This document shows, in pieces, positions 1 through 64,000 of a stretch of 64,000 nucleotides of DNA. The translations under genes were made by a program, and so were the position numbers. How positions within the stretch are numbered: position 1 is the stretch's first letter; every line of letters starts with the position of its first letter. Below the pieces are notes generated by a model that saw only the letters and a list, made by a program, of their open reading frames with translations, did not search any database and was not told the DNA's origin. The DNA is from a halophilic archaeon SHRA6 (GTDB lineage: Archaea > Halobacteriota > Halobacteria > Halobacteriales > Haloferacaceae). The DNA lies in contig SOPS01000004.1 in the NCBI GenBank assembly GCA_005239175.1, forward strand, positions 310,001 to 374,000. Reading direction: 5' to 3'.

Positions 1-1177
1 TCGTCCAGATGCTCGCTCCAAGCCCGAACTCCGTGTCGTTCGCCTTTTCGATAGCAGTCTCCTCGTCGGGGACTCGGTAGACGGCAGCCACGGGGCCGAA
101 CACCTCCTCAGCATCGACAGGACACCCCCGTGGAACGTTTGTAAGCACTGTTGGCGGATAGTAGGCCCCGTCGCGATCGAGGGGCTCTCCGCCTGTGAGC
201 ACCGTCGCACCGGCGTCGACGCTTTCTGTCACCTGTTCGTGAATTCCTTCCATGAGGTCCTGTCGAGCCTGCGGCCCGACGTCCGTGTCGTGGTCCATCG
301 GGTCACCAACGGTGAACGATTCGACTTCCGCGACGAACCGATCGATGAACTCCTCGTAGACCGCGTCGTGGACGACGAATCGCTTGGCGGCGATACATGA
401 TTGGCCGCCGTTGAGGTTGCGCGCCCAGGCTGCAGTCGTCGCGGCAACCTCGACATCCGCGTCATCGAGGACGACGTACGGGTCGCTCCCCCCGAGTTCG
501 AGGACCGTCTTTTTGAGATTCTCGCCGGCCGTACCAGCAACTGCTCGCCCCGCTGGGCCGCTCCCAGTGAGCGTCGCCGCCTTAATACGCGGATCCGAGA
601 GGATTCCCTCGACGCGGTCAGACGGGATCAGTAGTGTCTGGAACGCGCCTTCGGGAAACCCGGCGTCGCGGAACACCTCCTCGATCGCGAGCGCACACTC
701 CGGCACGTTTGAGGCGTGTTTGAGGAGTCCGACGTTCCCCGCCGTGACGTACGGGGCAGCGAATCGAAATACCTGCCAGAACGGGAAGTTCCAGGGCATG
801 ATCGCGAGCACAGGCCCGAGCGGTTCGTGAACTGTCTTCACGGTCGACCCCGGGGGACTCGGATGCTGTTCGTCCTGGAGATACCGTCCCGCGTGCTCGG
901 CGTAGTGATCACAGACCCATGCACACTTTTCGACTTCGGCCTCAGCCTGGGCGATCGGCTTGCCCATCTCCCGAGTCATTAGTTCGGCGTACTCGGTCGT
1001 CCGCTCCCGGAGCAACGTCGCCACCTCCGCGAGTTTCGTTTCACGTTCAGCGACGGACCACTCGCGGAACGAATCGAACGTCGATTCGGCCTTCGCAAGC
1101 CGCGCTTCGACCTGCCCGTCGTCGTGTTCGTCGTACGTTTCGATCGTCTCGCCGGTCGCAGGGTTGGTTCGTACCAT
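1..1177 (-). CDS. NAD(P)-dependent aldehyde dehydrogenase (succinate-semialdehyde dehydrogenase-like), C-terminus cut by window edge
   Basis: Oxidises an aldehyde to the acid with NAD(P)+; the closest match I recognise is the succinate-semialdehyde/GabD-like branch of the ALDH superfamily, but the substrate is inferred. The open frame runs from ATG at 1177 to the left edge, giving 392 residues of an expected ~450-460. Visible motifs are the oxyanion region PWNFPFW (residues ~129-134), the Glu of LELGGSDP (Glu227) and the nucleophile in NGGQSC (Cys261), so the catalytic core is intact. The protein has no signal peptide and should be cytoplasmic. The gene stands alone: its upstream neighbour on the plus strand is more than 600 bp away. 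The gene-start side lacks a clear Shine-Dalgarno sequence, as is common in haloarchaea. Confidence 0.93.
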   Translation of the reverse strand, partial: MVRTNPATGETIETYDEHDDGQVEARLAKAESTFDSFREWSVAERETKLAEVATLLRERTTEYAELMTREMGKPIAQAEAEVEKCAWVCDHYAEHAGRYLQDEQHPSPPGSTVKTVHEPLGPVLAIMPWNFPFWQVFRFAAPYVTAGNVGLLKHASNVPECALAIEEVFRDAGFPEGAFQTLLIPSDRVEGILSDPRIKAATLTGSGPAGRAVAGTAGENLKKTVLELGGSDPYVVLDDADVEVAATTAAWARNLNGGQSCIAAKRFVVHDAVYEEFIDRFVAEVESFTVGDPMDHDTDVGPQARQDLMEGIHEQVTESVDAGATVLTGGEPLDRDGAYYPPTVLTNVPRGCPVDAEEVFGPVAAVYRVPDEETAIEKANDTEFGLGASIWT

Positions 1178-1639
1178 TGGTGTGTTACTCCGCTGTCGCT
1201 GTGTTCGCTCTGGTGGCCACCGAGTGACTGCCTCTGGGCCCGTTCGTCGCAGCCCCACACAGCACCCACAGATCGAGGCTGGCCAGTTTCACTCCGTTCT
1301 AGGGCCGTTCGTTGCCATCTCCGACCCGCAGAAAACCATCAGCAGTTCCGTTTTTGGGTTTCAGGCGAAGCCACCTCTTTCAATTCTCAGAGGGTGTTAC
1401 AACAACTCACACTTCATCGCGGATTCACTTGAATACCGGCGGTAGAACACCTCTAAAGTGGTGAATGTAGCTTCGAGAATAGCGATCGGACCGACATCAA
1501 TCTCTCTTGACGAGGTTCATTCGTGCGTGCGTCCGGTTCGCTCCTATAACGTCTGAGTGATTCCACTCCTATGGGACTTCTCTACCGATTTCGATGCCAC
1601 TGAGTCCGTCACCGTAAATCGCAACTGAAAGAAACCCGG

Positions 1640-1711
1640 TTGGATCGGGGTATGGATCGTTACTGATCGTAACTGTTGGATCGGGGTATGGATCGTTACT
1701 GATCGTAACTG
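1640..1711. repeat. Perfect 36-bp tandem duplication
   Basis: Two identical 36-bp units are directly abutted (1640-1675 and 1676-1711). Each unit contains the inverted repeat GTTAC-TGATC-GTAAC, so the pair presents two identical dyads one repeat length apart. It lies in the region between the aldehyde dehydrogenase and the DmdA-like gene, about 100 bp upstream of the TATA-like sequence at 1778. It could be a recent slippage product or a doubled regulator site. Confidence 0.85.
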
Positions 1712-1777
1712 AGAGACGAACCGGCTCTCTCAGCGAGGTACCGAGGGGGTACAGAATTCTCAGATTCCTCCGCAATA

Positions 1778-1786
1778 CATATAAAC
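1778..1786 (+). promoter_or_regulatory. TATA-like promoter element
   Basis: The sequence ACATATAAA is centred about 30 bp before the ATG at 1815. In haloarchaea this spacing would place the transcript start at or next to that ATG, giving a leaderless message. It is the only good promoter candidate for the 1815-3364 pair. Confidence 0.45.
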
Positions 1787-1814
1787 GGGTTATAGGATTA
1801 AGCTACAGACCAAT

Positions 1815-1997
1815 ATGGGTACAGATGGCTTATTCCGTCACATGGCAACAAAAACCCGTGTCGACGATCGAGAAAGCGCGATTGACTCAGAACGCTACCT
1901 TCCCGTCGGGACCACCCCGCCGGTCGAAGCCAGTCACCTCGAGCGTCCCTGGGGACACCTGTTTAACCACGGCGGAGAAACACGAAGTGGATTGTAA
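1815..1997 (+). CDS. Small protein of unknown function upstream of the DmdA-like gene
   Basis: A 60-residue open frame with no family I recognise. It has no signal peptide, membrane segment or cysteines. Two observations favour it being real: a TATA-like element about 30 bp upstream would give a leaderless transcript starting at this ATG, and its stop codon overlaps the ATG of the next gene by one base (TAATG), the arrangement used for translational coupling. Against it, the sequence is short and its composition is unremarkable. It could instead be a translated leader for the downstream gene. Confidence 0.35.
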   Translation: MGTDGLFRHMATKTRVDDRESAIDSERYLPVGTTPPVEASHLERPWGHLFNHGGETRSGL

Positions 1998-3364
1998 TGT
2001 CTGGACACCAACACCACTCGAACCATCCAAGTGTCGACCAGTCGGATCGCACCATTCCTAGAAACCTACGTCAAACAGGCGACGCGGACATTGATCTCGT
2101 GATTTCGACACGGGTCCGGAAGTCTCCGTTCTGGCACCTCTCCGTCGAGGAAGGCTGTCACGAGGCGACGATATACAACCATATGTATCACCCCCGGGCG
2201 TACATTGATCCCGAAGACGGGGGGTCACAAGCTGAGTATGACCTGTTGGTCAACCACGTAGCGCTGTGGGACGTCGCAGTCGAGCGCCAAATCCGTGTCG
2301 AGGGCCCCGACGCTGAGGCATTCGTCAACTTCGTCATCACGCGAGACGCGACCGACATTGAGCCGATGCGCGGCAAGTACGCCATCTGCTGCAACGAGGA
2401 GGGCGGCATCCTCAATGACTTCGTCCTGTTGCGACCCGACGACGACGAGTTCTGGTTCTCTATCGCCGACTCGGACCTCCTGCAGTGGTTACAAGGGGTC
2501 ACGGTTGGGAACGACTTCGATGTCAATATCGACGAGATCGACGTCTCGCCGATGCAGATTCAGGGGCCGAAATCCCCCGATGTGATCGAGTCGCTCATTG
2601 ATGCCCCGGTCGAAGACGTTCCGTACTACGGACTGTTGGAAGCAACTATCAACGACATCCCGGTGTTAGTGAGTCAAACTGGCTTCTCCGGCGAAGCAGG
2701 CTTTGAAATATACGTCCGTGAGGCAACGACGGCCGGCGAAAAGGTGTGGAACCCGGTCCTCGAAACGGTCAAAGACCACGGCGGTGCCGCGACGCCGGTA
2801 AACGGTCGGCGACGGATCGCTGCCGGAATCCTATCATTGGGGCAGGATATGGACCACGAAACCTCGCCGTTCCAGGTCAACCTCGGCTATCAGGTTCCCG
2901 ACGACAAGGACGCGGACTACATCGGCAAAGCGGAACTGGAACGACAAAAAGCAGCCATCAAAGACGGTGCGTATCCATTCACGCACAAACTGGTCGGACT
3001 AAAAATGGCCGGCGAACCGATTCAGGAGTGGGCCTCGGACTTCTGGCTCATCTCGGATCCGGAGACAGGCGAGGAATGTGGCTACCTGACGTCGGCGGGG
3101 TGGAACCCCGACCTCGAGGCCAACATCGGCCTCGGATTCGTGCCGGCGGAAAAACTGCAGGCCGTCACTGATATCCCACTTAATGACTCGATCTACGACG
3201 CTGACCTCGACTTAGAGTTCGAGGTACACCTCCCGGACGAGTATGCCGAGGAACCCGGCGAACCGGTCTATGCAACGCTGGCGAAGGTGCCGTTCAAAGA
3301 GTCGGCCAATCCCAGTGCTCGCGAACAGGCCAAGATTCACGCCAGGGACGATATGGAGGAGTGA
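1997..3364 (+). CDS. GcvT/DmdA-family aminomethyltransferase-like protein (DMSP demethylase-like)
   Basis: A 455-residue protein of the glycine-cleavage T-protein fold, which transfers a one-carbon or methyl group to tetrahydrofolate. The N-terminal stretch SPFWHLSVEEGCHEATIYN and the following YNHMYHPRAY resemble dimethylsulfoniopropionate demethylase (DmdA) more than true GcvT, and the length exceeds that of GcvT (~370). Later regions keep the family pattern: VWDVAVER-like segment near residue 95, QTGFSGEAGFEIYV near 230 and a C-terminal GCVT_C-type domain. The start is the ATG of a TAATG overlap with the preceding small frame. No gcvH or gcvP lies nearby, which argues against a role in glycine cleavage. 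Whether it uses DMSP, dimethylglycine or sarcosine-like substrates cannot be told from sequence. Confidence 0.8.
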   Translation: MSGHQHHSNHPSVDQSDRTIPRNLRQTGDADIDLVISTRVRKSPFWHLSVEEGCHEATIYNHMYHPRAYIDPEDGGSQAEYDLLVNHVALWDVAVERQIRVEGPDAEAFVNFVITRDATDIEPMRGKYAICCNEEGGILNDFVLLRPDDDEFWFSIADSDLLQWLQGVTVGNDFDVNIDEIDVSPMQIQGPKSPDVIESLIDAPVEDVPYYGLLEATINDIPVLVSQTGFSGEAGFEIYVREATTAGEKVWNPVLETVKDHGGAATPVNGRRRIAAGILSLGQDMDHETSPFQVNLGYQVPDDKDADYIGKAELERQKAAIKDGAYPFTHKLVGLKMAGEPIQEWASDFWLISDPETGEECGYLTSAGWNPDLEANIGLGFVPAEKLQAVTDIPLNDSIYDADLDLEFEVHLPDEYAEEPGEPVYATLAKVPFKESANPSAREQAKIHARDDMEE

Positions 3365-3781
3365 ACGCCGCTTCTCCGAAGATACAGTACGACGGAAATT
3401 ATTGTTCGTGCCGACCACCGCAAAACTGATTGATTGCAAGCGGCCTGGCCATTTTAATTACCCGTGACCGATCGGTTAGTGTGGAGTATGTGCTGTACGT
3501 CAAGCAGCCCCGAGCGCAGTAGGAGAGGGTATTGCAACCATGAATAGCTCAAAATGGTTTTTTACTCTTAGCTGATTTTTTTATTAGCTACTGATAACAA
3601 TGGATTGCCGGCAGTATTTTTGTCGGCCACCGTCCCCCACACTCCCCTCCCACCATCTCTGTCCACTCTCCTGCTACTGCTAAATGAGATACAAAAGGAT
3701 CAATTGAAATTCTGTATTGTAGCTAAAACACAAGTATGTCCTTACCTGTGGGTTATCTGGACCGAGCAGGAAACCTACCGT
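3365..3781. other. Intergenic region, T-rich
   Basis: No gene seen. A T-run near 3573-3579 could serve as an archaeal terminator for the DmdA-like gene; the remaining sequence is AT-rich and holds the promoter region of the lipoprotein at 3782. Confidence 0.5.
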
Positions 3782-4153
3782 GTGACCCACAGAACTCGAC
3801 TCGCCGTTCTCGGTCTTCTTGTCGGAGCTCTCGCTTTCAGTGCCGGCTGTACAGGAATCCTCGGCGAGGACGATGTGACTAGGGACGTGATTGTCGTCAA
3901 TCAGGATAGTACGAATCACGCGGTCATTGTAGAGATATCCGATGATTCGGGGTTAGTGTACTCTGACGGGCGGACCCTCGACGCGGAGTCAGACCGCAAA
4001 ATGGCGCAATTCAACCGAACAGGTGAGTATGAGGTCGCAGTCACCGTCGACGGAGACACGACGACGATACGCCATACCTTCAAGTCAAAAGACAGACCGA
4101 TTCAGGCCATTAACATCGGAATCGACAACCAGGGAACCGTGACTGTCGAGTAG
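3782..4153 (+). CDS. Haloarchaeal lipoprotein, function unknown
   Basis: A 123-residue secreted lipoprotein. I place the start at the GTG at 3782, because this puts basic residues directly before a hydrophobic stretch and the lipobox FSAGC, with the lipidated Cys at residue 23; the frame is open further upstream but that extension is not signal-like. The mature part is acidic and predicted to be beta-rich, with alternating hydrophobic strands resembling the small Ig-like domains common in haloarchaeal lipoproteins. No catalytic motif is visible. It is followed by an alpha/beta hydrolase on the same strand, 78 bp away. Confidence 0.75.
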   Translation: MTHRTRLAVLGLLVGALAFSAGCTGILGEDDVTRDVIVVNQDSTNHAVIVEISDDSGLVYSDGRTLDAESDRKMAQFNRTGEYEVAVTVDGDTTTIRHTFKSKDRPIQAINIGIDNQGTVTVE

Positions 4154-4231
4154 TGAAATCCACATGAGAACTGATCACCCCTCCGATCGGTATTCCATCG
4201 CACTGTTGGGCTCTCCAGTGGAGTACTCCCA

Positions 4232-5068
4232 ATGACGAAACGAACGAGTACCCCCGCAACTGACACGCACACCCTCGATAACGGTCGAACACTCGCCTAC
4301 ACCAGTGGCGGTGCACCTAATGGGACTCCCGTCGTCGCCCATCACGGAACTCCTGGCTCCCGGTTGTTCGTATCGCTGCTCTCGGACGTTGCAGCTGCCG
4401 AAGGAATCCAACTCATCGTTCCGGACCGTCCTGGATACGGCCGCTCGTCGCCGCCACCCGATGACTGGACGTGGTGGGACTGGAAGGTGGATCTGTCGGA
4501 GCTTCTCGATTCAATGTCGATCGATCGGGCTGCAGTGATGGGCTTCTCCGGTGGCGGTCCGTTCGCATTCGCAGCAGCGACCAGCGAGTGGGCGACTAAG
4601 CTTGGGCTCGTCAGTACAGTGATCCCGCCAGCCGAAATTGGCCTCCCAAGGCTCTCGAAGATTCCATTCGCAGTGCGTCTCCTCTTCGGGGTATCCAGTG
4701 CGATCGGCGCTGTTGCAGGGCCCGGAGCCATAGTCCAGCAGTACACCGATCGATCTGTGTCGGATGCGATCGGCCACGCGGTCGCGACGGACTTTCACGA
4801 GGCATTTCGACAGGATACACGGGCCGTTGCGCGTGAGAATCGATCGTTCGCATCTCAGGCGCTTGACCCGGAACAAATAGCAACTCCGATCTGTGCCTGG
4901 CATGGCACCCAAGACGAGAACACACCACTCACGCCCGTCCAAGTATTCATGGACGATACCCACGGCTCGCTGAAAACGCCTGAGACCGACCATCTCGGAA
5001 CCCTACTTGACTGTAGTGAGAATCTGTTCCGGTGGCTAAAATCCGGAGAATCCGGCTGTAGTATGTAA
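4232..5068 (+). CDS. Alpha/beta hydrolase
   Basis: A 278-residue serine hydrolase of the alpha/beta fold, about the usual length for the family. The full catalytic triad can be proposed: nucleophile Ser106 in GFSGGG, Asp228 in HGTQDENTPL and His254 in TDHLG. The oxyanion-hole motif HHGTPGS is at residues 37-43. There is no signal peptide, so it acts in the cytoplasm on a small ester, lactone or similar substrate that the sequence does not reveal. A Shine-Dalgarno-like GGAG at 4220-4223 supports the ATG at 4232. Neighbours on both sides are small lipoproteins on the same strand, with no obvious shared pathway. Confidence 0.9.
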   Translation: MTKRTSTPATDTHTLDNGRTLAYTSGGAPNGTPVVAHHGTPGSRLFVSLLSDVAAAEGIQLIVPDRPGYGRSSPPPDDWTWWDWKVDLSELLDSMSIDRAAVMGFSGGGPFAFAAATSEWATKLGLVSTVIPPAEIGLPRLSKIPFAVRLLFGVSSAIGAVAGPGAIVQQYTDRSVSDAIGHAVATDFHEAFRQDTRAVARENRSFASQALDPEQIATPICAWHGTQDENTPLTPVQVFMDDTHGSLKTPETDHLGTLLDCSENLFRWLKSGESGCSM

Positions 5069-5241
5069 TAACAACGACCATTGAGTAGTCACTGTCCTTC
5101 GAGGTCTCTTCTCTTTCTCTCTTTAGCGTGAGGAGGGGATATCAACTCAGTTATTGACTTCCAAAGGTGGTCTCTATTGGAATAGGTCTCACACTCCTAC
5201 GACGACAGAAAGTACTTACGAGCACGCCGTCCGAACAGTGT

Positions 5242-5718
5242 ATGCGACGTCGTCCCCTCCTCACTGCCGTCGGTCTTTCCGCAACGGCTGCAACCGCCGG
5301 CTGTCTCAACCGTGGCAACCAACAGGTCCAACTTGCCCGGTTCTCCGCAGAGAATTTCGATTCTGAAATCCATCAGTTCGACCTCCGTGTGGATCGAGAC
5401 GGCGAGACAGTGCATTGGTCGACACATGAGATTCGTGGCAAAGGTGAGAACCGGATCTACGGTGCAGTCGCGGACTGCGACTGGGAGACGGCACCGGGGA
5501 CATACGAGGTATTCGCCCGCGTAGATGCTGGTGAATGGACGTCAAAACTACTCACCGACGTCAAAGAAGGGTGGCTTGATTCCGTGAAGTGTGCCACAGC
5601 GCATGTCGAGTGTCACGATAACGGACACCTCTGGCTTCGTCTACAAGACAACTGTGAGCGGTTCGTTCCCTCTAGGTCAACCAACGTATGTTCAATCGAA
5701 CACGAGACAGATGAATAG
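5242..5718 (+). CDS. Haloarchaeal lipoprotein, function unknown
   Basis: A 158-residue secreted protein. The start ATG at 5242 gives an N-terminus with three arginines, a hydrophobic core and the lipobox ATAGC (Cys21). An in-frame start further upstream (5167) would bury the signal peptide and is less likely. The mature part has several further cysteines (around residues 73, 115, 122, 138 and 148), unusual for a haloarchaeal extracellular protein and compatible with disulfides or metal binding. I do not recognise the family. Confidence 0.75.
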   Translation: MRRRPLLTAVGLSATAATAGCLNRGNQQVQLARFSAENFDSEIHQFDLRVDRDGETVHWSTHEIRGKGENRIYGAVADCDWETAPGTYEVFARVDAGEWTSKLLTDVKEGWLDSVKCATAHVECHDNGHLWLRLQDNCERFVPSRSTNVCSIEHETDE

Positions 5719-5970
5719 TGTTCAATTCGCACTCCTCAGCGACCAGCTGTTTCAGCTGACTTCATTGCTGTGGAAAATATCAGCAGAGCCACCCACGACT
5801 AATCGTAGCAATAGTTGGCCTACCACGATCGCAAACTCAAACAGATCGTATTGGAATCAAACGTTCATCCTGTTATTCGAATCCCTTTGGTATGTCATCC
5901 AATTTGTTGTCACTTTCTGTCAGGAAGGTTGCTGCAGGTATCGGCTTAGCAGTCGTTACTTGTCGACTAC

Positions 5971-6215
5971 TTACTCGGAACTGTCGTGAAATCGAACGAC
6001 GAGTTGCTCGGTGGCAAGGGCGTACACCGTCATTTCTCTACCTTTTTCGGAATACCACGTCTCGATCGGTGTGACGAGTTCCGCTTCGCAAAGTCGGTTG
6101 AGATGGTACGAAACGTTCTGTACCGACTGGTCGACCGACTTGGCGATTTCCGATGCCGTTCTGGGATCCGATTTGAGTGTCCCTTATTGCTGGATGACTC
6201 GAACAGTAAGTCATG
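5971..6215 (-). pseudogene. Decayed winged-helix (ArsR-like) regulator
   Basis: Reading the minus strand, the segment encodes a recognisable winged-helix domain: DPRTASEIAKSVDQSVQNVS, then a YHLNRLCEAELV recognition helix, then a C-terminal part containing EMTVYA, ending at the stop 5971-5973. Going upstream in the same frame, the codons for VIQQ are followed by TAA just before GTLKSDP, and a TGA lies a few codons further up. No start codon lies between the internal stop and the HTH, so an intact protein cannot be made. It sits directly downstream of the thermonuclease gene on the same strand and is best read as a remnant of a once complete regulator. Confidence 0.65.
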
Positions 6216-6236
6216 ACATCCTACTCACGTCGGTCG

Positions 6237-7016
6237 TTATGACAACGACTCACACGCAACCCCATCCCCGTCTTGATCAAGATTGTGCGGATCGCCCTCT
6301 GTATCTTCAAGTACATACTGCGCTTGGTCTTGCGTCTCGAAATCATCACAGTTGTAGTCGCCGTCTGGTGGGAGTGGTGGAATGTCGAGATCACTGTCAT
6401 CGTCGTCTGTATTTAGTTCACTCTCGGTCTCTGACTCACTGTAGTCCCACAGGCCGACCTCATCAGTCTGTGCCCGCATTTCAACCGCAGCAAACTCATC
6501 TCGGAGGCTAAATCGACTGTCGTACATCCGAGCGTATCCATCAGCCAATAGTCGCTGGTTAAAATTTTCGTCGTCGATATAAATATATACAAGCAATCGG
6601 CCGAAGTATCCACGCCGATCGGACTCCGCATCAAAAACAATCCGCACCTCTTCACCGTCGAGTTCGTCCTCAGCAAATGTGGTCGCCCGCTCACCCCACT
6701 CGAAAAGGTGGTCGCGCCCCGCCGTCGAATCAGGGATACCTTCGAATTCATCGGGAGAAACGCGCGATAGTGTCGTTTCGGGCGTGTCGACGCCCAACAG
6801 ACGAACGGTGTCTTCGGTGCCGTTTGCGTACGTGATTTCCATCGTATCGCCATCGATCACCCGGGTCACTGTGACCGTCTGTTCGTCAGCTACGTCGGGT
6901 GTGGCTGCCGATCCCGTGTCGTCTCCACTGAGATCGCTGCCAAATCCCCCAAGACACCCAGTGAGGGCCAAAAGCATGAACACAGCAATGAGGAGTGTCA
7001 GTCGGGACCGCTGCAT
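6237..7016 (-). CDS. Secreted lipoprotein thermonuclease (SNase-like) with C-terminal excalibur motif
   Basis: A 259-residue nuclease of the staphylococcal nuclease fold, expected to cleave DNA or RNA outside the cell. The start ATG at 7016 gives a clean lipoprotein signal ending LTGC (Cys21); an upstream ATG at 7049 is possible but adds a non-signal extension. SNase motifs follow in order: [20 protein letters not shown] (catalytic Arg), then GYFGRLLVY carrying the second Arg. The C-terminal ~35 residues carry DYNCDDF and the calcium-loop pattern [10 protein letters not shown], the excalibur motif often fused to secreted nucleases. An acidic linker separates the two parts. The product could scavenge extracellular DNA as a nutrient. 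Confidence 0.9.
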
Positions 7017-7396
7017 ACGGTTATGTCGTTCTTGTGAAATATGAATCACCCGGTTGATTCACATATATAACAGAACAGTAAGTTTCGCCTTGTGTCGGTC
7101 AAACTGACTAGAAGGCAGGGCACATGGGCCGGTGGTCGTAACACACACCGGCCGCCGGGCATTGGACGTAATTTATAAAAAGCAAGGAGAATACCCGCAC
7201 CTTTAGGCGCGGGAGGATGTCCACAAGTATTACTTCGTGACGGGATTCATCGGTTTTATCCCCACCATAGGTAAGCGTCAAGAGTTGAACCGTGGACATT
7301 CGGATTTGATACTAACAGGCGTCATGTCCGAGTGTACAATCACTGTACTGCTGAAAGAAGCATCAGAGACGATCGCTTGACGCCGAAACCCCAAAC
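7017..7396. other. Intergenic region with an IS200/IS605-type hairpin remnant
   Basis: No gene supported. The hairpin at 7194-7213 and the flanking AT-rich sequence resemble the subterminal end of an IS1341/IS605 element without its transposase. Confidence 0.45.
7194..7213. repeat. Hairpin resembling an IS200/IS605 end
   Basis: CCCGCACC-TTTA-GGCGCGGG forms an 8-bp stem with a single G-A mismatch position and a 4-base loop. Hairpins of this form sit at the ends of haloarchaeal IS1341/IS605 elements, where TnpA recognises them. No tnpA or tnpB lies within several kilobases, so this would be a solo end left after deletion. Confidence 0.4.
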
Positions 7397-9073
7397 TCAG
7401 AGTTTAGCGTCGATGTGATCGGCTGTCTTGAGCGCGAGTGCAGCGATCGTCAGCGTTGGGTTGTTCGCTCCGCCTGTGGTGAACACACTCGAGGAAGCAA
7501 TCCAGAGGTTCCGCAGGTCGTGGGTTCGACACTCGGCATTGACGACACTCGTTGACGGGTCGGTTCCCATTCGGGTCGTTCCCATATGATGGGTGCTCAT
7601 GTCCCGATCTTCCAGCGTCGACTCACCAGTTATCGTCGCTCCGAGCTCGTCCATTATCGATCGTTGAACGCTCAGGCAGAATTGCATCGTCTCCTTTGCA
7701 TGTGAGCCATCAGAGAGATTGATCGACGGTACTGGCCGTCCGTGGTTGTCGGTTTTCGAACGATCGAGTGTTACCCGATTGTCTGCCCGCGGAAGCATCT
7801 CTCCGGCACCACGAATCGAAATCGGATGCGGGCCGCTGTCGTTCGTCGGCAGTTCGAGGTCGTCGCCCAACGCCGTTTCGTTGAATGGATCCGTAGCCTT
7901 GTCAAAAAGCGCGGACTGCGTGGGGTTTCCGGCCACCTCGAGCAACCCACTCAACGTCGGTTTTTTCACTTGGGCTCCGCCACGGATCGACTTTGCCGTG
8001 TTGCTGAACGTGAGGTGGAAGCTTCCGGGGGTGGGTTCGTCGTGATCGTAAAACTGGTCCGATCGGCTCGAAACCCAGCCGATGTTGTTCTGCTGGGTGG
8101 GTTCTTCGAGCGTCGCGGCAACGCTCACATTTGGGTGGTCCATGAGGTATCGGCCGACCGCCCCGCTGGAGTTGGCCAGTCCATCAGGATATTCTGGGGA
8201 GTCAGAGAGCAACAGCAGACGTGGCGTCTCAATCCCCCCACACGCGATAACGAACTCGTCTGCCTCCTGCCGGTAGCGATCGCCACCGGGCGTGGCGTAC
8301 ACAACCGCTTCAACGGATTCGCCACTTCGATCGTGTTCTATTGAGAGTGCCTGTGCTTGGTCAATTACGCGAGCCCCTGCATCTTCGGCCTTTCGAACGT
8401 GCACGTCTGCGGTGTATTTTGCGTTGATTGGACAGGCGTTACAGACGCCATACCCTTGACATTCGGCCCGGTCGTCGTATGGCTCTGAGTTGATGGCTTT
8501 CGGCTGAGAAGTCATTGCAATCCCGAGTTCTTCACACGCCTCCGCGAACAGCGAATCCGAGTAACTCGGCGGAAATGCAGGTTGTGGAAACGGCTCCGAT
8601 CGTGGTGGACCGAAGGGATTGTCGTCAGCTCCTGAAACACCCATCTCACGCTCGGCACGGGCGTAGTACGGCTGGAGATCAGCGTAGTCAATCGGCCAAT
8701 CACTCGCCAACCCGTACCGGGTATGCATCTCAAAGTCTTTTTCGTGCATACGTGGCGTATTCGCCTCCCAGTGAAGCGACGTGCCACCAACCGCTTTCAC
8801 CCGCGTGTCGTTCAGCCGGGCGTATATCTCGCCCGTCGAACTGTAGCGATCGCGCTCTTTTTGATGCCAAAATTCCTTGCGCTGAAAATCGGAACGGAGC
8901 CACTGTTCAAGCCGGCGTCGATGGTCCGCTGGACTCAAGCGTTTTCCAGCGTCGAGGATAACGACATCGTAGCCCTTCTGGGTGAGCGAGTAAGCGGTGA
9001 ACGCACCCGCAGGACCCGCGCCGACGACGCAGACATCTGTATCTGACGACGGTCGCCGGTCGGTCTCGCTCAT
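7397..9073 (-). CDS. GMC-family oxidoreductase (gluconate/sugar dehydrogenase large subunit-like)
   Basis: A 558-residue flavoprotein of the glucose-methanol-choline family, predicted to oxidise an alcohol or sugar(-acid) hydroxyl. An N-terminal dinucleotide fold VVGAGPAG (residues 16-23) binds FAD. The C-terminal GMC domain has HMGTTRMG (His496), and TTGGANNPTLTI with the paired catalytic Asn at 537-538. The cysteine-rich segment GYGVCNACPINAKYT near residue 215 is typical of the gluconate 2-dehydrogenase/FDH large-subunit group. Its start ATG overlaps the stop of the upstream subunit gene by 4 bp (9070-9073), so the two are translationally coupled. It lacks its own export signal; it could be carried out with the Tat-tagged partner. 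Confidence 0.92.
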   Translation of the reverse strand: MSETDRRPSSDTDVCVVGAGPAGAFTAYSLTQKGYDVVILDAGKRLSPADHRRRLEQWLRSDFQRKEFWHQKERDRYSSTGEIYARLNDTRVKAVGGTSLHWEANTPRMHEKDFEMHTRYGLASDWPIDYADLQPYYARAEREMGVSGADDNPFGPPRSEPFPQPAFPPSYSDSLFAEACEELGIAMTSQPKAINSEPYDDRAECQGYGVCNACPINAKYTADVHVRKAEDAGARVIDQAQALSIEHDRSGESVEAVVYATPGGDRYRQEADEFVIACGGIETPRLLLLSDSPEYPDGLANSSGAVGRYLMDHPNVSVAATLEEPTQQNNIGWVSSRSDQFYDHDEPTPGSFHLTFSNTAKSIRGGAQVKKPTLSGLLEVAGNPTQSALFDKATDPFNETALGDDLELPTNDSGPHPISIRGAGEMLPRADNRVTLDRSKTDNHGRPVPSINLSDGSHAKETMQFCLSVQRSIMDELGATITGESTLEDRDMSTHHMGTTRMGTDPSTSVVNAECRTHDLRNLWIASSSVFTTGGANNPTLTIAALALKTADHIDAKL

Positions 9074-9678
9074 TGATTTTCACCTCCATTTGGCGCTCGT
9101 CGATACGCCTCGCGCCCACCGGGATGCCCCGGTGGATTCTCAATTCCAGTGAGATCGCTGCTTATCGGTGAGGTGAAAAGGACATAAATCAGGTCGTTTA
9201 GGACGTAGAACCTGACACGTTCAGCCTGTGTTCCATCCGGCTTTGGGTGCGATTCGGTTACGCCCATCGAGCGAAGCAGTGCCCTGCGGCGTTTTGGCGA
9301 TAGCGCCGGGATAGGGTCGCCGAACCGCGCGCGAGCGTAGTCCTCAAGTTTCTCTAAAGATGCGTACAGTTCATCCATGTGTCCTGGACGCGGTTCCGTT
9401 CGACCGAATACACGATTTGCAATGTACGATTCGTCAATCGAAACCGCTGCGGGATACACTGCCTCTGCAAGCGCGGTCATCGTTTCGACGTGATCGCTAG
9501 GGACCGACTCATCAGGTTCGTCTTCCTCAGTGCCGGCGTTGTTGGTCAGTGGACGAACACCGTACCCGTAGATCGCTGCGCCAACAGTTACTCCACCGAG
9601 CGATAGAAGGGTATCCCGTCTCGTTTGACCCTCAGCGTCTCCTGCGCTCGTATCTGTTTGTTCTATCTTCTCGCTCAT
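9070..9678 (-). CDS. Gluconate 2-dehydrogenase subunit 3 family protein, Tat-targeted
   Basis: A 202-residue small subunit of a GMC dehydrogenase complex. The N-terminus carries a twin-arginine signal, TRRDTLLSLGG at residues ~19-29, followed by a hydrophobic stretch, as in other family members, in which this subunit leads the folded flavoprotein across the membrane. The conserved helical region follows (MTALAEAVYPAAV near residue 85, DELYASLEKLEDYARARFGD near 140). It overlaps the large subunit gene by 4 bp and the upstream membrane protein gene by 4 bp, so the three genes form a tight operon. No cytochrome c subunit, the usual third partner in proteobacteria, is present. Confidence 0.88.
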   Translation of the reverse strand: MSEKIEQTDTSAGDAEGQTRRDTLLSLGGVTVGAAIYGYGVRPLTNNAGTEEDEPDESVPSDHVETMTALAEAVYPAAVSIDESYIANRVFGRTEPRPGHMDELYASLEKLEDYARARFGDPIPALSPKRRRALLRSMGVTESHPKPDGTQAERVRFYVLNDLIYVLFTSPISSDLTGIENPPGHPGGREAYRRAPNGGENQ

Positions 9679-10583
9679 GCGCTCGCCTCCTTGACGATCA
9701 GTGACCCTGTCCGATACTGCGTGTAGGCCGCAATGACAACGATCGCGATCGGTGCCGACAGGAGTATTCCCACGTCTCCGTACCGGTAGATACCTGTTAA
9801 CACGATCATGATGGTGGACCCGAGTATTGAACCACCACCGCCAAATCCGAGCGACTCAACGAGTTGGCTCTCGGTGGCAAACAGACCCAAATCGCGAACG
9901 GCGATATCGAGCCCGATCGTTCCAAGTAGCCAGACGGTGCCGAGAACAAAATGACCAACGAGAGTCACCGTTTTCGAATCAAACAATTGATGAATCCCAC
10001 CGTCCGTTTCGGAGCCAGTTCCGGTTCGCCGATCGGTGCTTGCAAGCGCGTTCCAACGCTCTCGTAGTACATATGCGGACAGGATTACGGTTCCGACTCC
10101 GATCGTGATTGCCACCCCGAATACCAACGTCGTGACCGCCGTGTACAACGGCTCTCCGCTCAGGGCGACCGAAAGCCACGCTGCTGCTGACGTGGCGTAT
10201 ATTCCAGCTGGTGTTGCGATCCCGATATACGCCAGTATGATGCCCAGTGGTGCCCTGTTATCAACCCTGTTCCTAATAGGGTTAGGTGAGAGCCACGCGA
10301 TCACGCCCGCGAATGTGAATATCCACAACGAAACGACTGCCGTCCAGTAACCGACGCTCCCGGAGAACAGATCGTGAATAATCACGCCGGCTGCGCCACC
10401 GATCGCTATCGGCACCGAACCAAGAACAACTACCGTCGAAATGAGGAGCGCTGCCACGTACACCGTTGGGATCGCCACGCTGGCTGCAATGGTAATAGCG
10501 GCGAAACTTATGACTGTAGATACCAGTGTGCGGTTACACGCGAGCCTCGAAACAGTCGGTGAGTTGTATACCCTTTTTGACAT
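9675..10583 (-). CDS. Polytopic membrane protein, first gene of the GMC dehydrogenase operon
   Basis: A 302-residue protein I do not recognise, with about eight hydrophobic segments spread over its length and a hydrophilic, charged loop around residues 175-205. Its stop overlaps the start of the subunit 3 gene by 4 bp, so it is co-translated with a GMC dehydrogenase. Histidines lie in or next to predicted membrane segments (VIIHDLF and LVGHFVLG), which could in principle hold haem, but no established haem motif is present. By position it is a candidate membrane anchor or electron acceptor for the dehydrogenase, replacing the cytochrome c of bacterial complexes. That role is inference. Confidence 0.75.
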   Translation of the reverse strand: MSKRVYNSPTVSRLACNRTLVSTVISFAAITIAASVAIPTVYVAALLISTVVVLGSVPIAIGGAAGVIIHDLFSGSVGYWTAVVSLWIFTFAGVIAWLSPNPIRNRVDNRAPLGIILAYIGIATPAGIYATSAAAWLSVALSGEPLYTAVTTLVFGVAITIGVGTVILSAYVLRERWNALASTDRRTGTGSETDGGIHQLFDSKTVTLVGHFVLGTVWLLGTIGLDIAVRDLGLFATESQLVESLGFGGGGSILGSTIMIVLTGIYRYGDVGILLSAPIAIVVIAAYTQYRTGSLIVKEASA

Positions 10584-10980
10584 ACAGTCAAGATATTGTG
10601 AGTTTCAAGTATTGTTAGATGCCGTATAACAACCCTGAGGTCGCCCTTGTCGACTAGCTCAGCAGTATCGGTCAGTCCCGTAATTGGGTCTCCACGCGAA
10701 CGCCAGGCGACCGATTGCAGACTCTTCGCTTATTTCATTCTGGAAGATTTGGAGCATTCAAACACCGATTGCTAAATCCGGCAGTGACAATGGATCATGA
10801 CGCCCGGCACTCAGACGCAAAAGGCCGCTGTGGTAGTAAACAGGTAGCTGAAGCTCTGTCAAGAAATAACGCGGATACCCGAGGCGGTTGATGAGGCGAT
10901 CTATTGTGTACTCGAACGCAAGGAGAGATTCACGTGGGCTTGCTCGAATCGTATTGAGCATTGACCCGCCTGAGCGGTGT
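10584..10980. other. Intergenic region, no supported gene
   Basis: A 67-residue open frame on the minus strand (10758-10961) has a plausible amino-acid composition but no recognisable domain or promoter, so I do not call it. The part next to 10583 holds the promoter of the GMC operon. Confidence 0.45.
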
Positions 10981-12777
10981 TCACTCTAGCTGATGATAGT
11001 CCAACTCATAGCCCGAATCGAGTGCCGATTGAACCGCCTTACTCGGTGGCGCAACTGAAGCGGTAGACAGGCGCATCCGTCCAATATCTGCCCGCTCAAA
11101 ACAGATGTTGCGTTGCCAGTCGTCGTCCACGTCTGGATAGTCACTCCGGTAGTGCGCCCCGCGAGATTCGGTTCGTTCGAGTGCACCACTCAGGACAGAC
11201 TCCGCTGCCGTCAACATGAACCCGAGATCGATCGCCAGTTCGAATGATTCGTCGGTACCGTCCCCGATTCGGATATCAGCCGCCTTTTCGCGGAGCGTAT
11301 CGAGCTGATCGAGACCCGCCTGAATGGATTCCTCCGTTCGAAGGATGCCTGCATGATTCCACATGAGTTCTCGGAGCTCAGCGAGAACGCTATCCACATC
11401 GTACGTGCCGCTTCGGCCGGCGGTGGCAGCGAGGTCCGCAACGTGTGGCTCAAACACGGAGTTGATGATCTCCTCCGGTAGGCCCCCTGGGCCGTCGATC
11501 CGGTCGGCGATCCGCTCGCCGGCAACGACACCGTACGCGACCGTTTCGGCGAGTGAGTTCCCGCCGAGCCGGTTGGCTCCGTGGACGCCGGCCATCGTCT
11601 CACCGATCGCAAATAGCCCCGAAATGTCGGACTCGCCGTACGCGTCGACACGGACGCCGCCCATTCCATAGTGTGCTGTCGGGGCGACTTCAACCGGCTC
11701 CGCAGCCATATCAACACCCAGCTCAAGGAACCGATCGTACATACGTGGCAGCCGCTCTGCGATGAACTCGGCGTCTCTGTGTGAGATGTCGAGATAGACG
11801 CCACCGTTTTCGGTGCCACGGCCCTCCGAGATCTCCTTGGCGATCGCTCTGGCGACGACGTCGCGCGCATCGAGTTCCATCTGGTCCGGCGAGTACCGCT
11901 TCATAAACCGCTCTCCATTCGTGTTGTACAACCGCCCGCCTTCACCACGAACAGCTTCGGTGACGAGACGGCCACTCCACGGTTCCCAGTCAGGATCGCT
12001 CTCATCTACGGCCATCCCAGTCGGGTGGAACTGCACGAACTCCATATCCATGAGCGTCGCACCGGCATCGTACGCCAGCGCGGGACCGTCACCGTTGTTC
12101 TCATCGTCCCGAGAGGTGTGCCGATTGTATATCGCAGCGTAGCCTCCGGCCGCAAGAACGACACAGCCGGCGTTGAACAGGACGAACTCACCGGTATCCA
12201 TATCGAATCCGACAGCGCCGTACGCCCGAGTGCCATCCGAGAGAATCTTCGTGATCATCACGTTCTCCCGATATGGAATGTTGAGTTCCTGTGCCTTTGC
12301 GACCAGCGTATTGAGCATAGATTCTCCGGTGTGATCTCCTGCAAAGGCCGTCCGTCGGAACGACTGGGCGCCAAAGTAGCGCTGATCGATCTCGCCGTCG
12401 TCGGTCCGCGAAAACGCCATTCCCCACTCATCTAGCTCACGGAGCCGATCGGGCATCTGCTTGGTAACGGTTTCTACCTTCTCGGGGTCGTTGACGAAGT
12501 GCCCCTCGTTGATTGTATCCGCCGCATGGATCGCCCAATTGTCCTCGGGATCGTGGGTTCCAAGGGCGCCGTTGATTCCGCCACGTGCCCAGGTGGTGTG
12601 TGCGTCTCCGTGTCCACGCTTGCCAAGTACGAGGACGTCATCTACACCGCGGTCGGCGAGTTCGATCGCCGTCCGGGCACCCGCTGCCCCGGCACCGATG
12701 ATGAGGACAGAGACATCGACACGGTCATACGCAGGAATCTGACGCGAATCGCTGGTTGCCTCTTGATCAGTTTTCAC
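10981..12777 (-). CDS. Fumarate reductase/succinate dehydrogenase flavoprotein-family protein (NadB/SdhA-like)
   Basis: A 598-residue FAD enzyme of the SdhA/FrdA/NadB superfamily. The FAD fold VLIIGAGAAGARTAIELA is near the N-terminus, followed by HTTWARGGIN, where the His aligns with the covalent FAD-linking His of SdhA. The substrate site carries FHPTGM and TEAVRGEGGRLYN. The C-terminal helical domain (LRELMWNHAGILR) is intact. I choose GTG at 12777 because the only longer start is a TTG at 12846 whose extension crosses a GC palindrome. No SdhB, C or D genes adjoin, so it is not the canonical complex II subunit; L-aspartate oxidase, a soluble fumarate reductase or an AprA-like role remain possible. 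It follows the ferredoxin/molybdoenzyme genes on the same strand. Confidence 0.85.
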   Translation of the reverse strand: MKTDQEATSDSRQIPAYDRVDVSVLIIGAGAAGARTAIELADRGVDDVLVLGKRGHGDAHTTWARGGINGALGTHDPEDNWAIHAADTINEGHFVNDPEKVETVTKQMPDRLRELDEWGMAFSRTDDGEIDQRYFGAQSFRRTAFAGDHTGESMLNTLVAKAQELNIPYRENVMITKILSDGTRAYGAVGFDMDTGEFVLFNAGCVVLAAGGYAAIYNRHTSRDDENNGDGPALAYDAGATLMDMEFVQFHPTGMAVDESDPDWEPWSGRLVTEAVRGEGGRLYNTNGERFMKRYSPDQMELDARDVVARAIAKEISEGRGTENGGVYLDISHRDAEFIAERLPRMYDRFLELGVDMAAEPVEVAPTAHYGMGGVRVDAYGESDISGLFAIGETMAGVHGANRLGGNSLAETVAYGVVAGERIADRIDGPGGLPEEIINSVFEPHVADLAATAGRSGTYDVDSVLAELRELMWNHAGILRTEESIQAGLDQLDTLREKAADIRIGDGTDESFELAIDLGFMLTAAESVLSGALERTESRGAHYRSDYPDVDDDWQRNICFERADIGRMRLSTASVAPPSKAVQSALDSGYELDYHQLE

Positions 12778-12810
12778 AGGTGGATATAGGTGCTCGAGGC
12801 GTATGAACCC

Positions 12811-12830
12811 CTCGCGCGCGTGCGCGCGAG
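12811..12830. repeat. Alternating purine-pyrimidine near-palindrome (Z-DNA-prone)
   Basis: CTCGCGCGCGTGCGCGCGAG has 9-bp self-complementary arms with only the central two bases unpaired, and it alternates purine and pyrimidine almost throughout. It lies 34-53 bp upstream of the GTG I take as the flavoprotein start, in the 5' region of that gene. Confidence 0.8.
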
Positions 12831-12837
12831 CAAGCAA

Positions 12838-12883
12838 ATGAGTCAATTGCCAGTCACTGAATGAGTCGATTGCCCGTCACTGA
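12838..12883. repeat. Tandem 23-bp imperfect direct repeat
   Basis: Two abutted 23-bp units (12838-12860 and 12861-12883) differ at two positions and share the core TGCC(A/C)GTCACTGA. They lie between the glyoxalase-fold gene and the flavoprotein gene, adjoining the GC palindrome, and could be a doubled operator. Confidence 0.75.
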
Positions 12884-12926
12884 GCTACCAGCGCCCTTGA
12901 TTTTCAACTGAACTACCTGAGGCGAC

Positions 12927-13346
12927 TTACGATTCGATGAACTCCACAAGCGTCCCATCAGGGTCACGTACAAAGAAAATCCGCGTGCCGCTTTCGGTCG
13001 TTTGCGGTTCACTGATTGGCCCAACTTCATCTTTGATTTCTTCGTAGAACCCATCTATGTCGTCCACAGCGAGGCCAACGTGCGTCCCGCCAGGTCGATT
13101 GATCGTCCCCGGCGTCCGTGCTTTGCCGCAGGGTTCGTATTCGACGAGTTCGATTCGGGCACCGCCAGCATCGACGTGCGCGAACGAGCCAGTTGCCCCG
13201 TCGACATCGACCGCCGTTGCGAACGCTTCCCCGGATACTGAAAATCGAGTCAGAATGTCGAGGCCAAGCGTCTTGCTGTAAAAATTGATCGCCCGTTCGA
13301 GATCCGCTACCGTGATTCCAATGTGATGAGCAGACGGTTCCGTCAT
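12927..13346 (-). CDS. VOC-superfamily (glyoxalase/bleomycin-resistance fold) protein, lactoylglutathione lyase-like
   Basis: A 139-residue metalloprotein made of two beta-alpha-beta-beta-beta modules (residues 5-71 and 86-138). The four metal-ligand positions of glyoxalase I-type enzymes can be assigned: His8 in HHIGITV, Glu66 or Glu69 in RIELVEYE, His89 in THVGLAV and Glu135 in LVEFIE. The start ATG at 13346 matches the family's N-terminus; the frame is open further upstream but the extension is not conserved-looking. It probably acts on a thiol adduct of methylglyoxal or is methylmalonyl-CoA epimerase-like; the exact reaction is not evident. Confidence 0.85.
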   Translation of the reverse strand: MTEPSAHHIGITVADLERAINFYSKTLGLDILTRFSVSGEAFATAVDVDGATGSFAHVDAGGARIELVEYEPCGKARTPGTINRPGGTHVGLAVDDIDGFYEEIKDEVGPISEPQTTESGTRIFFVRDPDGTLVEFIES

Positions 13347-13472
13347 GGCAAACACCGCACGCCGGAGAGACAAAATGAATGCGATCGCAGCCGCAGCGCT
13401 CGAATACACAAACGAATTCGAACGCACCCACACAGGGAGGATACGAGTACGATCACGGTCACACAACGCAGT

Positions 13473-13835
13473 TTACTCTCGATCGCCCCACACTCGTTTG
13501 TCCGCAATCAACCGGACGGTCATGTCTCGATCGACCGTGATCTGACACGATAGCCGAGGATATCCAAACCGATCGGCGAGCGCATCATGCCAGTGGTCGG
13601 CCTCGCGGTCGACCGGATTGACGAGCCGGACGCCACAGGTCGCACAGAGCCCACGGCCACCGCAGTTGAGCCGCTCTGTGAGCCGTGTGTACGGTGACAG
13701 CCCCGCCGCAATGAGCACATCACGGAGTGGCTCACCGGGGGTGGCTGTAATTTGCGTCGGTCCGTCCGTGTGCAGAACGGTGACGATCGGCCCCTCATTT
13801 ACCGATGAGTCGTCAGTGAGATCGCCCTCCGTCAT
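13473..13835 (-). CDS. [2Fe-2S] ferredoxin-like protein
   Basis: A 120-residue plant-type ferredoxin fold. The cluster ligands form the canonical C-x5-C-x2-C pattern in NCGGRGLCATCG (Cys58, Cys64, Cys67) with the fourth ligand Cys97 in RLSCQ. It has an acidic N-terminal extension of about 15 residues, shorter than the insertion of the major haloarchaeal ferredoxin. Its ATG at 13835 overlaps the stop of the upstream molybdoenzyme gene (13832) by 4 bp, so the two are coupled and this ferredoxin is the likely electron carrier for that enzyme. Confidence 0.9.
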   Translation of the reverse strand: MTEGDLTDDSSVNEGPIVTVLHTDGPTQITATPGEPLRDVLIAAGLSPYTRLTERLNCGGRGLCATCGVRLVNPVDREADHWHDALADRFGYPRLSCQITVDRDMTVRLIADKRVWGDRE

Positions 13836-15391
13836 CCTTGCCGTCCGTACATTGTCTCGCGGACCCAGCCGGTTGCCCCGCTGGGAAACGCCTCAGACTC
13901 GGTTTCGGCCTGTAGCGTTCCGTCGGCTTCCCGTGCTCTGACGACGACTTCGTGTTCGTCGGCCCGCTCGTACGCGTATTTCCACATCCGCCACGCGTCG
14001 CGGGCCTGCTCAGCCCCGTCAATGCCCGGAAGCGGATCGGTGAGTTCGGCGTCAGCCCAGGTCTGTCCACCGTCGGCAGACACCTCGACTGCGGAGATGC
14101 CGCGAGTCCCCGCGTAGGCGTGTCCACCGATCGTCACCCGATCGCCGTCACGAGACTTGTGGTGGAGTTTTGCGACTGTCTCGACCGGCCCGGAGCCGTG
14201 CCACCCCCGCTCTTCCCAGTAGCCGGTCGCTGGCTCCTCGCGGATCTCGATGTCAGTCAGCCACTTGACGTTGATTTCGCCCCAGTGACCAGGGATTAGC
14301 ACCCGAACCGGTGCGCCGTGAGCCCGCGGGAGCAGATTGCCGTTCATCCCCCACGCCAAGAACCCGGTTTCGAGTGCGGCTCGCGGGAACGCGTGGTAGT
14401 AGCCGTCTTCGGCCGCCAATCGGACGCAGCAGCGATCGCCAACACCGGCGTCGTCGAGGATCGGCGCGATCGGCGTCCCAGTCCACAGTGCCGTGTCCAT
14501 GTAGCGTCCGTTGAGCTCGTCGCTCACGCAGCGAAGCGTAATGAAGCGGTGTTCGACCGGGTTATCGAGCAACTCCTCGTAAGATAGCTCGATCGGGGAG
14601 TCGACGGCTCCCGCAATTTTGAGCGACCACTCGTCGGTCGTTATCGTCGGATCGCCGGTGAGGTTGATGTCAACCTGATAGAATCCCTCCGAGACGAGCG
14701 GTTCAGCATCTGAAAGATCGAACGACTGCTGGTCGGCCTGTGTGAGCAACTCGTTGATAACTGGATCGTCGATCCCGGCGCGAGCGCGCGCAGAGGGGCT
14801 CTCAGAACCCTCTGTCGACTGCCCGGAAGAATCGAGTAGCCATCCAGCAACTGCTGCTCCCGCGATAACCGCGCCGCTACCGAGGATATCGCGCCGACGC
14901 GACCACGCACTCCCAGCGGCCGAGTTAGTGGTACTCTGGTCGCCTGAACTCGTGCCGCTCACCGGCCGCGTGAACCACCAGATAACGATCGCTCCGAGCA
15001 CACCACCGACAATCCCTGACCAGAGATCAGCAGCGACGAGCCCGATCGCCCCCAGTTGCAACCCGAGTGTCGTCCCTGCTGAAGCGATTCGATAACGCGA
15101 AGTGCGATCGCCGATCGCCATCGCGGTCCACGCCAGCACGCCGAGCGCCAACGCTGTCCCGACGGTTGCTGACGCCAAAAGCAGCGGCCGTGCGAGTCCA
15201 CCGAGTAGCGGAATGCCGATCGCGAAAACCTGGTCTGGAAACCACTCAAGCAGCGTCTCACCGATCGCTGCACCCACGAATCGATCTGATTGTCCAACAA
15301 CGAGAAACGAGCCACAGACTGCGGCGATCCCGCTGAGCAGTGAACCGATCGCCCGAATGGCCCGCGTCGACGACTCCGAACGCACCGACAT
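13832..15391 (-). CDS. Membrane-anchored sulfite-oxidase-family molybdopterin oxidoreductase
   Basis: A 519-residue protein with an N-terminal membrane domain of about five to six segments (residues ~10-186), then a sulfite-oxidase-type molybdopterin domain and a C-terminal Mo-co dimerisation domain (residues ~410-500). The Mo-ligating cysteine is Cys288 in TLRCVSDELNG. Other family signatures are GAPVRVLIPGHWG near residue 370 and WLTDIEI. A twin Arg in SRRRDILGSG (~164-173) before a hydrophobic segment could act as an internal Tat-like element. I start at the second Met (15391), closer to the hydrophobic domain. Coupled to a [2Fe-2S] ferredoxin gene by a 4-bp overlap. The substrate could be sulfite or another S/N-oxide. 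Confidence 0.88.
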   Translation of the reverse strand: MSVRSESSTRAIRAIGSLLSGIAAVCGSFLVVGQSDRFVGAAIGETLLEWFPDQVFAIGIPLLGGLARPLLLASATVGTALALGVLAWTAMAIGDRTSRYRIASAGTTLGLQLGAIGLVAADLWSGIVGGVLGAIVIWWFTRPVSGTSSGDQSTTNSAAGSAWSRRRDILGSGAVIAGAAVAGWLLDSSGQSTEGSESPSARARAGIDDPVINELLTQADQQSFDLSDAEPLVSEGFYQVDINLTGDPTITTDEWSLKIAGAVDSPIELSYEELLDNPVEHRFITLRCVSDELNGRYMDTALWTGTPIAPILDDAGVGDRCCVRLAAEDGYYHAFPRAALETGFLAWGMNGNLLPRAHGAPVRVLIPGHWGEINVKWLTDIEIREEPATGYWEERGWHGSGPVETVAKLHHKSRDGDRVTIGGHAYAGTRGISAVEVSADGGQTWADAELTDPLPGIDGAEQARDAWRMWKYAYERADEHEVVVRAREADGTLQAETESEAFPSGATGWVRETMYGRQG

Positions 15392-15511
15392 AGAGTATCC
15401 ATGCGACGTATACACAAGGATGTGTCGGCAGGGGTGGTGACCGCTCTATTGGGGTGTGCGTGCTGGCGTCGAACCGCAACCGCTATGAAATCAGTTACCG
15501 CATGAGGCGAT

Positions 15512-16435
15512 GTGTCCCGTGATCCGATCGTCCCGCCGATCGCCGCGGTGGCTGTTGCGATATTTGCCGTCAGCGGCGGGGCGATTCTTGTCCGACTCAG
15601 CGACGCGCCGAGCGCGGTGGCGGCGTTCTATCGCGTGCTGTTTACCACGCTGCCGCTGGTGCCGATCGCCGCCTTTCGGTACCGAGCGGCGTTCAGCCGG
15701 GTCTCCACCCGGGATCTCGGTTTTGCGATCGTCTCCGGAATTGCGCTCGCGATCCATTTCGCCGCCTGGTTCGAAAGTCTCGAGTGGACAAGCGTCGCGG
15801 CGAGTGTCACCCTCGTGCAGTCACAGCCGCTCTTTGTCGCGGTTGGGGCGTATCTGTTCCTCGCAGAACGGCTTACCCGACAGATGGTCGCCGGCATTCT
15901 CGTCGCCGTTGTCGGGATGGCGACGATGTCGATGGGAGATCTGCTCTCGGGGGCAGCTCTCGTCGGAGCGGATCCACTGTTTGGCAATCTGCTCGCGATC
16001 GTCGGGGCAGTGATGGCCGGCGTGTACGTGCTCGCGGGGCGATCGCTTCGCCAGCGACTCGCGCTGGTACCCTATGTGACGATCGTCTACGCGGTCTGTA
16101 CAGTGGTGCTCCTTGGGATCTCGGTCGGCCAGGGCCACGCATTGACCGGCTATCCGCCCCGGGAGTGGGCCATCTTTGCGGCGCTGGCGATCGGCCCCGG
16201 ACTACTCGGCCACACTGTTTTGAACTGGGCGCTCGGCCACCTCGAATCGAGCGTCGTCAGCGTCTCGCTGCTCGGTGAGCCGATCGGCGCGAGCGCGCTC
16301 GCGGTACTCGTGTTTGCCGAGTTTCCCACCCCGGCGACGATCGCCGGCGGCGCAATCGTCCTCATCGGGATCGTGCTCACCGCGAGAGACCGATCCGCCG
16401 AATCACGGGTCGACGAACCAACTCCGTCGGACTAA
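15512..16435 (+). CDS. EamA/DMT-superfamily transporter
   Basis: A 307-residue membrane protein with about ten hydrophobic segments arranged as two EamA repeats (residues ~10-140 and ~155-290), the size and layout of the 10-TMS drug/metabolite transporter family. Conserved family features include the AAFYRVLFTTLPL segment in the first repeat and SLLGEPIGASALAVLVFAE in the second. The start is a GTG at 15512, giving a short N-terminus before the first membrane segment. The substrate is not predictable. It is divergent from the molybdoenzyme gene with about 120 bp between them, and convergent with the SRPBCC gene. Confidence 0.88.
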   Translation: MSRDPIVPPIAAVAVAIFAVSGGAILVRLSDAPSAVAAFYRVLFTTLPLVPIAAFRYRAAFSRVSTRDLGFAIVSGIALAIHFAAWFESLEWTSVAASVTLVQSQPLFVAVGAYLFLAERLTRQMVAGILVAVVGMATMSMGDLLSGAALVGADPLFGNLLAIVGAVMAGVYVLAGRSLRQRLALVPYVTIVYAVCTVVLLGISVGQGHALTGYPPREWAIFAALAIGPGLLGHTVLNWALGHLESSVVSVSLLGEPIGASALAVLVFAEFPTPATIAGGAIVLIGIVLTARDRSAESRVDEPTPSD

Positions 16436-16476
16436 TTGCCTGCAGCCAATTGGCAGTTCATCATCAAAAGTCCAGC

Positions 16477-16959
16477 CTACGGCTCAAGCGCCGCCTTCGT
16501 CCGGCGGTGTCGATCGCGGAACATCCCCTCGAAGCCGACCCGTGAAACGGGCAATCCGGCGCGACCGATCGCCCCAAAGGGCAACTCGTACTCGACCGTA
16601 TCGACGAGAATCGTCTCGTCGCCGTCACCGTAGAACTCGTGGGTGTGGATCCACAGCTCAAAGGGCCCGCCGAGCATGTCGTCGCGAAACATCGCATAGC
16701 CGTCGCTTTCGGTTCGATCGACGATCCGAGATGTCCACCGCTGCCGTGGTCCGACTCCGAATGGACGCATCGACATATCCATCTGGGTCCCTTCATAGAG
16801 TTCTGCTGGATCGGCCTCGCCGTCTGGTCCGGTGACCGTGTGGATCTCAAGGTTCATCCAGGCCGGCGTGAGCGTTCGTAATCCGTCGAGCGTCGAGTGA
16901 AAATCCCACACTGCTGAGAGCGGCGCAGCGATGCGAGTTCGCCGCGAGAATGTAGCCAT
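16477..16959 (-). CDS. SRPBCC (START-like) family protein
   Basis: A 160-residue protein of the polyketide cyclase/lipid-binding START-like fold. The N-terminal FSRRTRIAAPLSAVWDFHST and the C-terminal helix FRDRHRRTKAAL are typical of the branch annotated as SRPBCC or cyclase-like, where a hydrophobic cavity binds a ligand. It is cytoplasmic. Upstream, between it and the GH15 gene, lie four 24-bp tandem repeats, which would fall in its promoter region. The ligand is unknown. Confidence 0.8.
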   Translation of the reverse strand: MATFSRRTRIAAPLSAVWDFHSTLDGLRTLTPAWMNLEIHTVTGPDGEADPAELYEGTQMDMSMRPFGVGPRQRWTSRIVDRTESDGYAMFRDDMLGGPFELWIHTHEFYGDGDETILVDTVEYELPFGAIGRAGLPVSRVGFEGMFRDRHRRTKAALEP

Positions 16960-17010
16960 ACGTCCGTTAGGGGGTGGTCGAAGAAAAGCCTGTTACCACA
17001 CCGATCGACC

Positions 17011-17106
17011 GACGACTGCAGGTACGGGCCGACAGACGACCACAGGTACGGGCCGACAGACGACCACAGGTACGGGCCGACAGACGACCGCAGGTACGGG
17101 CCGACC
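17011..17106. repeat. Tandem array of four 24-bp units
   Basis: Four contiguous 24-bp copies: 17011-17034, 17035-17058, 17059-17082 and 17083-17106. The two central copies are identical; the outer ones differ at one to two bases. Each contains the core CAGGTACGGGCCGAC. The array lies between the GH15 stop (17121) and the start of the SRPBCC gene (16959), outside both. Confidence 0.92.
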
Positions 17107-17120
17107 GACCGGTGCTCCGC

Positions 17121-20100
17121 TCAGATCGAGAACCGCTCGACAGTCGTGCCGGCCGATCGCAGGTCCGTGCCGGTGGCCGCAGCGACGCTGACGTTCGTTT
17201 CGCCGCGATTGATCGGCACCGCGAGTTCGAAACTCCCGCCGGCGTCGGTGTCGATCGCCGTGTTTTCGCCGGCTTTGACCGCGAGTACGCTCCCGTCGGT
17301 CTCGCCGGTGACGTGCAGTTTGTTGTCGATAATCCGCCCTTCGACGCGGAGTGAGGGTCCGTCGGGGCGATCGCGCTCGACGTAGCGCTGTCTGACCGCG
17401 TCGGGTGTTTCGACGGGTTCGCCGGCGTCGACGCCGTGGGCAAGCCGGACGAACTGTGCCATGCTCCACGACAGCGGCGTCGCCGAGCCTGTGCCCTCGG
17501 CAAACTCCCAGTTGTAGTCGGTACTGTGGCCGCGATCCCACACCTGCTCGGCGAGCATCCGGCCGCTGTTTGCGAAGCCGGCCATCGTCCGGAGCAGCCG
17601 ATCGGGGGCAAGTTCTCCCTCCGTTGTCCCGGCAAACAATTCGTACTCAGCGCGCTCGCCGGTGAAAATCGGCCACAGTCGGCCTTTGCCTTTGGTTTCA
17701 ACGGTCCACGGTGCGCCCTCGTCTTCGATAGCCTGTTCGCCGTAGCCGTCGCCGTTGTAGCGATAGAAGGCAGGGCCAACGGGTGTCTCGACGCGGATTG
17801 TGTTGTCGACCTCGGTGATCGAGTTTTTGATTATCGGATCGTCAGCTGGCTTCATGCCGAGCCGCGTCAGTTCGAGGAATCCACCGTCGATGATCTCACG
17901 CTCGTCGAGGGTCGGTCCAGCGTTCGCGAGCGTCCGGAGGTGTCCTGCGTCTGGATTGCCGTCCCGGGTGACGCGCACGTAGTACGGCGTGTGGGTGTGG
18001 AGTTTAGTCCCCGTATTCGTTGCACACCACTCTTCGACCCGCTCTGTCCACTCGTCGGCCAGCGCTAACCAGACGAGCGCGTCCGCAGGTTCGTCTTGAT
18101 CGATCGCGAGATCGGCTGCACAGACAAGGCCTGCCACTTCGGCGGCGATCGACGACGGCGAGTATCCCGCCTCTTCCTCCCAGCGCTCTTGGGCGGTCGC
18201 TGGGCCGTTCTTCGCGACGTAGTCTGCGGATTGCTTGACATTCTCGAACTCGTAACCGACATCATCGAAGGAGAGCCCACGCTGAGCGAGCTGGTAGGCC
18301 ATCACCTGTGGGAACGAGATATTATCCATCTGCTCGCCACCCCACCGGGTCCGTCCGTCGACGTAGGTGTTCTGTGGAATAAACCCATCGTCGTCCTGCT
18401 GACGGGTGTAGATGTACTCCAGCGCGGCGTGGGCGGTCTCGAGGTCGTCGATCGCCTCGAAGACAGTGAACACCTGATAGAGGTCCCTGGACCAGACGAA
18501 GTTGTAGCCGTATCCTCTGGCCTCCTCGGAGATGACCTCCTCTCCCCACGGCACAGACGGCGAGGCGAGTCCTGCCCCGAGGAACGTCTTGTCTTCGACC
18601 GCGCGCAGGGCCATTAGACTCGTCTTGTACTGCGGCTCGAGCATCTCGTCGCCGGCCACACTGTCGGGGATCGGTGCCGCTTTGAGCCACTCTTGCCACG
18701 TTTTGACGTACGCCGATCGGACTGACTCGTAGGGTCGCGTCAGCGATCCCTCCGCTTCCCCGAGCGCGGCTGCGGTGTCTGCGTCCTCGCCAAAGCCGAT
18801 CGCGACTGTCTCCGAAACGGTTGCGTCACCCCCTTTCGAGGCAGTATTCAGTTGACCAACCAACACGACATTGTCGTCGTCGACCCGTCGCTGTGAATCC
18901 GGCCGAACGCCGTCGGTAAACAGTTCTGTGAGGTAGCTGCTCCCAGCAACACCAACCGTCGCCCAATCGAATCGACCAGCCGCAGCCATCGCGACCGCGA
19001 CGCTGTATGGCTCGCCGTTTTCGTCGGTCAAAAGCGAATCGGCGGTCTGGTCGTAGGCGTCAGAGTCTCTCGCAACCAGATGGTGTCGACCCCGCTCACC
19101 GAGTGTCAGGCCGCGATCGGCGGTGCCGGTATTCGTCAGGGCAGTGTCGGCGATTGCGTACAGCTCGTACTCGTTGTCGTCTTTGGCATCGAATTCGACC
19201 GATGCGAGGATCGCATCGTGGTCTGGATCAGCTGCGTACTCAACGGTGAGCTGCCAGGCGTGGCCGCGGCCGTCTCCCTGTTCTTCGATGATGTGTCGGA
19301 ACGCGAGCGCGTCCTCCTCAGTCGGCTCGACGCGGCGCAAAACCGTATCCGCATCGTCATCGGTTCGGGTTTCGTTGTACGTCCGAGCGGTGTATGTGGA
19401 ATCTTCGTCCGCGTCAGCAACGAGGAAATCGAGCGTCCGCACGTTCATCAGATCGACCCGCGGGAACCGAAGTTCGGTCAACGCCCCCTCGGTGAGTGTG
19501 AACCACACCTTCGACGGTTCGGGGTCGGTGTGATCAGCGACTGTTCCGACGCCGTACTTTTCGCCAGTCGTCCACGTCGGGCGATCACCCGGCCCAGCCG
19601 GTTCACCGCCGTGGACCGGCAGCGCGTCGTGTTCGCGCAACAGCGCGGTGGTATACAGTCGGAGCGCGTGGGACCACCCGAGTGGTGTGGCACTGTCGTG
19701 AGTGCCGTCGTCGAATACCTGTTCAGCTAAGTAACCTGCGTCCGTTGACAGCGGACCGTCGGGCAACAACAGCTCGTAGAGTTCGCCTGCCCGAAAGAAC
19801 GCATTGACAGCAGCTGTCTCAAGCGCCTCTTCGTCATCCGCAGCATCGGCGGCGGACGAGAGCCGGGTCAACAGTGCGCCGAGCGTCGCGTTTGCGGTTG
19901 CACCCCACGCTGTCGAAACTGACCACACCTTTTCGCCGGTTTGGCCGTTGCTTCGCCACTTATCGCCCTCAAATCGCGCGAGTCCAGAGACAGGTCCATG
20001 CGGATCGCGGAACAGCTCTGTCGAGAGTGTTTCCACGTGCGTCGTGAGCTGATCGATCGTCCCCTCGTCAAGGTCTGCAATCTGACTGTACGCGTCGAAC

Positions 20101-21704
20101 GCATCGACAAGCGCGAAGCCAGCCGAATCGAGCCGATCGTCGATCCAGCCGTCGCCGCTCGTGCGCATGACATACGCCTCACGATCCGACGACCACAGGG
20201 CTTCGATCGCTTCCGCAGTCGCCTCGGCTTGCGTTTCCGCGTGGTCGGTGAGTTCATCAGGAAGCGGGGCGGCCGCGACTGTCGCGTACGCCGAGAGATA
20301 TGTCGCAGCAGTGTGGAGGAACTGCCCGTTCATATTCTCCCAGAGATTCTGACACCGCTGTGGAAGCCCGTTGTCAGCGATCGTCTCGTCGAGCGCGCCA
20401 ACCGCGGCTTCGATCGTCTCGACGATCGAGATTCGGACGGCTGGATCTATCTCCTGGCCGTGTTCAGCCACCAGCTCTGCGAGGAACGCGGTAACGCTCG
20501 CGGTCTGGTCGGCCTGATACTCCTCGGACTTGCCGCCTTCCAAACGGCCGTGGGCCCACCCGGGCGCGAGCGAGCCGTCAATCGCCCACGCTCTGTGCGA
20601 CCAGCTTCCGTCTGGCAGCTGCGTATCACAGAAGAAGCGGGCAGTTTTGACGTGCGAGCCGTTCATTTCGAGGTCGAGCAATCGATCGGCCGTCAGGAGG
20701 TATCTCGACGTCTCTGACTCGTCGCGGAACCACGTGTAGCCGTAGCCGCCGGTGTGGGTGTAAAACGGATCGAACTCCGGCGCGGCAATATGGACGCCCG
20801 TCGGTGCCGTCAACAGCGAGAGCGATCGAAGATCCTGTCTGACGATCTGCGCGTTCGGCGCGCTCTTTGGGACGCGGATGTTCGCTCGATCTTTGGCCGC
20901 CTGCCTCAGTGCATCCGCCGAATCGTGGTTGATCGCACAGCTCCGCAAGTCCGCAAGGGCGTCCTCGCGATCGAGTTCGCTATGATCGGATATCTGGGTG
21001 ACGAGCGTCGTCTGGGCGGCCCGTCCCGATCGCTCCAGCGGTGCGCTCACGACGACGTCTCCGCTGAGGTGGGTGTCCTCGTAGTTTTCCAACACGGCCT
21101 CCCGTGGGAACTCCAGCGCGTGCTCTGCGAGGATTTCGTCGAAGCGCTCTGGGATCTGTCCCCGGACGTTCGAGATCCCCGTCGAGGCGGTAACGTAATC
21201 GTGTTCGGTTCGATGGAACACCTCCACGGCCTTCGAGCCGTCTGGGCCGCCGTCGTTGTGGATAAGCCGGCCGACCTGACCTTCCTTGCCCTCGGGAGCG
21301 AATGTGAGGAACGCGGTCAACTCTGCGTCGACAGGAATCGCCCCCCGTAGCTTGATGTGTGTTGTGTGCGCCCGCCCAAGCGTGAGATCGTACTGGTGGA
21401 CGGTGAAATCACCCGCGTCATACTCCGTTTCGACGAGATTCGTCTCCCGATAGTAGTGCTGTCTGACCGTCTCAAACTCGTCGAACCACCGGGTCCCATC
21501 GTTCGTCTCAATGCCAAGTCGCGACCTATCAAGCCCGTAGAGTCCGGAAAGAGATGAGGAATAATCCCGAAGCTGCCCCGACGGATCGACGTGAACGAGC
21601 CGATCGCCGTGCGCAGAGAACGCCCCTTCGGTTGTCGGGCGCTCCTCAGGGAACGCAGATCCGTGGCGAGATTTGTATTCGTTGATTGCAGTACGCAGTC
21701 GCAT
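17121..21704 (-). CDS. Giant tandem GH15 glucoamylase-like protein
   Basis: A 1527-residue protein, about twice the length of a normal archaeal or bacterial glucoamylase, made of two GH15-type units. Unit 1 (residues ~1-700) carries GYGYTWFRDESETSRY near 318 and SATPLGWSHALRLY near 670. Unit 2 begins with a glucodextranase-like beta-sandwich (GEKYGVGTVADHTD near 712), then the (alpha/alpha)6 domain with GYGYNFVWSRDLYQVF near 1063, the general-acid region WEEEAGYSPSS near 1178 and TGSATPLSW near 1405. A small C-terminal beta domain follows (~1450-1527). I start at the ATG at 21704, where MRLRTAINEYKS begins the recognisable sequence. No signal peptide: probably intracellular hydrolysis of alpha-glucans. 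It is divergent from a GH13 gene, sharing a 234-bp control region. Confidence 0.9.
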   Translation of the reverse strand: MRLRTAINEYKSRHGSAFPEERPTTEGAFSAHGDRLVHVDPSGQLRDYSSSLSGLYGLDRSRLGIETNDGTRWFDEFETVRQHYYRETNLVETEYDAGDFTVHQYDLTLGRAHTTHIKLRGAIPVDAELTAFLTFAPEGKEGQVGRLIHNDGGPDGSKAVEVFHRTEHDYVTASTGISNVRGQIPERFDEILAEHALEFPREAVLENYEDTHLSGDVVVSAPLERSGRAAQTTLVTQISDHSELDREDALADLRSCAINHDSADALRQAAKDRANIRVPKSAPNAQIVRQDLRSLSLLTAPTGVHIAAPEFDPFYTHTGGYGYTWFRDESETSRYLLTADRLLDLEMNGSHVKTARFFCDTQLPDGSWSHRAWAIDGSLAPGWAHGRLEGGKSEEYQADQTASVTAFLAELVAEHGQEIDPAVRISIVETIEAAVGALDETIADNGLPQRCQNLWENMNGQFLHTAATYLSAYATVAAAPLPDELTDHAETQAEATAEAIEALWSSDREAYVMRTSGDGWIDDRLDSAGFALVDAFDAYSQIADLDEGTIDQLTTHVETLSTELFRDPHGPVSGLARFEGDKWRSNGQTGEKVWSVSTAWGATANATLGALLTRLSSAADAADDEEALETAAVNAFFRAGELYELLLPDGPLSTDAGYLAEQVFDDGTHDSATPLGWSHALRLYTTALLREHDALPVHGGEPAGPGDRPTWTTGEKYGVGTVADHTDPEPSKVWFTLTEGALTELRFPRVDLMNVRTLDFLVADADEDSTYTARTYNETRTDDDADTVLRRVEPTEEDALAFRHIIEEQGDGRGHAWQLTVEYAADPDHDAILASVEFDAKDDNEYELYAIADTALTNTGTADRGLTLGERGRHHLVARDSDAYDQTADSLLTDENGEPYSVAVAMAAAGRFDWATVGVAGSSYLTELFTDGVRPDSQRRVDDDNVVLVGQLNTASKGGDATVSETVAIGFGEDADTAAALGEAEGSLTRPYESVRSAYVKTWQEWLKAAPIPDSVAGDEMLEPQYKTSLMALRAVEDKTFLGAGLASPSVPWGEEVISEEARGYGYNFVWSRDLYQVFTVFEAIDDLETAHAALEYIYTRQQDDDGFIPQNTYVDGRTRWGGEQMDNISFPQVMAYQLAQRGLSFDDVGYEFENVKQSADYVAKNGPATAQERWEEEAGYSPSSIAAEVAGLVCAADLAIDQDEPADALVWLALADEWTERVEEWCATNTGTKLHTHTPYYVRVTRDGNPDAGHLRTLANAGPTLDEREIIDGGFLELTRLGMKPADDPIIKNSITEVDNTIRVETPVGPAFYRYNGDGYGEQAIEDEGAPWTVETKGKGRLWPIFTGERAEYELFAGTTEGELAPDRLLRTMAGFANSGRMLAEQVWDRGHSTDYNWEFAEGTGSATPLSWSMAQFVRLAHGVDAGEPVETPDAVRQRYVERDRPDGPSLRVEGRIIDNKLHVTGETDGSVLAVKAGENTAIDTDAGGSFELAVPINRGETNVSVAAATGTDLRSAGTTVERFSI

Positions 21705-21938
21705 ATACTTCCAGATGAGTGTGGAAGAATAAGTATTACTGGCTTTTCGCAGCATTCACCGCCGGATACATTCAATCAATTCACAAGTACGGGAATCTGT
21801 TCCCGAAAGATAGCGGTTGTCTCCGAAAATCGTCCTACGACAGGCTACTAGATCATCTATCATTGATTATTGACTACATCTGTAAGAAATACTTTCGAAA
21901 TACACAACACCAAAGTAACAGAAGTCGTTTGTAGAGAC
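21705..21938. promoter_or_regulatory. Shared control region between GH15 and GH13 genes
   Basis: AT-rich divergent promoter region of 234 bp. It includes TACT-N7-GAGTG at 21706-21721, a near match to the TACT(N7-8)GAGTA site reported for the sugar-responsive regulator TrmB of Halobacterium salinarum. The site abuts the GH15 start codon. Confidence 0.45.
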
Positions 21939-23969
21939 ATGCACCATCCTGGTCCGCCGCGGTTCATTGCCGTGGGAGACGTTGTAGAGCTCGCACCGCG
22001 TGATCCAGATCCAGAGGCGACGTACGAGTGGTCAATTCACGATGCGCCGATCGCAAGTACCATCGAACTGCCCGAGGGCGCGGTTATTGGTTTTACCCCG
22101 GACGCGGCCGGAACCTACCGGCTCGAACTCGATGCACCCGACGGGACCCACAGACAAACCGTTCGAGTGTTCCCCAGCGACAAGCGCCCCGCAGACGTGG
22201 GCGCCGCAGCCGCAGGCCGCAGCGGGTTGAGCGGCTTTAGCGGATCGGGCTCATTTAGACCGAGCGGCAGAAGCGGTCGAAGCGGCCAAAGCGGCGTGAG
22301 CGGGTCTGGCTCGGGTGCGATCGGCGAGTCACTTGAGCTGCCAACCGGCCGCCCTCGGATCCGTCTCGACGGTGGAGTCTCCGAGGATGGCGAGCGCGTT
22401 GTCGTTCGCGCGACGCCGACCCCTCACCCAGACTCTGCGCGAACCGCAGCTGATCTCAGCGTGGAGTTCGTCCTGGACGATCGCGACGGGGTTTCCCGAA
22501 GCGACGTAACGGTGACCGATCGAACCGTCGAGATTCCTGCAGCAGTCCTCGCCGATGTTGATCAGCTCCGGGTACATGGGGTCGCCGTTGGCGACAGTTA
22601 CAGCGTTGCTGACGCGGTGAGCGTCAGCGCATCGGTCGACGCGGTACACGACGGTGACGGCTTTGATGTGGACGCCGTCGACGTCCTCCGGCTGAACGAT
22701 CCCCCAGAGTGGGCAACGGATGCGACCCTGTACGAGGTGTACGTCCGTGGCTTTGCGAACGGTGATGATGAGGCAGATACGACCTTCGAGGCGATCGAAA
22801 ACCGACTGCCATATCTCGAAGAACTCGGTGTCGACACCCTGTGGCTCACGCCCGTGCTCCAACACGACGGCAAGCCCCACGGATACAACATCACGGACTT
22901 CTTTTCGATCGCCGACGACCTGGGCGATCGCGAGTCGTACGAATCGCTCGTTGCGGCGGCCCACGACCGTGGGATGTCCGTGCTTTTCGACCTCGTGTTG
23001 AACCACTCTGCGCGCGATCATCCGTTCTTCGAGGATGCCTACCAGAATCCGGAGTCTCCGTACTACGACTGGTACGAGTGGCAGGACTCTGGCGAACCAG
23101 GGACCTACTTCGACTGGGAGCTGATCGCGAACTTCGACTACTCGAACCTCGAGGTCCGCAGGCACCTCCTGGACGCAGTCGACGAGTGGGCCGCGGTCGC
23201 CGACGGATTCCGCTGTGACATGGCGTGGGCGGTTCCCGACTCCTTCTGGCGAGAAATCCGAGAACGGGTCAAAGCGCGCGATCGGGACTTCCTGTTGTTG
23301 GACGAAACGATCCCCTACATCGAGGACTTCCACGAGGGGATGTTCGACGTCCACTTCGACACCACGCTGTACTTCACGCTCAGACAGATCGGTCGCGGTC
23401 ACGAGCCTGCAGAAGCAATGCTAGACGCGATCGACGGCCGCACCGAGAGCGGCTTCCCGGATCACGCGGCGTTCATGCTCTATCTGGAAAACCACGACGA
23501 AACCAGATACCTTGTCGAGTGCGGTGATGACGCGGCATTTGCCGCGGCGGGTGCGCTGTTCACGCTCCCGGGAATTCCGATGCTGTACAGCGGCCAGGAA
23601 CTCGGCCAGCGCGGGCGTCGTGACGCGATCGCGTGGGAACACGCCCGCGACGACGTCCGGAGCCACTACGACGACCTGATCGAACTTGAGGCCGAACACG
23701 AGGCAGTCGGGTTCGGCGGCGAACTCGAGCGGATCGACTACGGTGTGACAGTTCCAGACGACTCAGCGGCCGACGCCGACGATGCGGTCGCGTTCGTCCG
23801 TTCCGATGACGAGGAGACGCTACTCGTCTGTCTGCACTTTGGCCCTGACACGGTGGAAGTCGGCGTCGATCGCGACGTCGATGCGACCGACCTCGTCAGC
23901 GGTGATAATCGGGCAGCAGAAAACGGATTGACTGTCGAAGACGTCGCCGTCTTCGAGATTACCGAGTAA
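21939..23969 (+). CDS. GH13 alpha-amylase-family glycosidase with N-terminal Ig-like domain and Ser-Gly linker
   Basis: A 676-residue intracellular glycoside hydrolase. Residues 1-80 form a PKD/Ig-like beta domain; residues 92-127 are a linker of RSG/SSG-type repeats; a second beta domain (residues ~130-255) precedes the barrel. GH13 conserved regions are all present: DLVLNHS, GFRCDMAW with nucleophile Asp427, LLDETIPY with acid/base Glu456 and ENHDETR with Asp520. The C-terminal beta domain ends at residue 676. I start at the ATG at 21939 because upstream in-frame codons are unlike the rest and it directly precedes the conserved beta domain. It resembles alpha-amylase/maltogenic types; no signal peptide. 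Transcribed divergently from the GH15 gene and followed by another GH13 gene. Confidence 0.9.
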   Translation: MHHPGPPRFIAVGDVVELAPRDPDPEATYEWSIHDAPIASTIELPEGAVIGFTPDAAGTYRLELDAPDGTHRQTVRVFPSDKRPADVGAAAAGRSGLSGFSGSGSFRPSGRSGRSGQSGVSGSGSGAIGESLELPTGRPRIRLDGGVSEDGERVVVRATPTPHPDSARTAADLSVEFVLDDRDGVSRSDVTVTDRTVEIPAAVLADVDQLRVHGVAVGDSYSVADAVSVSASVDAVHDGDGFDVDAVDVLRLNDPPEWATDATLYEVYVRGFANGDDEADTTFEAIENRLPYLEELGVDTLWLTPVLQHDGKPHGYNITDFFSIADDLGDRESYESLVAAAHDRGMSVLFDLVLNHSARDHPFFEDAYQNPESPYYDWYEWQDSGEPGTYFDWELIANFDYSNLEVRRHLLDAVDEWAAVADGFRCDMAWAVPDSFWREIRERVKARDRDFLLLDETIPYIEDFHEGMFDVHFDTTLYFTLRQIGRGHEPAEAMLDAIDGRTESGFPDHAAFMLYLENHDETRYLVECGDDAAFAAAGALFTLPGIPMLYSGQELGQRGRRDAIAWEHARDDVRSHYDDLIELEAEHEAVGFGGELERIDYGVTVPDDSAADADDAVAFVRSDDEETLLVCLHFGPDTVEVGVDRDVDATDLVSGDNRAAENGLTVEDVAVFEITE

Positions 23970-24131
23970 CACCGCAACTGCAAGGCTGTCGTCGAACTGA
24001 TGGCGCTCTTGTTTCGATAAAATACGACCGATTGATACACCCCCGAAAAATAGCTATCCCCGCGGATATCCAGATACGATTGCAACGAACACCAACGGCG
24101 ATCGACACCAAATGACGACATCTACTATCGT

Positions 24132-26582
24132 ATGACGACAACTGATACTCCGACGATCGACATCGAGAGAACCGAGAAACTGTGTGCGTGGCAACGACGC
24201 CAACAGACAACTGCCGAAACCGAATTCGACGCTGCTGCGGCGATCGCCGAGCGCCTGGGAGTGGATGTAACTGACGAGGAGGCCGCAACGATCGGCGTCT
24301 GGACCCCAGAACTCGCCGACGCTGACGTGGACGAGACCGATGTGTTCCTTGAGGTATACACGCCGATCGAGTCAGTCGATCCCGGACGCGACGCAACCGT
24401 CGAGTTCCAGCGTGATCGCGTCCCAGTCCGGCGGGAGGGCGAGTACACTTGGGCGGCGATCGAGGGGATCAACCCCGGCACGCGTGAGACGCTCGGAACC
24501 CTGTACCAGCTGATCTACCGCCGCCCAGAGCCGGGCGAAGCACTCGGTCGGGAGTCGGACCTCGGCGACGAGACGTGGGGTGTGATCCCCGACCCGCTGG
24601 CAGATTCGGTGCCATTCGGTGTGTACGCGCCCGCTGAGATCTATGATATGGGCCGACTCGACGCTGAGCGGGCCGATCGCGACTACTTCGAGTCGCTCGG
24701 AACTGCGGCCGAGCGTGTATCGACTACAGAAGACGATGGCCTCCCGCGGGTCGATCCAGCGGTGAGTATGCTCGAGATTCACCCCGGAACCGCCACAGAG
24801 GCCGGCAGCCTTGGCGGACTCGCGCGGTGGTATCGATCGATCGGCGAGAAACAGCGCGCAGAAGAACCGTTGACCCCCGCCGAGCGGAACTTTGTCGGCT
24901 ACGACGCGATCCAGCTCATGCCGACTGAGCCGATTACTCAACACCCAGATCGGCATGCGTGCTGGTCGCCCGAGTCGATCGATCGCGCCGCAGAATCAGA
25001 GACGATTACCGTTACTACCGAGTCGCCCGCCATGATCAACTGGGGGTACGACATCGTTGTCTCGGCATTTTCGGCGACGAACCCCGCGATCCTCGAGACC
25101 GGTCGGCCCGACGAACTCGTCGACTTCATCGCGGCGTGTCACAACCTTCCAGAGCCGATCAAGGTCGTCTTTGACATCGCGCTCGGACACGCCGATAACG
25201 GAGCGGTCCCACTCTTGACGGACCACTTCTTCGAGGGGCCGGGGATGTACGGTAAGCACCTCAATTACACCCAGCCGGTCGTTCGGGCGATCCTCTTGGA
25301 ACTGCAGCGCCGGAAGATGGACTACGGTGCAGATGGAATTCGCGTCGACGGCGCACAGGACTTCCGGTACTGGGATCCCGACCGCGAGGAGATGGTCCAC
25401 GACGACGACTTCCTCGCGAAGATGGACGCGGTGACACAGGAGGTCGCAGGCACCGAGTACCGCCCGTGGATGATCTTCGAGGACGGCCGGCCGTGGCCGC
25501 AAGAGGACTGGGAGCTCGCGTCGACGTACCGGACGCTGATCGAGCAACACCCTCACACCTTCCAGTGGTCGCCAGTGACGTTCGCCCACAACACGCCGGC
25601 GCTTTTGACGTTCTGGGCGACCAAATGGTGGCGAGTTCGTGAGGTCGCCGAGTTCGGCAGCCAGTGGATCACCGGCGTTGCGAATCACGACACGCTGCGG
25701 CGAGGCACCCAGACGGAGGTTGGTGATGCGTGGAATGCTCCACAGGAGAACCCACATCTCGCCGATAGCCTGCCGGAGACGATCAACGAGGCGTACAACA
25801 GCCCGGCGGCGACCATGCTGTTTTACTGTTTCATGCCGGGAGTGCCTATGGACTTCATCGGCGCAAACATGCGATCGCCGTGGGGGTTCATCCGTGACAC
25901 TGACCCAACGTGGAACGTGAAAGTCGTCGCCGAGGAGGCGTACCTCGTCGACTGGCAGATCCCAGACGATGTCTATCCGGACGATCGGTTCTTCGATGGC
26001 CTCAAATCGCTCGGATTCACCGAGAAAGACGATCTTCGATCGTTCGTCCGCGCGCTCGAGGCGACGGTCGAGACAACCGACTACGATCTTTCGGCGATGG
26101 CGACAATCCTCTCGACAATCGACTCGCCGCTGGGCGACGACATCACCCCTGAAGACCTTGAGGCGTTTGCTGACGCGTGGATGGAAGATATCCACGAGTA
26201 CGCAAACCTCTCTCACTGGACAGACGAACAGAGCGACGAGCGGACCGCGTTCGATCTCTCAGTCCGCCAGTTCCGCCACGAACGGCCGTGGCTCAGCGCG
26301 GATGTCGATCACGAAGATAACGAAGCATACGGCTACAGGCATCCGACAGAGGGGACCGTCCTGTACTACGGGCTCAGGGAATCTCCAGACGGCGACGAGC
26401 AGTTGCTGTTCGCGGCGAACATGGAGGGGACACCAATCGACGTATCGCCCGAAATCCTCGCCGCCGAGATCGACGGCCTGCCAACCGACGGCTGGGAGCC
26501 CGAACTGGCTGCGCCAGCGGTTTCGACCGACGAAGAGCCGATCGAACTCGAAAACGTGCAGGCGATCGTCTGGTCGAGATAA
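24132..26582 (+). CDS. GH13-type glycosidase, probable glucosylglycerol hydrolase
   Basis: An 816-residue divergent member of the GH13 clan. The catalytic constellation is visible: DIALGHAD (region I), GIRVDGAQDF with nucleophile Asp406, MIFEDGRPW with acid/base Glu450 and GVANHDTLRR with Asp520. The N-terminal ~250 residues and the long insertions match the haloarchaeal proteins I know annotated as glucosylglycerol hydrolase, so that is the best name; the reaction would release glucose and glycerol from the compatible solute glucosylglycerol. It is cytoplasmic, with no signal peptide. It is 160 bp downstream of a GH13 amylase on the same strand, so salinity-linked or sugar-linked co-regulation is likely. 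Other alpha-glucoside substrates cannot be excluded. Confidence 0.82.
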   Translation: MTTTDTPTIDIERTEKLCAWQRRQQTTAETEFDAAAAIAERLGVDVTDEEAATIGVWTPELADADVDETDVFLEVYTPIESVDPGRDATVEFQRDRVPVRREGEYTWAAIEGINPGTRETLGTLYQLIYRRPEPGEALGRESDLGDETWGVIPDPLADSVPFGVYAPAEIYDMGRLDAERADRDYFESLGTAAERVSTTEDDGLPRVDPAVSMLEIHPGTATEAGSLGGLARWYRSIGEKQRAEEPLTPAERNFVGYDAIQLMPTEPITQHPDRHACWSPESIDRAAESETITVTTESPAMINWGYDIVVSAFSATNPAILETGRPDELVDFIAACHNLPEPIKVVFDIALGHADNGAVPLLTDHFFEGPGMYGKHLNYTQPVVRAILLELQRRKMDYGADGIRVDGAQDFRYWDPDREEMVHDDDFLAKMDAVTQEVAGTEYRPWMIFEDGRPWPQEDWELASTYRTLIEQHPHTFQWSPVTFAHNTPALLTFWATKWWRVREVAEFGSQWITGVANHDTLRRGTQTEVGDAWNAPQENPHLADSLPETINEAYNSPAATMLFYCFMPGVPMDFIGANMRSPWGFIRDTDPTWNVKVVAEEAYLVDWQIPDDVYPDDRFFDGLKSLGFTEKDDLRSFVRALEATVETTDYDLSAMATILSTIDSPLGDDITPEDLEAFADAWMEDIHEYANLSHWTDEQSDERTAFDLSVRQFRHERPWLSADVDHEDNEAYGYRHPTEGTVLYYGLRESPDGDEQLLFAANMEGTPIDVSPEILAAEIDGLPTDGWEPELAAPAVSTDEEPIELENVQAIVWSR

Positions 26583-26677
26583 ACGTATATTTTCACATTT
26601 TTGTATATAGTCAAACAAACATCCAAATATTTACACTCGAGCTAAGCTATTTACGGTGCAAATTCGTAATACGGTGC

Positions 26678-26875
26678 ATGTCAACAACAGACAACTCCTC
26701 GACGCCGATACCACGGTGGGGTGATCCCGACCACTGCCCGTTCTGTGCTGCCGAACTGGCCGATCCTGGGGCGGGATTCATCGATCATCTCGACGAGAGT
26801 CAACAGTGTGCGTCGGGGTTCGAACAGTGGCGCGATCGCGTCGCCGGCGACATGATGCGCGGTTGGAGTGGGTGA
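26678..26875 (+). CDS. Small haloarchaeal zinc-finger protein
   Basis: A 65-residue protein with one probable zinc site: CPFC at residues 20-23, His36 and Cys43, in the context FIDHLDESQQCASGFEQW. Small one-finger proteins with this CPxC-H-C pattern are common and conserved in haloarchaea but mostly uncharacterised. It could bind nucleic acid or a partner protein. It is preceded by a T-rich, AT-rich segment (26583-26660) that may terminate the GH13 transcript and supply its promoter, and followed two bases later by a 111-bp inverted-repeat element. Confidence 0.75.
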   Translation: MSTTDNSSTPIPRWGDPDHCPFCAAELADPGAGFIDHLDESQQCASGFEQWRDRVAGDMMRGWSG

Positions 26876-26876
26876 T

Positions 26877-26987
26877 CTATAGTAATGTTTGCAACTCTTT
26901 GCAACAGCCATCTCGAAATGTAGTCCGAGAGAGCGTGAACCAGCAGTTCCTGAATCGAAGTGGGAATAATTGCAAACGCTACTATAG
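26877..26987. repeat. 111-bp element flanked by 18-bp inverted repeats
   Basis: CTATAGTAATGTTTGCAA at 26877-26894 is the reverse complement of 26970-26987 except at two positions. The enclosed 75 bp has no evident gene. The layout suits a MITE-like non-autonomous element or a transcript folding into a long-stem hairpin. It starts just after the stop codon of the zinc-finger gene. Confidence 0.7.
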
Positions 26988-27076
26988 TTGCATTGATTGC
27001 GATCCGACTCAGTAGCTCTGCAGGACTGCAGAAAGAATCTTCAGTAACGCGGTTTACAGAAGTATCATTCTGGATA

Positions 27077-27084
27077 CATTTAAC
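27077..27084 (+). promoter_or_regulatory. TATA-like promoter element
   Basis: CATTTAAC is centred about 29 bp before the ATG at 27109, the spacing for a leaderless haloarchaeal transcript starting at that ATG. Confidence 0.4.
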
Positions 27085-27108
27085 GGTGTACGAGCCATTG
27101 GTGTATTC

Positions 27109-27426
27109 ATGGAAGAGACACCACGCAGCATCAGGTCGCACAGCCACTCACAGCCGAGGCAGCTTGATCGAACCAATCGGCTAGCGTTCGATCACACTAC
27201 GTCCGGCAGCCACTGGAGCCTCGCCGGCCTCGCCGGGTATCTTGGCATACTCATCGGGGTGTTGGCAATCGCGAGCGCACCGCAGCTTGTCGTCGCTGCA
27301 CTTGTGGGAGCGATCGCCACGAGATACGCCGGATGGATTATTCGCGGACTGCGAGGGGCGATCGCGGGCAGCTATTTACGTGTCCGGCGAGCACGTCCTC
27401 AGCATGAAGTCGCCACCGGACGATGA
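27109..27426 (+). CDS. Small membrane protein of unknown function
   Basis: A 105-residue open frame with a hydrophilic N-terminus (~40 residues) and two closely spaced hydrophobic segments (residues ~44-80), then a basic tail. A TATA-like sequence at leaderless spacing supports the ATG at 27109. Its 3' end overlaps the start of the next regulator gene (27404) by 23 bp, which suggests that the two are co-transcribed. I do not recognise the family and the gene could be spurious; the membrane segments and promoter spacing are the main support. Confidence 0.45.
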   Translation: MEETPRSIRSHSHSQPRQLDRTNRLAFDHTTSGSHWSLAGLAGYLGILIGVLAIASAPQLVVAALVGAIATRYAGWIIRGLRGAIAGSYLRVRRARPQHEVATGR

Positions 27427-28330
27427 GGCCCCGGCGTTGACGCCGGATCAGGCGTTCAGCGCACTCGGTAACACGACACGGATGGATATTCTTCGGACGT
27501 TGGCGGACGCCGACACACCGCTTTCGTTTTCTGCACTGTACGATCGGATTGGACTCTCGGACTCTGGGCAATTTAACTACCACCTCAACAAACTCGTTGA
27601 TCACTTCGTTCGCAAACGCGACGAGGGCTACGAGCTCACACGCGCTGGCGAGCGGATCATCGAAGCAGTCCTCTCAGGCGCGGTCACTGATCACCCGACA
27701 ATTGAGCCCACGGAGATCGACCAATCCTGTCAGTACTGCGGTGCGCCGATCGGAATCTCCTACAGTGATGAACAGCTCTTGGTATTCTGTACCGAGTGTC
27801 CCGGGACGTACGGTCGCCAAGAGATTACCGGCGAGTACGGCCATCTCGGTCGACTCTACCTCCCCCCGGCCGGGGTTGGCGATCGCTCGCCCGACGAGGT
27901 ATACAGAGCCGCACGGATCTGGGGCGGACTTGAGACGATGGCAACGGTCACCGGCGTCTGCCCGCGGTGTTCGGCCTCACTCGAGGAGTCAGTTGAGGTC
28001 TGTCCAACACACGACGCTGTCGATGGCGTCTGTCCTGACTGCGGGAATCGACATGCCGTTTCAATCGCGTTCTCCTGTCCGAACTGCATCTACGAACGCG
28101 GGGGACAGTTCGGGGTAAAACTCACCGCTCACACCGAGATGCTGGCCTTCCTCGCCAGCAATGGAATCAATCCAATTGCGCCGACCTCGCACGCATCGGT
28201 CGGGACTGCGATGAACTACACCGAGGATGTCCGCTCAATCGATCCGCTTGATGTGCGGTTTACGTTCGAAATCAACGGCGAAACGATCACCTTCCAGCTT
28301 GACGACGACCGAACAATTCACGTCGAGTGA
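27404..28330 (+). CDS. Winged-helix (ArsR-type) regulator with zinc-ribbon domains
   Basis: A 308-residue haloarchaeal regulator. The N-terminal ArsR-like winged helix (FSALGNTTRMDILRTLADAD, residues ~14-33, recognition region FNYHLNKLVDHF) is followed by two or three zinc-ribbon-like cysteine pairs: CQYCG and CTECPG, CPRC with CPTH, CPDCG and CPNC (residues ~108-230). A C-terminal acidic beta domain completes it. This architecture is a known haloarchaeal family without assigned target. The ATG at 27404 is the first that begins the HTH domain. Its 3' end overlaps the convergent helicase gene by 13 bp (28318-28330). Confidence 0.88.
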   Translation: MKSPPDDEAPALTPDQAFSALGNTTRMDILRTLADADTPLSFSALYDRIGLSDSGQFNYHLNKLVDHFVRKRDEGYELTRAGERIIEAVLSGAVTDHPTIEPTEIDQSCQYCGAPIGISYSDEQLLVFCTECPGTYGRQEITGEYGHLGRLYLPPAGVGDRSPDEVYRAARIWGGLETMATVTGVCPRCSASLEESVEVCPTHDAVDGVCPDCGNRHAVSIAFSCPNCIYERGGQFGVKLTAHTEMLAFLASNGINPIAPTSHASVGTAMNYTEDVRSIDPLDVRFTFEINGETITFQLDDDRTIHVE

Positions 28331-30675
28331 TCATCCCGTTCGTCATTTTTTGCCGAGAGCGCCCGTAGCTGCTCAATCGCCGGGGCCTTCGAGAGCGGCT
28401 CGTTTGCGTTCCCACACTGGGGAGACTGGACACACGACGGACAGCCGTCCGCACAGTCACAGGCGTCGATCATATCCGCCGTCCGTGTCATTAGCTCTTC
28501 GACGATCCCGTATCCTGCCCGCGTGAGGCCAACCCCACCGGGGTAGCCGTCGTAAATGAACACTGTCGGTCGATCGGTGTGGGGGTGGTATGGCGTCGAG
28601 ATCCCACCGATGTCGCCGCGATCGCACAGCAGGCTGAACGGGAACAGCGAGATCATCCCGTGTTCGGCAGCGTGGATGCCGCCGTTGAATGCCTCGTCGC
28701 TGCGGTCCGCGCGAATAGCAACCTCCAGATCAGGCGGCAGCGTGTAGTACAGCGCTTTTGTCCGCAACGTGGTTTCGGGGAGATCGAGCATTCCTTCGCC
28801 GATCGTGTTCCCGGTCCGACGATCTTTGCGTTGAAACCCGGTCACCCGTTCTGTCATCGTTACGTCCGCAAACCGAACGCTTGCGTCGGGGTGACCCGAA
28901 AGTGACGTTTCGAGCAGATCGGCGTTCACTGTCATCGACTTGTCGGTCAGTACCCGTGTGTAGTAGTCTGCCCACGTTGGCTGCAGAACCGCCGTGTCCC
29001 GATCGAGATCCAGCGACGACACCTCGTATGTCTGGCCCTGCTGATGGTAGATCGCCCCCTCATGGGCGTCTCGTAGGGCGTCGGCGAGCGGGAGTGAAGC
29101 AATTGTCTCGTTTGATCGGCCATCGAGCAGTTTGATCTCGCGATCGCCGATCGTCCGGAGGCTCATGCGGTGTTGGGGGCTATCTCCGCCCGCGTAGGTC
29201 CAGCGGATCCCATCGTCGGTCGATCGGCGTTCGAGCTGCCCGTCGGATTCGAGTCGCGAAATGATGTCTGGAAACGGTCCGCCGAAGTGCCGTTCGTCGT
29301 CGACAGAGAGCCAGTTTTCAGCGGCAGCCGCGGCGACGTGGTCCGGAAGGAGCATTTCGTTTTCGGGATTCGAAATTGCCCGCTCTGGGTCCGCGTCGAA
29401 GAACGCGTCGGGGTTCCGCATGAGATACTGATCCAGTTGATCCTCACCACCGATCAAGACAACAAGCGCAGGATCGTCGCCGCGGCCCGCCCGTCCAGCC
29501 TGCTGGAACGCCGACATTCGAGTGCCCGGGTAGCCGTCCATAACAACCGCATCGAGGCCACCCACGTCGACGCCGAGTTCGAGGGCGTTCGTGCTCCATA
29601 CACCGCGGAGTGTCCCGCTGTGGAGACCGGCTTCGATTTCTCTGCGGGTGTCGTGTCCCAGCGCGGCCTGGTACGCCCGTATCTGTCCGGCCAGATCGTG
29701 CTGGCCGCGATCGCGGAGCTCCTTGGCACTCTCAGTCGCGTACCGCTCGGCAGCTTGGCGGGCACGGGTGAACGTCAGCGTCTGGTACCCGGCGGTGAGC
29801 AGATCGCAGAACAGCTGTTTGGCCTCCGTATGGCTCGATCGCCGCCGGCCAGAGCCGCGTGCTTGCCAGTCGTCTTCGTACTCGGGTGGATTCCAGAGCA
29901 CCCACTGCCGGGGTCCGTGGCCGCTCGTGTCTGTGTCGACGAGCCGGAAGCTGTCTGGATCGTGGCCAGTAACCCGCCCGGCGTGTTCGACCGGGTTGCC
30001 GATCGTCGCCGAACAGCACACGAACTGCGGCGACGAGTCGTACCGCTCACAGAGGCGGTTCAGCCGGCGCATGACGAGTGCGACCTGCGTGCCGAAGACG
30101 CCGCGATAGCTGTGTACCTCGTCGATCACGACCAACTCGAGCGAGGAAACGAACCACTCCCACAGTCGGTGGGCGTGAGGTAACAGCGCGTAGTGCAGCA
30201 TGTCCGGATTCGAGAGGAGCACCGTTGGGCGGCGATCGCGGACGGCCCGTTTTTCGGATTTCGACAGCCGACCGGTATACGACGCAACTGACACCCGGCT
30301 TCCGAATCCGAGCCCCCTGGCCAGCTCAGACAGCGACGACTCCTGATCGGCAATGAGTGCGTTCTGTGGGCCGATGTACAGTGTTCGTCCGCCGTGGTCC
30401 ATCGCGTTCTCGAAGGCAGGAACGGTGTACGCCAGGCTCTTGCCGCTTGCCGTTTCGGTCGCGATCACCGCGTTTTCGCCATCGCGGATCGCTTCGATCG
30501 CGGCCGCCTGGTGTTCGTAGAGGCGATCGATCCCCTCGGCTTCGAGCGCCGATTTGAGCCGCGGTTCGAGTTCGATATCTGCGAACGAGGGCTCGCGGGC
30601 CGGAAGTGTTCGATCGGCGACGATCTGGCCGGCGTAGGTGGGGCGATCGCGGAGCCAACTGAGGATGTCGTCCAC
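28318..30675 (-). CDS. DEAD/DEAH-box helicase of the Hrq1/MrfA type (DUF1998 C-terminal domain)
   Basis: A 785-residue superfamily 2 helicase, probably a 3'-5' DNA helicase in repair. Motif I is TETASGKS (residues 73-80), motif II DEVH (185-188), motif III SAT, and motif VI is QQAGRAGRG. The C-terminal half carries the DUF1998-like domain with a four-cysteine cluster CDCADGCPSCVQSPQCG (~738-754), as in MrfA and yeast Hrq1, where it is structurally or catalytically important. The start is a GTG at 30675. Downstream it is convergent with, and overlaps by 13 bp, the zinc-ribbon regulator. It is a common haloarchaeal core gene. Confidence 0.92.
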   Translation of the reverse strand: MDDILSWLRDRPTYAGQIVADRTLPAREPSFADIELEPRLKSALEAEGIDRLYEHQAAAIEAIRDGENAVIATETASGKSLAYTVPAFENAMDHGGRTLYIGPQNALIADQESSLSELARGLGFGSRVSVASYTGRLSKSEKRAVRDRRPTVLLSNPDMLHYALLPHAHRLWEWFVSSLELVVIDEVHSYRGVFGTQVALVMRRLNRLCERYDSSPQFVCCSATIGNPVEHAGRVTGHDPDSFRLVDTDTSGHGPRQWVLWNPPEYEDDWQARGSGRRRSSHTEAKQLFCDLLTAGYQTLTFTRARQAAERYATESAKELRDRGQHDLAGQIRAYQAALGHDTRREIEAGLHSGTLRGVWSTNALELGVDVGGLDAVVMDGYPGTRMSAFQQAGRAGRGDDPALVVLIGGEDQLDQYLMRNPDAFFDADPERAISNPENEMLLPDHVAAAAAENWLSVDDERHFGGPFPDIISRLESDGQLERRSTDDGIRWTYAGGDSPQHRMSLRTIGDREIKLLDGRSNETIASLPLADALRDAHEGAIYHQQGQTYEVSSLDLDRDTAVLQPTWADYYTRVLTDKSMTVNADLLETSLSGHPDASVRFADVTMTERVTGFQRKDRRTGNTIGEGMLDLPETTLRTKALYYTLPPDLEVAIRADRSDEAFNGGIHAAEHGMISLFPFSLLCDRGDIGGISTPYHPHTDRPTVFIYDGYPGGVGLTRAGYGIVEELMTRTADMIDACDCADGCPSCVQSPQCGNANEPLSKAPAIEQLRALSAKNDERDDHST

Positions 30676-30831
30676 AGGGATACTCAGGAGTCATCACTGC
30701 TAACGGTTTCGGCGGGACAGAGTGACCAACTTCACTGGCGATAATGTGTAGTGCTAACATTTACCATTAAATGGGTAGTTGAGCTTCCATGAGGCGTTTA
30801 TCGATGTTGAGTCTATGTACACCCAACAACC

Positions 30832-31743
30832 ATGAACCGACGTGAGTTCTTCAGTGCGACAGCGTTTGCCCTCTCCGGCGTGCTTGCGGGCTGTGTGGAT
30901 CGTCCGCTGGGCAGCGAGCAAGATCGCCCAGATCCGGGCGACATCTCGATCGACGGTCGACTGCACAATGAAACAAACGACCCTCACACGTTCGACGTAA
31001 CCGCGGAAACCGAAGACGGGTACGTACTCACTGACGATTCCTACGAGGTACCCGGAGGTGGGACCGACCGGATCCCCGCGGTCGGCGTGCCCGGCGCTAC
31101 GCAGACATTCACGATCGCGGTCAACGAGACGGAACTCTCCGAGACGATCACCCTCGATATTGAGCCAACGGACGAGGTCGTTGACGGATTCGTGGAAATC
31201 AGGTACACGCCGGCCGACGAGATCGAACTGGCGGTGACGCCACGGAGTGAGTTCAGTGAACGAGATTCGGTGCCGGTGTTAACCGGGCATACGGTGAGCG
31301 ACGCCGTGGTCACGCCCGACGTAGAGCGGTTCTCAGATATGGACCCGTGGGGAGTGTTCCTCGCCAGTCAGCGCATCGCTACAGAGTACTTTGGTGACGT
31401 CGACGATGCGGACAGTGACGAGGTACAGGCGTTTATTGAGGAGACCCCGTTTGCGGACGGCGATCGGCTTGTATACGTCCAAGCGTTCGCCCCGGAGCAG
31501 TGCTACAAATTGGAGCTGACCGAAGCGCCGTTCATCGCTGAAAATGGGCTCCCGGTTGTTGAAACAGCCGTATCCCGGACCGCGTCCGATGATGAAGAGT
31601 GCGAGGAGTCTGACACGGCCGTTGAACTGCTCGTACGGCTCTCGTTCGATGCCGACGGTCCGCCAGCTGATGTCGTGACCGTTCGCGTCTCCGGTGCAAC
31701 AGACAACAGAGAAGAAGGCTTTCAGATTGAAGCCGAACGGTAA
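30832..31743 (+). CDS. Tat-exported lipoprotein, function unknown
   Basis: A 303-residue secreted protein. The N-terminus has the twin-arginine sequence NRREFF, a hydrophobic stretch and the lipobox LAGC (Cys21), so it is exported folded and lipid-anchored. The mature part is highly acidic, with an N-terminal Ig-like beta domain (residues ~40-140) and a second domain of mixed composition. Cysteines at about 222 and 249 may pair. No enzyme motif is seen. It stands alone between the helicase and the SLC13 permease. Confidence 0.8.
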   Translation: MNRREFFSATAFALSGVLAGCVDRPLGSEQDRPDPGDISIDGRLHNETNDPHTFDVTAETEDGYVLTDDSYEVPGGGTDRIPAVGVPGATQTFTIAVNETELSETITLDIEPTDEVVDGFVEIRYTPADEIELAVTPRSEFSERDSVPVLTGHTVSDAVVTPDVERFSDMDPWGVFLASQRIATEYFGDVDDADSDEVQAFIEETPFADGDRLVYVQAFAPEQCYKLELTEAPFIAENGLPVVETAVSRTASDDEECEESDTAVELLVRLSFDADGPPADVVTVRVSGATDNREEGFQIEAER

Positions 31744-31907
31744 CTCGAGCTAAGTACTGGGGCACCACGTTTGCTGAAGTTCCGACACTGGAAGGAATAC
31801 TGGACAGAGCGACCCACCGACGTCGAGCGTGGATCGCGATCGATCGAAGTTTCGTGTTTCTCGAAGCGATCATCGGGCGCTCGGATATCAAAGTTCCAGA
31901 TCAGATG

Positions 31908-33752
31908 TCAGAGCCCCCAGATCGTGGCAATACCGACAGTTGTTACGACCGCAAGCATGATTTGCAAGGGACCTCCCACTTTCAGAAAGTCCGTGAACTC
32001 GTAGTCGCCAGGGCCGTACACCATCAGGTTCGTCTGGTATCCCACGGGCGTCATGAAAGACGTCGCGGAGGCGAACATCACGGCCAACAGGAACGCGAAT
32101 CCGTTTGCATCGAGTCGCAGCGCCGCATCTACTGCAACCGGGATCATCAAGACGATCGTGGCGACGGGTGTGATGACGTTCGCCAACAGCCCAGTCACGA
32201 TGTAGAACAACAACAGGACTGCAAGCAGCGGGAGGACATCTGCCGTGGCGACCAACGCCGACGAGATGAGCGCGGCGCCACCGGTCGCCTCCATCGCAAG
32301 TCCAAGCGGGATGACTCCCGCAAGCAGGAAGATGATGTTCCAGGAAACGGCGTCGTAGGCGTCGGGCGGTGAAAGACACCCAGTGACGATCATCAAAAAG
32401 ACGCCTCCAAGGGCGGCGATGACGATCGAAAACACGTTCAGTGCTGCCGCAGCGATGACCGCTGCCATGATAGCGACGGCGATCGGTGCCTTGGACGAGA
32501 GCGGTGCAACTTCCTTAATGCCGTCTTCGATCAATCGATTGAAGGCGTCCTCTTCGATCAGCACAAGGTCGCCGGTCTCACTAAAGTATTGAATCGCGTC
32601 TGGGATCGTCTGCACCAACAGCGTGTCGCCCGCTTCGAGTTCGATCTCATTGAGGTCGGTACGTATCAACTCACCCTCCCGTCGGACGGCCAGGACGGTC
32701 GTGCGGTGAAACTTCTGCAGACGAGCCTCCGCGAGCGTTTCCCCGACGAAGGGTGAGATCTCAGGGACAACCGCCTTGGCGAGGGTGTCAGAGGACGAAG
32801 ACGCTCCGAACGTCTCTTCGGTCACATCCTCGCGGAGGAGATGGCTGAGTTGCTGGTTTTCCCTGAAGCGATTCAATGCCTGTAGCGATCCGTGGACGAC
32901 CAGAATATCATCATGCTGTAACCGCTGATCGGTGTCTGTAGCGAGAAACACCTCGCCATTGCGTCGGATCTGTAGAATTGTCACGTCTGCTTCGGTCGCC
33001 TCGTCCAGTTCATCAACGGTGAATCCGATAACTGCCGAATCCTTTCGAATTCGGAGTTGCGCAAGATGGTCTTCGAGGTCGAACTCCTCGACTAGATCCG
33101 CATCGACGGGGACACGGGCTGGCGTAAGCCACCGGCCGACAGTCATGAGATAGACCGTGCCGATGATGAGGATCACTACTCCGAGGGCGGTGAATTCGAA
33201 CATCCCGATCGGGCCGCGGGGAAGCAGTGTGGCCGCGAGCTCACTCGCCAGCAGATTCGTCGACGTACCGATGAGTGTCAGCGTTCCCCCGAGGATGGCT
33301 GCGTAGGACAGCGGCAACAACAGCTTTGACGGCGAGATACCGCTTTGTCTCGCCAGATCCGAGATCATCGGAATAAACACCGCGACGACTGGCGTGTTGT
33401 TAATGAAGCCGGCGATCGGGCCAGTGGTAACCACGGTGGCTGCCAACGCCCGGGTCTCGCTGCCCTTCGTGAACGCCGCAAGGTAGATGCCGAGCCGCTG
33501 AACCAACCCCGTGTTCTGAATCCCTTCGCTCAGCATGTACATGGCGACGATGGTGATGGTCGCCGTGTTTGCGAACCCAGAAATCGCCCCGCGTGGTCCC
33601 ACCTGCGTCCACGGTTCGAGCGCTGCAAGCGCGAAAATGATGCCGATCGCGGTGACGTCGGTCGGAATGAGTTCGGAGACGAACAGGATCAATGCGACAC
33701 CGATCAACGCAAAGACGACCATCGCGCCGATCGGGATCCCTGCGACTACCAT
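31908..33752 (-). CDS. SLC13-family anion permease with two central RCK_C (TrkA-C) domains
   Basis: A 614-residue transporter of the divalent anion:sodium symporter (DASS/SLC13) family, importing sulfate, phosphate or dicarboxylates. The layout is typical: an N-terminal half with membrane segments (residues ~1-200), two soluble TrkA-C/RCK_C domains in the middle (~215-390, for example LEDHLAQLRIRKDSAVIGF and FVGETLAEARLQKFH) and a C-terminal membrane half (~420-614). Family motifs IGTSTNLLASEL and TPVGYQTNLMVYGPG contain the Asn-rich substrate/sodium loops. The start ATG is at 33752. In this sulfur-leaning window, sulfate is an attractive substrate, but this is not shown by sequence. Confidence 0.9.
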   Translation of the reverse strand: MVVAGIPIGAMVVFALIGVALILFVSELIPTDVTAIGIIFALAALEPWTQVGPRGAISGFANTATITIVAMYMLSEGIQNTGLVQRLGIYLAAFTKGSETRALAATVVTTGPIAGFINNTPVVAVFIPMISDLARQSGISPSKLLLPLSYAAILGGTLTLIGTSTNLLASELAATLLPRGPIGMFEFTALGVVILIIGTVYLMTVGRWLTPARVPVDADLVEEFDLEDHLAQLRIRKDSAVIGFTVDELDEATEADVTILQIRRNGEVFLATDTDQRLQHDDILVVHGSLQALNRFRENQQLSHLLREDVTEETFGASSSSDTLAKAVVPEISPFVGETLAEARLQKFHRTTVLAVRREGELIRTDLNEIELEAGDTLLVQTIPDAIQYFSETGDLVLIEEDAFNRLIEDGIKEVAPLSSKAPIAVAIMAAVIAAAALNVFSIVIAALGGVFLMIVTGCLSPPDAYDAVSWNIIFLLAGVIPLGLAMEATGGAALISSALVATADVLPLLAVLLLFYIVTGLLANVITPVATIVLMIPVAVDAALRLDANGFAFLLAVMFASATSFMTPVGYQTNLMVYGPGDYEFTDFLKVGGPLQIMLAVVTTVGIATIWGL

Positions 33753-33868
33753 GGAGTGTTCAATACGGTGGTTTTGTTTAATTCTTGATCAAGTAGTAAC
33801 ATAGAACCGACAATTCTTAGTCTGCTGGTCGTTTCAGTATGAGAGCGCATAAGTCCTCATATCCGCCC

Positions 33869-34282
33869 TCAAAACAGCCGTGACTGCTCAGATTGGCCCG
33901 CGATCGCGAGAATGTCCATCCCCTCTTTGAGCGCGGTTTCTTTTTTCACACGGTAGTTCCCACCGTCAGTCCGATACAGCTCTGTGGGGTCGAAAAAGTA
34001 CCACGCCTCGTGATCGAATCGCGCAGCGACGATCGCCTCCGCGCCAAACGAGTCTGCAAAGTAGGTGAGCGACTCAATCTCGTCGGCGTCGAGGTAGATC
34101 GGCCGGCCGCTCGAGGCCTTCGCTTCGATCGCATAAAACCGCTCGCCGTCGCCTGCGAGGACATCCGGCAGATCACGATCGGTCGCTGCGCCGCTTGCGG
34201 GCGCGCGCATGACCGCAAATCCGTGTTCGTCGAGAAGGTTGACTAGTTCGCGCTCGCGGCGATCGCCTTTGCGGCTCGGCAC
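33869..34282 (-). CDS. hjc: Archaeal Holliday junction resolvase Hjc
   Basis: A 137-residue structure-specific endonuclease of the PD-(D/E)xK superfamily that cuts four-way junctions. The expected catalytic residues are all present: Glu12 in [10 protein letters not shown], Asp40 in DLPDVLAG, and Glu53 and Lys55 in AIEAKAS. The start is a GTG at 34282, giving [10 protein letters not shown] as the N-terminus, the typical basic DNA-binding beginning. Length matches the family (~130-140). Divergent from thrS with 118 bp between them, a core chromosomal setting. Confidence 0.95.
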
Positions 34283-34400
34283 TCACCACCACCTCATAGC
34301 GTGAGGAATGCCACGATCGAATATAAAACGATTGCCGTTGTGTGGGTATCTTCAGCGCAACTCGAAAACACTTAACCGCGCTCTCCGGCTTCGAATTCGT

Positions 34401-36335
34401 ATGAGCGAGATCGCAGTCGTCCTTCCGGACGGATCGAATCTCTCGGTCCCCGAAGGATCGACGGTCGAAGACGTAGCGTTCGAGATTGGCCCCGGACTCG
34501 GACGCGACACAGTCGCCGGGAAGATCGAGGGGGAACTGGTCGACAAAGCCACGCCGGTTTCTGACGGCGATCGCATCGAGATCGTCACGGACCAAAGCGA
34601 CGAATACCTCGACGTGCTCAGACACTCCGCAGCGCACGTCTTCGCCCAGGCCCTGTTACGATTGTACCCCGAAGCAACGCTGACGATCGGCCCGTGGACC
34701 GACGAAGGGTTCTACTACGACATCACGGGCGTCGAGCTCGATGAGTCGGATCTCGAGGCGATCGAGTCTGAGATGGCCGAGATCGTGGAGGAAGATTACG
34801 ACATCGAGCGCCTGGTTCGCTCCCGCGAGGAGGCGATCGAGCAATACGAGGAGGCCGACAACCCCTACAAGCTCGAAATTCTCGAGACGGAAGCCGCCGA
34901 CGAGGAGGAGATCTCCTTTTACAAACAGGCCGAGTTCGAGGACCTCTGTAAGGGCCCGCACGTCGAGTCGACGGGTGAGATCGGCGCGTTCGAACTCACG
35001 AACATCTCCGCGTCCTACTGGCGCGGCGACGAGGACAACGACACGCTGACGCGGGTCAGCGGGACGGCCTTCGAAAGCGAGTCCGACCTCGAGCAGTTCC
35101 GCGAGCGCCGCCAAGAGGCGAAAAAGCGGGATCATCGCCGACTGGGCCAGGAGCTCGAGATATTTTCGATCGACGAGACGACCGGCCCCGGTCTGCCGCT
35201 GTATCACCCAAACGGCAAGCGAATCCTCACCGAGTTGAGCGACTTCGCGGAGTCGTTGAACCTCGAGGCGGGCTACGAACCCGTCGAGACGCCGCACCTG
35301 TTCCGCACGGAGCTGTGGAAGAAGTCCGGCCACTACGACAACTACGTCGACGACATGTTCCTCCTCGACGTCAACGACGAGGAGTACGGGCTCAAGCCGA
35401 TGAACTGTCCGGGCCACGCGACGATCTTCGATCAGCGATCGTGGAGCTACCGAGATCTGCCGGTCCGATACTTCGAGGACGGGAAGGTCTACAGAAAAGA
35501 ACAACGCGGCGAGCTGTCAGGGCTCTCTCGGGTGTGGTCGTTCACGATCGACGATGGGCACCTGTTTTGCCGCCCCGACCAGATCGAACGCGAGATCAAC
35601 ACGATCATCGACAACATCACGACCGTCTTCGAGACGTTCGGGCTCGAAGCGGAGGTCGCGCTCGCGACCCGTCCGGAGAAGTCCGTTGGTTCGGACGAGA
35701 TCTGGGAGCAGGCCGAATCACAGTTGGAGTCGGTGTTAGAGTCGAGCGGCTTCGAGTACGATCTCGAACCGGGCGATGGGGCATTCTACGGCCCGAAGAT
35801 CGACTTCGCGTTCACCGACGCGCTGGGGCGAAGCTGGGACGGTCCAACCGTCCAACTGGATTTCAACATGCCCGATCGCTTCGAGCTGACCTACACGGGT
35901 GAGGATAACGAGGAACACCAGCCGGTGATGATCCACCGTGCGCTGTACGGCAGCTACGAGCGGTTCCTCATGGTGCTCATCGAGCACTACGACGGGAAGT
36001 TCCCGCTGTGGCTCGCGCCCGAACAGGTCCGTATCCTGCCGATCTCGGACGACGAACTCGGCTACGCCTACCGGCTCCGCAACGAACTCACCGATCAGGA
36101 CTTCCGCGTCGAGATCGAGGACCGATCGTGGACGCTTGGCCGGAAGATCCGCGAGGCACAGGAAGATCGCGTCCCGTACATGCTTGTCGTTGGCAGCAAC
36201 GAACAGGAAGCCGGCACGGTCTCGGTTCGTGACAGACAGGAACGAGAAAAACAGGACGTCGAACTGGAGACGTTCCTTGCACACCTGCGATCCGAACGGG
36301 CTGAAAAGCGACAGGCGCCGGACTTCCTCGACTGA
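34401..36335 (+). CDS. thrS: Threonyl-tRNA synthetase
   Basis: Charges tRNA-Thr. The 644-residue protein has the full bacterial-type domain order: TGS domain (1-60), editing domain with HSAAH zinc-like motif (His75, His79), class II catalytic core (~245-535) with zinc ligand Cys336 in MNCPGH, motif 2 at [12 protein letters not shown]-like sequence, and the anticodon-binding domain (~540-640). The start ATG at 34401 begins [12 protein letters not shown], the TGS start. The 5' region has a TATA-like ACTTAAC about 30 bp upstream. Expected to be essential. Two hairpins lie just after the stop. Confidence 0.97.
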
Positions 36336-36363
36336 GTACCCCTCGGTAAGGAGGAAGGAGTAA

Positions 36364-36392
36364 GGAGTACTCCCCGCTCAGGTGGATCTGAG
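36364..36392. terminator. Tandem hairpins downstream of thrS
   Basis: A perfect palindrome GGAGTACTCC (36364-36373) and an adjacent stem CTCAG-N6-CTGAG (36377-36392) lie 29-57 bp after the thrS stop, in the 121-bp gap before the aminotransferase. They could help terminate or process the transcript; archaeal termination relies mainly on T-tracts, so this is tentative. Confidence 0.35.
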
Positions 36393-36456
36393 GTGGCTTT
36401 CCAGCACAATTTTCGAGAACCATCGTGTTTTTATTTCCCACAATTAATCAATCGAT

Positions 36457-37599
36457 ATGGTCGAGAAACCAGTCGTCGACGAACTGACGCCGCCGGATCG
36501 AACCCTGATGGGCCCGGGACCGAGCGACGTCCACCCGCGGGTGCTGCGGGCAATGAGTACGCCGCTTGTGGGCCACCTTGATCCGTCGTTCATCGAGATC
36601 ATGAACGAGGTGCAAGACCTCCTGCGGTACACCTTCCGCACGGACAACCAGTGGACGATCCCGGTCTCGGGGACTGGGTCGGCGTCGATGGAGGCGGCGA
36701 TCGGCAACCTCGTCGAGCCGGGCGACACGATGTTGGTGCCAACGAACGGCTACTTCGGCGGGCGCATGGAGAGCATGGCAGAGCGCGCCGGCGGAGAGGT
36801 TGTTCACGTCCACGCGCCGTGGGGTGAGCCGCTCGATCCTGTTGACGTAGAGGAGGCGTTCGAAAAATACCAACCGGACGTATTCGGCTTTGTCCACGCT
36901 GAGACCTCGACTGGAGTGTTACAGCCGAGCGTCCCCGAACTGACATCGATCGCCCACGACCACGACGCGTACGTAATCGCAGACTGTGTCACCTCTCTCG
37001 GCGGCGTCGAGATGCGCGTCGACGAGTGGGACGTTGACGTCGCCTACTCGGGCCCACAGAAGTGTCTGTCCTGTCCGCCGGGTGCCAGTCCGCTGACGCT
37101 GTCCGATCGCGCAATGGACAAGGTGCTCTCTCGGGAGACACAGCCGCGATCGTGGTACCTCGACCTCTCGCTGCTGGAGGGGTACTGGGGGGACGATCGC
37201 TCCTATCACCACACCGCGCCGATCACAAACGTGTACGCGATCCGCGAGGCGCTGCGACTCGTCGCCGAGGAGGGCATCGAGAACCGCTGGGCGCGCCACC
37301 GCGAGGTCGCCGGCGAGCTCAAATCCGGCCTGCAGGCGATCGGCCTCGAAATGAACGCCCCGGACGAGTACTGGCTGCCGAGCCTCAACGCCGTGCGCGT
37401 GCCTGACGGCGTCGACGACGGCGCGGTCATCTCGTACCTCCTTGAGGAGTACGACTTGGAAATCGCGAGCGGCCTGGGCGATCTCGCCGGCGACATCTGG
37501 CGAATCGGGTGCATGGGCTACTCTGCGCGGCCGAAGAACGTCGAGTACGTGCTTTCGACACTCGAAGAAGCGTTAGCTGAGCAAGGATACGAGGCCTGA
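36457..37599 (+). CDS. PLP-dependent class V aminotransferase (alanine/serine-glyoxylate type)
   Basis: A 380-residue fold-type I PLP enzyme. The N-terminal LMGPGPSDVHPRVLRAM and GHLDPSF segments are the signature of alanine-glyoxylate/serine-glyoxylate aminotransferases, and the internal aldimine Lys is Lys202 in SGPQKCLSCPPG. DCVTSLGG (near 171) supplies the pyridine-binding Asp. Length and the C-terminal small domain are complete. It likely moves the amino group of serine or alanine to glyoxylate or pyruvate, in glycine/serine metabolism. It is cytoplasmic and stands alone, 121 bp after thrS. Confidence 0.92.
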   Translation: MVEKPVVDELTPPDRTLMGPGPSDVHPRVLRAMSTPLVGHLDPSFIEIMNEVQDLLRYTFRTDNQWTIPVSGTGSASMEAAIGNLVEPGDTMLVPTNGYFGGRMESMAERAGGEVVHVHAPWGEPLDPVDVEEAFEKYQPDVFGFVHAETSTGVLQPSVPELTSIAHDHDAYVIADCVTSLGGVEMRVDEWDVDVAYSGPQKCLSCPPGASPLTLSDRAMDKVLSRETQPRSWYLDLSLLEGYWGDDRSYHHTAPITNVYAIREALRLVAEEGIENRWARHREVAGELKSGLQAIGLEMNAPDEYWLPSLNAVRVPDGVDDGAVISYLLEEYDLEIASGLGDLAGDIWRIGCMGYSARPKNVEYVLSTLEEALAEQGYEA

Positions 37600-37670
37600 T
37601 CACGCTAAAGGCGCGATCCGCGGTACCGTATTTCACACACGCTTTTTTCAATCGCACGTAACCGACCGGC

Positions 37671-38402
37671 ATGGGAGATAGCGTCGAGCCAGACGCGTTC
37701 GGGCAGGCGGTGTACGACCACTACCGGGGCGAACAGGCGGGACCGCTCTGGCAGTGTGATGGACCCGAGCGTCGTGAGCACCCGATCGAGGCGTTCTACT
37801 TCGAGCCGTACGATCCCGAAAGCTATCGTGGAGCGTGGATCGACTCGCACCTTTCAGGGCCACTTATCGACATCGGGGCAGGAGCAGGACGCGACACCTT
37901 GTACTTCCAAGACCACTTCGAGACTGTCGCGATCGACGCGAGCCCAGCACTCGTTCAGACCATGGACGATCGGGGTGTCGAAGACGCTCGTGTGGGTGAC
38001 ATGTTCGATCTGCGAGCGGACTTCGATCGCGACGAGTTCGCCGCAGCACTCGCCTACGGTACGCAACTCGGGCTTGCGGGCTCGATCGCTGGCGTGCGAT
38101 CGTTTCTGTGCGACCTCGAATACATCACGGAGCCAGGTGCCACCGCCGTCGTCGACGGGTACGACCCAACCGTAATCGAGCCCGGAGAGATGCTCGGATA
38201 CCGGCGCGATCCGACTCCGGGGCTCGCTCATCGTGTCATGTGGTTCGAGTACGACGACGAAGTGGATCCGATCCTCCAGTTCCGGCTTTTGTCTCCTGCT
38301 CGACTCCGGGAGGCAACGATCGGAACCGAGTGGGAACTCGTCGATGTTACCCGTCGTGACCCCAGCGCAGCCCACTACCTCGCCGCGCTTCGATCGCAGT
38401 GA
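37671..38402 (+). CDS. Class I SAM-dependent methyltransferase
   Basis: A 243-residue Rossmann-fold methyltransferase. Motif I is LIDIGAGAGRDT (residues ~65-76), the acidic post-I residue is in VAIDASPAL and motif II-like sequence follows near residue 125. The N-terminal region (YDHYRGEQAGPLWQ) resembles haloarchaeal small-molecule methyltransferases. Its substrate is not evident. It follows the aminotransferase by 71 bp on the same strand and may be co-transcribed. Confidence 0.85.
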   Translation: MGDSVEPDAFGQAVYDHYRGEQAGPLWQCDGPERREHPIEAFYFEPYDPESYRGAWIDSHLSGPLIDIGAGAGRDTLYFQDHFETVAIDASPALVQTMDDRGVEDARVGDMFDLRADFDRDEFAAALAYGTQLGLAGSIAGVRSFLCDLEYITEPGATAVVDGYDPTVIEPGEMLGYRRDPTPGLAHRVMWFEYDDEVDPILQFRLLSPARLREATIGTEWELVDVTRRDPSAAHYLAALRSQ

Positions 38403-38480
38403 TTGTGCGGATAAACTGTAAAAATGCGCAACCGCGATTGTGAAATGATAGCTACGATGGTTCGGTGGTGAATCCCGACT

Positions 38481-39275
38481 TTACTGACTATTACTCTCGA
38501 GTTGCCAGGTGAACAACGCTTTCAGGACGATTACGAGGCTGTTGTTCGGCCCTGCTCCCCAAATGGCTGTTTCATCAAGCGGCTCCGGCGGGTGTGCCCC
38601 GTTGCCATCGACGAGTACACTCACGAGCGTTTTCTCTTGATCGACCATCAAGAGTCGGCCCGCTGGCGTATCGGCCCAGTCCCACAGCGATTCGAACGGC
38701 TTTGCGTCAGGGACGTTCTCGTGGAGTGTTGCCTCAGCGGACTGGGACATGTCCGCAAGGCGAATCGACACTCCGCGATCGCTCGCACGTGAAAGCCGTT
38801 CGGCGAGGTTGTCTGTAAGCAGTTCTTCGGCGGTCATATACACGACCTCGTCCTCAGCCGTCGAGATGAACTCACTCACCCGCTCAGTTATCGTATTTCG
38901 GCCGGTTACCGTCCAGACGCCTCGCTGTTCGTTGGACTGTTCTGCGAGTTCAAGTCGCTGAAGTGCGTCTGTTAACTTCTGTACCCGGTGATCGTATTCC
39001 TGTTCGAAGTGACGACCGGTCGTTTCCGTTGAGATTGCCCAATAGCGCTTGGGATTCGATTGCTTTACGTCGACGAGCCCGCGGTCACGCAGTTCGTCGG
39101 CCGCGTCGTAGACGCGCGTTCGGGGGACCTCAGCGAACTCGCTGATGTCTTTGGCAGTCCCTTCATCAAGACTGACCAGTGCGACAAACGTCCTGGCGGC
39201 ATAGGTACTCAAACCGAGTGCTTTCAGTTGTTCGATCGCCGCAGAGCGTGGTTTGTCGTCTGGGTGATTTGACAT
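38481..39275 (-). CDS. TrmB-family transcriptional regulator (paralogue 1)
   Basis: A 264-residue archaeal regulator. An N-terminal TrmB winged helix (residues ~10-90: LKALGLSTYAARTFVALVSL, then KDISEFAEVPRTRVYDA as recognition region) is followed by a coiled-coil helix and a phospholipase D-like/sensing C-terminal domain (YMTAEELLTDNLAERLSRA). I start at the Met at 39275, which places the HTH normally. Divergent from a paralogue, with which it shares the EVPRTRVYDA motif. Palindromic sites lie in between. TrmB proteins usually respond to sugars; here the ligand is unknown. Confidence 0.88.
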   Translation of the reverse strand: MSNHPDDKPRSAAIEQLKALGLSTYAARTFVALVSLDEGTAKDISEFAEVPRTRVYDAADELRDRGLVDVKQSNPKRYWAISTETTGRHFEQEYDHRVQKLTDALQRLELAEQSNEQRGVWTVTGRNTITERVSEFISTAEDEVVYMTAEELLTDNLAERLSRASDRGVSIRLADMSQSAEATLHENVPDAKPFESLWDWADTPAGRLLMVDQEKTLVSVLVDGNGAHPPEPLDETAIWGAGPNNSLVIVLKALFTWQLESNSQ

Positions 39276-39299
39276 TGCTGCTGTTACCAGTCTTGTAAA

Positions 39300-39318
39300 A
39301 ACCACCAGTATGGTGGTT
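39300..39318. promoter_or_regulatory. Palindromic operator candidate
   Basis: AACCACCAGTATGGTGGTT has 8-bp perfectly complementary arms around a 3-bp spacer. It ends 25-43 bp upstream of the paralogue 1 start codon, the position of the archaeal core promoter, so a bound protein would block transcription. Confidence 0.65.
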
Positions 39319-39339
39319 CATGGCGTGTAGCGACAGAGC

Positions 39340-39352
39340 GGTTGGGACCCAT
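39340..39352. repeat. 13-bp repeat copy A (GGTTGGGACCCAT)
   Basis: GGTTGGGACCCAT contains the inverted core TGGG-A-CCCA and recurs exactly at 39556-39568. Copy A lies about 65 bp upstream of paralogue 1. Confidence 0.7.
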
Positions 39353-39555
39353 CCTGTACTACCCGCCACGATTTTATGCGTACTGCACCAATATAGAACT
39401 ATTGTGATTAAGTGAGTGAACGGCTTTTTTTTTTGATTTAGTCTGCAAGGATTCGGTCGGTGAAATCAAAACTATTGTGTGATGATTCGAGTTAATCGGT
39501 ATGGTCGGTGCAACCTACTAAACACCTTGGTAACAAAGTGGGTTGTAGCAGTCGA

Positions 39556-39568
39556 GGTTGGGACCCAT
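39556..39568. repeat. 13-bp repeat copy B overlapping the paralogue 2 start
   Basis: Identical to 39340-39352. It ends at the ATG of paralogue 2, so occupancy would interfere with initiation of transcription or translation there. Confidence 0.7.
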
Positions 39569-40406
39569 GGATGACATTTCAAATCAAGATCAAGCGATCG
39601 AGTTGCTCCAACAACTGGGGCTCAAAGAGTACGAGGCCAAGTCGTTTGTTGCGCTTGCTCGCCGGCAGCATGGAACAGCAAAAGACATCAGCGAAACCTC
39701 TGAAGTGCCACGAACCCGCGTCTACGATGCGGTTCGCGTATTGGAATGGAAAGGACTGGTGGAAACACAGCATTCGAATCCGCAGGTGTTTCGAGCTGTA
39801 TCGATCGACGAGGCGATCAATACCTTGCAGTCTGAGTACATTGATCGTACCGAATCACTGCGGGGCGCACTGAGCGGACTCGAACCGACTGACGATGAAC
39901 AGACAACAGAAGCGACCCACGAGGTGTGGTCGCTCTCGGGAGATCAGGGGATCACGAGTCGGGCACAGCAGCTGATCGAGGGTGCGACAAACGAAGTGAT
40001 GCTCGTGGTGGGCCACAGGAGTATTTTCACTGCCCAATTAGCCGAGCAGTTACACGCAGCCCAAGAGCGTGGTGTGGACGTTATTGTCGGGACGGTCGAC
40101 AAAGAACTTCGGGCGGAGATACAGGATGTCCTTCCGGACATCGAGGTGTTTGTCTCGGGATTGAACTGGCTCGATCAATCGCCGCTGCCCGGTGATGACA
40201 CCCAGATCAGTCGGCTGTTGCTGACCGACCGAGAGGCGATTTTGGTGAGTTCCTTCACTGAAACTACCGGAGATGGCCGCGAACACGAACAGGGTGTGTT
40301 CGGCCGTGGCTTCCATAACGGGTTGGTTGCGATCACCCGCCGCCTCATGGCAACGGGGTTGCTGTTTCAGGATGATCCGGGCGAAGAAGACACCGCTGTG
40401 AGCTAA
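39567..40406 (+). CDS. TrmB-family transcriptional regulator (paralogue 2)
   Basis: A 279-residue regulator of the same family as the divergent gene. Its HTH (residues ~10-75: QQLGLKEYEAKSFVALARR, KDISETSEVPRTRVYDAVRV) and sensor domain (GATNEVMLVVGHRSIFTAQL) align with those of paralogue 1. I start at the ATG at 39567 rather than the TTG three codons upstream (39558), because the ATG directly begins MDDISNQDQAIELL. The C-terminal RGFHNGLVAITRRLMATG resembles the corresponding end of paralogue 1 (NNSLVIVLKALF). The pair probably arose by local duplication. Confidence 0.88.
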   Translation: MDDISNQDQAIELLQQLGLKEYEAKSFVALARRQHGTAKDISETSEVPRTRVYDAVRVLEWKGLVETQHSNPQVFRAVSIDEAINTLQSEYIDRTESLRGALSGLEPTDDEQTTEATHEVWSLSGDQGITSRAQQLIEGATNEVMLVVGHRSIFTAQLAEQLHAAQERGVDVIVGTVDKELRAEIQDVLPDIEVFVSGLNWLDQSPLPGDDTQISRLLLTDREAILVSSFTETTGDGREHEQGVFGRGFHNGLVAITRRLMATGLLFQDDPGEEDTAVS

Positions 40407-40583
40407 TAATACGAATACCGTTACCCGTGTATGGCGGACTCAGTGCTCGGTGTCAATTGTAGATATTTTTGTCGCTTCGGGCCTGGTTCAGCCGCGAACG
40501 ACTGAAGCCATGTGTGCGTTTTGCTCCTCTACGAAAGACCCCGTGATTGACGCCTGAAAATTGTTTCAGCAGACACGGGGAGC

Positions 40584-41837
40584 CTATATTATGAGTAGAA
40601 CGAGTCCACTCACGATAACGACGATTAAGACGGTAGAGACAAGTCGTCCAAGGCGATTGGTGCCCAAGAGCCACGCCAATGCGGCCTTGACCAGCGTATT
40701 TGCGATCGCTGCAATGACGATTCCCGTGGTTGCAACCTGGGTCGAAATAGTCCCTTCAGCAGCAAGTTTGCTCAGTGTAATCGTCATCGCATCGACGTCT
40801 GCCAGCCCAGAGAGAAATGCCGTCGCGTAGATGCCAGAGGTTCCAAGCAACTCGTGTGCGTGTTCAGAGACGAGAAGTACAACTGCGAAGACCACACCGA
40901 ATAAGAGTGCTGGCCGGAGTCGAAACGGGTTTTTTAGCTCGTCGGGTTCGACAGTCTCCGCAGACGTCGTCCGCCAGTACAACGTCCCGGCAGCAACGAT
41001 TCCAACGACTGTCATGGCTCCCAGCGGGAGGGCGACACTCGGGAGTAACTGCGGATTGACAACTGCGACTTCGATGAGCGCTCGAGGGAACATCACGATG
41101 GACGCAATGACGACCGCAAACGCACATACGTGATATAGCGTTTCGTTCTCGACGGTCTTTTCGGCCATCGAAACCGTCGTCGCCGTCGAAGAGACGAACC
41201 CACCGATAATTCCGGTTACTGCGATGCTCTGTTCGGGTTTGAGGAACTGTGCAAGTACGTACGCAACGAATCCGAGTCCGGTGACGAACACGACCATTAA
41301 CCAAACAAACCGTGGGTTGAGTCCATAGAGGCTGTCGAGTGAGCGGTTTGGAAGCGCCGGGAGAACGACGAGGACGACAAGGATGAACTTCGCCGAGGCC
41401 AAGCGTTCAGTCTCTTCGATCTGGTCAGCAAATTTGTGTATCGGCCGCTTGACAGAGAGGAGTACGGTAATCGTCCCACCGACAATAATTGCAGTAATTG
41501 CACCGGTATCAGAATGCATTGCCATCGCTCCCAGTATGGTGGTAAGAAGGGCAGCCATCAACGTTGTCAAGCCGAGATCTTGTTCGTACCAGATTTTTCC
41601 AGCGTACGCGACGGTGAGTGGCACAACGAGCACGGCGATGGCAAGGGGAAGAATTCTCGGGAAAAACGCTGAAATAAGCGCACCATAGAGCGCAAACAAA
41701 GGAAAGGTGCGGCTCCCCGCGAAGATTCCACCCGACTCGCTTTGCTCTCGTTCGAGCCCGATAAGTGCGCCAAGTCCCACACCGACGAAGAGACGTAAGA
41801 GAACCGTGAACAGCGGATCGGTTACGGGATCAACCAT
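40584..41837 (-). CDS. MgtC/SapB-DUF4010 family membrane protein
   Basis: A 417-residue protein with about 12 hydrophobic segments. The N-terminal MgtC/SapB-like part (residues 1-130) carries LRLFVGVGLGALIGLERE and FALYGALIS, and the remainder is the DUF4010 domain (AVTGIIGGFVSSTATTVSM, FLSGLADVDAMTITL). MgtC proteins are linked to magnesium or phosphate stress, but this long form is uncharacterised. Start ATG at 41837 begins at the first membrane segment's normal N-terminus. It lies between TrmB paralogue 2 and a decayed P-type ATPase. Confidence 0.88.
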   Translation of the reverse strand: MVDPVTDPLFTVLLRLFVGVGLGALIGLEREQSESGGIFAGSRTFPLFALYGALISAFFPRILPLAIAVLVVPLTVAYAGKIWYEQDLGLTTLMAALLTTILGAMAMHSDTGAITAIIVGGTITVLLSVKRPIHKFADQIEETERLASAKFILVVLVVLPALPNRSLDSLYGLNPRFVWLMVVFVTGLGFVAYVLAQFLKPEQSIAVTGIIGGFVSSTATTVSMAEKTVENETLYHVCAFAVVIASIVMFPRALIEVAVVNPQLLPSVALPLGAMTVVGIVAAGTLYWRTTSAETVEPDELKNPFRLRPALLFGVVFAVVLLVSEHAHELLGTSGIYATAFLSGLADVDAMTITLSKLAAEGTISTQVATTGIVIAAIANTLVKAALAWLLGTNRLGRLVSTVLIVVIVSGLVLLII

Positions 41838-41910
41838 CGATCGAAAATCGAGCAGGTAGAATGTTAAACTATGGGACAAAAGAAGTCTCCGTATTCTGAT
41901 CCGCGAGATG

Positions 41911-42234
41911 GACGTCGCCATCGAGGCGGCGGACGTGACGATAATGTGCGACTACCCGCTCTTCGTGGTAAAGGCCATCCGGATCTTGGAGGCACCACTG
42001 CAGAGAATCAAACAAAAGCTCGTCTAAGCCCCTGAGCACAGCACAGTACAGCGCACGGAGATACTCTCATTGGCATCCTTCGGGGTGCTCAAAACCGTGC
42101 TCGCGGCTGGCGCGATCGCCTTTTCCAGTGTATCCGTGCTGTCGAACAGTCTGCTGTTCGATCACTACACTCCGGTTTACGAATTGACCGTTTACTTTAT
42201 TCCCTCGCACAATCGGGGTCGTCGAAGGACATAA
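41911..42234 (+). pseudogene. Remnant of a P1B-type (copper-type) ATPase C-terminus
   Basis: In one frame the region reads DVAIEAADVTIMCDYPL then VKAIRILEAPLQRIKQKLV, a TAA stop (42025-42027), and in the same frame LASFGVLKTVLAAGAIAFSS followed by VSVLSNSLLF up to a stop at 42232-42234. These are the hinge and last membrane helices of heavy-metal/copper-transporting P-type ATPases (family pattern DVAIEAADVT... IKQNLVWALGYNT... LASLGLLQP... AFSSVSVLSNSL). The conserved linker between LV and LAS is replaced by unrelated sequence, and everything upstream of the hinge is missing. The gene is therefore dead. Confidence 0.85.
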
Positions 42235-42259
42235 CCGGGTGCGTTGCGGCGATTGATTC

Positions 42260-42700
42260 ATGAATGCAGCATCATCAATAATGCGGCAGTACGGTGCAGC
42301 GATCGCGCTCATCTCCGGGTTGTACTCGCTGGTCTCGGCGACGGGTGACACTGGGATGATGGGGTCGAACAGCGGTCTCCTCATGACCATACTCGGCATC
42401 GTCGTTGTGATTCACGGCGTTGTCTTGCTGACGCCATACGCCAGCCGCCTCGGGAACGCCAGTGGTCCACTGATGATCGGCTACTCACTGGTGATGTTGT
42501 TCAATCAGGCCCTCGTCAGCACGACTGGAAGCATGAACTGGGGGATGGATGGAAGCATGGATTCCGGTATGGGCAGTGGGATGGGCTCAGGAATGACTGC
42601 TGGAATGGGCTGGGATCTCGGTATGGTTGCACTTGCAATACTCATGCTCATCAGCGGCCTCATAATGACGAGTCAGCGCGATACTGACGCCGAAATGTAA
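42260..42700 (+). CDS. Met-rich membrane protein, possibly copper-related
   Basis: A 146-residue protein with about four hydrophobic segments. Between segments 3 and 4 (residues ~93-120) is a loop rich in Met, Gly and Ser (GMDGSMDSGMGSGMGSGM and more), the composition seen in copper-binding proteins and transporters that use Met thioethers. It begins 25 bp after the dead copper ATPase fragment, so it is likely to be a surviving member of the same metal gene cluster. No known family is recognised; the copper link is inference. Confidence 0.65.
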   Translation: MNAASSIMRQYGAAIALISGLYSLVSATGDTGMMGSNSGLLMTILGIVVVIHGVVLLTPYASRLGNASGPLMIGYSLVMLFNQALVSTTGSMNWGMDGSMDSGMGSGMGSGMTAGMGWDLGMVALAILMLISGLIMTSQRDTDAEM

Positions 42701-42975
42701 TCTGGGCTCAGCGATCCATTGACCTATGGCCTCCCGAATGGGCACGAAACGAGTCACCTGTAGTGACTGAGAAGAGACCGTACCTAAGGATACGATTCAA
42801 TCACTGGAAAGTCACCACTATCGAAGGCTTCGCACACATCAAGCCAACGTATTCCACATTCGACGAGGGGGTGTTGAGAGTGCGTGTACTGAATAGCAGG
42901 TTACGCGATTATCACTTTTCCACGGAACGACGATGCTCTCGAAACAACCATAACAGCCGTTCTGGAGAGCTGAGG

Positions 42976-45798
42976 CTACTCCTCGCTGAGTAACCGACGA
43001 AGCACCAGATGGAGGATTCCGCCATTCTCGACATATTGAACGGCTGCTGGCGTCCCAACCTGTGCCCTGACCGGGAATTCGACGGCTGAGCCATCGCCAC
43101 GTTCCGCAACGACAGTGAGCTCGTCGTTAACCTCAAGGCCATCGTCGAGTCCGTGAATCGCGACCCGTTCGGAGCCGTCGAGGCCGAGCGACTCCCACGA
43201 GTCACCGTCGACAAACTGCAGCGGCAAGACACCCATCCCGACGAGGTTGTCACGGAAGATGCGCTCGTAGCTTTCGGCGATCGTCGCACGGACACCCAGC
43301 AAATCCGTTCCCTTCGCCGCCCAGTCACGACTCGATCCAGTTCCGAGTTCTTCACCCGCAAACACGACCAACGGCGTATCGTTCTCACGATAGCGACGGC
43401 TGGCTTCGAAGACTGTTGTCTGTTCGTCGGTTGGGTGATGGATTGTGTAGCCACCTTCGACGTCGTCAAGCATCTGGTTCTCGATGCGGACGTTCGCGAA
43501 CGTCCCCCGCATCATCACCTCGTGATTCCCGCGCCTGGCGCCGTAGGTGTTGAAATCCTGCGGTTCGACGCCGTGGTCGACGAGCCACTCTCCGGCCGGC
43601 TGTTCACGGCTGAATGGACCGGCCGGACTAATATGATCGGTCGTGACCGTATCACCGAGCAGCATCAGCGTCCGGGCGTCTTCGATATCTGAGACCCCAG
43701 GCTTCTCCAGCGGGAAGTCCCAGAAGAACGGCGGTTCGCGGATGTACGTCGAGGAGTCGTCCCACTCGTAGACGTTACCGGTCGGTGCGTCGAGCGCCTC
43801 CCAGCGCTCGTCGCCTTCGAACACTTCGGCGTACTTTTCTTTGAACATTGACGAATCGACACTGTCGTGAACTGCCGCGTGGATCTCGTCGGTGTCGGGC
43901 CAGATATCAGAGAGGTAGACCGGATTTCCGTCCGTGTCAGTGCCAAGTGGATCGTTTTCGAGATCGATGTCCATCCGCCCGGCGAGGCCGTAGGCAACCA
44001 CGAGCGGCGGACTGGCAAGGTAGTTCGCTCGAATCTTCGGGTGGATGCGTGCCTCGAAGTTCCGGTTGCCAGAGAGGACGCTCGTCGTCCAGAGATCCTC
44101 CGCGTCGATCGCACGCTCGATCGCTTCTGGAAGCGGCCCAGCGTTTCCGATGCAGGTCGTACAGCCGTAGCCGACGACGTTGTAGCCGAGATCTTCCAGA
44201 TAGGGGAGTAGTCCCGAGGCCTCGAGGTATTCGGTGACGACCCGACTACCCGGTGCAAGACTCGTTTTGACGTACGCCGGGACGTCGAGCCCTCGTTCGA
44301 CAGCGTTGCGGGCGAGCAGTCCCGCCGCGAGCATCACCGACGGATTTGACGTGTTCGTACAACTGGTAATGGCGCTGACGACAACACTGCCGTGCCCGAT
44401 TTCGGTCGACTCGCCGACGCCGGGCTCCACCTGGCTGCCAGAGGGACTTCGTCCCTCCCTGTTCACGTGGACTTCGACTCTCTTAGTGAGATCGCCCACG
44501 TCCGGCTCGGGAAGATCGGGATCGGGTCGGTCGTCGGAACCGCTGCTCTCGCTGATCCATCGTGTGATCGCATCTTCGTCGACATCGTCGAGCTCGTTCT
44601 CGAATTCGCCGTGGACCAGTCCCCGGAAGTGCGTCTTCATATTGCCCATCGGGACGCGATCTTGGGGGCGTTTCGGCCCTGCGAGGCTTGGAGTAATCGT
44701 CGAAAGATCGAGTTCGACTGTCTCGGTGTACTCTGGATTCTGTTCGCCGAACAGCCCCTGCGCGTCGAGGTATTCGCGAACGAGTTCGATGTGCGTCTCC
44801 TCGCGGCCCGTGAGTTCGAGATAGTCGAGCGTCGCCTCGTCGACGGGGAACATACTGATCGTTGAGCCCTGTTCGGGCGCCATGTTCGCGATGGTCGCCC
44901 TGTCCGGAACGGTGAGATTCGACACACCGGGGCCAAAGAATTCGACGAACCGATCGACGACGCCTACCTCCCGGAGCTGTTCAGTAACGTGAAGCACGAG
45001 GTCTGTTGCGGTCGCCCCTTCAGGAAGTTCGCCGGTGAGCCGGACACCGACCACCTCGGGGAGTTTCATCGTGATCGGCTGGCCGAGCATCGCGGCTTCA
45101 GCTTCGATGCCGCCGACCCCCCAGCCGACGACGCCGATACCGCCGATCATCGGCGTGTGGCTGTCCGTCCCCACGAGTGTGTCCGGCAGGAGCCACGCGT
45201 CCCCATTTCGCTCGCGGGCGTGAACAACCTGCCCAAGATACTCGAGGTTCACCTGGTGGACGATTCCAGTCCCCGGTGGGACGACGCGGAAGTCGTCGAA
45301 CGCCTGTTGGGCCCACTTGAGCGAACGGTACCGCTCGCCGTTTCGGTCATACTCCAGTTCGACGTTTCGCTCGTAGGCATCCTCGGAGCCGAAAAAGTCG
45401 ACCTGCACGCTGTGGTCGATCACGAGGTCGCACGGGACTTCCGGCTCGACGATCGTTGGATCCATACCCTTGCGATCGACCGCCGATCGGAGTGCTGCAA
45501 GATCGACCACGGCAGGGACACCGGTGAGGTCTTGTAAGACGACTCGGGAAGGCGTGAATGGAAGTTCGACGTTTGGGACATCAGGTGCCCACGAGGCGGC
45601 ATTGCGAACGTCCTCGGCAGTTATTGTTTCCCCGTTGACGTTGCGGAGAACGGACTCGAGGAGAACGCGGATACTGACGGGGAGCTTGTCGAGTTCACAG
45701 AGTCCCTCCTCTTCGAGGACTGTGAGGTCCGCCATCTTGTAGGAGGTACCGTCGAACTCGAATTCACGGATTGCGTCGAACGGAGACGGTTCGTTCAT
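42976..45798 (-). CDS. acnA: Aconitate hydratase
   Basis: Interconverts citrate and isocitrate in the TCA cycle. The 940-residue protein has the AcnA/IRP-type architecture, with all four domains. Iron-sulfur ligands lie in AITSCTNTSNPSVM (near residue 475) and GYGCTTCIGNAGPLP (near 541), and active-site residues in GTDSHTPMIGG and SSRDWAAKG. Length fits halophilic AcnA. Start ATG at 45798. It is flanked by a metal locus on both sides, which looks like an insertion of later genes around a core gene. Confidence 0.95.
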   Translation of the reverse strand: MNEPSPFDAIREFEFDGTSYKMADLTVLEEEGLCELDKLPVSIRVLLESVLRNVNGETITAEDVRNAASWAPDVPNVELPFTPSRVVLQDLTGVPAVVDLAALRSAVDRKGMDPTIVEPEVPCDLVIDHSVQVDFFGSEDAYERNVELEYDRNGERYRSLKWAQQAFDDFRVVPPGTGIVHQVNLEYLGQVVHARERNGDAWLLPDTLVGTDSHTPMIGGIGVVGWGVGGIEAEAAMLGQPITMKLPEVVGVRLTGELPEGATATDLVLHVTEQLREVGVVDRFVEFFGPGVSNLTVPDRATIANMAPEQGSTISMFPVDEATLDYLELTGREETHIELVREYLDAQGLFGEQNPEYTETVELDLSTITPSLAGPKRPQDRVPMGNMKTHFRGLVHGEFENELDDVDEDAITRWISESSGSDDRPDPDLPEPDVGDLTKRVEVHVNREGRSPSGSQVEPGVGESTEIGHGSVVVSAITSCTNTSNPSVMLAAGLLARNAVERGLDVPAYVKTSLAPGSRVVTEYLEASGLLPYLEDLGYNVVGYGCTTCIGNAGPLPEAIERAIDAEDLWTTSVLSGNRNFEARIHPKIRANYLASPPLVVAYGLAGRMDIDLENDPLGTDTDGNPVYLSDIWPDTDEIHAAVHDSVDSSMFKEKYAEVFEGDERWEALDAPTGNVYEWDDSSTYIREPPFFWDFPLEKPGVSDIEDARTLMLLGDTVTTDHISPAGPFSREQPAGEWLVDHGVEPQDFNTYGARRGNHEVMMRGTFANVRIENQMLDDVEGGYTIHHPTDEQTTVFEASRRYRENDTPLVVFAGEELGTGSSRDWAAKGTDLLGVRATIAESYERIFRDNLVGMGVLPLQFVDGDSWESLGLDGSERVAIHGLDDGLEVNDELTVVAERGDGSAVEFPVRAQVGTPAAVQYVENGGILHLVLRRLLSEE

Positions 45799-46407
45799 AC
45801 CTTGTGCTACGGTAACCTAGCACTTGAATCGTCTCCCCCATGGACGGGGTGACGACGTGGAAGGACACTTCTATCGGCTGAGATGAGGATGTCAGTATAG
45901 ATGATTCGGTTGACAAACTGATTCTGCTACGAACTCGACCCCTGCGACTTCGGTTTCTCAGGTGCCGCCGATTCGATGCGGTCCCTTGAAGAAGACGAGT
46001 TCCTTGTTCGTGTGGTCATAGAGTTTCGCCTTCCCATCGAGAGCCGTCGTGAACACCCATTTCAGCGCCCGTCCTCGTCGGTTATTCGGGGAGTCCATTC
46101 AGACGGCGTGTGATATCCGAGTCCCGTCTGCGGTCTATTCTGTCGAATGGCTCCTCCTTCGGGAATCCGAACGGTGACGAGTCCTCGAAGGAGCGGGTAG
46201 TAAGCCTTCCCCGTTCAGACCGCCCCGTTGGGATGGTCGATATACTGGAATCGGCCATGCAAGTCGGCGTACCTCCCCGCGACAGCTTCGGCCTGGTGGA
46301 ACGTTGCGCCCTCTCGGGGACGGTCATCGGGCGTGTCGTACCTTCGGACAATGCGTCGATGACGATTTCGGTTTTTCGGTGATCTACAGTGGTGTCACCG
46401 TCGCCTC
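45799..46407. other. Intergenic region with one possible small gene
   Basis: About 600 bp between acnA and the small membrane protein. Apart from the 46-residue frame at 45958-46098, I see no recognised sequence. Short frames on both strands at 46082-46528 and 46110-46382 have no family or promoter. Confidence 0.45.
45958..46098 (-). CDS. Possible small protein (46 residues)
   Basis: An ATG-started frame at 46098 encodes a short, basic-then-amphipathic product containing KWVFTTALDGKAKLYDHTNK and ending FKGPHRIGGT. It is short, but it has a protein-like composition, unlike the frames around it. No family is recognised, and no clear promoter or ribosome site is visible. It may be a fragment of a longer decayed gene. 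Confidence 0.3.
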   Translation of the reverse strand: MDSPNNRRGRALKWVFTTALDGKAKLYDHTNKELVFFKGPHRIGGT

Positions 46408-46707
46408 CTACCGCGCAAAGGCGTTGTATACCCACGCAAGAGCGTACACGAGGACGAAGCTGATTACCGCTGCCTCGACCATGCCTGCTACGGTTCCGAC
46501 GACGGTCGGTTCGAAGAACAGGTGCCACTGCTCCATCGCTTCGACTGCGCCCTCGTAGACGCCGATCGCTCCGAACACACCGAGCAGGAGCATCACGATA
46601 GCAGAGACGACTGCCGCTGCGCCCGCCAGTGCCAAGGAATCGAGCTGCATCACGTTGGTCGTGGAGTCCATTTCGTACGCGTCTTGGTTTGTGGTAGTAG
46701 TGCTCAT
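46408..46707 (-). CDS. Small holin-like/DUF5676-like membrane protein
   Basis: A 99-residue protein with two or three hydrophobic segments (residues ~23-50 and ~70-95) joined by GAVEAMEQWHLFFEPTVVG. The pattern resembles the small DUF5676/holin-like membrane proteins that often sit beside heavy-metal transport genes. The name is tentative. It is divergent from the YHS-domain permease, with about 280 bp between the two starts, and the region upstream of the start has an AT-rich TATA-like stretch (TTAAAG near 46730). Confidence 0.6.
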   Translation of the reverse strand: MSTTTTNQDAYEMDSTTNVMQLDSLALAGAAAVVSAIVMLLLGVFGAIGVYEGAVEAMEQWHLFFEPTVVGTVAGMVEAAVISFVLVYALAWVYNAFAR

Positions 46708-46941
46708 GACTAGAGATACGCTCTACTTCTTTAATCGAGTTTCTCTTACAATTCGAAAGGGAGATATCTCATTGATAACACGGCACAAGATTTTCGTGGG
46801 GGAAACAGCGGTACACCCCCCATATTTGTGTGGCCGGTGTGTCGGGCAACTGATGAGCGCGAACGCAGTCCTCGAACGGTTGAGCACGGCTGATAGCAAG
46901 AATCACTTTTGAATGCAAGATTTACTCCGCCCACTGTCTCA

Positions 46942-46954
46942 GTTTCTTAAGAAC
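46942..46954 (+). promoter_or_regulatory. Palindrome upstream of the permease gene
   Basis: GTTTCTTAAGAAC centres on the perfect palindrome TTCTTAAGAA, 35-47 bp before the permease start. It could be part of the promoter or the operator of a metal-responsive regulator. Confidence 0.4.
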
Positions 46955-46988
46955 AAATGACAAAACAGATGGCTACGATAGTCTATAT

Positions 46989-48377
46989 ATGCAAGCCGCC
47001 CTCGTTGACGGAATCCTCGAGTCGTTGCGGATCGGCGTCGGCTTCCTCTGGACGGCGGCGTGGGCGATTATCATGGGGCTCGTCATCACGAGTCTCGTTC
47101 AGGTCTACGTCTCAAAAGAGCGGATGGCCACCGTACTTGGAGAGGGGAATCTGAGTGGCCTCACGAAGGCAACCGTATTCGGCGCAGCGAGTAGTGGTTG
47201 TAGCTTTGGCGCGATCGCCATCGGGAAGGGACTGTTCAAGAAAGGAGCGCACACGGTGAACTTCTTCGCGTTCATGTTCGCCTCGACGAACCTCATCGTC
47301 GAGCTCGGTCTGATGATCCTCATTCTTCTCGGATGGGAGTTTCTGGTAGCAGAACTCCTGGGTGGTTTGATTCTCATCGCCGTGATGGCTGTTCTCGTCC
47401 ACCTGACGCTCCCCGAAAATCTCTTCGAGGAGGTTCGACAGGAACTGAATCAGCGTGATCAAAAGGAGGGAGTCACCGAAGATCCGACGTGCGGGATGGA
47501 GGGCAAAGACGAGTATTCTCTCACGACCGACGGCGGCGAGCGGCTCACGTTCTGTTCGGAAGGCTGCATGGAGACCTATCGGCAGGAGCTCGCAAGTAGC
47601 GGCGGATGGCGCGAGGAGTTGGTCTCGTGGGGCGGATGGTACAAAGTCGGGAATCAGTACCGTAAGGAGTGGTCGATGATCTGGAAGGACGTCGTCGCGG
47701 GCTTTCTTATTTCAGGGTTCGTCATCGTCTTCGTCCCGCAGTGGGTCTGGAACACACTATTCATTCAAGGCGATGGCCTGCTCGTGACCGCAGAGAACGC
47801 GATCATGGGTGTCACTATCGCCATATTCAGTTTCGTCGGCAGCATGGGTAACGTCCCGTTCGCCGTCGCACTCTGGGGTGGCGGCATCAGCTTTGCCGGC
47901 GTCATCGCTTTCGTCTACGCCGACCTCATCACGATCCCCGTATTGAACGTCTACCGCAAGTATTACGGCTGGAAGATCATGCTGTACATCCTCGCTGTGT
48001 TCTTCGTGACGATGGCGTTCACCGGCTTTCTCATGGAACTGCTATTCGACGCCCTCGACATCGTCCCTGACTTAGCTGGCGGGGAGACGGCGACCGAACA
48101 GACGTACTTCGAGCTGAACTACACGTTCTACCTAAATCTCGTCGCCTCCGCCCTCTCTGGATTTCTCCTCTACGTGTACCGGCGCGGTCTCGGTGCGCCC
48201 GGGCAGTACCGCGACCCCGTCTGCGGGATGCGAACCGATGACAGCGGGCCGAGTCTCACCTACGACGGCGAGACGTACTATTTCTGTGCGAACCAATGTA
48301 AACAATCGTTCGAGAAGCAGCCAACTGCGTTCGCACAGGATCACCCACAGGTCTCACAGAGCCATGAACATCACTGA
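46989..48377 (+). CDS. Cu/Zn-type efflux permease (SO_0444-like) with two YHS metal-binding domains
   Basis: A 462-residue permease of the DUF318/ArsP-like superfamily. It has membrane segments in two blocks (~10-135 and ~230-395), with conserved AASSGCSFGAIAIGKGLF and FASTNLIVELG. Inserted between the blocks is a YHS-type domain: DPTCGM (Cys168) with FCSEGC (Cys189, Cys193). A second one is at the C-terminus: RDPVCGM (Cys412) with YFCANQC (Cys433, Cys437), followed by a His-rich tail ending HEHH. The start ATG at 46989 follows a palindrome-bearing promoter. Each YHS domain could load metal for export. Substrate inferred as Cu, Zn or similar. Confidence 0.88.
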   Translation: MQAALVDGILESLRIGVGFLWTAAWAIIMGLVITSLVQVYVSKERMATVLGEGNLSGLTKATVFGAASSGCSFGAIAIGKGLFKKGAHTVNFFAFMFASTNLIVELGLMILILLGWEFLVAELLGGLILIAVMAVLVHLTLPENLFEEVRQELNQRDQKEGVTEDPTCGMEGKDEYSLTTDGGERLTFCSEGCMETYRQELASSGGWREELVSWGGWYKVGNQYRKEWSMIWKDVVAGFLISGFVIVFVPQWVWNTLFIQGDGLLVTAENAIMGVTIAIFSFVGSMGNVPFAVALWGGGISFAGVIAFVYADLITIPVLNVYRKYYGWKIMLYILAVFFVTMAFTGFLMELLFDALDIVPDLAGGETATEQTYFELNYTFYLNLVASALSGFLLYVYRRGLGAPGQYRDPVCGMRTDDSGPSLTYDGETYYFCANQCKQSFEKQPTAFAQDHPQVSQSHEHH

Positions 48378-48420
48378 CCGCCATGCCTCAATGTTAAGTA
48401 TCGCGACCAGACAGGCCCGT

Positions 48421-48478
48421 GTATTGCGTTCGAAGATCACAATCAGGCAGATTCAGGTATTGTATTCGAAGATCACAA
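48421..48478. repeat. Two-copy 22-bp direct repeat
   Basis: Two near-identical 22-bp copies (48421-48442 and 48457-48478), differing at two adjacent bases and sharing the 14-bp core TTCGAAGATCACAA, start 36 bp apart. They lie between the permease and the membrane-tethered winged-helix gene and may be regulator sites for the latter. Confidence 0.75.
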
Positions 48479-48545
48479 CTGGTACAACGGTGTCTCACAA
48501 ATGCTCTGGTATGTGCACATGTCTCGGTGAATCGAGGTGGAGAAG

Positions 48546-49139
48546 ATGAATCGACGACGATCCGATACAGTCGTCGGTGGCTTGATCGCTGCAATCCTCC
48601 TCGTCGGTGGTGCGCTCAGCTGGCAAGCCTACCAGCAACAGCAGGCCTTCGACCAGATGGGGTCGATGATGGACACCTCGATGGGGGCGGTTCACGGACC
48701 CAATCCGCTCTGGTACGTCCTCGGAACCCTCCTCATTTCGGCTGTCATCGGTGGTGGGTATCTCATTGTTCGAGACGAGGTTACCAGCACAGATGTCCCC
48801 GATCGCCCACAGACTGAATCGGCGGAATCCACCGACCCAGGAAGTGCAGAATCACCGAATGGAGACTCACGATCGGCGGGGGAAATCAATCCAGAGTCTC
48901 AGCCACAGGCGCGTGTGTTGGACCTCTTGCCGGAAGATGAACGACGGATCCTCGAACCAGTTATCTCGTCACCTGGCATCACACAGATCGAACTCAGGGA
49001 CCGATCGGACTTCTCGAAGAGCAAGGTCAGTCAGACGGTGAGCGATCTCGAAAAGCGCGGTCTGCTGTACCGCGAGCGCCAGGGGCGAACGTATCGCATC
49101 TATCCGAGCGACGATTTGGAGCAGAGTCAGACCGGGTAG
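48546..49139 (+). CDS. Membrane-tethered winged-helix protein with Met-rich external loop
   Basis: A 197-residue protein. Two membrane segments (~residues 9-27 and ~55-75) flank a loop containing Gln, Met and His (AFDQMGSMMDTSMGAVHG), followed by an acidic linker and a C-terminal winged-helix DNA-binding domain (residues ~120-185: ILEPVISSPGITQIELRDRS, SKSKVSQTVSDLEKRGLLYR). I prefer the ATG at 48546, with GGTGGAG just upstream as ribosome site, over the GTG at 48537. It follows the metal permease by ~170 bp. The layout suggests a regulator that senses metal or stress outside the membrane. Direct signalling is inference. Confidence 0.8.
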   Translation: MNRRRSDTVVGGLIAAILLVGGALSWQAYQQQQAFDQMGSMMDTSMGAVHGPNPLWYVLGTLLISAVIGGGYLIVRDEVTSTDVPDRPQTESAESTDPGSAESPNGDSRSAGEINPESQPQARVLDLLPEDERRILEPVISSPGITQIELRDRSDFSKSKVSQTVSDLEKRGLLYRERQGRTYRIYPSDDLEQSQTG

Positions 49140-49401
49140 CGATCGAAACAGGGGATACAGAACAGTTTGAAACTGTGGTCGTGGCTCACAGTTGAGCAAT
49201 CCCGAAACGCGCTCCCGCTGTCACACACTGTCAGTGTCTCAATCGCCTTAGTCGGCCTCTCAGGCTCTCTGTCCCAGTCTATACAGTAGCACCCACGCCC
49301 TCCGTCGGGGTGGCTGCACGCTTCGATGCCCTATGATGCCACAGATTTTGACGACAACCGGTATTGGGTACGGGATCGAAACTCTCGTAGAGAAAACGCA
49401 G

Positions 49402-50187
49402 TTAGAGTTCCGGAACTGACGTGTACAGGAGGATAATAGCGTTTACAGTCAGTAGTAATAGCACGACCCACTGGAAGATCCGCTCGGGAATATGGTCGAA
49501 TATATACACCTCGATCCAGGCACCAAGGAACACCATCGGAATGGCAATGGCAGCCTCAATCATAAGGGGCGTTGTCACCGACCCAGCGTATGTGAGACTC
49601 CCCAGCCGATACAGCATGAGCGTCCCGAAGAAGGCGGTGAACGTGGCCTTCATTTCCTCATCGCTCCAGAAGCCACTGGCTGACATGAAGGCCCCGTAGA
49701 CGATCATCGGTGGGCCAGGAACGGCAACAGCGCCGCCGAAGACCCCTGCAAGGAGACCTGCCGTTGCACCCACGATCTTCCCTGGTCGGTAGTCTCGCGC
49801 TTCGATCCAGTCCGTGACGGCATCGAGTTGCTGGGTTGCACCGACAATGATGACCGCTAAGACGAGGACGCCCCCGATGGCAACGCGCATCTGTGTCTCA
49901 TCAAACTCACTGAAAACGTAGATGCCGAGCGGCATTCCGACGACAAGGCCGCCGACAGGAACGATCCACTTGCGCCAATCGAACGCGTCCCGAACGCTCC
50001 ACCAGACGCGCCCGTTGCTCACCACTGCGGTCGCCGTAAAAATAATCGACGCACTCGAGGGCGATCGAAACAGCGGCATCATCCCCATCGATACCTGCGC
50101 GAAGCCGAAACCTGCAATCCCATGAACGACGGATGCAACGAGGATAACGACCGCAGATAACCCTGTCGTCACCCAATTAGCCGTCAT
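49402..50187 (-). CDS. TauE/SafE-family sulfite exporter-like permease
   Basis: A 261-residue membrane protein with eight hydrophobic segments in two repeats. The N-terminal repeat has HGIAGFGFAQVSMG and the second has GVFGGAVAVPGPPMIVY, both family signatures. I start at the Met at 50187, which begins the first membrane segment; the frame continues upstream to 50295, but that extension runs into the IS200/IS605 right end. Members export sulfite, sulfoacetate or similar sulfonates. In context with the SoxB-like and rhodanese genes nearby, sulfite export is plausible. Confidence 0.85.
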   Translation of the reverse strand: MTANWVTTGLSAVVILVASVVHGIAGFGFAQVSMGMMPLFRSPSSASIIFTATAVVSNGRVWWSVRDAFDWRKWIVPVGGLVVGMPLGIYVFSEFDETQMRVAIGGVLVLAVIIVGATQQLDAVTDWIEARDYRPGKIVGATAGLLAGVFGGAVAVPGPPMIVYGAFMSASGFWSDEEMKATFTAFFGTLMLYRLGSLTYAGSVTTPLMIEAAIAIPMVFLGAWIEVYIFDHIPERIFQWVVLLLLTVNAIILLYTSVPEL

Positions 50188-50260
50188 CGAGACCACCGCC
50201 GTTGCCACGGGAGAGTCTCCATCGGTTGGGTCGATAGTACGAGTGTATCCTGTATCGTGA

Positions 50261-51444
50261 CTACTCCCACGACTGAAGTCGTGGGCTTCTCTCACTGAGG
50301 GTTAGGCCCACGTCTTCCGGGGAGTTCGCAGGTTCCATCTCACCGCGGGTTCCGTTGAGTCTGACCTGCGTTTCGGGCTGAGTCACAACAGCCCCCACCG
50401 TCGATAGCGGGATCGTGATGTCCTTACCAACGGCTCGTTTTCCGATATTCGATGCTCCATTCTTGTCCGCATTATCATCCAACCCACAGTCGTGACACTC
50501 TACCCGACCCTGCACGTCGCGATTCGTACTCTGCGATCCACACCGCCAACACGTCACCGACGTGTCGTACTCGTTCACGGGGAGGCACTCTCGCCCGTCA
50601 AGATGGGCTTTGTACGTGAGGATGTTCGCCATCTTCGCGTACGGCATCTTGTGCGTCTTGTCGTTCACGTACTGACCCTTGTCGTTGTCAAAACGCAACC
50701 CCGTCATATCACCAAACACGATCACTGCGTTGCGTTCTCGGGCGCGAGCGACCAGTTCGTTCGCCACCTGATGCAACTCGTGTTCAACCGTCCGCGATTC
50801 TTTGTCTCCGATTCGTTCTATGACCTGTGCGCCCTGTCGAACTTTCGCCTTCCCGATAGACTTACGAAGTTGTTTGTAGTGTTCACGGACGCGTCGGACT
50901 TCCGCACCGTGGAACTGTGTGTCGCGGTCCGAGAGGAACGTGCTGACGGCGATCCACTTCGCGCCCATATCGACGGCGAGTACGTCGTCGTAGGCGTCTG
51001 CGACGGCCACAGACCGCTTGCAGACGAGATGGACATACCAGTCACCATCTTGATCGACGAGTTCCGAGTCACGGATATACTCGTCATCGAGAAGGTGCGT
51101 GTCTTTTTCGGGGACGTGAACGGGCACCCAGATGCTATCTCCCGGTCTTTCTTGGGGTTGTAGACGGGAAGTTTGAACCACCACGACGACAGCACGGTAT
51201 CCTCGTCGTGTTCGATGGTGATGCAGTCGTTGCGGAGGACGACTGGTTGCTCGGTGTCCGCTCGCGGGTTCTTGTTCGAGCGGACTTTGCCCGCCTGTTG
51301 TTTGGTGGCGGAGTAGAGGTTTGCTTTGTCGTCACCGTGAACGGCGTCTTGAAACGCGGTGTATTCGCGTTCGACAAGTCGGGCTTTGCGCTCGGTGAGC
51401 GAGTGGAGTTTAACCCGTATCGTGGTGGTGACTTCTTGGTGCAT
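50261..51444 (-). pseudogene. tnpB: TnpB (IS1341-type, RuvC-fold) with a frameshift
   Basis: RNA-guided nuclease/transposon protein related to Cas12. The frame starting at ATG 51444 runs through LPVYNPKKDRE and then changes frame near 51136-51145; the downstream frame resumes at DSIWVPVHVPEKDT and continues to the stop at 50261. One missing G in the run after GACC explains the break. Downstream features: RuvC-I DMGAKWIAVST, zinc-finger cysteines CWRCGS and CHDCG, and RuvC-III DNADKNGASNIG. In RuvC-II the usual catalytic Glu of EDL is Gly (FGDMTG). tnpB begins 2 bp after the tnpA stop. Product is probably non-functional here. Confidence 0.85.
50266..50285. ncRNA. Right-end hairpin, possible 3' end of omega RNA
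   Basis: CCCACGACTGAAGTCGTGGG forms a 9-bp stem with a two-base loop at the 3' end of tnpB. In IS200/IS605 elements, the right end is both the TnpA recognition hairpin and the region giving rise to the TnpB guide RNA (omega RNA). Expression cannot be told from sequence. Confidence 0.5.
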
Positions 51445-51446
51445 TG

Positions 51447-51836
51447 TTATCGTCCGGTCTGTGCTTCGATGTAGTCCTCGATGGTCTGACTCGACACCTC
51501 TCCTGCCGAGGAGACGAAGTACGAGCGTGTCCACAGCGAGGGGAGGCCGAAGTCGAACTCGTCTCGGAGGTTCCGCGAGGTGTAGCCTTTGACCTGTTGG
51601 ATGATTTTGTTTGGCGAGAGTTTCGGGTTGCCCGTGATGAACAGGTGGACGTGGTCGGGCTGGATTGCCAGTCGGAAGATGTCGAGGTCGAGTTCGTCGG
51701 CTTTCTCCTCGATGAGGTGTTCGAGGCGGTCAGCAACCTCGTCCGTCAGCACTGGTTTGCGGTATTTTGGACACCACACAAAGTGGTAGTGGAGGTTGTG
51801 TACCGACGTTCGTTCTCGACTATACCCGCGTGGCAT
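51447..51836 (-). CDS. tnpA: TnpA, IS200/IS605 Y1 transposase
   Basis: A 129-residue HUH-family single-strand transposase. The HUH motif is HVH in QPDHVHLFIT (residues ~60-69) and the catalytic tyrosine is in TIEDYIEAQ (Tyr ~123). N-terminal NLHYHFVWCPKYRKPVL and VKGYTSRNLRDEF are family signatures. The protein is complete, so it could mobilise the element or internal deletions. Start ATG at 51836. Confidence 0.95.
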   Translation of the reverse strand: MPRGYSRERTSVHNLHYHFVWCPKYRKPVLTDEVADRLEHLIEEKADELDLDIFRLAIQPDHVHLFITGNPKLSPNKIIQQVKGYTSRNLRDEFDFGLPSLWTRSYFVSSAGEVSSQTIEDYIEAQTGR

Positions 51837-51936
51837 ACTATTAGATAGATTCTACTCACTATTAGTTGTTTTTGTTCTATCAACCCTGCGCCGTGCTATC
51901 GAGGGGTGATTGCATCGGAGTTGTCGGATTCATCCA

Positions 51937-51952
51937 CACGACTAAAGTCGTG
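51937..51952. repeat. Left-end hairpin of the IS200/IS605 element
   Basis: CACGACT-AA-AGTCGTG, 7-bp arms with a 2-base loop. It matches the right-end hairpin except in the loop and outer stem and marks the tnpA-side end of the element. Confidence 0.7.
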
Positions 51953-51970
51953 GGCTTTCTGCTCGAGCCT

Positions 51971-52186
51971 TTGTAATCCTCACCGTAAAAAATAGCAGAA
52001 CTCGAGATCGCGGTTCGGATCTGCAACGACACTCGGGTCGAATTCTGACGTGGCTCGAACGCAGGTCACCCAACGCGATCGAGTGTAACGGTACCTTACT
52101 AGGGCCCTTCGATCGTCCAGAATCATTTGTGGTACCATAACTAAAAATTGTGAACAGTTAGCCTCCGCCGCTGGAATCACAGTATT
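51971..52186. other. Intergenic region upstream of the SoxB-like gene
   Basis: About 215 bp, containing one end of a minus-strand open frame (51980-52186 part) with protein-like composition (RYRYTRSRWVTCVRATSEFD) that I cannot assign and that has no start of its own outside the adjacent gene; it may be a gene remnant. The promoter of the SoxB-like gene lies here (AT-rich near 52140-52160). Confidence 0.4.
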
Positions 52187-53965
52187 ATGAACGAGCATGA
52201 AACCGGTATTGGCGAGTGGCGTTCCCTCGGCGATGCTCCCGTCAGCGACAGTGATGCTGCCGTGGTATTCGCCCACGTCAGCGACCTTCACGGGCAGCTA
52301 ACGCCGCGGTATCAGGTCTACTACGATAATCCAACGTCGGAGCCGGACTTCGACTTCGGTGAGGACGATCGCATCATCGAACGCGGCGGCGGGATTCCCC
52401 TGCTCGCAGCCAAACTCGACGAGCTTCGTGAGGCCCACGACGTTTGTACGCTCATGAGTGGGGACACCTTCCACGGCTCCGCCCTGACCACCTACACCGA
52501 TGGGCGAGCGATGCTCGATCCCATCAACGAACACGTCGCGCCCGACATCTATGTCCCGGGGAACTGGGACTACTCGAGTGAAGCCGCCGAGGAAGGCAAC
52601 TTCCTCGAGTTAATGGACGACCTCGACGCCCCTATTCTCGCGAACAACCTCTACGATTACGAGACAAACGAGCGGTTGTACGACGCGTACCGCCTTTTCG
52701 AGATCGGCGGACTCTCTGTGGGCGTTGTTGGGATGACGAACGTCTACGTCGATCGGATGGCACCCGCGTTCTACGAGGGGAGGTATCGCTTTGGCAAGCA
52801 TCCGACACTCCTCGAGGAGTCCGCACAGGCTGCGCGTGCGGACGGCGCGGATGTTGTGGTCGCAGTTACAGAGATCGGTCTCCCGTGGATGGTCCAAGCC
52901 GCCAAGGACTGTACGAGCGTGGACGTAATATTCAGCGCGCATACCCATGAGTACACCTACGACCCGATCGTCGTCGAGGAGACTAACACGGTCGTGGTCG
53001 AATCCGGCATGGGCGAGGCGCTCGGGCGTGTGGATCTCCGTGTTAGAGATGGGGAGATACAGTTCCGACACCACCTCTACTGTCTGACCGAGGGTGGCGA
53101 ACACACGCCGGAGCCTGACATCGATGCCCAAGAGACCGTCGAAGCCGTGCGTGCGCCATTCCTCAAGGACGACCCGGGATTCGAGCGAGGCGCGGGCACG
53201 CTCGATCGGCCGCTGGATACGGTCATCGGCCGGACAAAAAACCCACTCTACCGGCAGTCATTCCTCGAGAGCGCGTGGAACACGCTATTCAACGACGCGC
53301 TCCGAGCACACTTCGACACCGACCTCGCCGTCTCGCACGGGTTCCGGTACGGGACTGCCATCCCGCCTGGCGACATCACACTCGGGGACCTGTACACGTT
53401 CTTCCCGATGACGACACCCGTCGCTCGCGGCGTGGCCTATGGCCAGCAACTCACGACTCACATGGAGCGGTTCCTTGAGGACAACTTCACGCCCTACCCC
53501 TACGATCAAGAGGACGGCCGCGTCAGAAACTTCTCCTCGAACGTCGAGGTAACCATCGATCCGACCGCAAAGCGCAGCCGTCGGCTCGTCGAAATGCAAA
53601 TCGACGGTGAACGGGTCGATCCAGAGGAGACATACTCTGTGGCAACGTTCCGCCGTCCAGGAGATCCAGAACGTGATCTCGGCAACTGCGGATTTCCGTT
53701 TCAAAGCGTCGAGGTTGACGACGGAACAGTTCCTGTTGACGTCATCGTCGAGTACCTCAAAGAACACTCCCCTGTCGACTACGAAGTGATGGGACTAGTC
53801 CAGACCGCAGTCGACGGCGGCCGTGCGCAGAACACGCCCGCAGACGGGCCGTACCCGTTCATCCAACCGGGCGTCGACTATCAGGACGGTGAGGCCTACT
53901 GTGAAACATCCATGATTCCCCGTGAGAACGCCTTCCCCGAGGAAGGACGGAATCGAACGCGATAG
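52187..53965 (+). CDS. SoxB/5'-nucleotidase-like metallophosphoesterase
   Basis: A 592-residue protein of the 5'-nucleotidase superfamily. Metallophosphoesterase motifs in order: VSDLHGQL (Asp33, His35), SGDTFHGSA (Asp near 94), GNWDYS (Asn near 118) and SAHTHEY (near residue 250), followed by a C-terminal nucleotidase domain (DALRAHFDTDLAVSHGFRYG). The stretch LTTYTDGRAMLDPINEH and GNWDY resemble SoxB, the dimanganese thiosulfohydrolase, but SoxB is normally periplasmic and this protein has no signal peptide. It could be an ordinary cytoplasmic 5'-nucleotidase. The neighbours (TauE, rhodanese-MBL) favour a sulfur role; unproven. Confidence 0.8.
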   Translation: MNEHETGIGEWRSLGDAPVSDSDAAVVFAHVSDLHGQLTPRYQVYYDNPTSEPDFDFGEDDRIIERGGGIPLLAAKLDELREAHDVCTLMSGDTFHGSALTTYTDGRAMLDPINEHVAPDIYVPGNWDYSSEAAEEGNFLELMDDLDAPILANNLYDYETNERLYDAYRLFEIGGLSVGVVGMTNVYVDRMAPAFYEGRYRFGKHPTLLEESAQAARADGADVVVAVTEIGLPWMVQAAKDCTSVDVIFSAHTHEYTYDPIVVEETNTVVVESGMGEALGRVDLRVRDGEIQFRHHLYCLTEGGEHTPEPDIDAQETVEAVRAPFLKDDPGFERGAGTLDRPLDTVIGRTKNPLYRQSFLESAWNTLFNDALRAHFDTDLAVSHGFRYGTAIPPGDITLGDLYTFFPMTTPVARGVAYGQQLTTHMERFLEDNFTPYPYDQEDGRVRNFSSNVEVTIDPTAKRSRRLVEMQIDGERVDPEETYSVATFRRPGDPERDLGNCGFPFQSVEVDDGTVPVDVIVEYLKEHSPVDYEVMGLVQTAVDGGRAQNTPADGPYPFIQPGVDYQDGEAYCETSMIPRENAFPEEGRNRTR

Positions 53966-54028
53966 ACAACCCCGCACTCGTGACCGCTCCGACGAACAAC
54001 GACCCAGACGTGACACTGATAATTGACA

Positions 54029-55177
54029 ATGGTTAAGAAAATCACTGCGCAACAGCTTGCGGACAAGATCGACACCGACGAACAATTCACGCTAATCGAC
54101 ACGCGTCCGGAAGACAGCTTCGAGGCCTGGCACGTGCAAGACGCTGAGAACGTTCCGTATGACCCTTACGAGGGCTTGCGTGATGACCAACTGAACGAAG
54201 TGAATGCACTGGTCGACGGCGGACCGCTCATCGCGATCTGTGGGAAGGGTTTGACATCGACGCAGTTTGCGTTCGATCTCGACGAACACGGCTACGACGA
54301 CATCTCGATCGTCACTGACGGGATGGAGGGATGGAGCAAGCTCTACGAGGTCGTTCCCATCGAGACATCCACCGACGACCTCATTATTCGGCAGGTGCAG
54401 CGCAGAGCAAAGGGCTGTCTCGGCTACGTGATCGGCTCGAAAGAGAGTCAAGAAGCCGTCCTTTTCGATGCGACCAGACAGACCGATCGGTTCAAAGTTG
54501 CTGGCCAAGACGCTGGGCTCTCCATAACGCGTGTGGTTGATACGCACGTCCACGCCGATCACATCTCAGGGAGTCCGGCACTCGCCGACGAGGTCGGCGT
54601 ATCCTACCACCTCGGCGATCCAGCCAGTGAGCGCGGTGTCGAGTACGAATACGAACCGCTGTCAGATGGAACGGTCATCCAAGTCGGCGACATCGAGATC
54701 GAGGCACTCCACACACCTGGGCACACCTCGGAAATGATGAACTACCTCGTCGACGGTGAATTCCTCTTGACGGGCGATACACTGTTCGTCGACTCTGTCG
54801 GGCGAACGGAACTCCAGTTTGGCGAGGACGACGCCTCCCATGGAGCGGAGCTGCTGTATGACTCGCTCCACGAGACGATCCTTGAGCTCCCAGACGACAC
54901 CACGATCCTGCCGGGTCACCTTACCGTCACGAGCGACGGACGCTATGAGAACGGTACGCCGGGTGAACCCCTTGAGGCACGGCTCGGGGACCTCCGCGAC
55001 GAACTTGACTTTCTCGAGTTCGATCGCGACGCGTTCGTCGATCGCCTGACTGAGGACGCTCCGGAGAAACCCCCGAACTACGAGACGGTTATCGCGATCA
55101 ACACCGGGAAAGAGATCGTCGAAGATGAGAGCGAGGCGACGGAACTCGAAATGGGGCCGAACAACTGTGCCGCGTAA
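54029..55177 (+). CDS. Rhodanese-metallo-beta-lactamase fusion (persulfide dioxygenase-like)
   Basis: A 382-residue fusion. Residues ~1-110 form a rhodanese domain with active Cys71 in AICGKGLTS; residues ~115-350 form a metallo-beta-lactamase fold with the metal motif THVHADH (His173, His175, Asp177, His178) and GHTSEMM. MBL proteins of this type next to or fused with rhodanese are often ETHE1-like sulfur dioxygenases that oxidise persulfide to sulfite; the order here (rhodanese first) is less common. I start at the ATG at 54029 rather than the TTG at 54023. The next gene's start lies within its last codons. Confidence 0.88.
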   Translation: MVKKITAQQLADKIDTDEQFTLIDTRPEDSFEAWHVQDAENVPYDPYEGLRDDQLNEVNALVDGGPLIAICGKGLTSTQFAFDLDEHGYDDISIVTDGMEGWSKLYEVVPIETSTDDLIIRQVQRRAKGCLGYVIGSKESQEAVLFDATRQTDRFKVAGQDAGLSITRVVDTHVHADHISGSPALADEVGVSYHLGDPASERGVEYEYEPLSDGTVIQVGDIEIEALHTPGHTSEMMNYLVDGEFLLTGDTLFVDSVGRTELQFGEDDASHGAELLYDSLHETILELPDDTTILPGHLTVTSDGRYENGTPGEPLEARLGDLRDELDFLEFDRDAFVDRLTEDAPEKPPNYETVIAINTGKEIVEDESEATELEMGPNNCAA

Positions 55178-56576
55178 ACAGCACTCGCTCTCCCGTCGCA
55201 GGCTCCTCCAGCTGACGGGAGCGTCCACTCTCGGCGCGCTCGCGGGCTGTACCGGTCAGCTACCGGGCACCGACGACAGTGAGGGACAGGAGGTACCGCC
55301 GCGCTCGACAGTTACAGCCGAGCCAGATACGTCCGTCAACCTCACCGCGGCGTCTGGGACCCTTCAGCCAGCACCCGAGATGTCGACGACCAACTGGCTG
55401 TACAAAGGTGAATTCCCCGGGCCGGAGCTACGCGTCCAGGAAGGGGACGTACTCAGCGTCGAATTGAGTAACGATCTCCAGGCCGAAACAACGATTCACT
55501 GGCACGGAGTCCCCGTCGCGAACCCAGTCGATGGGGTGCCGAACGTAACGCAGGACCCAGTCGCTCCTGGCGATACGTTCACGTACACGTTCCGTGCCGA
55601 ACCCGCCGGGACGTATTTCTATCACAGTCACGTTGGGCTCCAGCTCGACCGGGGATTGCTCGGCCCACTAATCGTAGAAGAGCGTGACCCGCACGTCGAG
55701 TACGATCGCGAGTACATCGTCGTCGTCGACGATTACCTCCCCGAAGAGCCGGAACTTCCTTCGGACGGAGGAATGAGTGGGGACGGAATGATGGGAGACG
55801 TTCGGCCGCCGTACGAGGGCCTCCTGATCAACGGTCGGCTTCCAGAGGATCCGCCGAGGTTCGAAGTGGCAGAAGGAGAGCGGGTGCGCCTCCGGTTCGT
55901 GAACGCCGGCAGTGCGACAGTCTTTGGTGTACGAATCGCAGGTCACGAGATGACGGTGACCCACGCCGATGGTCGGCCTGTCGAACCCATCGACGTGGAC
56001 TCGTTCGTCTTCGGGGCCGGTGAGCGCTATGACGTCGTGATTGAGGCGACGAACCCAGGCACGTGGGCCGTTCAAGCGGATGCGCTCGATGGAAACGAAC
56101 CACCAGCCACGGCTGTTGTCGAGTACGAGTTAGCGGGCGGGGAGAGCCCAAAGCGCCCGTCGTCGGCAAGCAACCGGCTGGAGTACGGTGACTTACAGGC
56201 GATTTCCTCGCTCAACGGGATGAGTGGAGAGCCGGATCGAACGTTCGATCTGACGCTCTCACGCGGCAGAGGCCAGTCCTACACGTGGACGATAGACGGG
56301 CAGGCCTACCCGGACGCCGATCCGCTCCAGGTCCGGCCCGACGAACACGTCCGAATCCGGATGACCAATCAGAGCCCAGTCGTTCACCCGATGCATCTTC
56401 ACGGTCACTTCTTCCAAGTCGGCAACGCGATCAAAGACACGGTCATTGTTCCGGGACATCGAGGGCAGGTGACGATCGACTTCCACGCCGACAACCCCGG
56501 TCGGTGGTTGTTCCACTGTCACAATCTCTACCATCTCGATGCAGGAATGGCACGCGTCGTGAGATACGTCGAGTGA
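55167..56576 (+). CDS. Multicopper oxidase, Tat-exported lipoprotein
   Basis: A 469-residue laccase-like enzyme with three cupredoxin domains. The N-terminus SRRRLLQLTGASTLGALAGC has the twin Arg and lipobox of a Tat lipoprotein. The copper sites are intact: IHWHGV and YHSHVG for type 2/3 in domain 1, HPMHLHGHFF and HCHNLYHLDAGM in domain 3. Met-rich stretch DGGMSGDGMMGD near residue 200 suggests cuprous ion oxidation. The GTG start at 55167 overlaps the end of the rhodanese-MBL gene by 11 bp, so the two are coupled. Likely a copper-detoxifying oxidase on the cell surface. Confidence 0.92.
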   Translation: MPRKQHSLSRRRLLQLTGASTLGALAGCTGQLPGTDDSEGQEVPPRSTVTAEPDTSVNLTAASGTLQPAPEMSTTNWLYKGEFPGPELRVQEGDVLSVELSNDLQAETTIHWHGVPVANPVDGVPNVTQDPVAPGDTFTYTFRAEPAGTYFYHSHVGLQLDRGLLGPLIVEERDPHVEYDREYIVVVDDYLPEEPELPSDGGMSGDGMMGDVRPPYEGLLINGRLPEDPPRFEVAEGERVRLRFVNAGSATVFGVRIAGHEMTVTHADGRPVEPIDVDSFVFGAGERYDVVIEATNPGTWAVQADALDGNEPPATAVVEYELAGGESPKRPSSASNRLEYGDLQAISSLNGMSGEPDRTFDLTLSRGRGQSYTWTIDGQAYPDADPLQVRPDEHVRIRMTNQSPVVHPMHLHGHFFQVGNAIKDTVIVPGHRGQVTIDFHADNPGRWLFHCHNLYHLDAGMARVVRYVE

Positions 56577-56806
56577 CTCGGTTGAAGACCCGCTTTCGGA
56601 TCGGTCATACTGTCATTCCTGTGATCGTGGTTTTATCACGGGAGAAGTTCTGAGCGCCAATCCGGCGAATTCGAGCCGGATGAACGGTCTCGCTCCTGAA
56701 AAACGATTAGATCGGCGTATACACGTTCTCGAACGTTCTCATCCGCGGATTCACACCCATGATGATAACTCCTGAGCAGGCCTACGAGTAACTGAGGAGA
56801 AAAACA

Positions 56807-57103
56807 ATGACTGAAATCAAACTCGGCCGCTGGCTGCTTGTGGCGTTGGCGATCGTCGGACTCGCGTTCGCCGCGCCCGTGGTCAGTGCCCACGGCAACG
56901 ACACGACTGCTGACGACGCGCATACAGACAATGCCACTGCCGATGACTGGGCCACGTGGATGGAGGCGCAGATGACCGAACACATGGGCCCAGGGAGCGT
57001 CGAGTGGATGGAGTCGCACATGGGTGTGACCGTCGACGAGATGGGCCAGGCCATGGCTGACGGTGAGCACAGAGGCGGGATGCACGGGCAGGGCCACTGC
57101 TGA
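56807..57103 (+). CDS. Secreted Met/His-rich small protein
   Basis: A 98-residue exported peptide. It has a Sec-type signal (residues ~1-28, ending VVSAHG), then a segment rich in Asp, Thr and Met, with several His (TEHMG, EHRGGMHGQGHC). A GGAG ribosome site is at 56796-56799. The final residues give His, Met and a C-terminal Cys, all soft metal ligands. It follows the multicopper oxidase by 230 bp and precedes a SHOCT protein. Probable extracellular copper-binding protein; no defined family. Confidence 0.7.
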   Translation: MTEIKLGRWLLVALAIVGLAFAAPVVSAHGNDTTADDAHTDNATADDWATWMEAQMTEHMGPGSVEWMESHMGVTVDEMGQAMADGEHRGGMHGQGHC

Positions 57104-57157
57104 CGGTCCTGACTGCGATCGACTCAGCCGAACATGAGAATCCACTAATCGAAGACA

Positions 57158-57529
57158 ATGACGCAACTCACCACCCACATCGGACGCACTGCTCGTCAAC
57201 TCACGATACTCGCTGTCCCACTGCTGATCGTAGCAACTGGGACGATCGTGGCGACTGGAACGGCTCTTGCCCATGATGGTGGAAGCTACGGCGGCATGAT
57301 GGGTGGGAGCGGTTGGGGTCTCTTCGGCGGAGTGATGGGGCTTTGGGGACTTCTCTGGATGGGGCTTCTCATCGCTATCCCCCTCTACATCGTTTATGTC
57401 CTCCTCAATCGAGAGTCCGCAGGGAACGACAAGCAGGCGCAGTCGGTTCTCCGCGAACGTTATGCCCGCGGTGAGCTCTCTGAAGAGGAATTCGATCGGC
57501 GGCGAGACAAACTCGAACGTTCCAAGTAA
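57158..57529 (+). CDS. SHOCT-domain small membrane protein
   Basis: A 123-residue protein. The N-terminal hydrophobic segment (~18-38) may be a cleavable signal, followed by a Gly/Met-rich stretch (GGSYGGMMGGSGWGLFGG), a second membrane segment (~57-82) and a C-terminal SHOCT domain (residues ~95-122: LRERYARGELSEEEFDRRRD). SHOCT proteins with such Met/Gly loops occur beside copper genes in many prokaryotes; their function is not established. Same strand as, and 54 bp after, the Met/His-rich peptide. Confidence 0.82.
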   Translation: MTQLTTHIGRTARQLTILAVPLLIVATGTIVATGTALAHDGGSYGGMMGGSGWGLFGGVMGLWGLLWMGLLIAIPLYIVYVLLNRESAGNDKQAQSVLRERYARGELSEEEFDRRRDKLERSK

Positions 57530-57705
57530 CTGGCAAAGTACCGTTCATGGTCAAAATTACTCTCTGACCCGATCCACAAACTGTTGATCTGGTTCTGAAC
57601 CACTACCGTAACTGATATTTCTCGATGGATTTGCCCTTGGTACGCTTTCGAAATATTCCGGATATCGCGTTCGCCCCCGGTAAAACGTACGCTCCGAGGC
57701 GAGTA

Positions 57706-58134
57706 TCAGTTCTGGTTCTTCGGCCGCTCGATACCCTCGGCGGCCTTGATTTCGTCTGTCTTCTCGACTTCGGCGAATAGCTCTCGGTACGCATCGGGCT
57801 CGAAAAGGTTGTTCCGATCGAACAGTTCGCGGGCGGCATCGGTAAGCTGAAAGAACCGGTATGGCTGGCCTCGTTCGAGCCCTTGGCGATCTCGTTCGAT
57901 GGCCTCGATCAGTCCTACCTCCTCTAGGCGGATGAGGTGGTCGGTGAGTGTCGACGCGGCAACGCTCGGGTTGTAGTATTCGAGTTCTTTCTTCGAGGGT
58001 GCGCCTTTCGGGTGGCCGACGATCGTCCCGATGATATTCGCGCGGGTCGTGTCGTCGAGGACACTCAACGCTGCGATCGGATCGAGGCCGATCGAGTTCT
58101 TCGCTGGCGTGAGGGCGGCGTCAGGCCGGGACAT
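57706..58134 (-). CDS. Winged-helix (ArsR/PadR-like) transcriptional regulator
   Basis: A 142-residue regulator with a winged-helix domain (residues ~15-105: ALSVLDDTTRANIIGTIVGH, then TLTDHLIRLEEVGLIEAIER). The C-terminal part (LFDRNNLFEPDAYRELFAEV) is helical. No metal-binding cysteines, so it is not a classic ArsR metal sensor. Divergent from the gene at 58266, with 131 bp between, so it probably regulates that gene or itself. Confidence 0.85.
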   Translation of the reverse strand: MSRPDAALTPAKNSIGLDPIAALSVLDDTTRANIIGTIVGHPKGAPSKKELEYYNPSVAASTLTDHLIRLEEVGLIEAIERDRQGLERGQPYRFFQLTDAARELFDRNNLFEPDAYRELFAEVEKTDEIKAAEGIERPKNQN

Positions 58135-58265
58135 TGTGTATCAGTGTTTGTACCCCGATCGAATACCCATTTCGGTGAAATTCGAATTGGTAGCCAGAAT
58201 GCTTCCGTATTCCACTTTTGATCGTATTTCCGTACTGCCAGGTGTCGGTGGAAAATGATTCCAGT

Positions 58266-58841
58266 ATGACTAATGACGGCGCTACCCGTGCCGTCATCGA
58301 CAAATTGGGTGACCAGCCGGGGGAGACGCTAACACCCGAACGGGTCGAGGCGATCCAGACCGCGATGCACGAGAACCTCGGACGATTCATCAACAACACG
58401 TCCTACTTCGTTCTCGGTTCCTACGGTGAGAAAGAGCGGCCACGATTGGAAGCTGTTCGCGACCAACTCACGAACGATGCCGCAGCCTCGAGCTCCGATG
58501 ACGGGGTCGACGCATTTCTGATGGACGATATCCTAGATGTCTCGGAGTTCTTCACGTCGAAATTTAAGCTACTGGTCAGTTACGCGGATCATATCGTGGG
58601 GGTGTACGAACACTCTCAGGGCGGGCACGCGTGGGAAGCAGGCTACATCGATCAGCCGACCTATCGCGATCGGACGCAAGCCTTCTATCGAACGTACGTG
58701 ACTGAGGAGGAACAGTACGCGGCCTACGACGGGATGTTCGCACACTATCTCCTCTCGATGGAGCGGGTGGATCGAGCGTTTACGTGGACGACGCCCGAGG
58801 AACTTCGTGAGTATATCGCGGATGCGTACGCGGCCGATTGA
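58266..58841 (+). CDS. Unassigned protein with nucleoside deoxyribosyltransferase/TIR-like features
   Basis: A 191-residue cytoplasmic protein of no family I can name with certainty. Its sequence order resembles nucleoside 2-deoxyribosyltransferase/TIR-like folds: a first strand SYFVLGSYGEKERPRLEAVR, a stretch that ends in DAFLMDDILD, then FKLLVSYADHIVGVYE and SQGGHAWEAGYI, where Glu in GHAWEAGY could be the catalytic Glu. It also has an acidic N-terminus and a helical C-terminus (YIADAYAAD). I start at the ATG at 58266. Divergent from a winged-helix regulator. NAD- or nucleotide-cleaving activity is only a hypothesis. Confidence 0.5.
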   Translation: MTNDGATRAVIDKLGDQPGETLTPERVEAIQTAMHENLGRFINNTSYFVLGSYGEKERPRLEAVRDQLTNDAAASSSDDGVDAFLMDDILDVSEFFTSKFKLLVSYADHIVGVYEHSQGGHAWEAGYIDQPTYRDRTQAFYRTYVTEEEQYAAYDGMFAHYLLSMERVDRAFTWTTPEELREYIADAYAAD

Positions 58842-59120
58842 TTTGGGCTCCTCAATTCACACAAATATCCCTACGGTCGCCCGGTGCATCCCGCGAGAAG
58901 CACGAAAATAGATAGTAGCAACGTAGTGAGGCCCAGCCACTCACAGCAAAACACTGCTGATTGCTACCGAAAATAGGAACGGTCATCACTGAATAATCTC
59001 CCATACTGACTCTAATCGGTGCTACCAGATTAATAACTTCTATGTGGTGAATATATATTTCAATAGATGCCGCACGACAGTATGGACAGACCACGGTTCG
59101 TCTGATTGTAGCACGATAGA

Positions 59121-59519
59121 TTACGGCTCAACGGATCGGGAGCCGTCGAGTGCGACTAAGACGGCAGTTGCGCGGTTGGTTGTGCTATATTTGCGCCACT
59201 TTCCGTCTTTTCGTCGTGTGAGGAGCCCGGCCTCTGTGAGCTGGGAGAGTGCATGGCTAATCGCACTGTCGCTCACATCAAGCAGTGGGGCGAACTCACA
59301 GACGCACAGCTCCTCACCAGCCGTGTGAATAATTCGAACGATTTTGTAGCGCGTTTCGTTGGACATCGCTGACAGTAGGTCGACATCCGATTCGAGATCG
59401 GGCCCGCCGACGGCCGCATCCAACTCTTCAAGTTCCTCGAGTCGCTCTCGAAGCGCGTCGTTCGTACAACTCCCTCGTTCGTCGGTTAGATACCGCTGGA
59501 GTCGATCGCTCGCTGACAT
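59121..59519 (-). CDS. arsR: ArsR-type metalloid-responsive repressor
   Basis: A 132-residue winged-helix repressor. The HTH is in residues ~45-110 (LLSAMSNETRYKIVRIIH, then CEFAPLLDVSDSAISHALSQ). ELCVCEF gives a Cys72-x-Cys74 pair in the position where As(III)-sensing ArsR proteins bind metalloid, with Cys18 as a possible third ligand. It is divergent from the arsD-arsA genes, about 495 bp away, and the regions before both share a TTGACCAA(C/T)AA element. Dissociation from DNA upon As(III)/Sb(III) binding would induce the operon. Confidence 0.9.
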   Translation of the reverse strand: MSASDRLQRYLTDERGSCTNDALRERLEELEELDAAVGGPDLESDVDLLSAMSNETRYKIVRIIHTAGEELCVCEFAPLLDVSDSAISHALSQLTEAGLLTRRKDGKWRKYSTTNRATAVLVALDGSRSVEP

Positions 59520-59527
59520 ACAGATAG

Positions 59528-59538
59528 TTGACCAACAA
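59528..59538 (+). promoter_or_regulatory. Candidate ArsR site, copy 1
   Basis: TTGACCAACAA lies 9-19 bp upstream of the arsR start and differs at one base from copy 2 before arsD. Confidence 0.45.
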
Positions 59539-59992
59539 ATAAATTAACTCTTTTGCAGTCACTGTCCACTCTACAGTCACACCTACAACATATTAATTTA
59601 GCCTTTACTAATACGATTTTTGTATGATAATCTATACGGTCCACCGAGAGACGACGTAGTCGACATCGCCAGTGCGAGAAATAGAGGCGATAGAACAGGT
59701 GGTGCACTCCGACCCTTTGAGATAGAGCTGATGTCGTACATACGAGTCTACTACAGTGCGCTCGCCTCCCGATGTATCGCTACTGCTGAAACGAACGACG
59801 ACGACGGTTCGTGATCTGCAGAAGCCTTTATAAACTTATCTCGCTTGGTCGATCATCGGTCCCCTATCTCGGCCGATACACGATTTAGTTATCATCGAAA
59901 CGTTTACGTATATAATTCACATTTTTCTCAAATGAATAGGAGACAAGACAACTCAAAATAACGATTGTCAGTCCCAACTAGTTGAGGCTCGT

Positions 59993-60003
59993 TTGACCAA
60001 TAA
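59993..60003 (+). promoter_or_regulatory. Candidate ArsR site, copy 2
   Basis: TTGACCAATAA lies 12-22 bp upstream of the arsD start. It lies within a wider inverted pattern GTTTG-N-CAAAC that overlaps the arsD initiation region. Confidence 0.45.
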
Positions 60004-60014
60004 CCAAACAAACC

Positions 60015-60344
60015 ATGACCGAAATCCAACTCTACGAAGAAGCGATGTGTTGTTCCACAGGTGTTTGTGGACCCGACCCCGACGACGAACTCGTCGAACT
60101 GAGCGCCGCACTTGACCAACTCGAAGACGAATTCGCGGACGCCGAGATCTCGCGTGCGAATATGCAGCATAACATCGACCAATTCCTCAACACGCAGAAG
60201 ATCTATGATCTCGTCCAGGAAAATGGCCCTGAGATCCTCCCAATCACGACCGTCAACGGCGAGATCGTCGCCAAAGAGGAGTATCTCTCCTACGACGAGT
60301 TGGCAGCCGAACTGCGCGCCAATCAACCTCAAGAGGCCGAATAA
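60015..60344 (+). CDS. arsD: ArsD arsenite metallochaperone
   Basis: A 109-residue protein of the ArsD family, which hands As(III) to ArsA and also acts as a weak repressor. The conserved arsenite ligands are Cys12, Cys13 and Cys18 in MCCSTGVCG; the thioredoxin-like fold continues with YDLVQENGPEILPITTVNGE. It is followed directly by arsA with no gap (60344/60345). Acidic C-terminal tail typical of haloarchaea. Confidence 0.95.
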   Translation: MTEIQLYEEAMCCSTGVCGPDPDDELVELSAALDQLEDEFADAEISRANMQHNIDQFLNTQKIYDLVQENGPEILPITTVNGEIVAKEEYLSYDELAAELRANQPQEAE

Positions 60345-62282
60345 ATGCAATCAACGCAAGTGACAACTGACGCCCGAGAGATTATCGAACCGAGCGGCAA
60401 GGACACCGAGTTCGTCTTTTTCAGCGGCAAAGGTGGCGTCGGAAAGAGCACTGTGAGCTGTGCCACAGCGACCTGGCTCGCCGACAACGACTACAACACC
60501 CTGTTGGTAACGACTGATCCTGCACCGAATCTCTCGGACATTTTCGGTCAGCAGATCGGCCACAAAGTCACTGACATCGACGGGGTCGACAACCTCTCTG
60601 CCATCGAGATTGACCCTGATCAGGCCGCCGAGGATTATCGACAAGAAACAATTGAGCCGATGCGTGAGCTGCTCAACGACGAGCAGATCAGCGCCGTCGA
60701 AGAACAGCTCAACAGTCCTTGTGTCGAGGAGATTGCCGCCTTCGACAACTTCGTCGATTTTATGGACTCACCGGAATACGACGTTGTCGTCTTCGATACC
60801 GCACCCACGGGTCACACGATCCGGCTGATGGAATTGCCCTCAGACTGGAACGCCGAACTTGAAAAGGGAGGGTCGACGTGTATCGGCCCCGCTGCCTCAA
60901 TGGAAGAGCGTAAGAAGGATTACGAGCGCGCAATCGACACACTGCAAGATAGCGAGAAAACCTCATTTGCCTTTGTCGGCAAACCTGAGGACTCCTCGAT
61001 CGACGAGATCCAGCGGAGTGCGTCGGAGCTTGTCGAACTCGGTATCGAATCTCAACTCCTGATTATCAACGGCTACCTACCGGGATCGGTCTGTGAGGAT
61101 CCCTTCTTCTCCGGGAAACGCGAGGACGAACAGGCGGTTATCGAACGCGCTGCCTCCGAGTTCGGCGCCAACGCGATGGCAACGTATCCGCTCCAGCCCG
61201 GCGAGATCGCCGGTCTCGATCTGTTGGCCGACGTCGGTGGCGTCCTCTACGACGGCGACGACGCGACCGTTAACGTGGGTTCAGCGACTAACGTCGATAT
61301 CGACGAGTCTGTTTATTTTGACTCGCTGACCGACCCAGATGCGGTCACCGAGAAGCTCCAGCCGGTCGACGGTGAGACGCGCTATTTATTTTTCACCGGG
61401 AAAGGCGGTGTCGGGAAGAGTACTATCGCCGCAACGTCGGCAACCAAACTCGCAGAGGCGGGCTACGAGACACTCGTCGTGACGACCGATCCGGCCGCCC
61501 ATCTTGAAGACATCTTTGGCGAGCCAGTCGGCCACGACCCTACCTCGGTAAGCCAAGAGAACCTCGATGCAGCCCGCATCGATCAGGAGCAGGCCCTCGA
61601 AGAGTACCGCGAGCAGGTCCTCGATCACGTCACCGAGATGTACGCCGAGAAGGAAGACACCGAGATCGACGTCGACGCTGCCATCGCCAATGTCGAGGAG
61701 GAATTGGAGTCGCCGTGTGCCGAGGAGATGGCCGCGCTCGAAAAGTTCGTAGCCTACTTTGACGAGGACGGCTACGACATCGTCGTCTTCGACACCGCGC
61801 CGACCGGTCACACCCTTCGACTCCTCGAACTCCCATCCGACTGGAAAGGCTTCATGGATCTCGGATCGCTGACGAAGGGTGCGGCGCCCGCCAAAGGCGA
61901 TCAGTACGACAAGGTGATCGAGACGATGCAGAATCCTGACAAAAGCTCGTTTGCCTTCGTCATGTACCCCGAGTACACGCCGATGATGGAGGCCCACCGG
62001 GCGGCCGAGGACCTGAAGGATCAAGTCGGCATCGAGACCGCCTTCGTCGTCGCCAACTACCTCCTACCCGAGGAGTATGGCGACAACGCCTTCTTCGCTA
62101 ATCGGCGGGCCCAACAACAGCAATATCTCAGCGAAATCAAGGACCGTTTCGAGACCCCCATGATGCTCGCGCCGCTTCGTCAGGACGAACCGATCGGTCT
62201 CGACGAACTCAGTGTGTTCGGTGACGTAGTGACCGGGCTGGATACTGTCGAGCGGCAGCCAGCGGAGGTGTCACCGCAATGA
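60345..62282 (+). CDS. arsA: ArsA arsenite-transporting ATPase
   Basis: A 645-residue duplicated ATPase. Each half (A1 ~20-310, A2 ~340-630) has a P-loop: SGKGGVGKST with Lys34 and TGKGGVGKST with Lys358, a signal region DTAPTGHT and a metalloid-binding Cys: Cys126 in SPCVEE and Cys458 in SPCAEE. ArsA normally drives an ArsB arsenite channel, and no arsB or acr3 lies in this window, so it must use a permease encoded elsewhere. The stop overlaps the next gene by 4 bp (62279-62282). Confidence 0.95.
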   Translation: MQSTQVTTDAREIIEPSGKDTEFVFFSGKGGVGKSTVSCATATWLADNDYNTLLVTTDPAPNLSDIFGQQIGHKVTDIDGVDNLSAIEIDPDQAAEDYRQETIEPMRELLNDEQISAVEEQLNSPCVEEIAAFDNFVDFMDSPEYDVVVFDTAPTGHTIRLMELPSDWNAELEKGGSTCIGPAASMEERKKDYERAIDTLQDSEKTSFAFVGKPEDSSIDEIQRSASELVELGIESQLLIINGYLPGSVCEDPFFSGKREDEQAVIERAASEFGANAMATYPLQPGEIAGLDLLADVGGVLYDGDDATVNVGSATNVDIDESVYFDSLTDPDAVTEKLQPVDGETRYLFFTGKGGVGKSTIAATSATKLAEAGYETLVVTTDPAAHLEDIFGEPVGHDPTSVSQENLDAARIDQEQALEEYREQVLDHVTEMYAEKEDTEIDVDAAIANVEEELESPCAEEMAALEKFVAYFDEDGYDIVVFDTAPTGHTLRLLELPSDWKGFMDLGSLTKGAAPAKGDQYDKVIETMQNPDKSSFAFVMYPEYTPMMEAHRAAEDLKDQVGIETAFVVANYLLPEEYGDNAFFANRRAQQQQYLSEIKDRFETPMMLAPLRQDEPIGLDELSVFGDVVTGLDTVERQPAEVSPQ

Positions 62283-62653
62283 GCGACGCCGAAGCCGTCC
62301 AGAACGCTGAGGACGCCGTTGAACAGAAACTTCGGGCGTTCATCGACGCGATCGAGGATAGTGAAACGTACCAGCAGTACATGGCCGCAAACGAACGGCT
62401 CGAAAGCGACGATGAAGCCATGCAACTGCTCAAAGAGTATCGCCAGAAACAGCAACAGATGCAGCAGAGCTTCGATCAGTCGCTCATGGCCGAACTCCAA
62501 GAGATTCAAACCGAACTCGCGGAAAACGAGACTATTCAGCAGCACAAGGCCGCCCAAATGGAGTTAGTCGAGTTGCTCGAAGAGACTAACGACATGATTA
62601 GTGAACCGATCGGCATGGAGTTCGCGCAGTCCTCGGGAGGTGGGTGCTGTTGA
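62279..62653 (+). CDS. YlbF-like coiled-coil protein with C-terminal vicinal cysteines
   Basis: A 124-residue, largely alpha-helical protein resembling the YlbF/YmcA family (residues ~15-105: IDAIEDSETYQQYMAANERL, QLLKEYRQKQQQMQQ and MELVELLEETNDMI). It ends with SSGGGCC, placing two adjacent Cys (123-124) on a flexible Gly tail. Its ATG overlaps the arsA stop by 4 bp, so it is translated with arsA. YlbF proteins in Bacillus work in a complex with an Fe-S cluster; nobody I know of links them to arsenic. Vicinal cysteines are typical As(III) ligands, so delivery or sensing of metalloid is a reasonable hypothesis. Confidence 0.85.
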   Translation: MSDAEAVQNAEDAVEQKLRAFIDAIEDSETYQQYMAANERLESDDEAMQLLKEYRQKQQQMQQSFDQSLMAELQEIQTELAENETIQQHKAAQMELVELLEETNDMISEPIGMEFAQSSGGGCC

Positions 62654-62832
62654 GCGCCTCCGATCAAGAGGTCCTGGCGGCCGCCGAGGAACTCGGCGAG
62701 GAGCTCCAGAACGCTCAACAGGAACAGAGCCGCTTCGAATTCAACTCGCTGTTGATGCGGTGTAATGACGCGATCGACCGGGAGATCGGGATCGACTACG
62801 GCAGTGCGTGTGGTGCCGGCGACTGCTGCTGA
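62650..62832 (+). CDS. Small Cys-tailed protein, last gene of the ars operon
   Basis: A 60-residue protein with no recognised family. I start at the TTG at 62650, because TTGA overlaps the stop of the previous gene by 4 bp; a GTG at 62644 is also possible. The N-terminal helix (SDQEVLAAAEELGEELQNAQ) resembles a fragment of the YlbF helix, and the C-terminus has Cys38, Cys54 and a vicinal pair Cys59-Cys60 in GAGDCC. The gene is coupled to the YlbF-like gene; both products end with CC, as does the metal site of ArsD. Confidence 0.7.
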   Translation: MSASDQEVLAAAEELGEELQNAQQEQSRFEFNSLLMRCNDAIDREIGIDYGSACGAGDCC

Positions 62833-63244
62833 AGGGAATCCACTCAGAACTCGAATCCGATAGAATCAGAGCCAGGTTGTAGTGGACTTGAAGAGTACGG
62901 CGGTGTTACCGCTGGATGGTTAAACACGCCCGGTGCAACGTCGTTCGTTGGGCCAAGATACAGGAGGGCAGAGCGTCTGTATCGCAACTCGATCGCTCGC
63001 AAGTTCATACTGGCCCCGCTGGACAGCTTAATTCTGTTTGTTGACAGTATTCAATGGTCTTGAACGGCGATTCAAGCGAGCCAAACTGTGATTGGTGAAA
63101 GATAACGAGAACTGGCCAGTACTACTCTGCGAAACTGAGCTAGATCGCCATGTAATTAGTATAGCGACATACAATTTATGTATCTGAACTACGACGCCGA
63201 TCGGCAGCCAACACGACTAACTACACACGTTCGAACGCACCTGT
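62833..63244. other. Intergenic region downstream of the ars operon
   Basis: About 410 bp with no supported gene. A TATA-like sequence lies near 63168-63178 (ATACAATTTA), about 65-75 bp before the BtpA-family start. I see no other feature. Confidence 0.5.
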
Positions 63245-64000
63245 ATGACACTCACAGAAATATTCGGGACTGAGAAGCCGGTGATCGGGATGGTTCACCT
63301 CGATCCGCTTCCTGGAGCGCCGAAGAACGAATTATCGATGGAGTCGATCGTCGAGAATGCAGTTAGAGACGCGACTCGGCTCGAAACGGGTGGTGTCGAC
63401 GGGATCATGATCGAAAACTTCGGTGACGCGCCGTTTTACCCCGATGACGTCCCCAAACACACAGTTGCGGCGATGACCCGAGCAGGGTCTGCGATCGCCC
63501 AGTCAGTATCGCTCCCGGTGGGTATCAACGTGCTCCGCAACGATCCGATCGCGGCGGTTTCTGTTGCCGCCGCCGTGGATGCCTCGTACGTGCGCGTGAA
63601 CGTCCACACAGGCGCTCGTGTGACCGATCAGGGCGTTATCGAAGGAATCGCTCACGAGACGATGCGGCTCCGCGAACGCCTCAACAGCGACATCTCGGTG
63701 TTTGCTGACGTTGATGTGAAACACTCTGCGCCCCTCGCTGCAGGCGAGTTCACCGCCGAAACATTTGCGGATCAGACCGAACGCGGACTGGCTGATGCAG
63801 CGATCGTATCCGGCACGGGTACGGGCCACGCGACTGACATCGACACACTCCACGCTGCCGTCAATACTCGCGAACAGCGGGGATTAGAGACGCCGATCCT
63901 CGTCGGCAGCGGCGTCACTCCCGATTCGATCGGCGAGATACTATCGATTGCTGACGGTGCGATCGTCGGCACGTCGATCAAAGAAGGTGGATCAACGACA
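63245..64000 (+). CDS. BtpA-family TIM-barrel protein, cut by the window edge
   Basis: At least 252 residues of a BtpA/SgcQ-family protein, of the phosphate-binding TIM-barrel type. The N-terminal KPVIGMVHLDPLPGAP and the region GGVDGIMIENFGDAPF are signatures. Later segments such as VFADVDVKHS, DAAIVSGTGTGHATD and PILVGSGVT are the expected barrel elements, including a phosphate-binding loop near the C-terminus. The function is not settled; BtpA was named for a role in photosystem I biogenesis in cyanobacteria, which cannot apply here. Start ATG at 63245. The gene continues beyond 64000. Confidence 0.9.
   Translation, partial: MTLTEIFGTEKPVIGMVHLDPLPGAPKNELSMESIVENAVRDATRLETGGVDGIMIENFGDAPFYPDDVPKHTVAAMTRAGSAIAQSVSLPVGINVLRNDPIAAVSVAAAVDASYVRVNVHTGARVTDQGVIEGIAHETMRLRERLNSDISVFADVDVKHSAPLAAGEFTAETFADQTERGLADAAIVSGTGTGHATDIDTLHAAVNTREQRGLETPILVGSGVTPDSIGEILSIADGAIVGTSIKEGGSTT

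Follow-up and report, generated by a model that had tools for sequence, protein, structure and literature searches.

A SoxB-superfamily protein and its sulfur-gene neighbours suggest a haloarchaeal route without the Sox carrier proteins

Introduction

Is a haloarchaeal protein with the public annotation 'bifunctional metallophosphatase/5'-nucleotidase' what its name says, or does it act on sulfur together with the genes around it? The question is raised by a gene at 52187..53965 (+ strand) of the window, the whole 64,000-nucleotide stretch of DNA that we analysed. Its neighbours encode a rhodanese-metallo-beta-lactamase fusion (Rhd-MBL), a multicopper oxidase (MCO) and a TauE-type exporter, and a sequence-only reading had proposed that the four genes form a sulfur cluster.

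In Erythrobacter flavus 21-3, a TsdA/SoxB/SdoA-SdoB thiosulfate pathway that is independent of SoxYZ has been shown genetically, and deletion of a soxB-type gene almost abolished the production of zero-valent sulfur from thiosulfate (PMC7608252). Likened by its published description, this SoxB-type protein has the same annotation as ours, goes without SoxYZ and lies beside an MBL-rhodanese sulfur dioxygenase (PMC7608252). Deletion of two of the three SoxB-like genes of E. flavus was without effect (PMC7608252), which counts against a sulfur reading. Open-access titles and abstracts on haloarchaeal SoxB or sulfur dioxygenase contained nothing on a module of SoxB-like, Rhd-MBL and TauE genes.

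Results

Four intact genes and an insertion element

All four genes were found and are intact, confirming this part of the sequence-only reading. The first encodes a SoxB-like metallo-hydrolase of 592 aa, and its divergent partner is a TauE/SafE-family anion exporter (49402..50187, − strand; PF01925, E 2.5e-21) that probably starts near 50187. The Rhd-MBL gene (54029..55177, + strand; 382 aa) follows, with ATG 54029 as its probable start, and the MCO gene (55167..56576, + strand; start approximate) probably begins at GTG 55167, giving the overlap that had been claimed for these two genes a length of 11 nt. Two small genes are often found downstream and are kept in relatives: one, often 3' of the MCO gene, for an exported Met/His-rich protein of 98 aa (56807..57103, + strand), recognised as an open reading frame and by composition, with no family match in the domain search; and, often next in line, one for a membrane protein with a SHOCT domain (57158..57529, + strand; PF09851).

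Between the TauE and SoxB-like genes lies an IS200/IS605-type insertion (50260..51970, − strand; boundaries approximate) that is outside the module. It carries a TnpB-like gene (50261-51184) and a Y1 transposase gene (51447-51836; PF01797 and PF07282 for the element), and has palindromic ends at 50266-50288 and 51937-51957. Homology of the TauE side to relatives stops at about 50258; the element is not in the corresponding intergenic region of relatives, where TauE adjoins the SoxB-like gene. TauE was thus rightly read as a neighbour across an IS element, and synteny in relatives places it in the same block.

Closer kin to SoxB than to 5'-nucleotidases

We compared the protein encoded at 52187 with SoxB and with 5'-nucleotidases, the comparison that the sequence-only reading had called for. 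Its fold and Pfam domains are common to both and, together with the public annotation, would fit an ordinary cytoplasmic nucleotidase or phosphoesterase. Yet the best NCBIfam model is TIGR04486, thiosulfohydrolase SoxB (E 2e-63), and the best PDB match is Thermus thermophilus SoxB (1e-32), with an E-value over 20 orders of magnitude below that of the best nucleotidase (3e-10). Two trees split SoxB, bacterial SoxB-like and haloarchaeal proteins from 5'-nucleotidases at 100/99, with our protein on the side of SoxB. Some rows of the first tree were long or misframed (G_L026, G_L015 and G_L018 among others), and the second was built without them; Pontibacter copy 3 and Salinibacter, at first grouped as SoxB-like, were placed with nucleotidases in the second because of their GNHD motif and their position outside the clade.

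The active site points the same way. The predicted metal ligands are D33, H35, D93, N126, E229, H252 and H254, and W127 stands where the catalytic His of the nucleotidase GNH(D/E) motif would be: this His is present in 8/8 nucleotidase rows of the alignment and replaced by Trp in all haloarchaeal rows. R387 falls within a GxRxG motif, as in SoxB, and the GG(I/V)R motif of 5'-nucleotidases was not found in the protein. Equivalents of W127 and R387 occur in 23/23 haloarchaeal rows, in all four SoxB and in 10 of the 12 bacterial rows, the two rows without the pair being outside the clade of SoxB and SoxB-like proteins. The 5'-nucleotidase comparators mostly lack sulfur neighbours (one has a single sulfur-transferase-domain protein nearby), while our protein has sulfur genes next to it. 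With the tree split, the lost His and this neighbourhood, we rejected an ordinary 5'-nucleotidase, and a nucleotidase or phosphoesterase of any ordinary kind is highly improbable. Foldseek with an AlphaFold model (mean pLDDT 60.5) returned SoxB at 8e-25 and UshA at 9e-24, with rmsd >15 A; since the model is poor and UshA nearly equals SoxB, we kept it out of the evidence.

Outside the SoxB clade

Kinship with SoxB does not amount to identity. The protein shares SDLHGQ-type, GDT, NW/HW, HTH and GxRxG motifs with canonical Sox systems (SoxXAYZB(CD), e.g. Paracoccus and Allomeiothermus), but it scores 214.5 bits against TIGR04486, for which the curated equivalog cut-off is 550 bits and true SoxB proteins reach 861 and 726. 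The four SoxB form a clade of their own (100/99 and 100/100 in the two trees) with the haloarchaeal proteins outside it. AU tests gave no order among the haloarchaeal clade, SoxB and the bacterial SoxB-like group: monophyly of SoxB and the haloarchaeal proteins alone was not the topology recovered, and was not rejected either (p-AU 0.067). As inspection of the N-termini shows, neither the window protein nor its relatives start with an export signal, as had been noted for the former, in contrast to the Tat-like signals of the SoxB rows.

Presence and absence of other sulfur genes was assessed genome-wide by family searches. SoxY and SoxZ were not found in 19 haloarchaeal genomes; the SoxZ search was positive in 4/4 true-SoxB plasmids and 0/9 other plasmids, and the SoxY search was run without a positive control. 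As a strictly defined Sox enzyme the protein therefore fails on clade, score and partners: judged by its sequence, it belongs to the SoxB superfamily and is not SoxB proper. A further difference is E229, invariant in and unique to the haloarchaeal clade at a metal-ligand position where every SoxB, SoxB-like protein and 5'-nucleotidase compared has His. The chemistry may hence differ and, as the mark of a distinct type of enzyme, this Glu is both clean and testable.

A persulfide dioxygenase fusion and a predicted exported oxidase

The Rhd-MBL protein was described from sequence as a fusion of sulfur-dioxygenase type, and its domains, structural matches and motifs support this. Pfam identifies rhodanese and Lactamase_B domains, PDO/ETHE1 structures are among the PDB matches (it aligns with 4ysb, 4chl and BpPRF), and both the rhodanese active-site Cys loop (CGKGLTS) and the metal motifs of ETHE1-like persulfide dioxygenases (THVHADH, PGHT and GRTEL) are present. 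Like the persulfide dioxygenase-rhodanese fusions BpPRF, CstB-type and Blh, it joins an ETHE1-like dioxygenase to a rhodanese, though here the rhodanese is N-terminal and the dioxygenase C-terminal, and its score of 51 bits is below the 625 bits required for Blh. Homologues occur in 184 of 195 haloarchaeal genomes, making Rhd-MBL a non-specific partner.

The MCO, of CopA/laccase type, has three Cu-oxidase domains with every copper motif intact and begins with a Tat lipoprotein signal, SLSRRRLLQLTGASTLGALAGC. The cluster had been proposed to be cytoplasmic; this holds for the SoxB-like protein, which lacks a signal, but not for the cluster as a whole, as the MCO is predicted to be exported as a lipoprotein.

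A block kept across haloarchaeal genera

The TauE/SoxB-like/Rhd-MBL(/MCO) block is kept across many haloarchaeal genera. TauE, the commonest partner, is upstream and divergent in 23 of the 32 assessable loci, and in L038, L048 and L057 it is the sole partner left. Rhd-MBL is present in 22/33 loci (19 directly 3' of the SoxB-like gene and three with a copy farther away, some 640 nt downstream), and the MCO, sometimes fragmentary, in 14/33. Chance co-location was rejected, because the source genome has only three TauE genes and yet TauE recurs at most loci, and because the gene order recurs in many genera. The four haloarchaeal copies that have diverged furthest (L055, L056, L058 and L063; 55-65% identity) have none of these partners, and count against reading the block as a sulfur module.

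Copper and arsenic genes lie around the block, and many loci have an ArsP/YHS permease and a MarR-like gene upstream and a P-type ATPase nearby, so that a role in metal resistance is possible. The functional unit would then be a copper island of MCO, Met/His-rich protein, SHOCT protein, permease and P-type ATPases, in which the sulfur enzymes handle copper-induced sulfur stress or are passengers; the CopA type of the MCO and the composition of the 98-aa protein agree with this. We nevertheless consider it quite unlikely, since the MCO is missing or a mere remnant in 19/33 loci, TauE and Rhd-MBL are retained more often, and in bacteria the relatives are found in clusters of sulfur genes rather than of copper genes.

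Bacterial relatives among sulfur genes

Plasmid-borne clusters of Runella, Sporosarcina, Sphingobium, Hymenobacter and Pontibacter combine, like the window, a SoxB-like gene with MBL/rhodanese and TauE genes, and they also hold DsrE/TusA genes. As examples, the Runella cluster holds TauE, MBL-rhodanese, a TsdA-type cytochrome, DsrE and YeeE, and that of Sporosarcina holds TusA, DsrE, TauE and an Rhd-MBL in the same domain order as ours; Bradyrhizobium, too, has its SoxB-like gene among sulfur genes. Most of these plasmid proteins lack a signal peptide, as the window protein does, and there is no SoxZ on the same records. They differ from it in identity (~25-29%), mostly in length (~480 aa) and in having His at the E229 position, and their clusters often carry a TsdA-type cytochrome and YeeE. 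Such company supports a SoxYZ-independent pathway of SoxB and sulfur dioxygenase.

Discussion

Gene integrity, kinship, active-site residues, the lack of detectable SoxYZ, archaeal synteny and the same partners in bacteria are the basis on which we read the block as a module. We lean, with some reserve, towards a mobile module with which haloarchaea would handle sulfane sulfur, thiosulfate and sulfite, and which would work like the SoxYZ-independent SoxB and sulfur-dioxygenase pathway of E. flavus 21-3. The cytoplasmic SoxB-like enzyme would act on a soluble thiosulfonate, hydrolysing its terminal sulfonate to give sulfate and a persulfide; candidate substrates are tetrathionate and thiosulfate bound to a carrier, either a low-molecular thiol or TusA/DsrE. 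The rhodanese domain would transfer the sulfane sulfur, which the fused persulfide dioxygenase would oxidise to sulfite; TauE would export sulfite, or sulfate, if we infer its direction correctly; and the exported MCO would be accessory, most likely in copper handling.

The window differs from E. flavus 21-3 in its TauE and MCO partners, in the N-terminal rhodanese and in belonging to an archaeal clade whose metal-ligand position has an invariant Glu. Neither was the TsdA-type domain PF21342 found in the source genome; the same search gave 29-37 bits in four of the other 18 haloarchaeal genomes and was positive in all three bacterial plasmids that served as controls. These results suggest a haloarchaeal variant of the pathway without TsdA, its function being what we infer from them. 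That the exported MCO replaces TsdA as the thiosulfate-oxidising step, with the Glu-site SoxB relative hydrolysing the product in the cytoplasm before persulfide dioxygenase and TauE, in a route free of carrier and cytochrome c, is a very doubtful extension.

SoxB acts naturally on Cys-S-sulfonates, which opens another reading. Sulfite from the dioxygenase would attack gamma-glutamylcysteine or protein disulfides, and the SoxB-like enzyme would cleave the S-sulfonate to thiol and sulfate, detoxifying sulfite and persulfide with no oxidation of thiosulfate. TauE as the most persistent partner, a cytoplasmic enzyme and a source genome with no TsdA-type domain found all accord with such a repair, which is unlikely on balance, as the TsdA-type cytochromes and YeeE thiosulfate importers of the bacterial relatives point to thiosulfate.

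Taken as a pathway for sulfur compounds of the E. flavus kind, the module suggests a simpler route to oxidise or detoxify them without the usual Sox carrier proteins. Of the original interpretation, SoxB kinship, the dioxygenase fusion and TauE in the block stand; the strict Sox enzyme and the all-cytoplasmic cluster do not. A whole haloarchaeal clade of SoxB relatives is annotated as nucleotidases, as is a wider group carried by plasmids of bacteria, even though their sequences, position in the tree and gene neighbours indicate sulfur chemistry; should this be true, surveys that seek soxB together with soxYZ miss potential for sulfur oxidation or detoxification in hypersaline systems. Other sulfur genes are at hand in these archaea: all 19 haloarchaeal genomes have TusA and YeeE-type genes, and the source genome carries, on another contig, a cluster of SQR-like, TusA, DsrE2, Rhd-MBL and YeeE genes.

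The SoxB-like block of SHRA6

The genes that the sequence-only reading had proposed as a sulfur-oxidation cluster lie on an 840-kb contig (C3) of a haloarchaeal genome of 3.36 Mb, and all proved to be real, intact open reading frames. The SoxB-like gene (52187-53965, plus strand) encodes 592 aa, with calcineurin-type metallophosphoesterase and 5'-nucleotidase C-terminal domains. SoxB is the top curated model for this protein (214 bits; curated cut-off 550), and Thermus SoxB its nearest solved relative (1e-32; top nucleotidase 3e-10). Directly after it comes a rhodanese-persulfide dioxygenase fusion (Rhd-MBL, ATG 54029 to 55177) that carries ETHE1-type motifs and keeps its rhodanese cysteine loop intact, followed by a multicopper oxidase (MCO) that probably starts at GTG 55167 and hence overlaps the end of the Rhd-MBL gene by 11 nt. 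The copper motifs of the MCO are complete, and its Tat lipoprotein signal places its action outside the membrane, so that the cytoplasmic location suggested for the cluster does not extend to this member. A TauE-family gene (49402-50187, minus strand) lies upstream of the SoxB-like gene.

An IS200/605-type element, which contains a Y1 transposase and a TnpB-like ORF and whose palindromic ends lie at 50266-50288 and 51937-51957, fills the interval that separates TauE from the SoxB-like gene. Similarity to relatives' sequence is lost at ~50258 and returns at ~51994, indicating that the element inserted into the divergent TauE/SoxB-like intergenic region. Metal genes flank the block: an ArsP-type permease with YHS/TRASH metal domains (46989-48377), often found upstream of the module in relatives, and an adjoining arsenic cluster (59121-62653: ArsR-like regulator, ArsD, double ArsA ATPase and YlbF-family protein).

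Kinship with SoxB and active-site residues

The tree proposed to place the SoxB-like protein was built twice, and separated SoxB, bacterial SoxB-like and haloarchaeal proteins from 5'-nucleotidases (split 100/99). SoxB proper forms a separate clade; placements of the haloarchaeal clade as sister of SoxB, of the bacterial SoxB-like group or of both were not separated (p-AU 0.067). In the alignment, D33, H35, D93, N126, H252 and H254 are kept in every haloarchaeal row; for metal ligands and catalytic residues we presume the assignments of UshA. The catalytic His of the nucleotidase GNH motif is replaced by Trp (W127) in haloarchaeal rows, the equivalent being HW in SoxB and HW or NW in bacterial SoxB-like proteins. 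R387 belongs to a GxRxG motif that SoxB shares; the nucleotidases carry GG(I/V)R at this point. E229, at a predicted metal-ligand position, is a feature unique to the haloarchaeal proteins: it is invariant across all their rows, and His occupies this position throughout the SoxB, SoxB-like and nucleotidase rows.

Conservation of the putative sulfur module in haloarchaea

Scanning 84,980 species genomes yielded 33 haloarchaeal loci, with SoxB-like proteins 55-96% identical; as these loci have common ancestry, counts over them are not independent events. Of the 32 loci that could be assessed, 23 have TauE, the most constant partner, upstream and divergent; one further locus has it rearranged, and in three (L038, L048, L057) it is the sole partner remaining. 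A close Rhd-MBL directly follows the SoxB-like gene in 19/33 loci, and a distant one lies ~640 nt downstream in three more. The MCO, found in 14/33 loci (fragmentary in some), is absent or a remnant in 19/33 and is of CopA type, which makes copper handling more likely than a TsdA-like role. No block partner was found beside the four most diverged SoxB-like copies. Several SoxB-like genes are broken (L060, L062) beside an intact TauE, a block in decay, and one plasmid (CP132293.1) carries two diverged module copies (L039 and L050). Such broken and doubled copies fit the expectation for an accessory, mobile block.

Proteins of the SoxB-like class occur in 19 of 195 genomes of the order (148-212 bits); those members of the next-scoring group (<145 bits) that were checked carry the GNH motif of nucleotidases. 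Rhd-MBL homologues are generally widespread (184/195). The block is a real, conserved sulfur module, and probably a mis-annotated one. Halobacterium sp. DL1 is an example in which the gene order can be read from the annotation: hypothetical (at the TauE position), '5'-nucleotidase', rhodanese, multicopper oxidase.

Neither SoxY nor SoxZ was detected in the 19 haloarchaeal genomes with a SoxB-like protein, a search with a positive control for SoxZ only: SoxZ was detected in 4/4 plasmids with true SoxB, and in 0/9 with SoxB-like or related proteins. The sulfur-cluster reading holds in outline; it fails if 'Sox' is meant strictly, given the sub-cut-off score, the separate clade of SoxB proper and these searches.

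Bacterial relatives and proposed mechanism

Distant relatives on bacterial plasmids (~25-29% identity) are likewise annotated as nucleotidases. Their neighbours are TauE, two MBL, a TsdA-type cytochrome, DsrE and YeeE in Runella; TusA, DsrE, TauE and an Rhd-MBL with the window's domain order in Sporosarcina; MBL, YeeE and TauE in Sphingobium; rhodanese, a sulfate exporter and a TsdA-type cytochrome in Pontibacter; YeeE, DsrE and a TsdA-type cytochrome in Hymenobacter; and TusA and DsrE in Cohnella. The Bradyrhizobium relative also lies among sulfur genes; those of Bosea and a second Hymenobacter copy have no such neighbourhood. The 5'-nucleotidase records compared showed no sulfur-gene neighbours, except that of Azospirillum, which has one neighbour with a sulfur-transferase domain. 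A Methylosinus plasmid (L075) carries soxZ and soxB but few further Sox genes over the part displayed, where two DsrE genes and one of DUF302 also lie; members of a DUF302-like family are likewise found repeatedly close to the haloarchaeal block.

The closest known system is that of Erythrobacter flavus 21-3, where a SoxB-type protein annotated 'bifunctional metallophosphatase/5'-nucleotidase' functions without SoxYZ, and its deletion almost abolishes zero-valent sulfur formation from thiosulfate (PMC7608252). The role proposed for SoxB there is to free sulfate from the tetrathionate that TsdA produces; MBL/rhodanese dioxygenases convert the sulfur to sulfite (PMC7608252). Deleting two other SoxB-like genes of that cluster had no effect (PMC7608252), which calls for caution in inferring function from kinship.

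Kinship, residues, synteny and the non-detection of SoxYZ suggest a mechanism in which we infer the substrate, the transport direction and the role of the MCO. Most likely, the SoxB-like enzyme would act on a cytoplasmic thiosulfonate and free sulfate from it, the rhodanese-dioxygenase would oxidize the leftover sulfane sulfur to sulfite, and TauE would remove the anion. Archaea also offer a candidate for a carrier in the cytoplasm: in Metallosphaera cuprina, TusA and DsrE3A form Cys-thiosulfonates (PMC4175335). TusA and YeeE-type genes are present in 19/19 genomes with the SoxB-like protein. SHRA6 itself has a second sulfur cluster on contig C4 (L087, G000:C4:1-19999, and L088, G000:C4:20000-39999), with an SQR-like FAD oxidoreductase, two TusA, DsrE2, a distant Rhd-MBL and a split YeeE/YedE pair; TauE, a COX1-type oxidase and a heavy-metal P-type ATPase are also encoded there.
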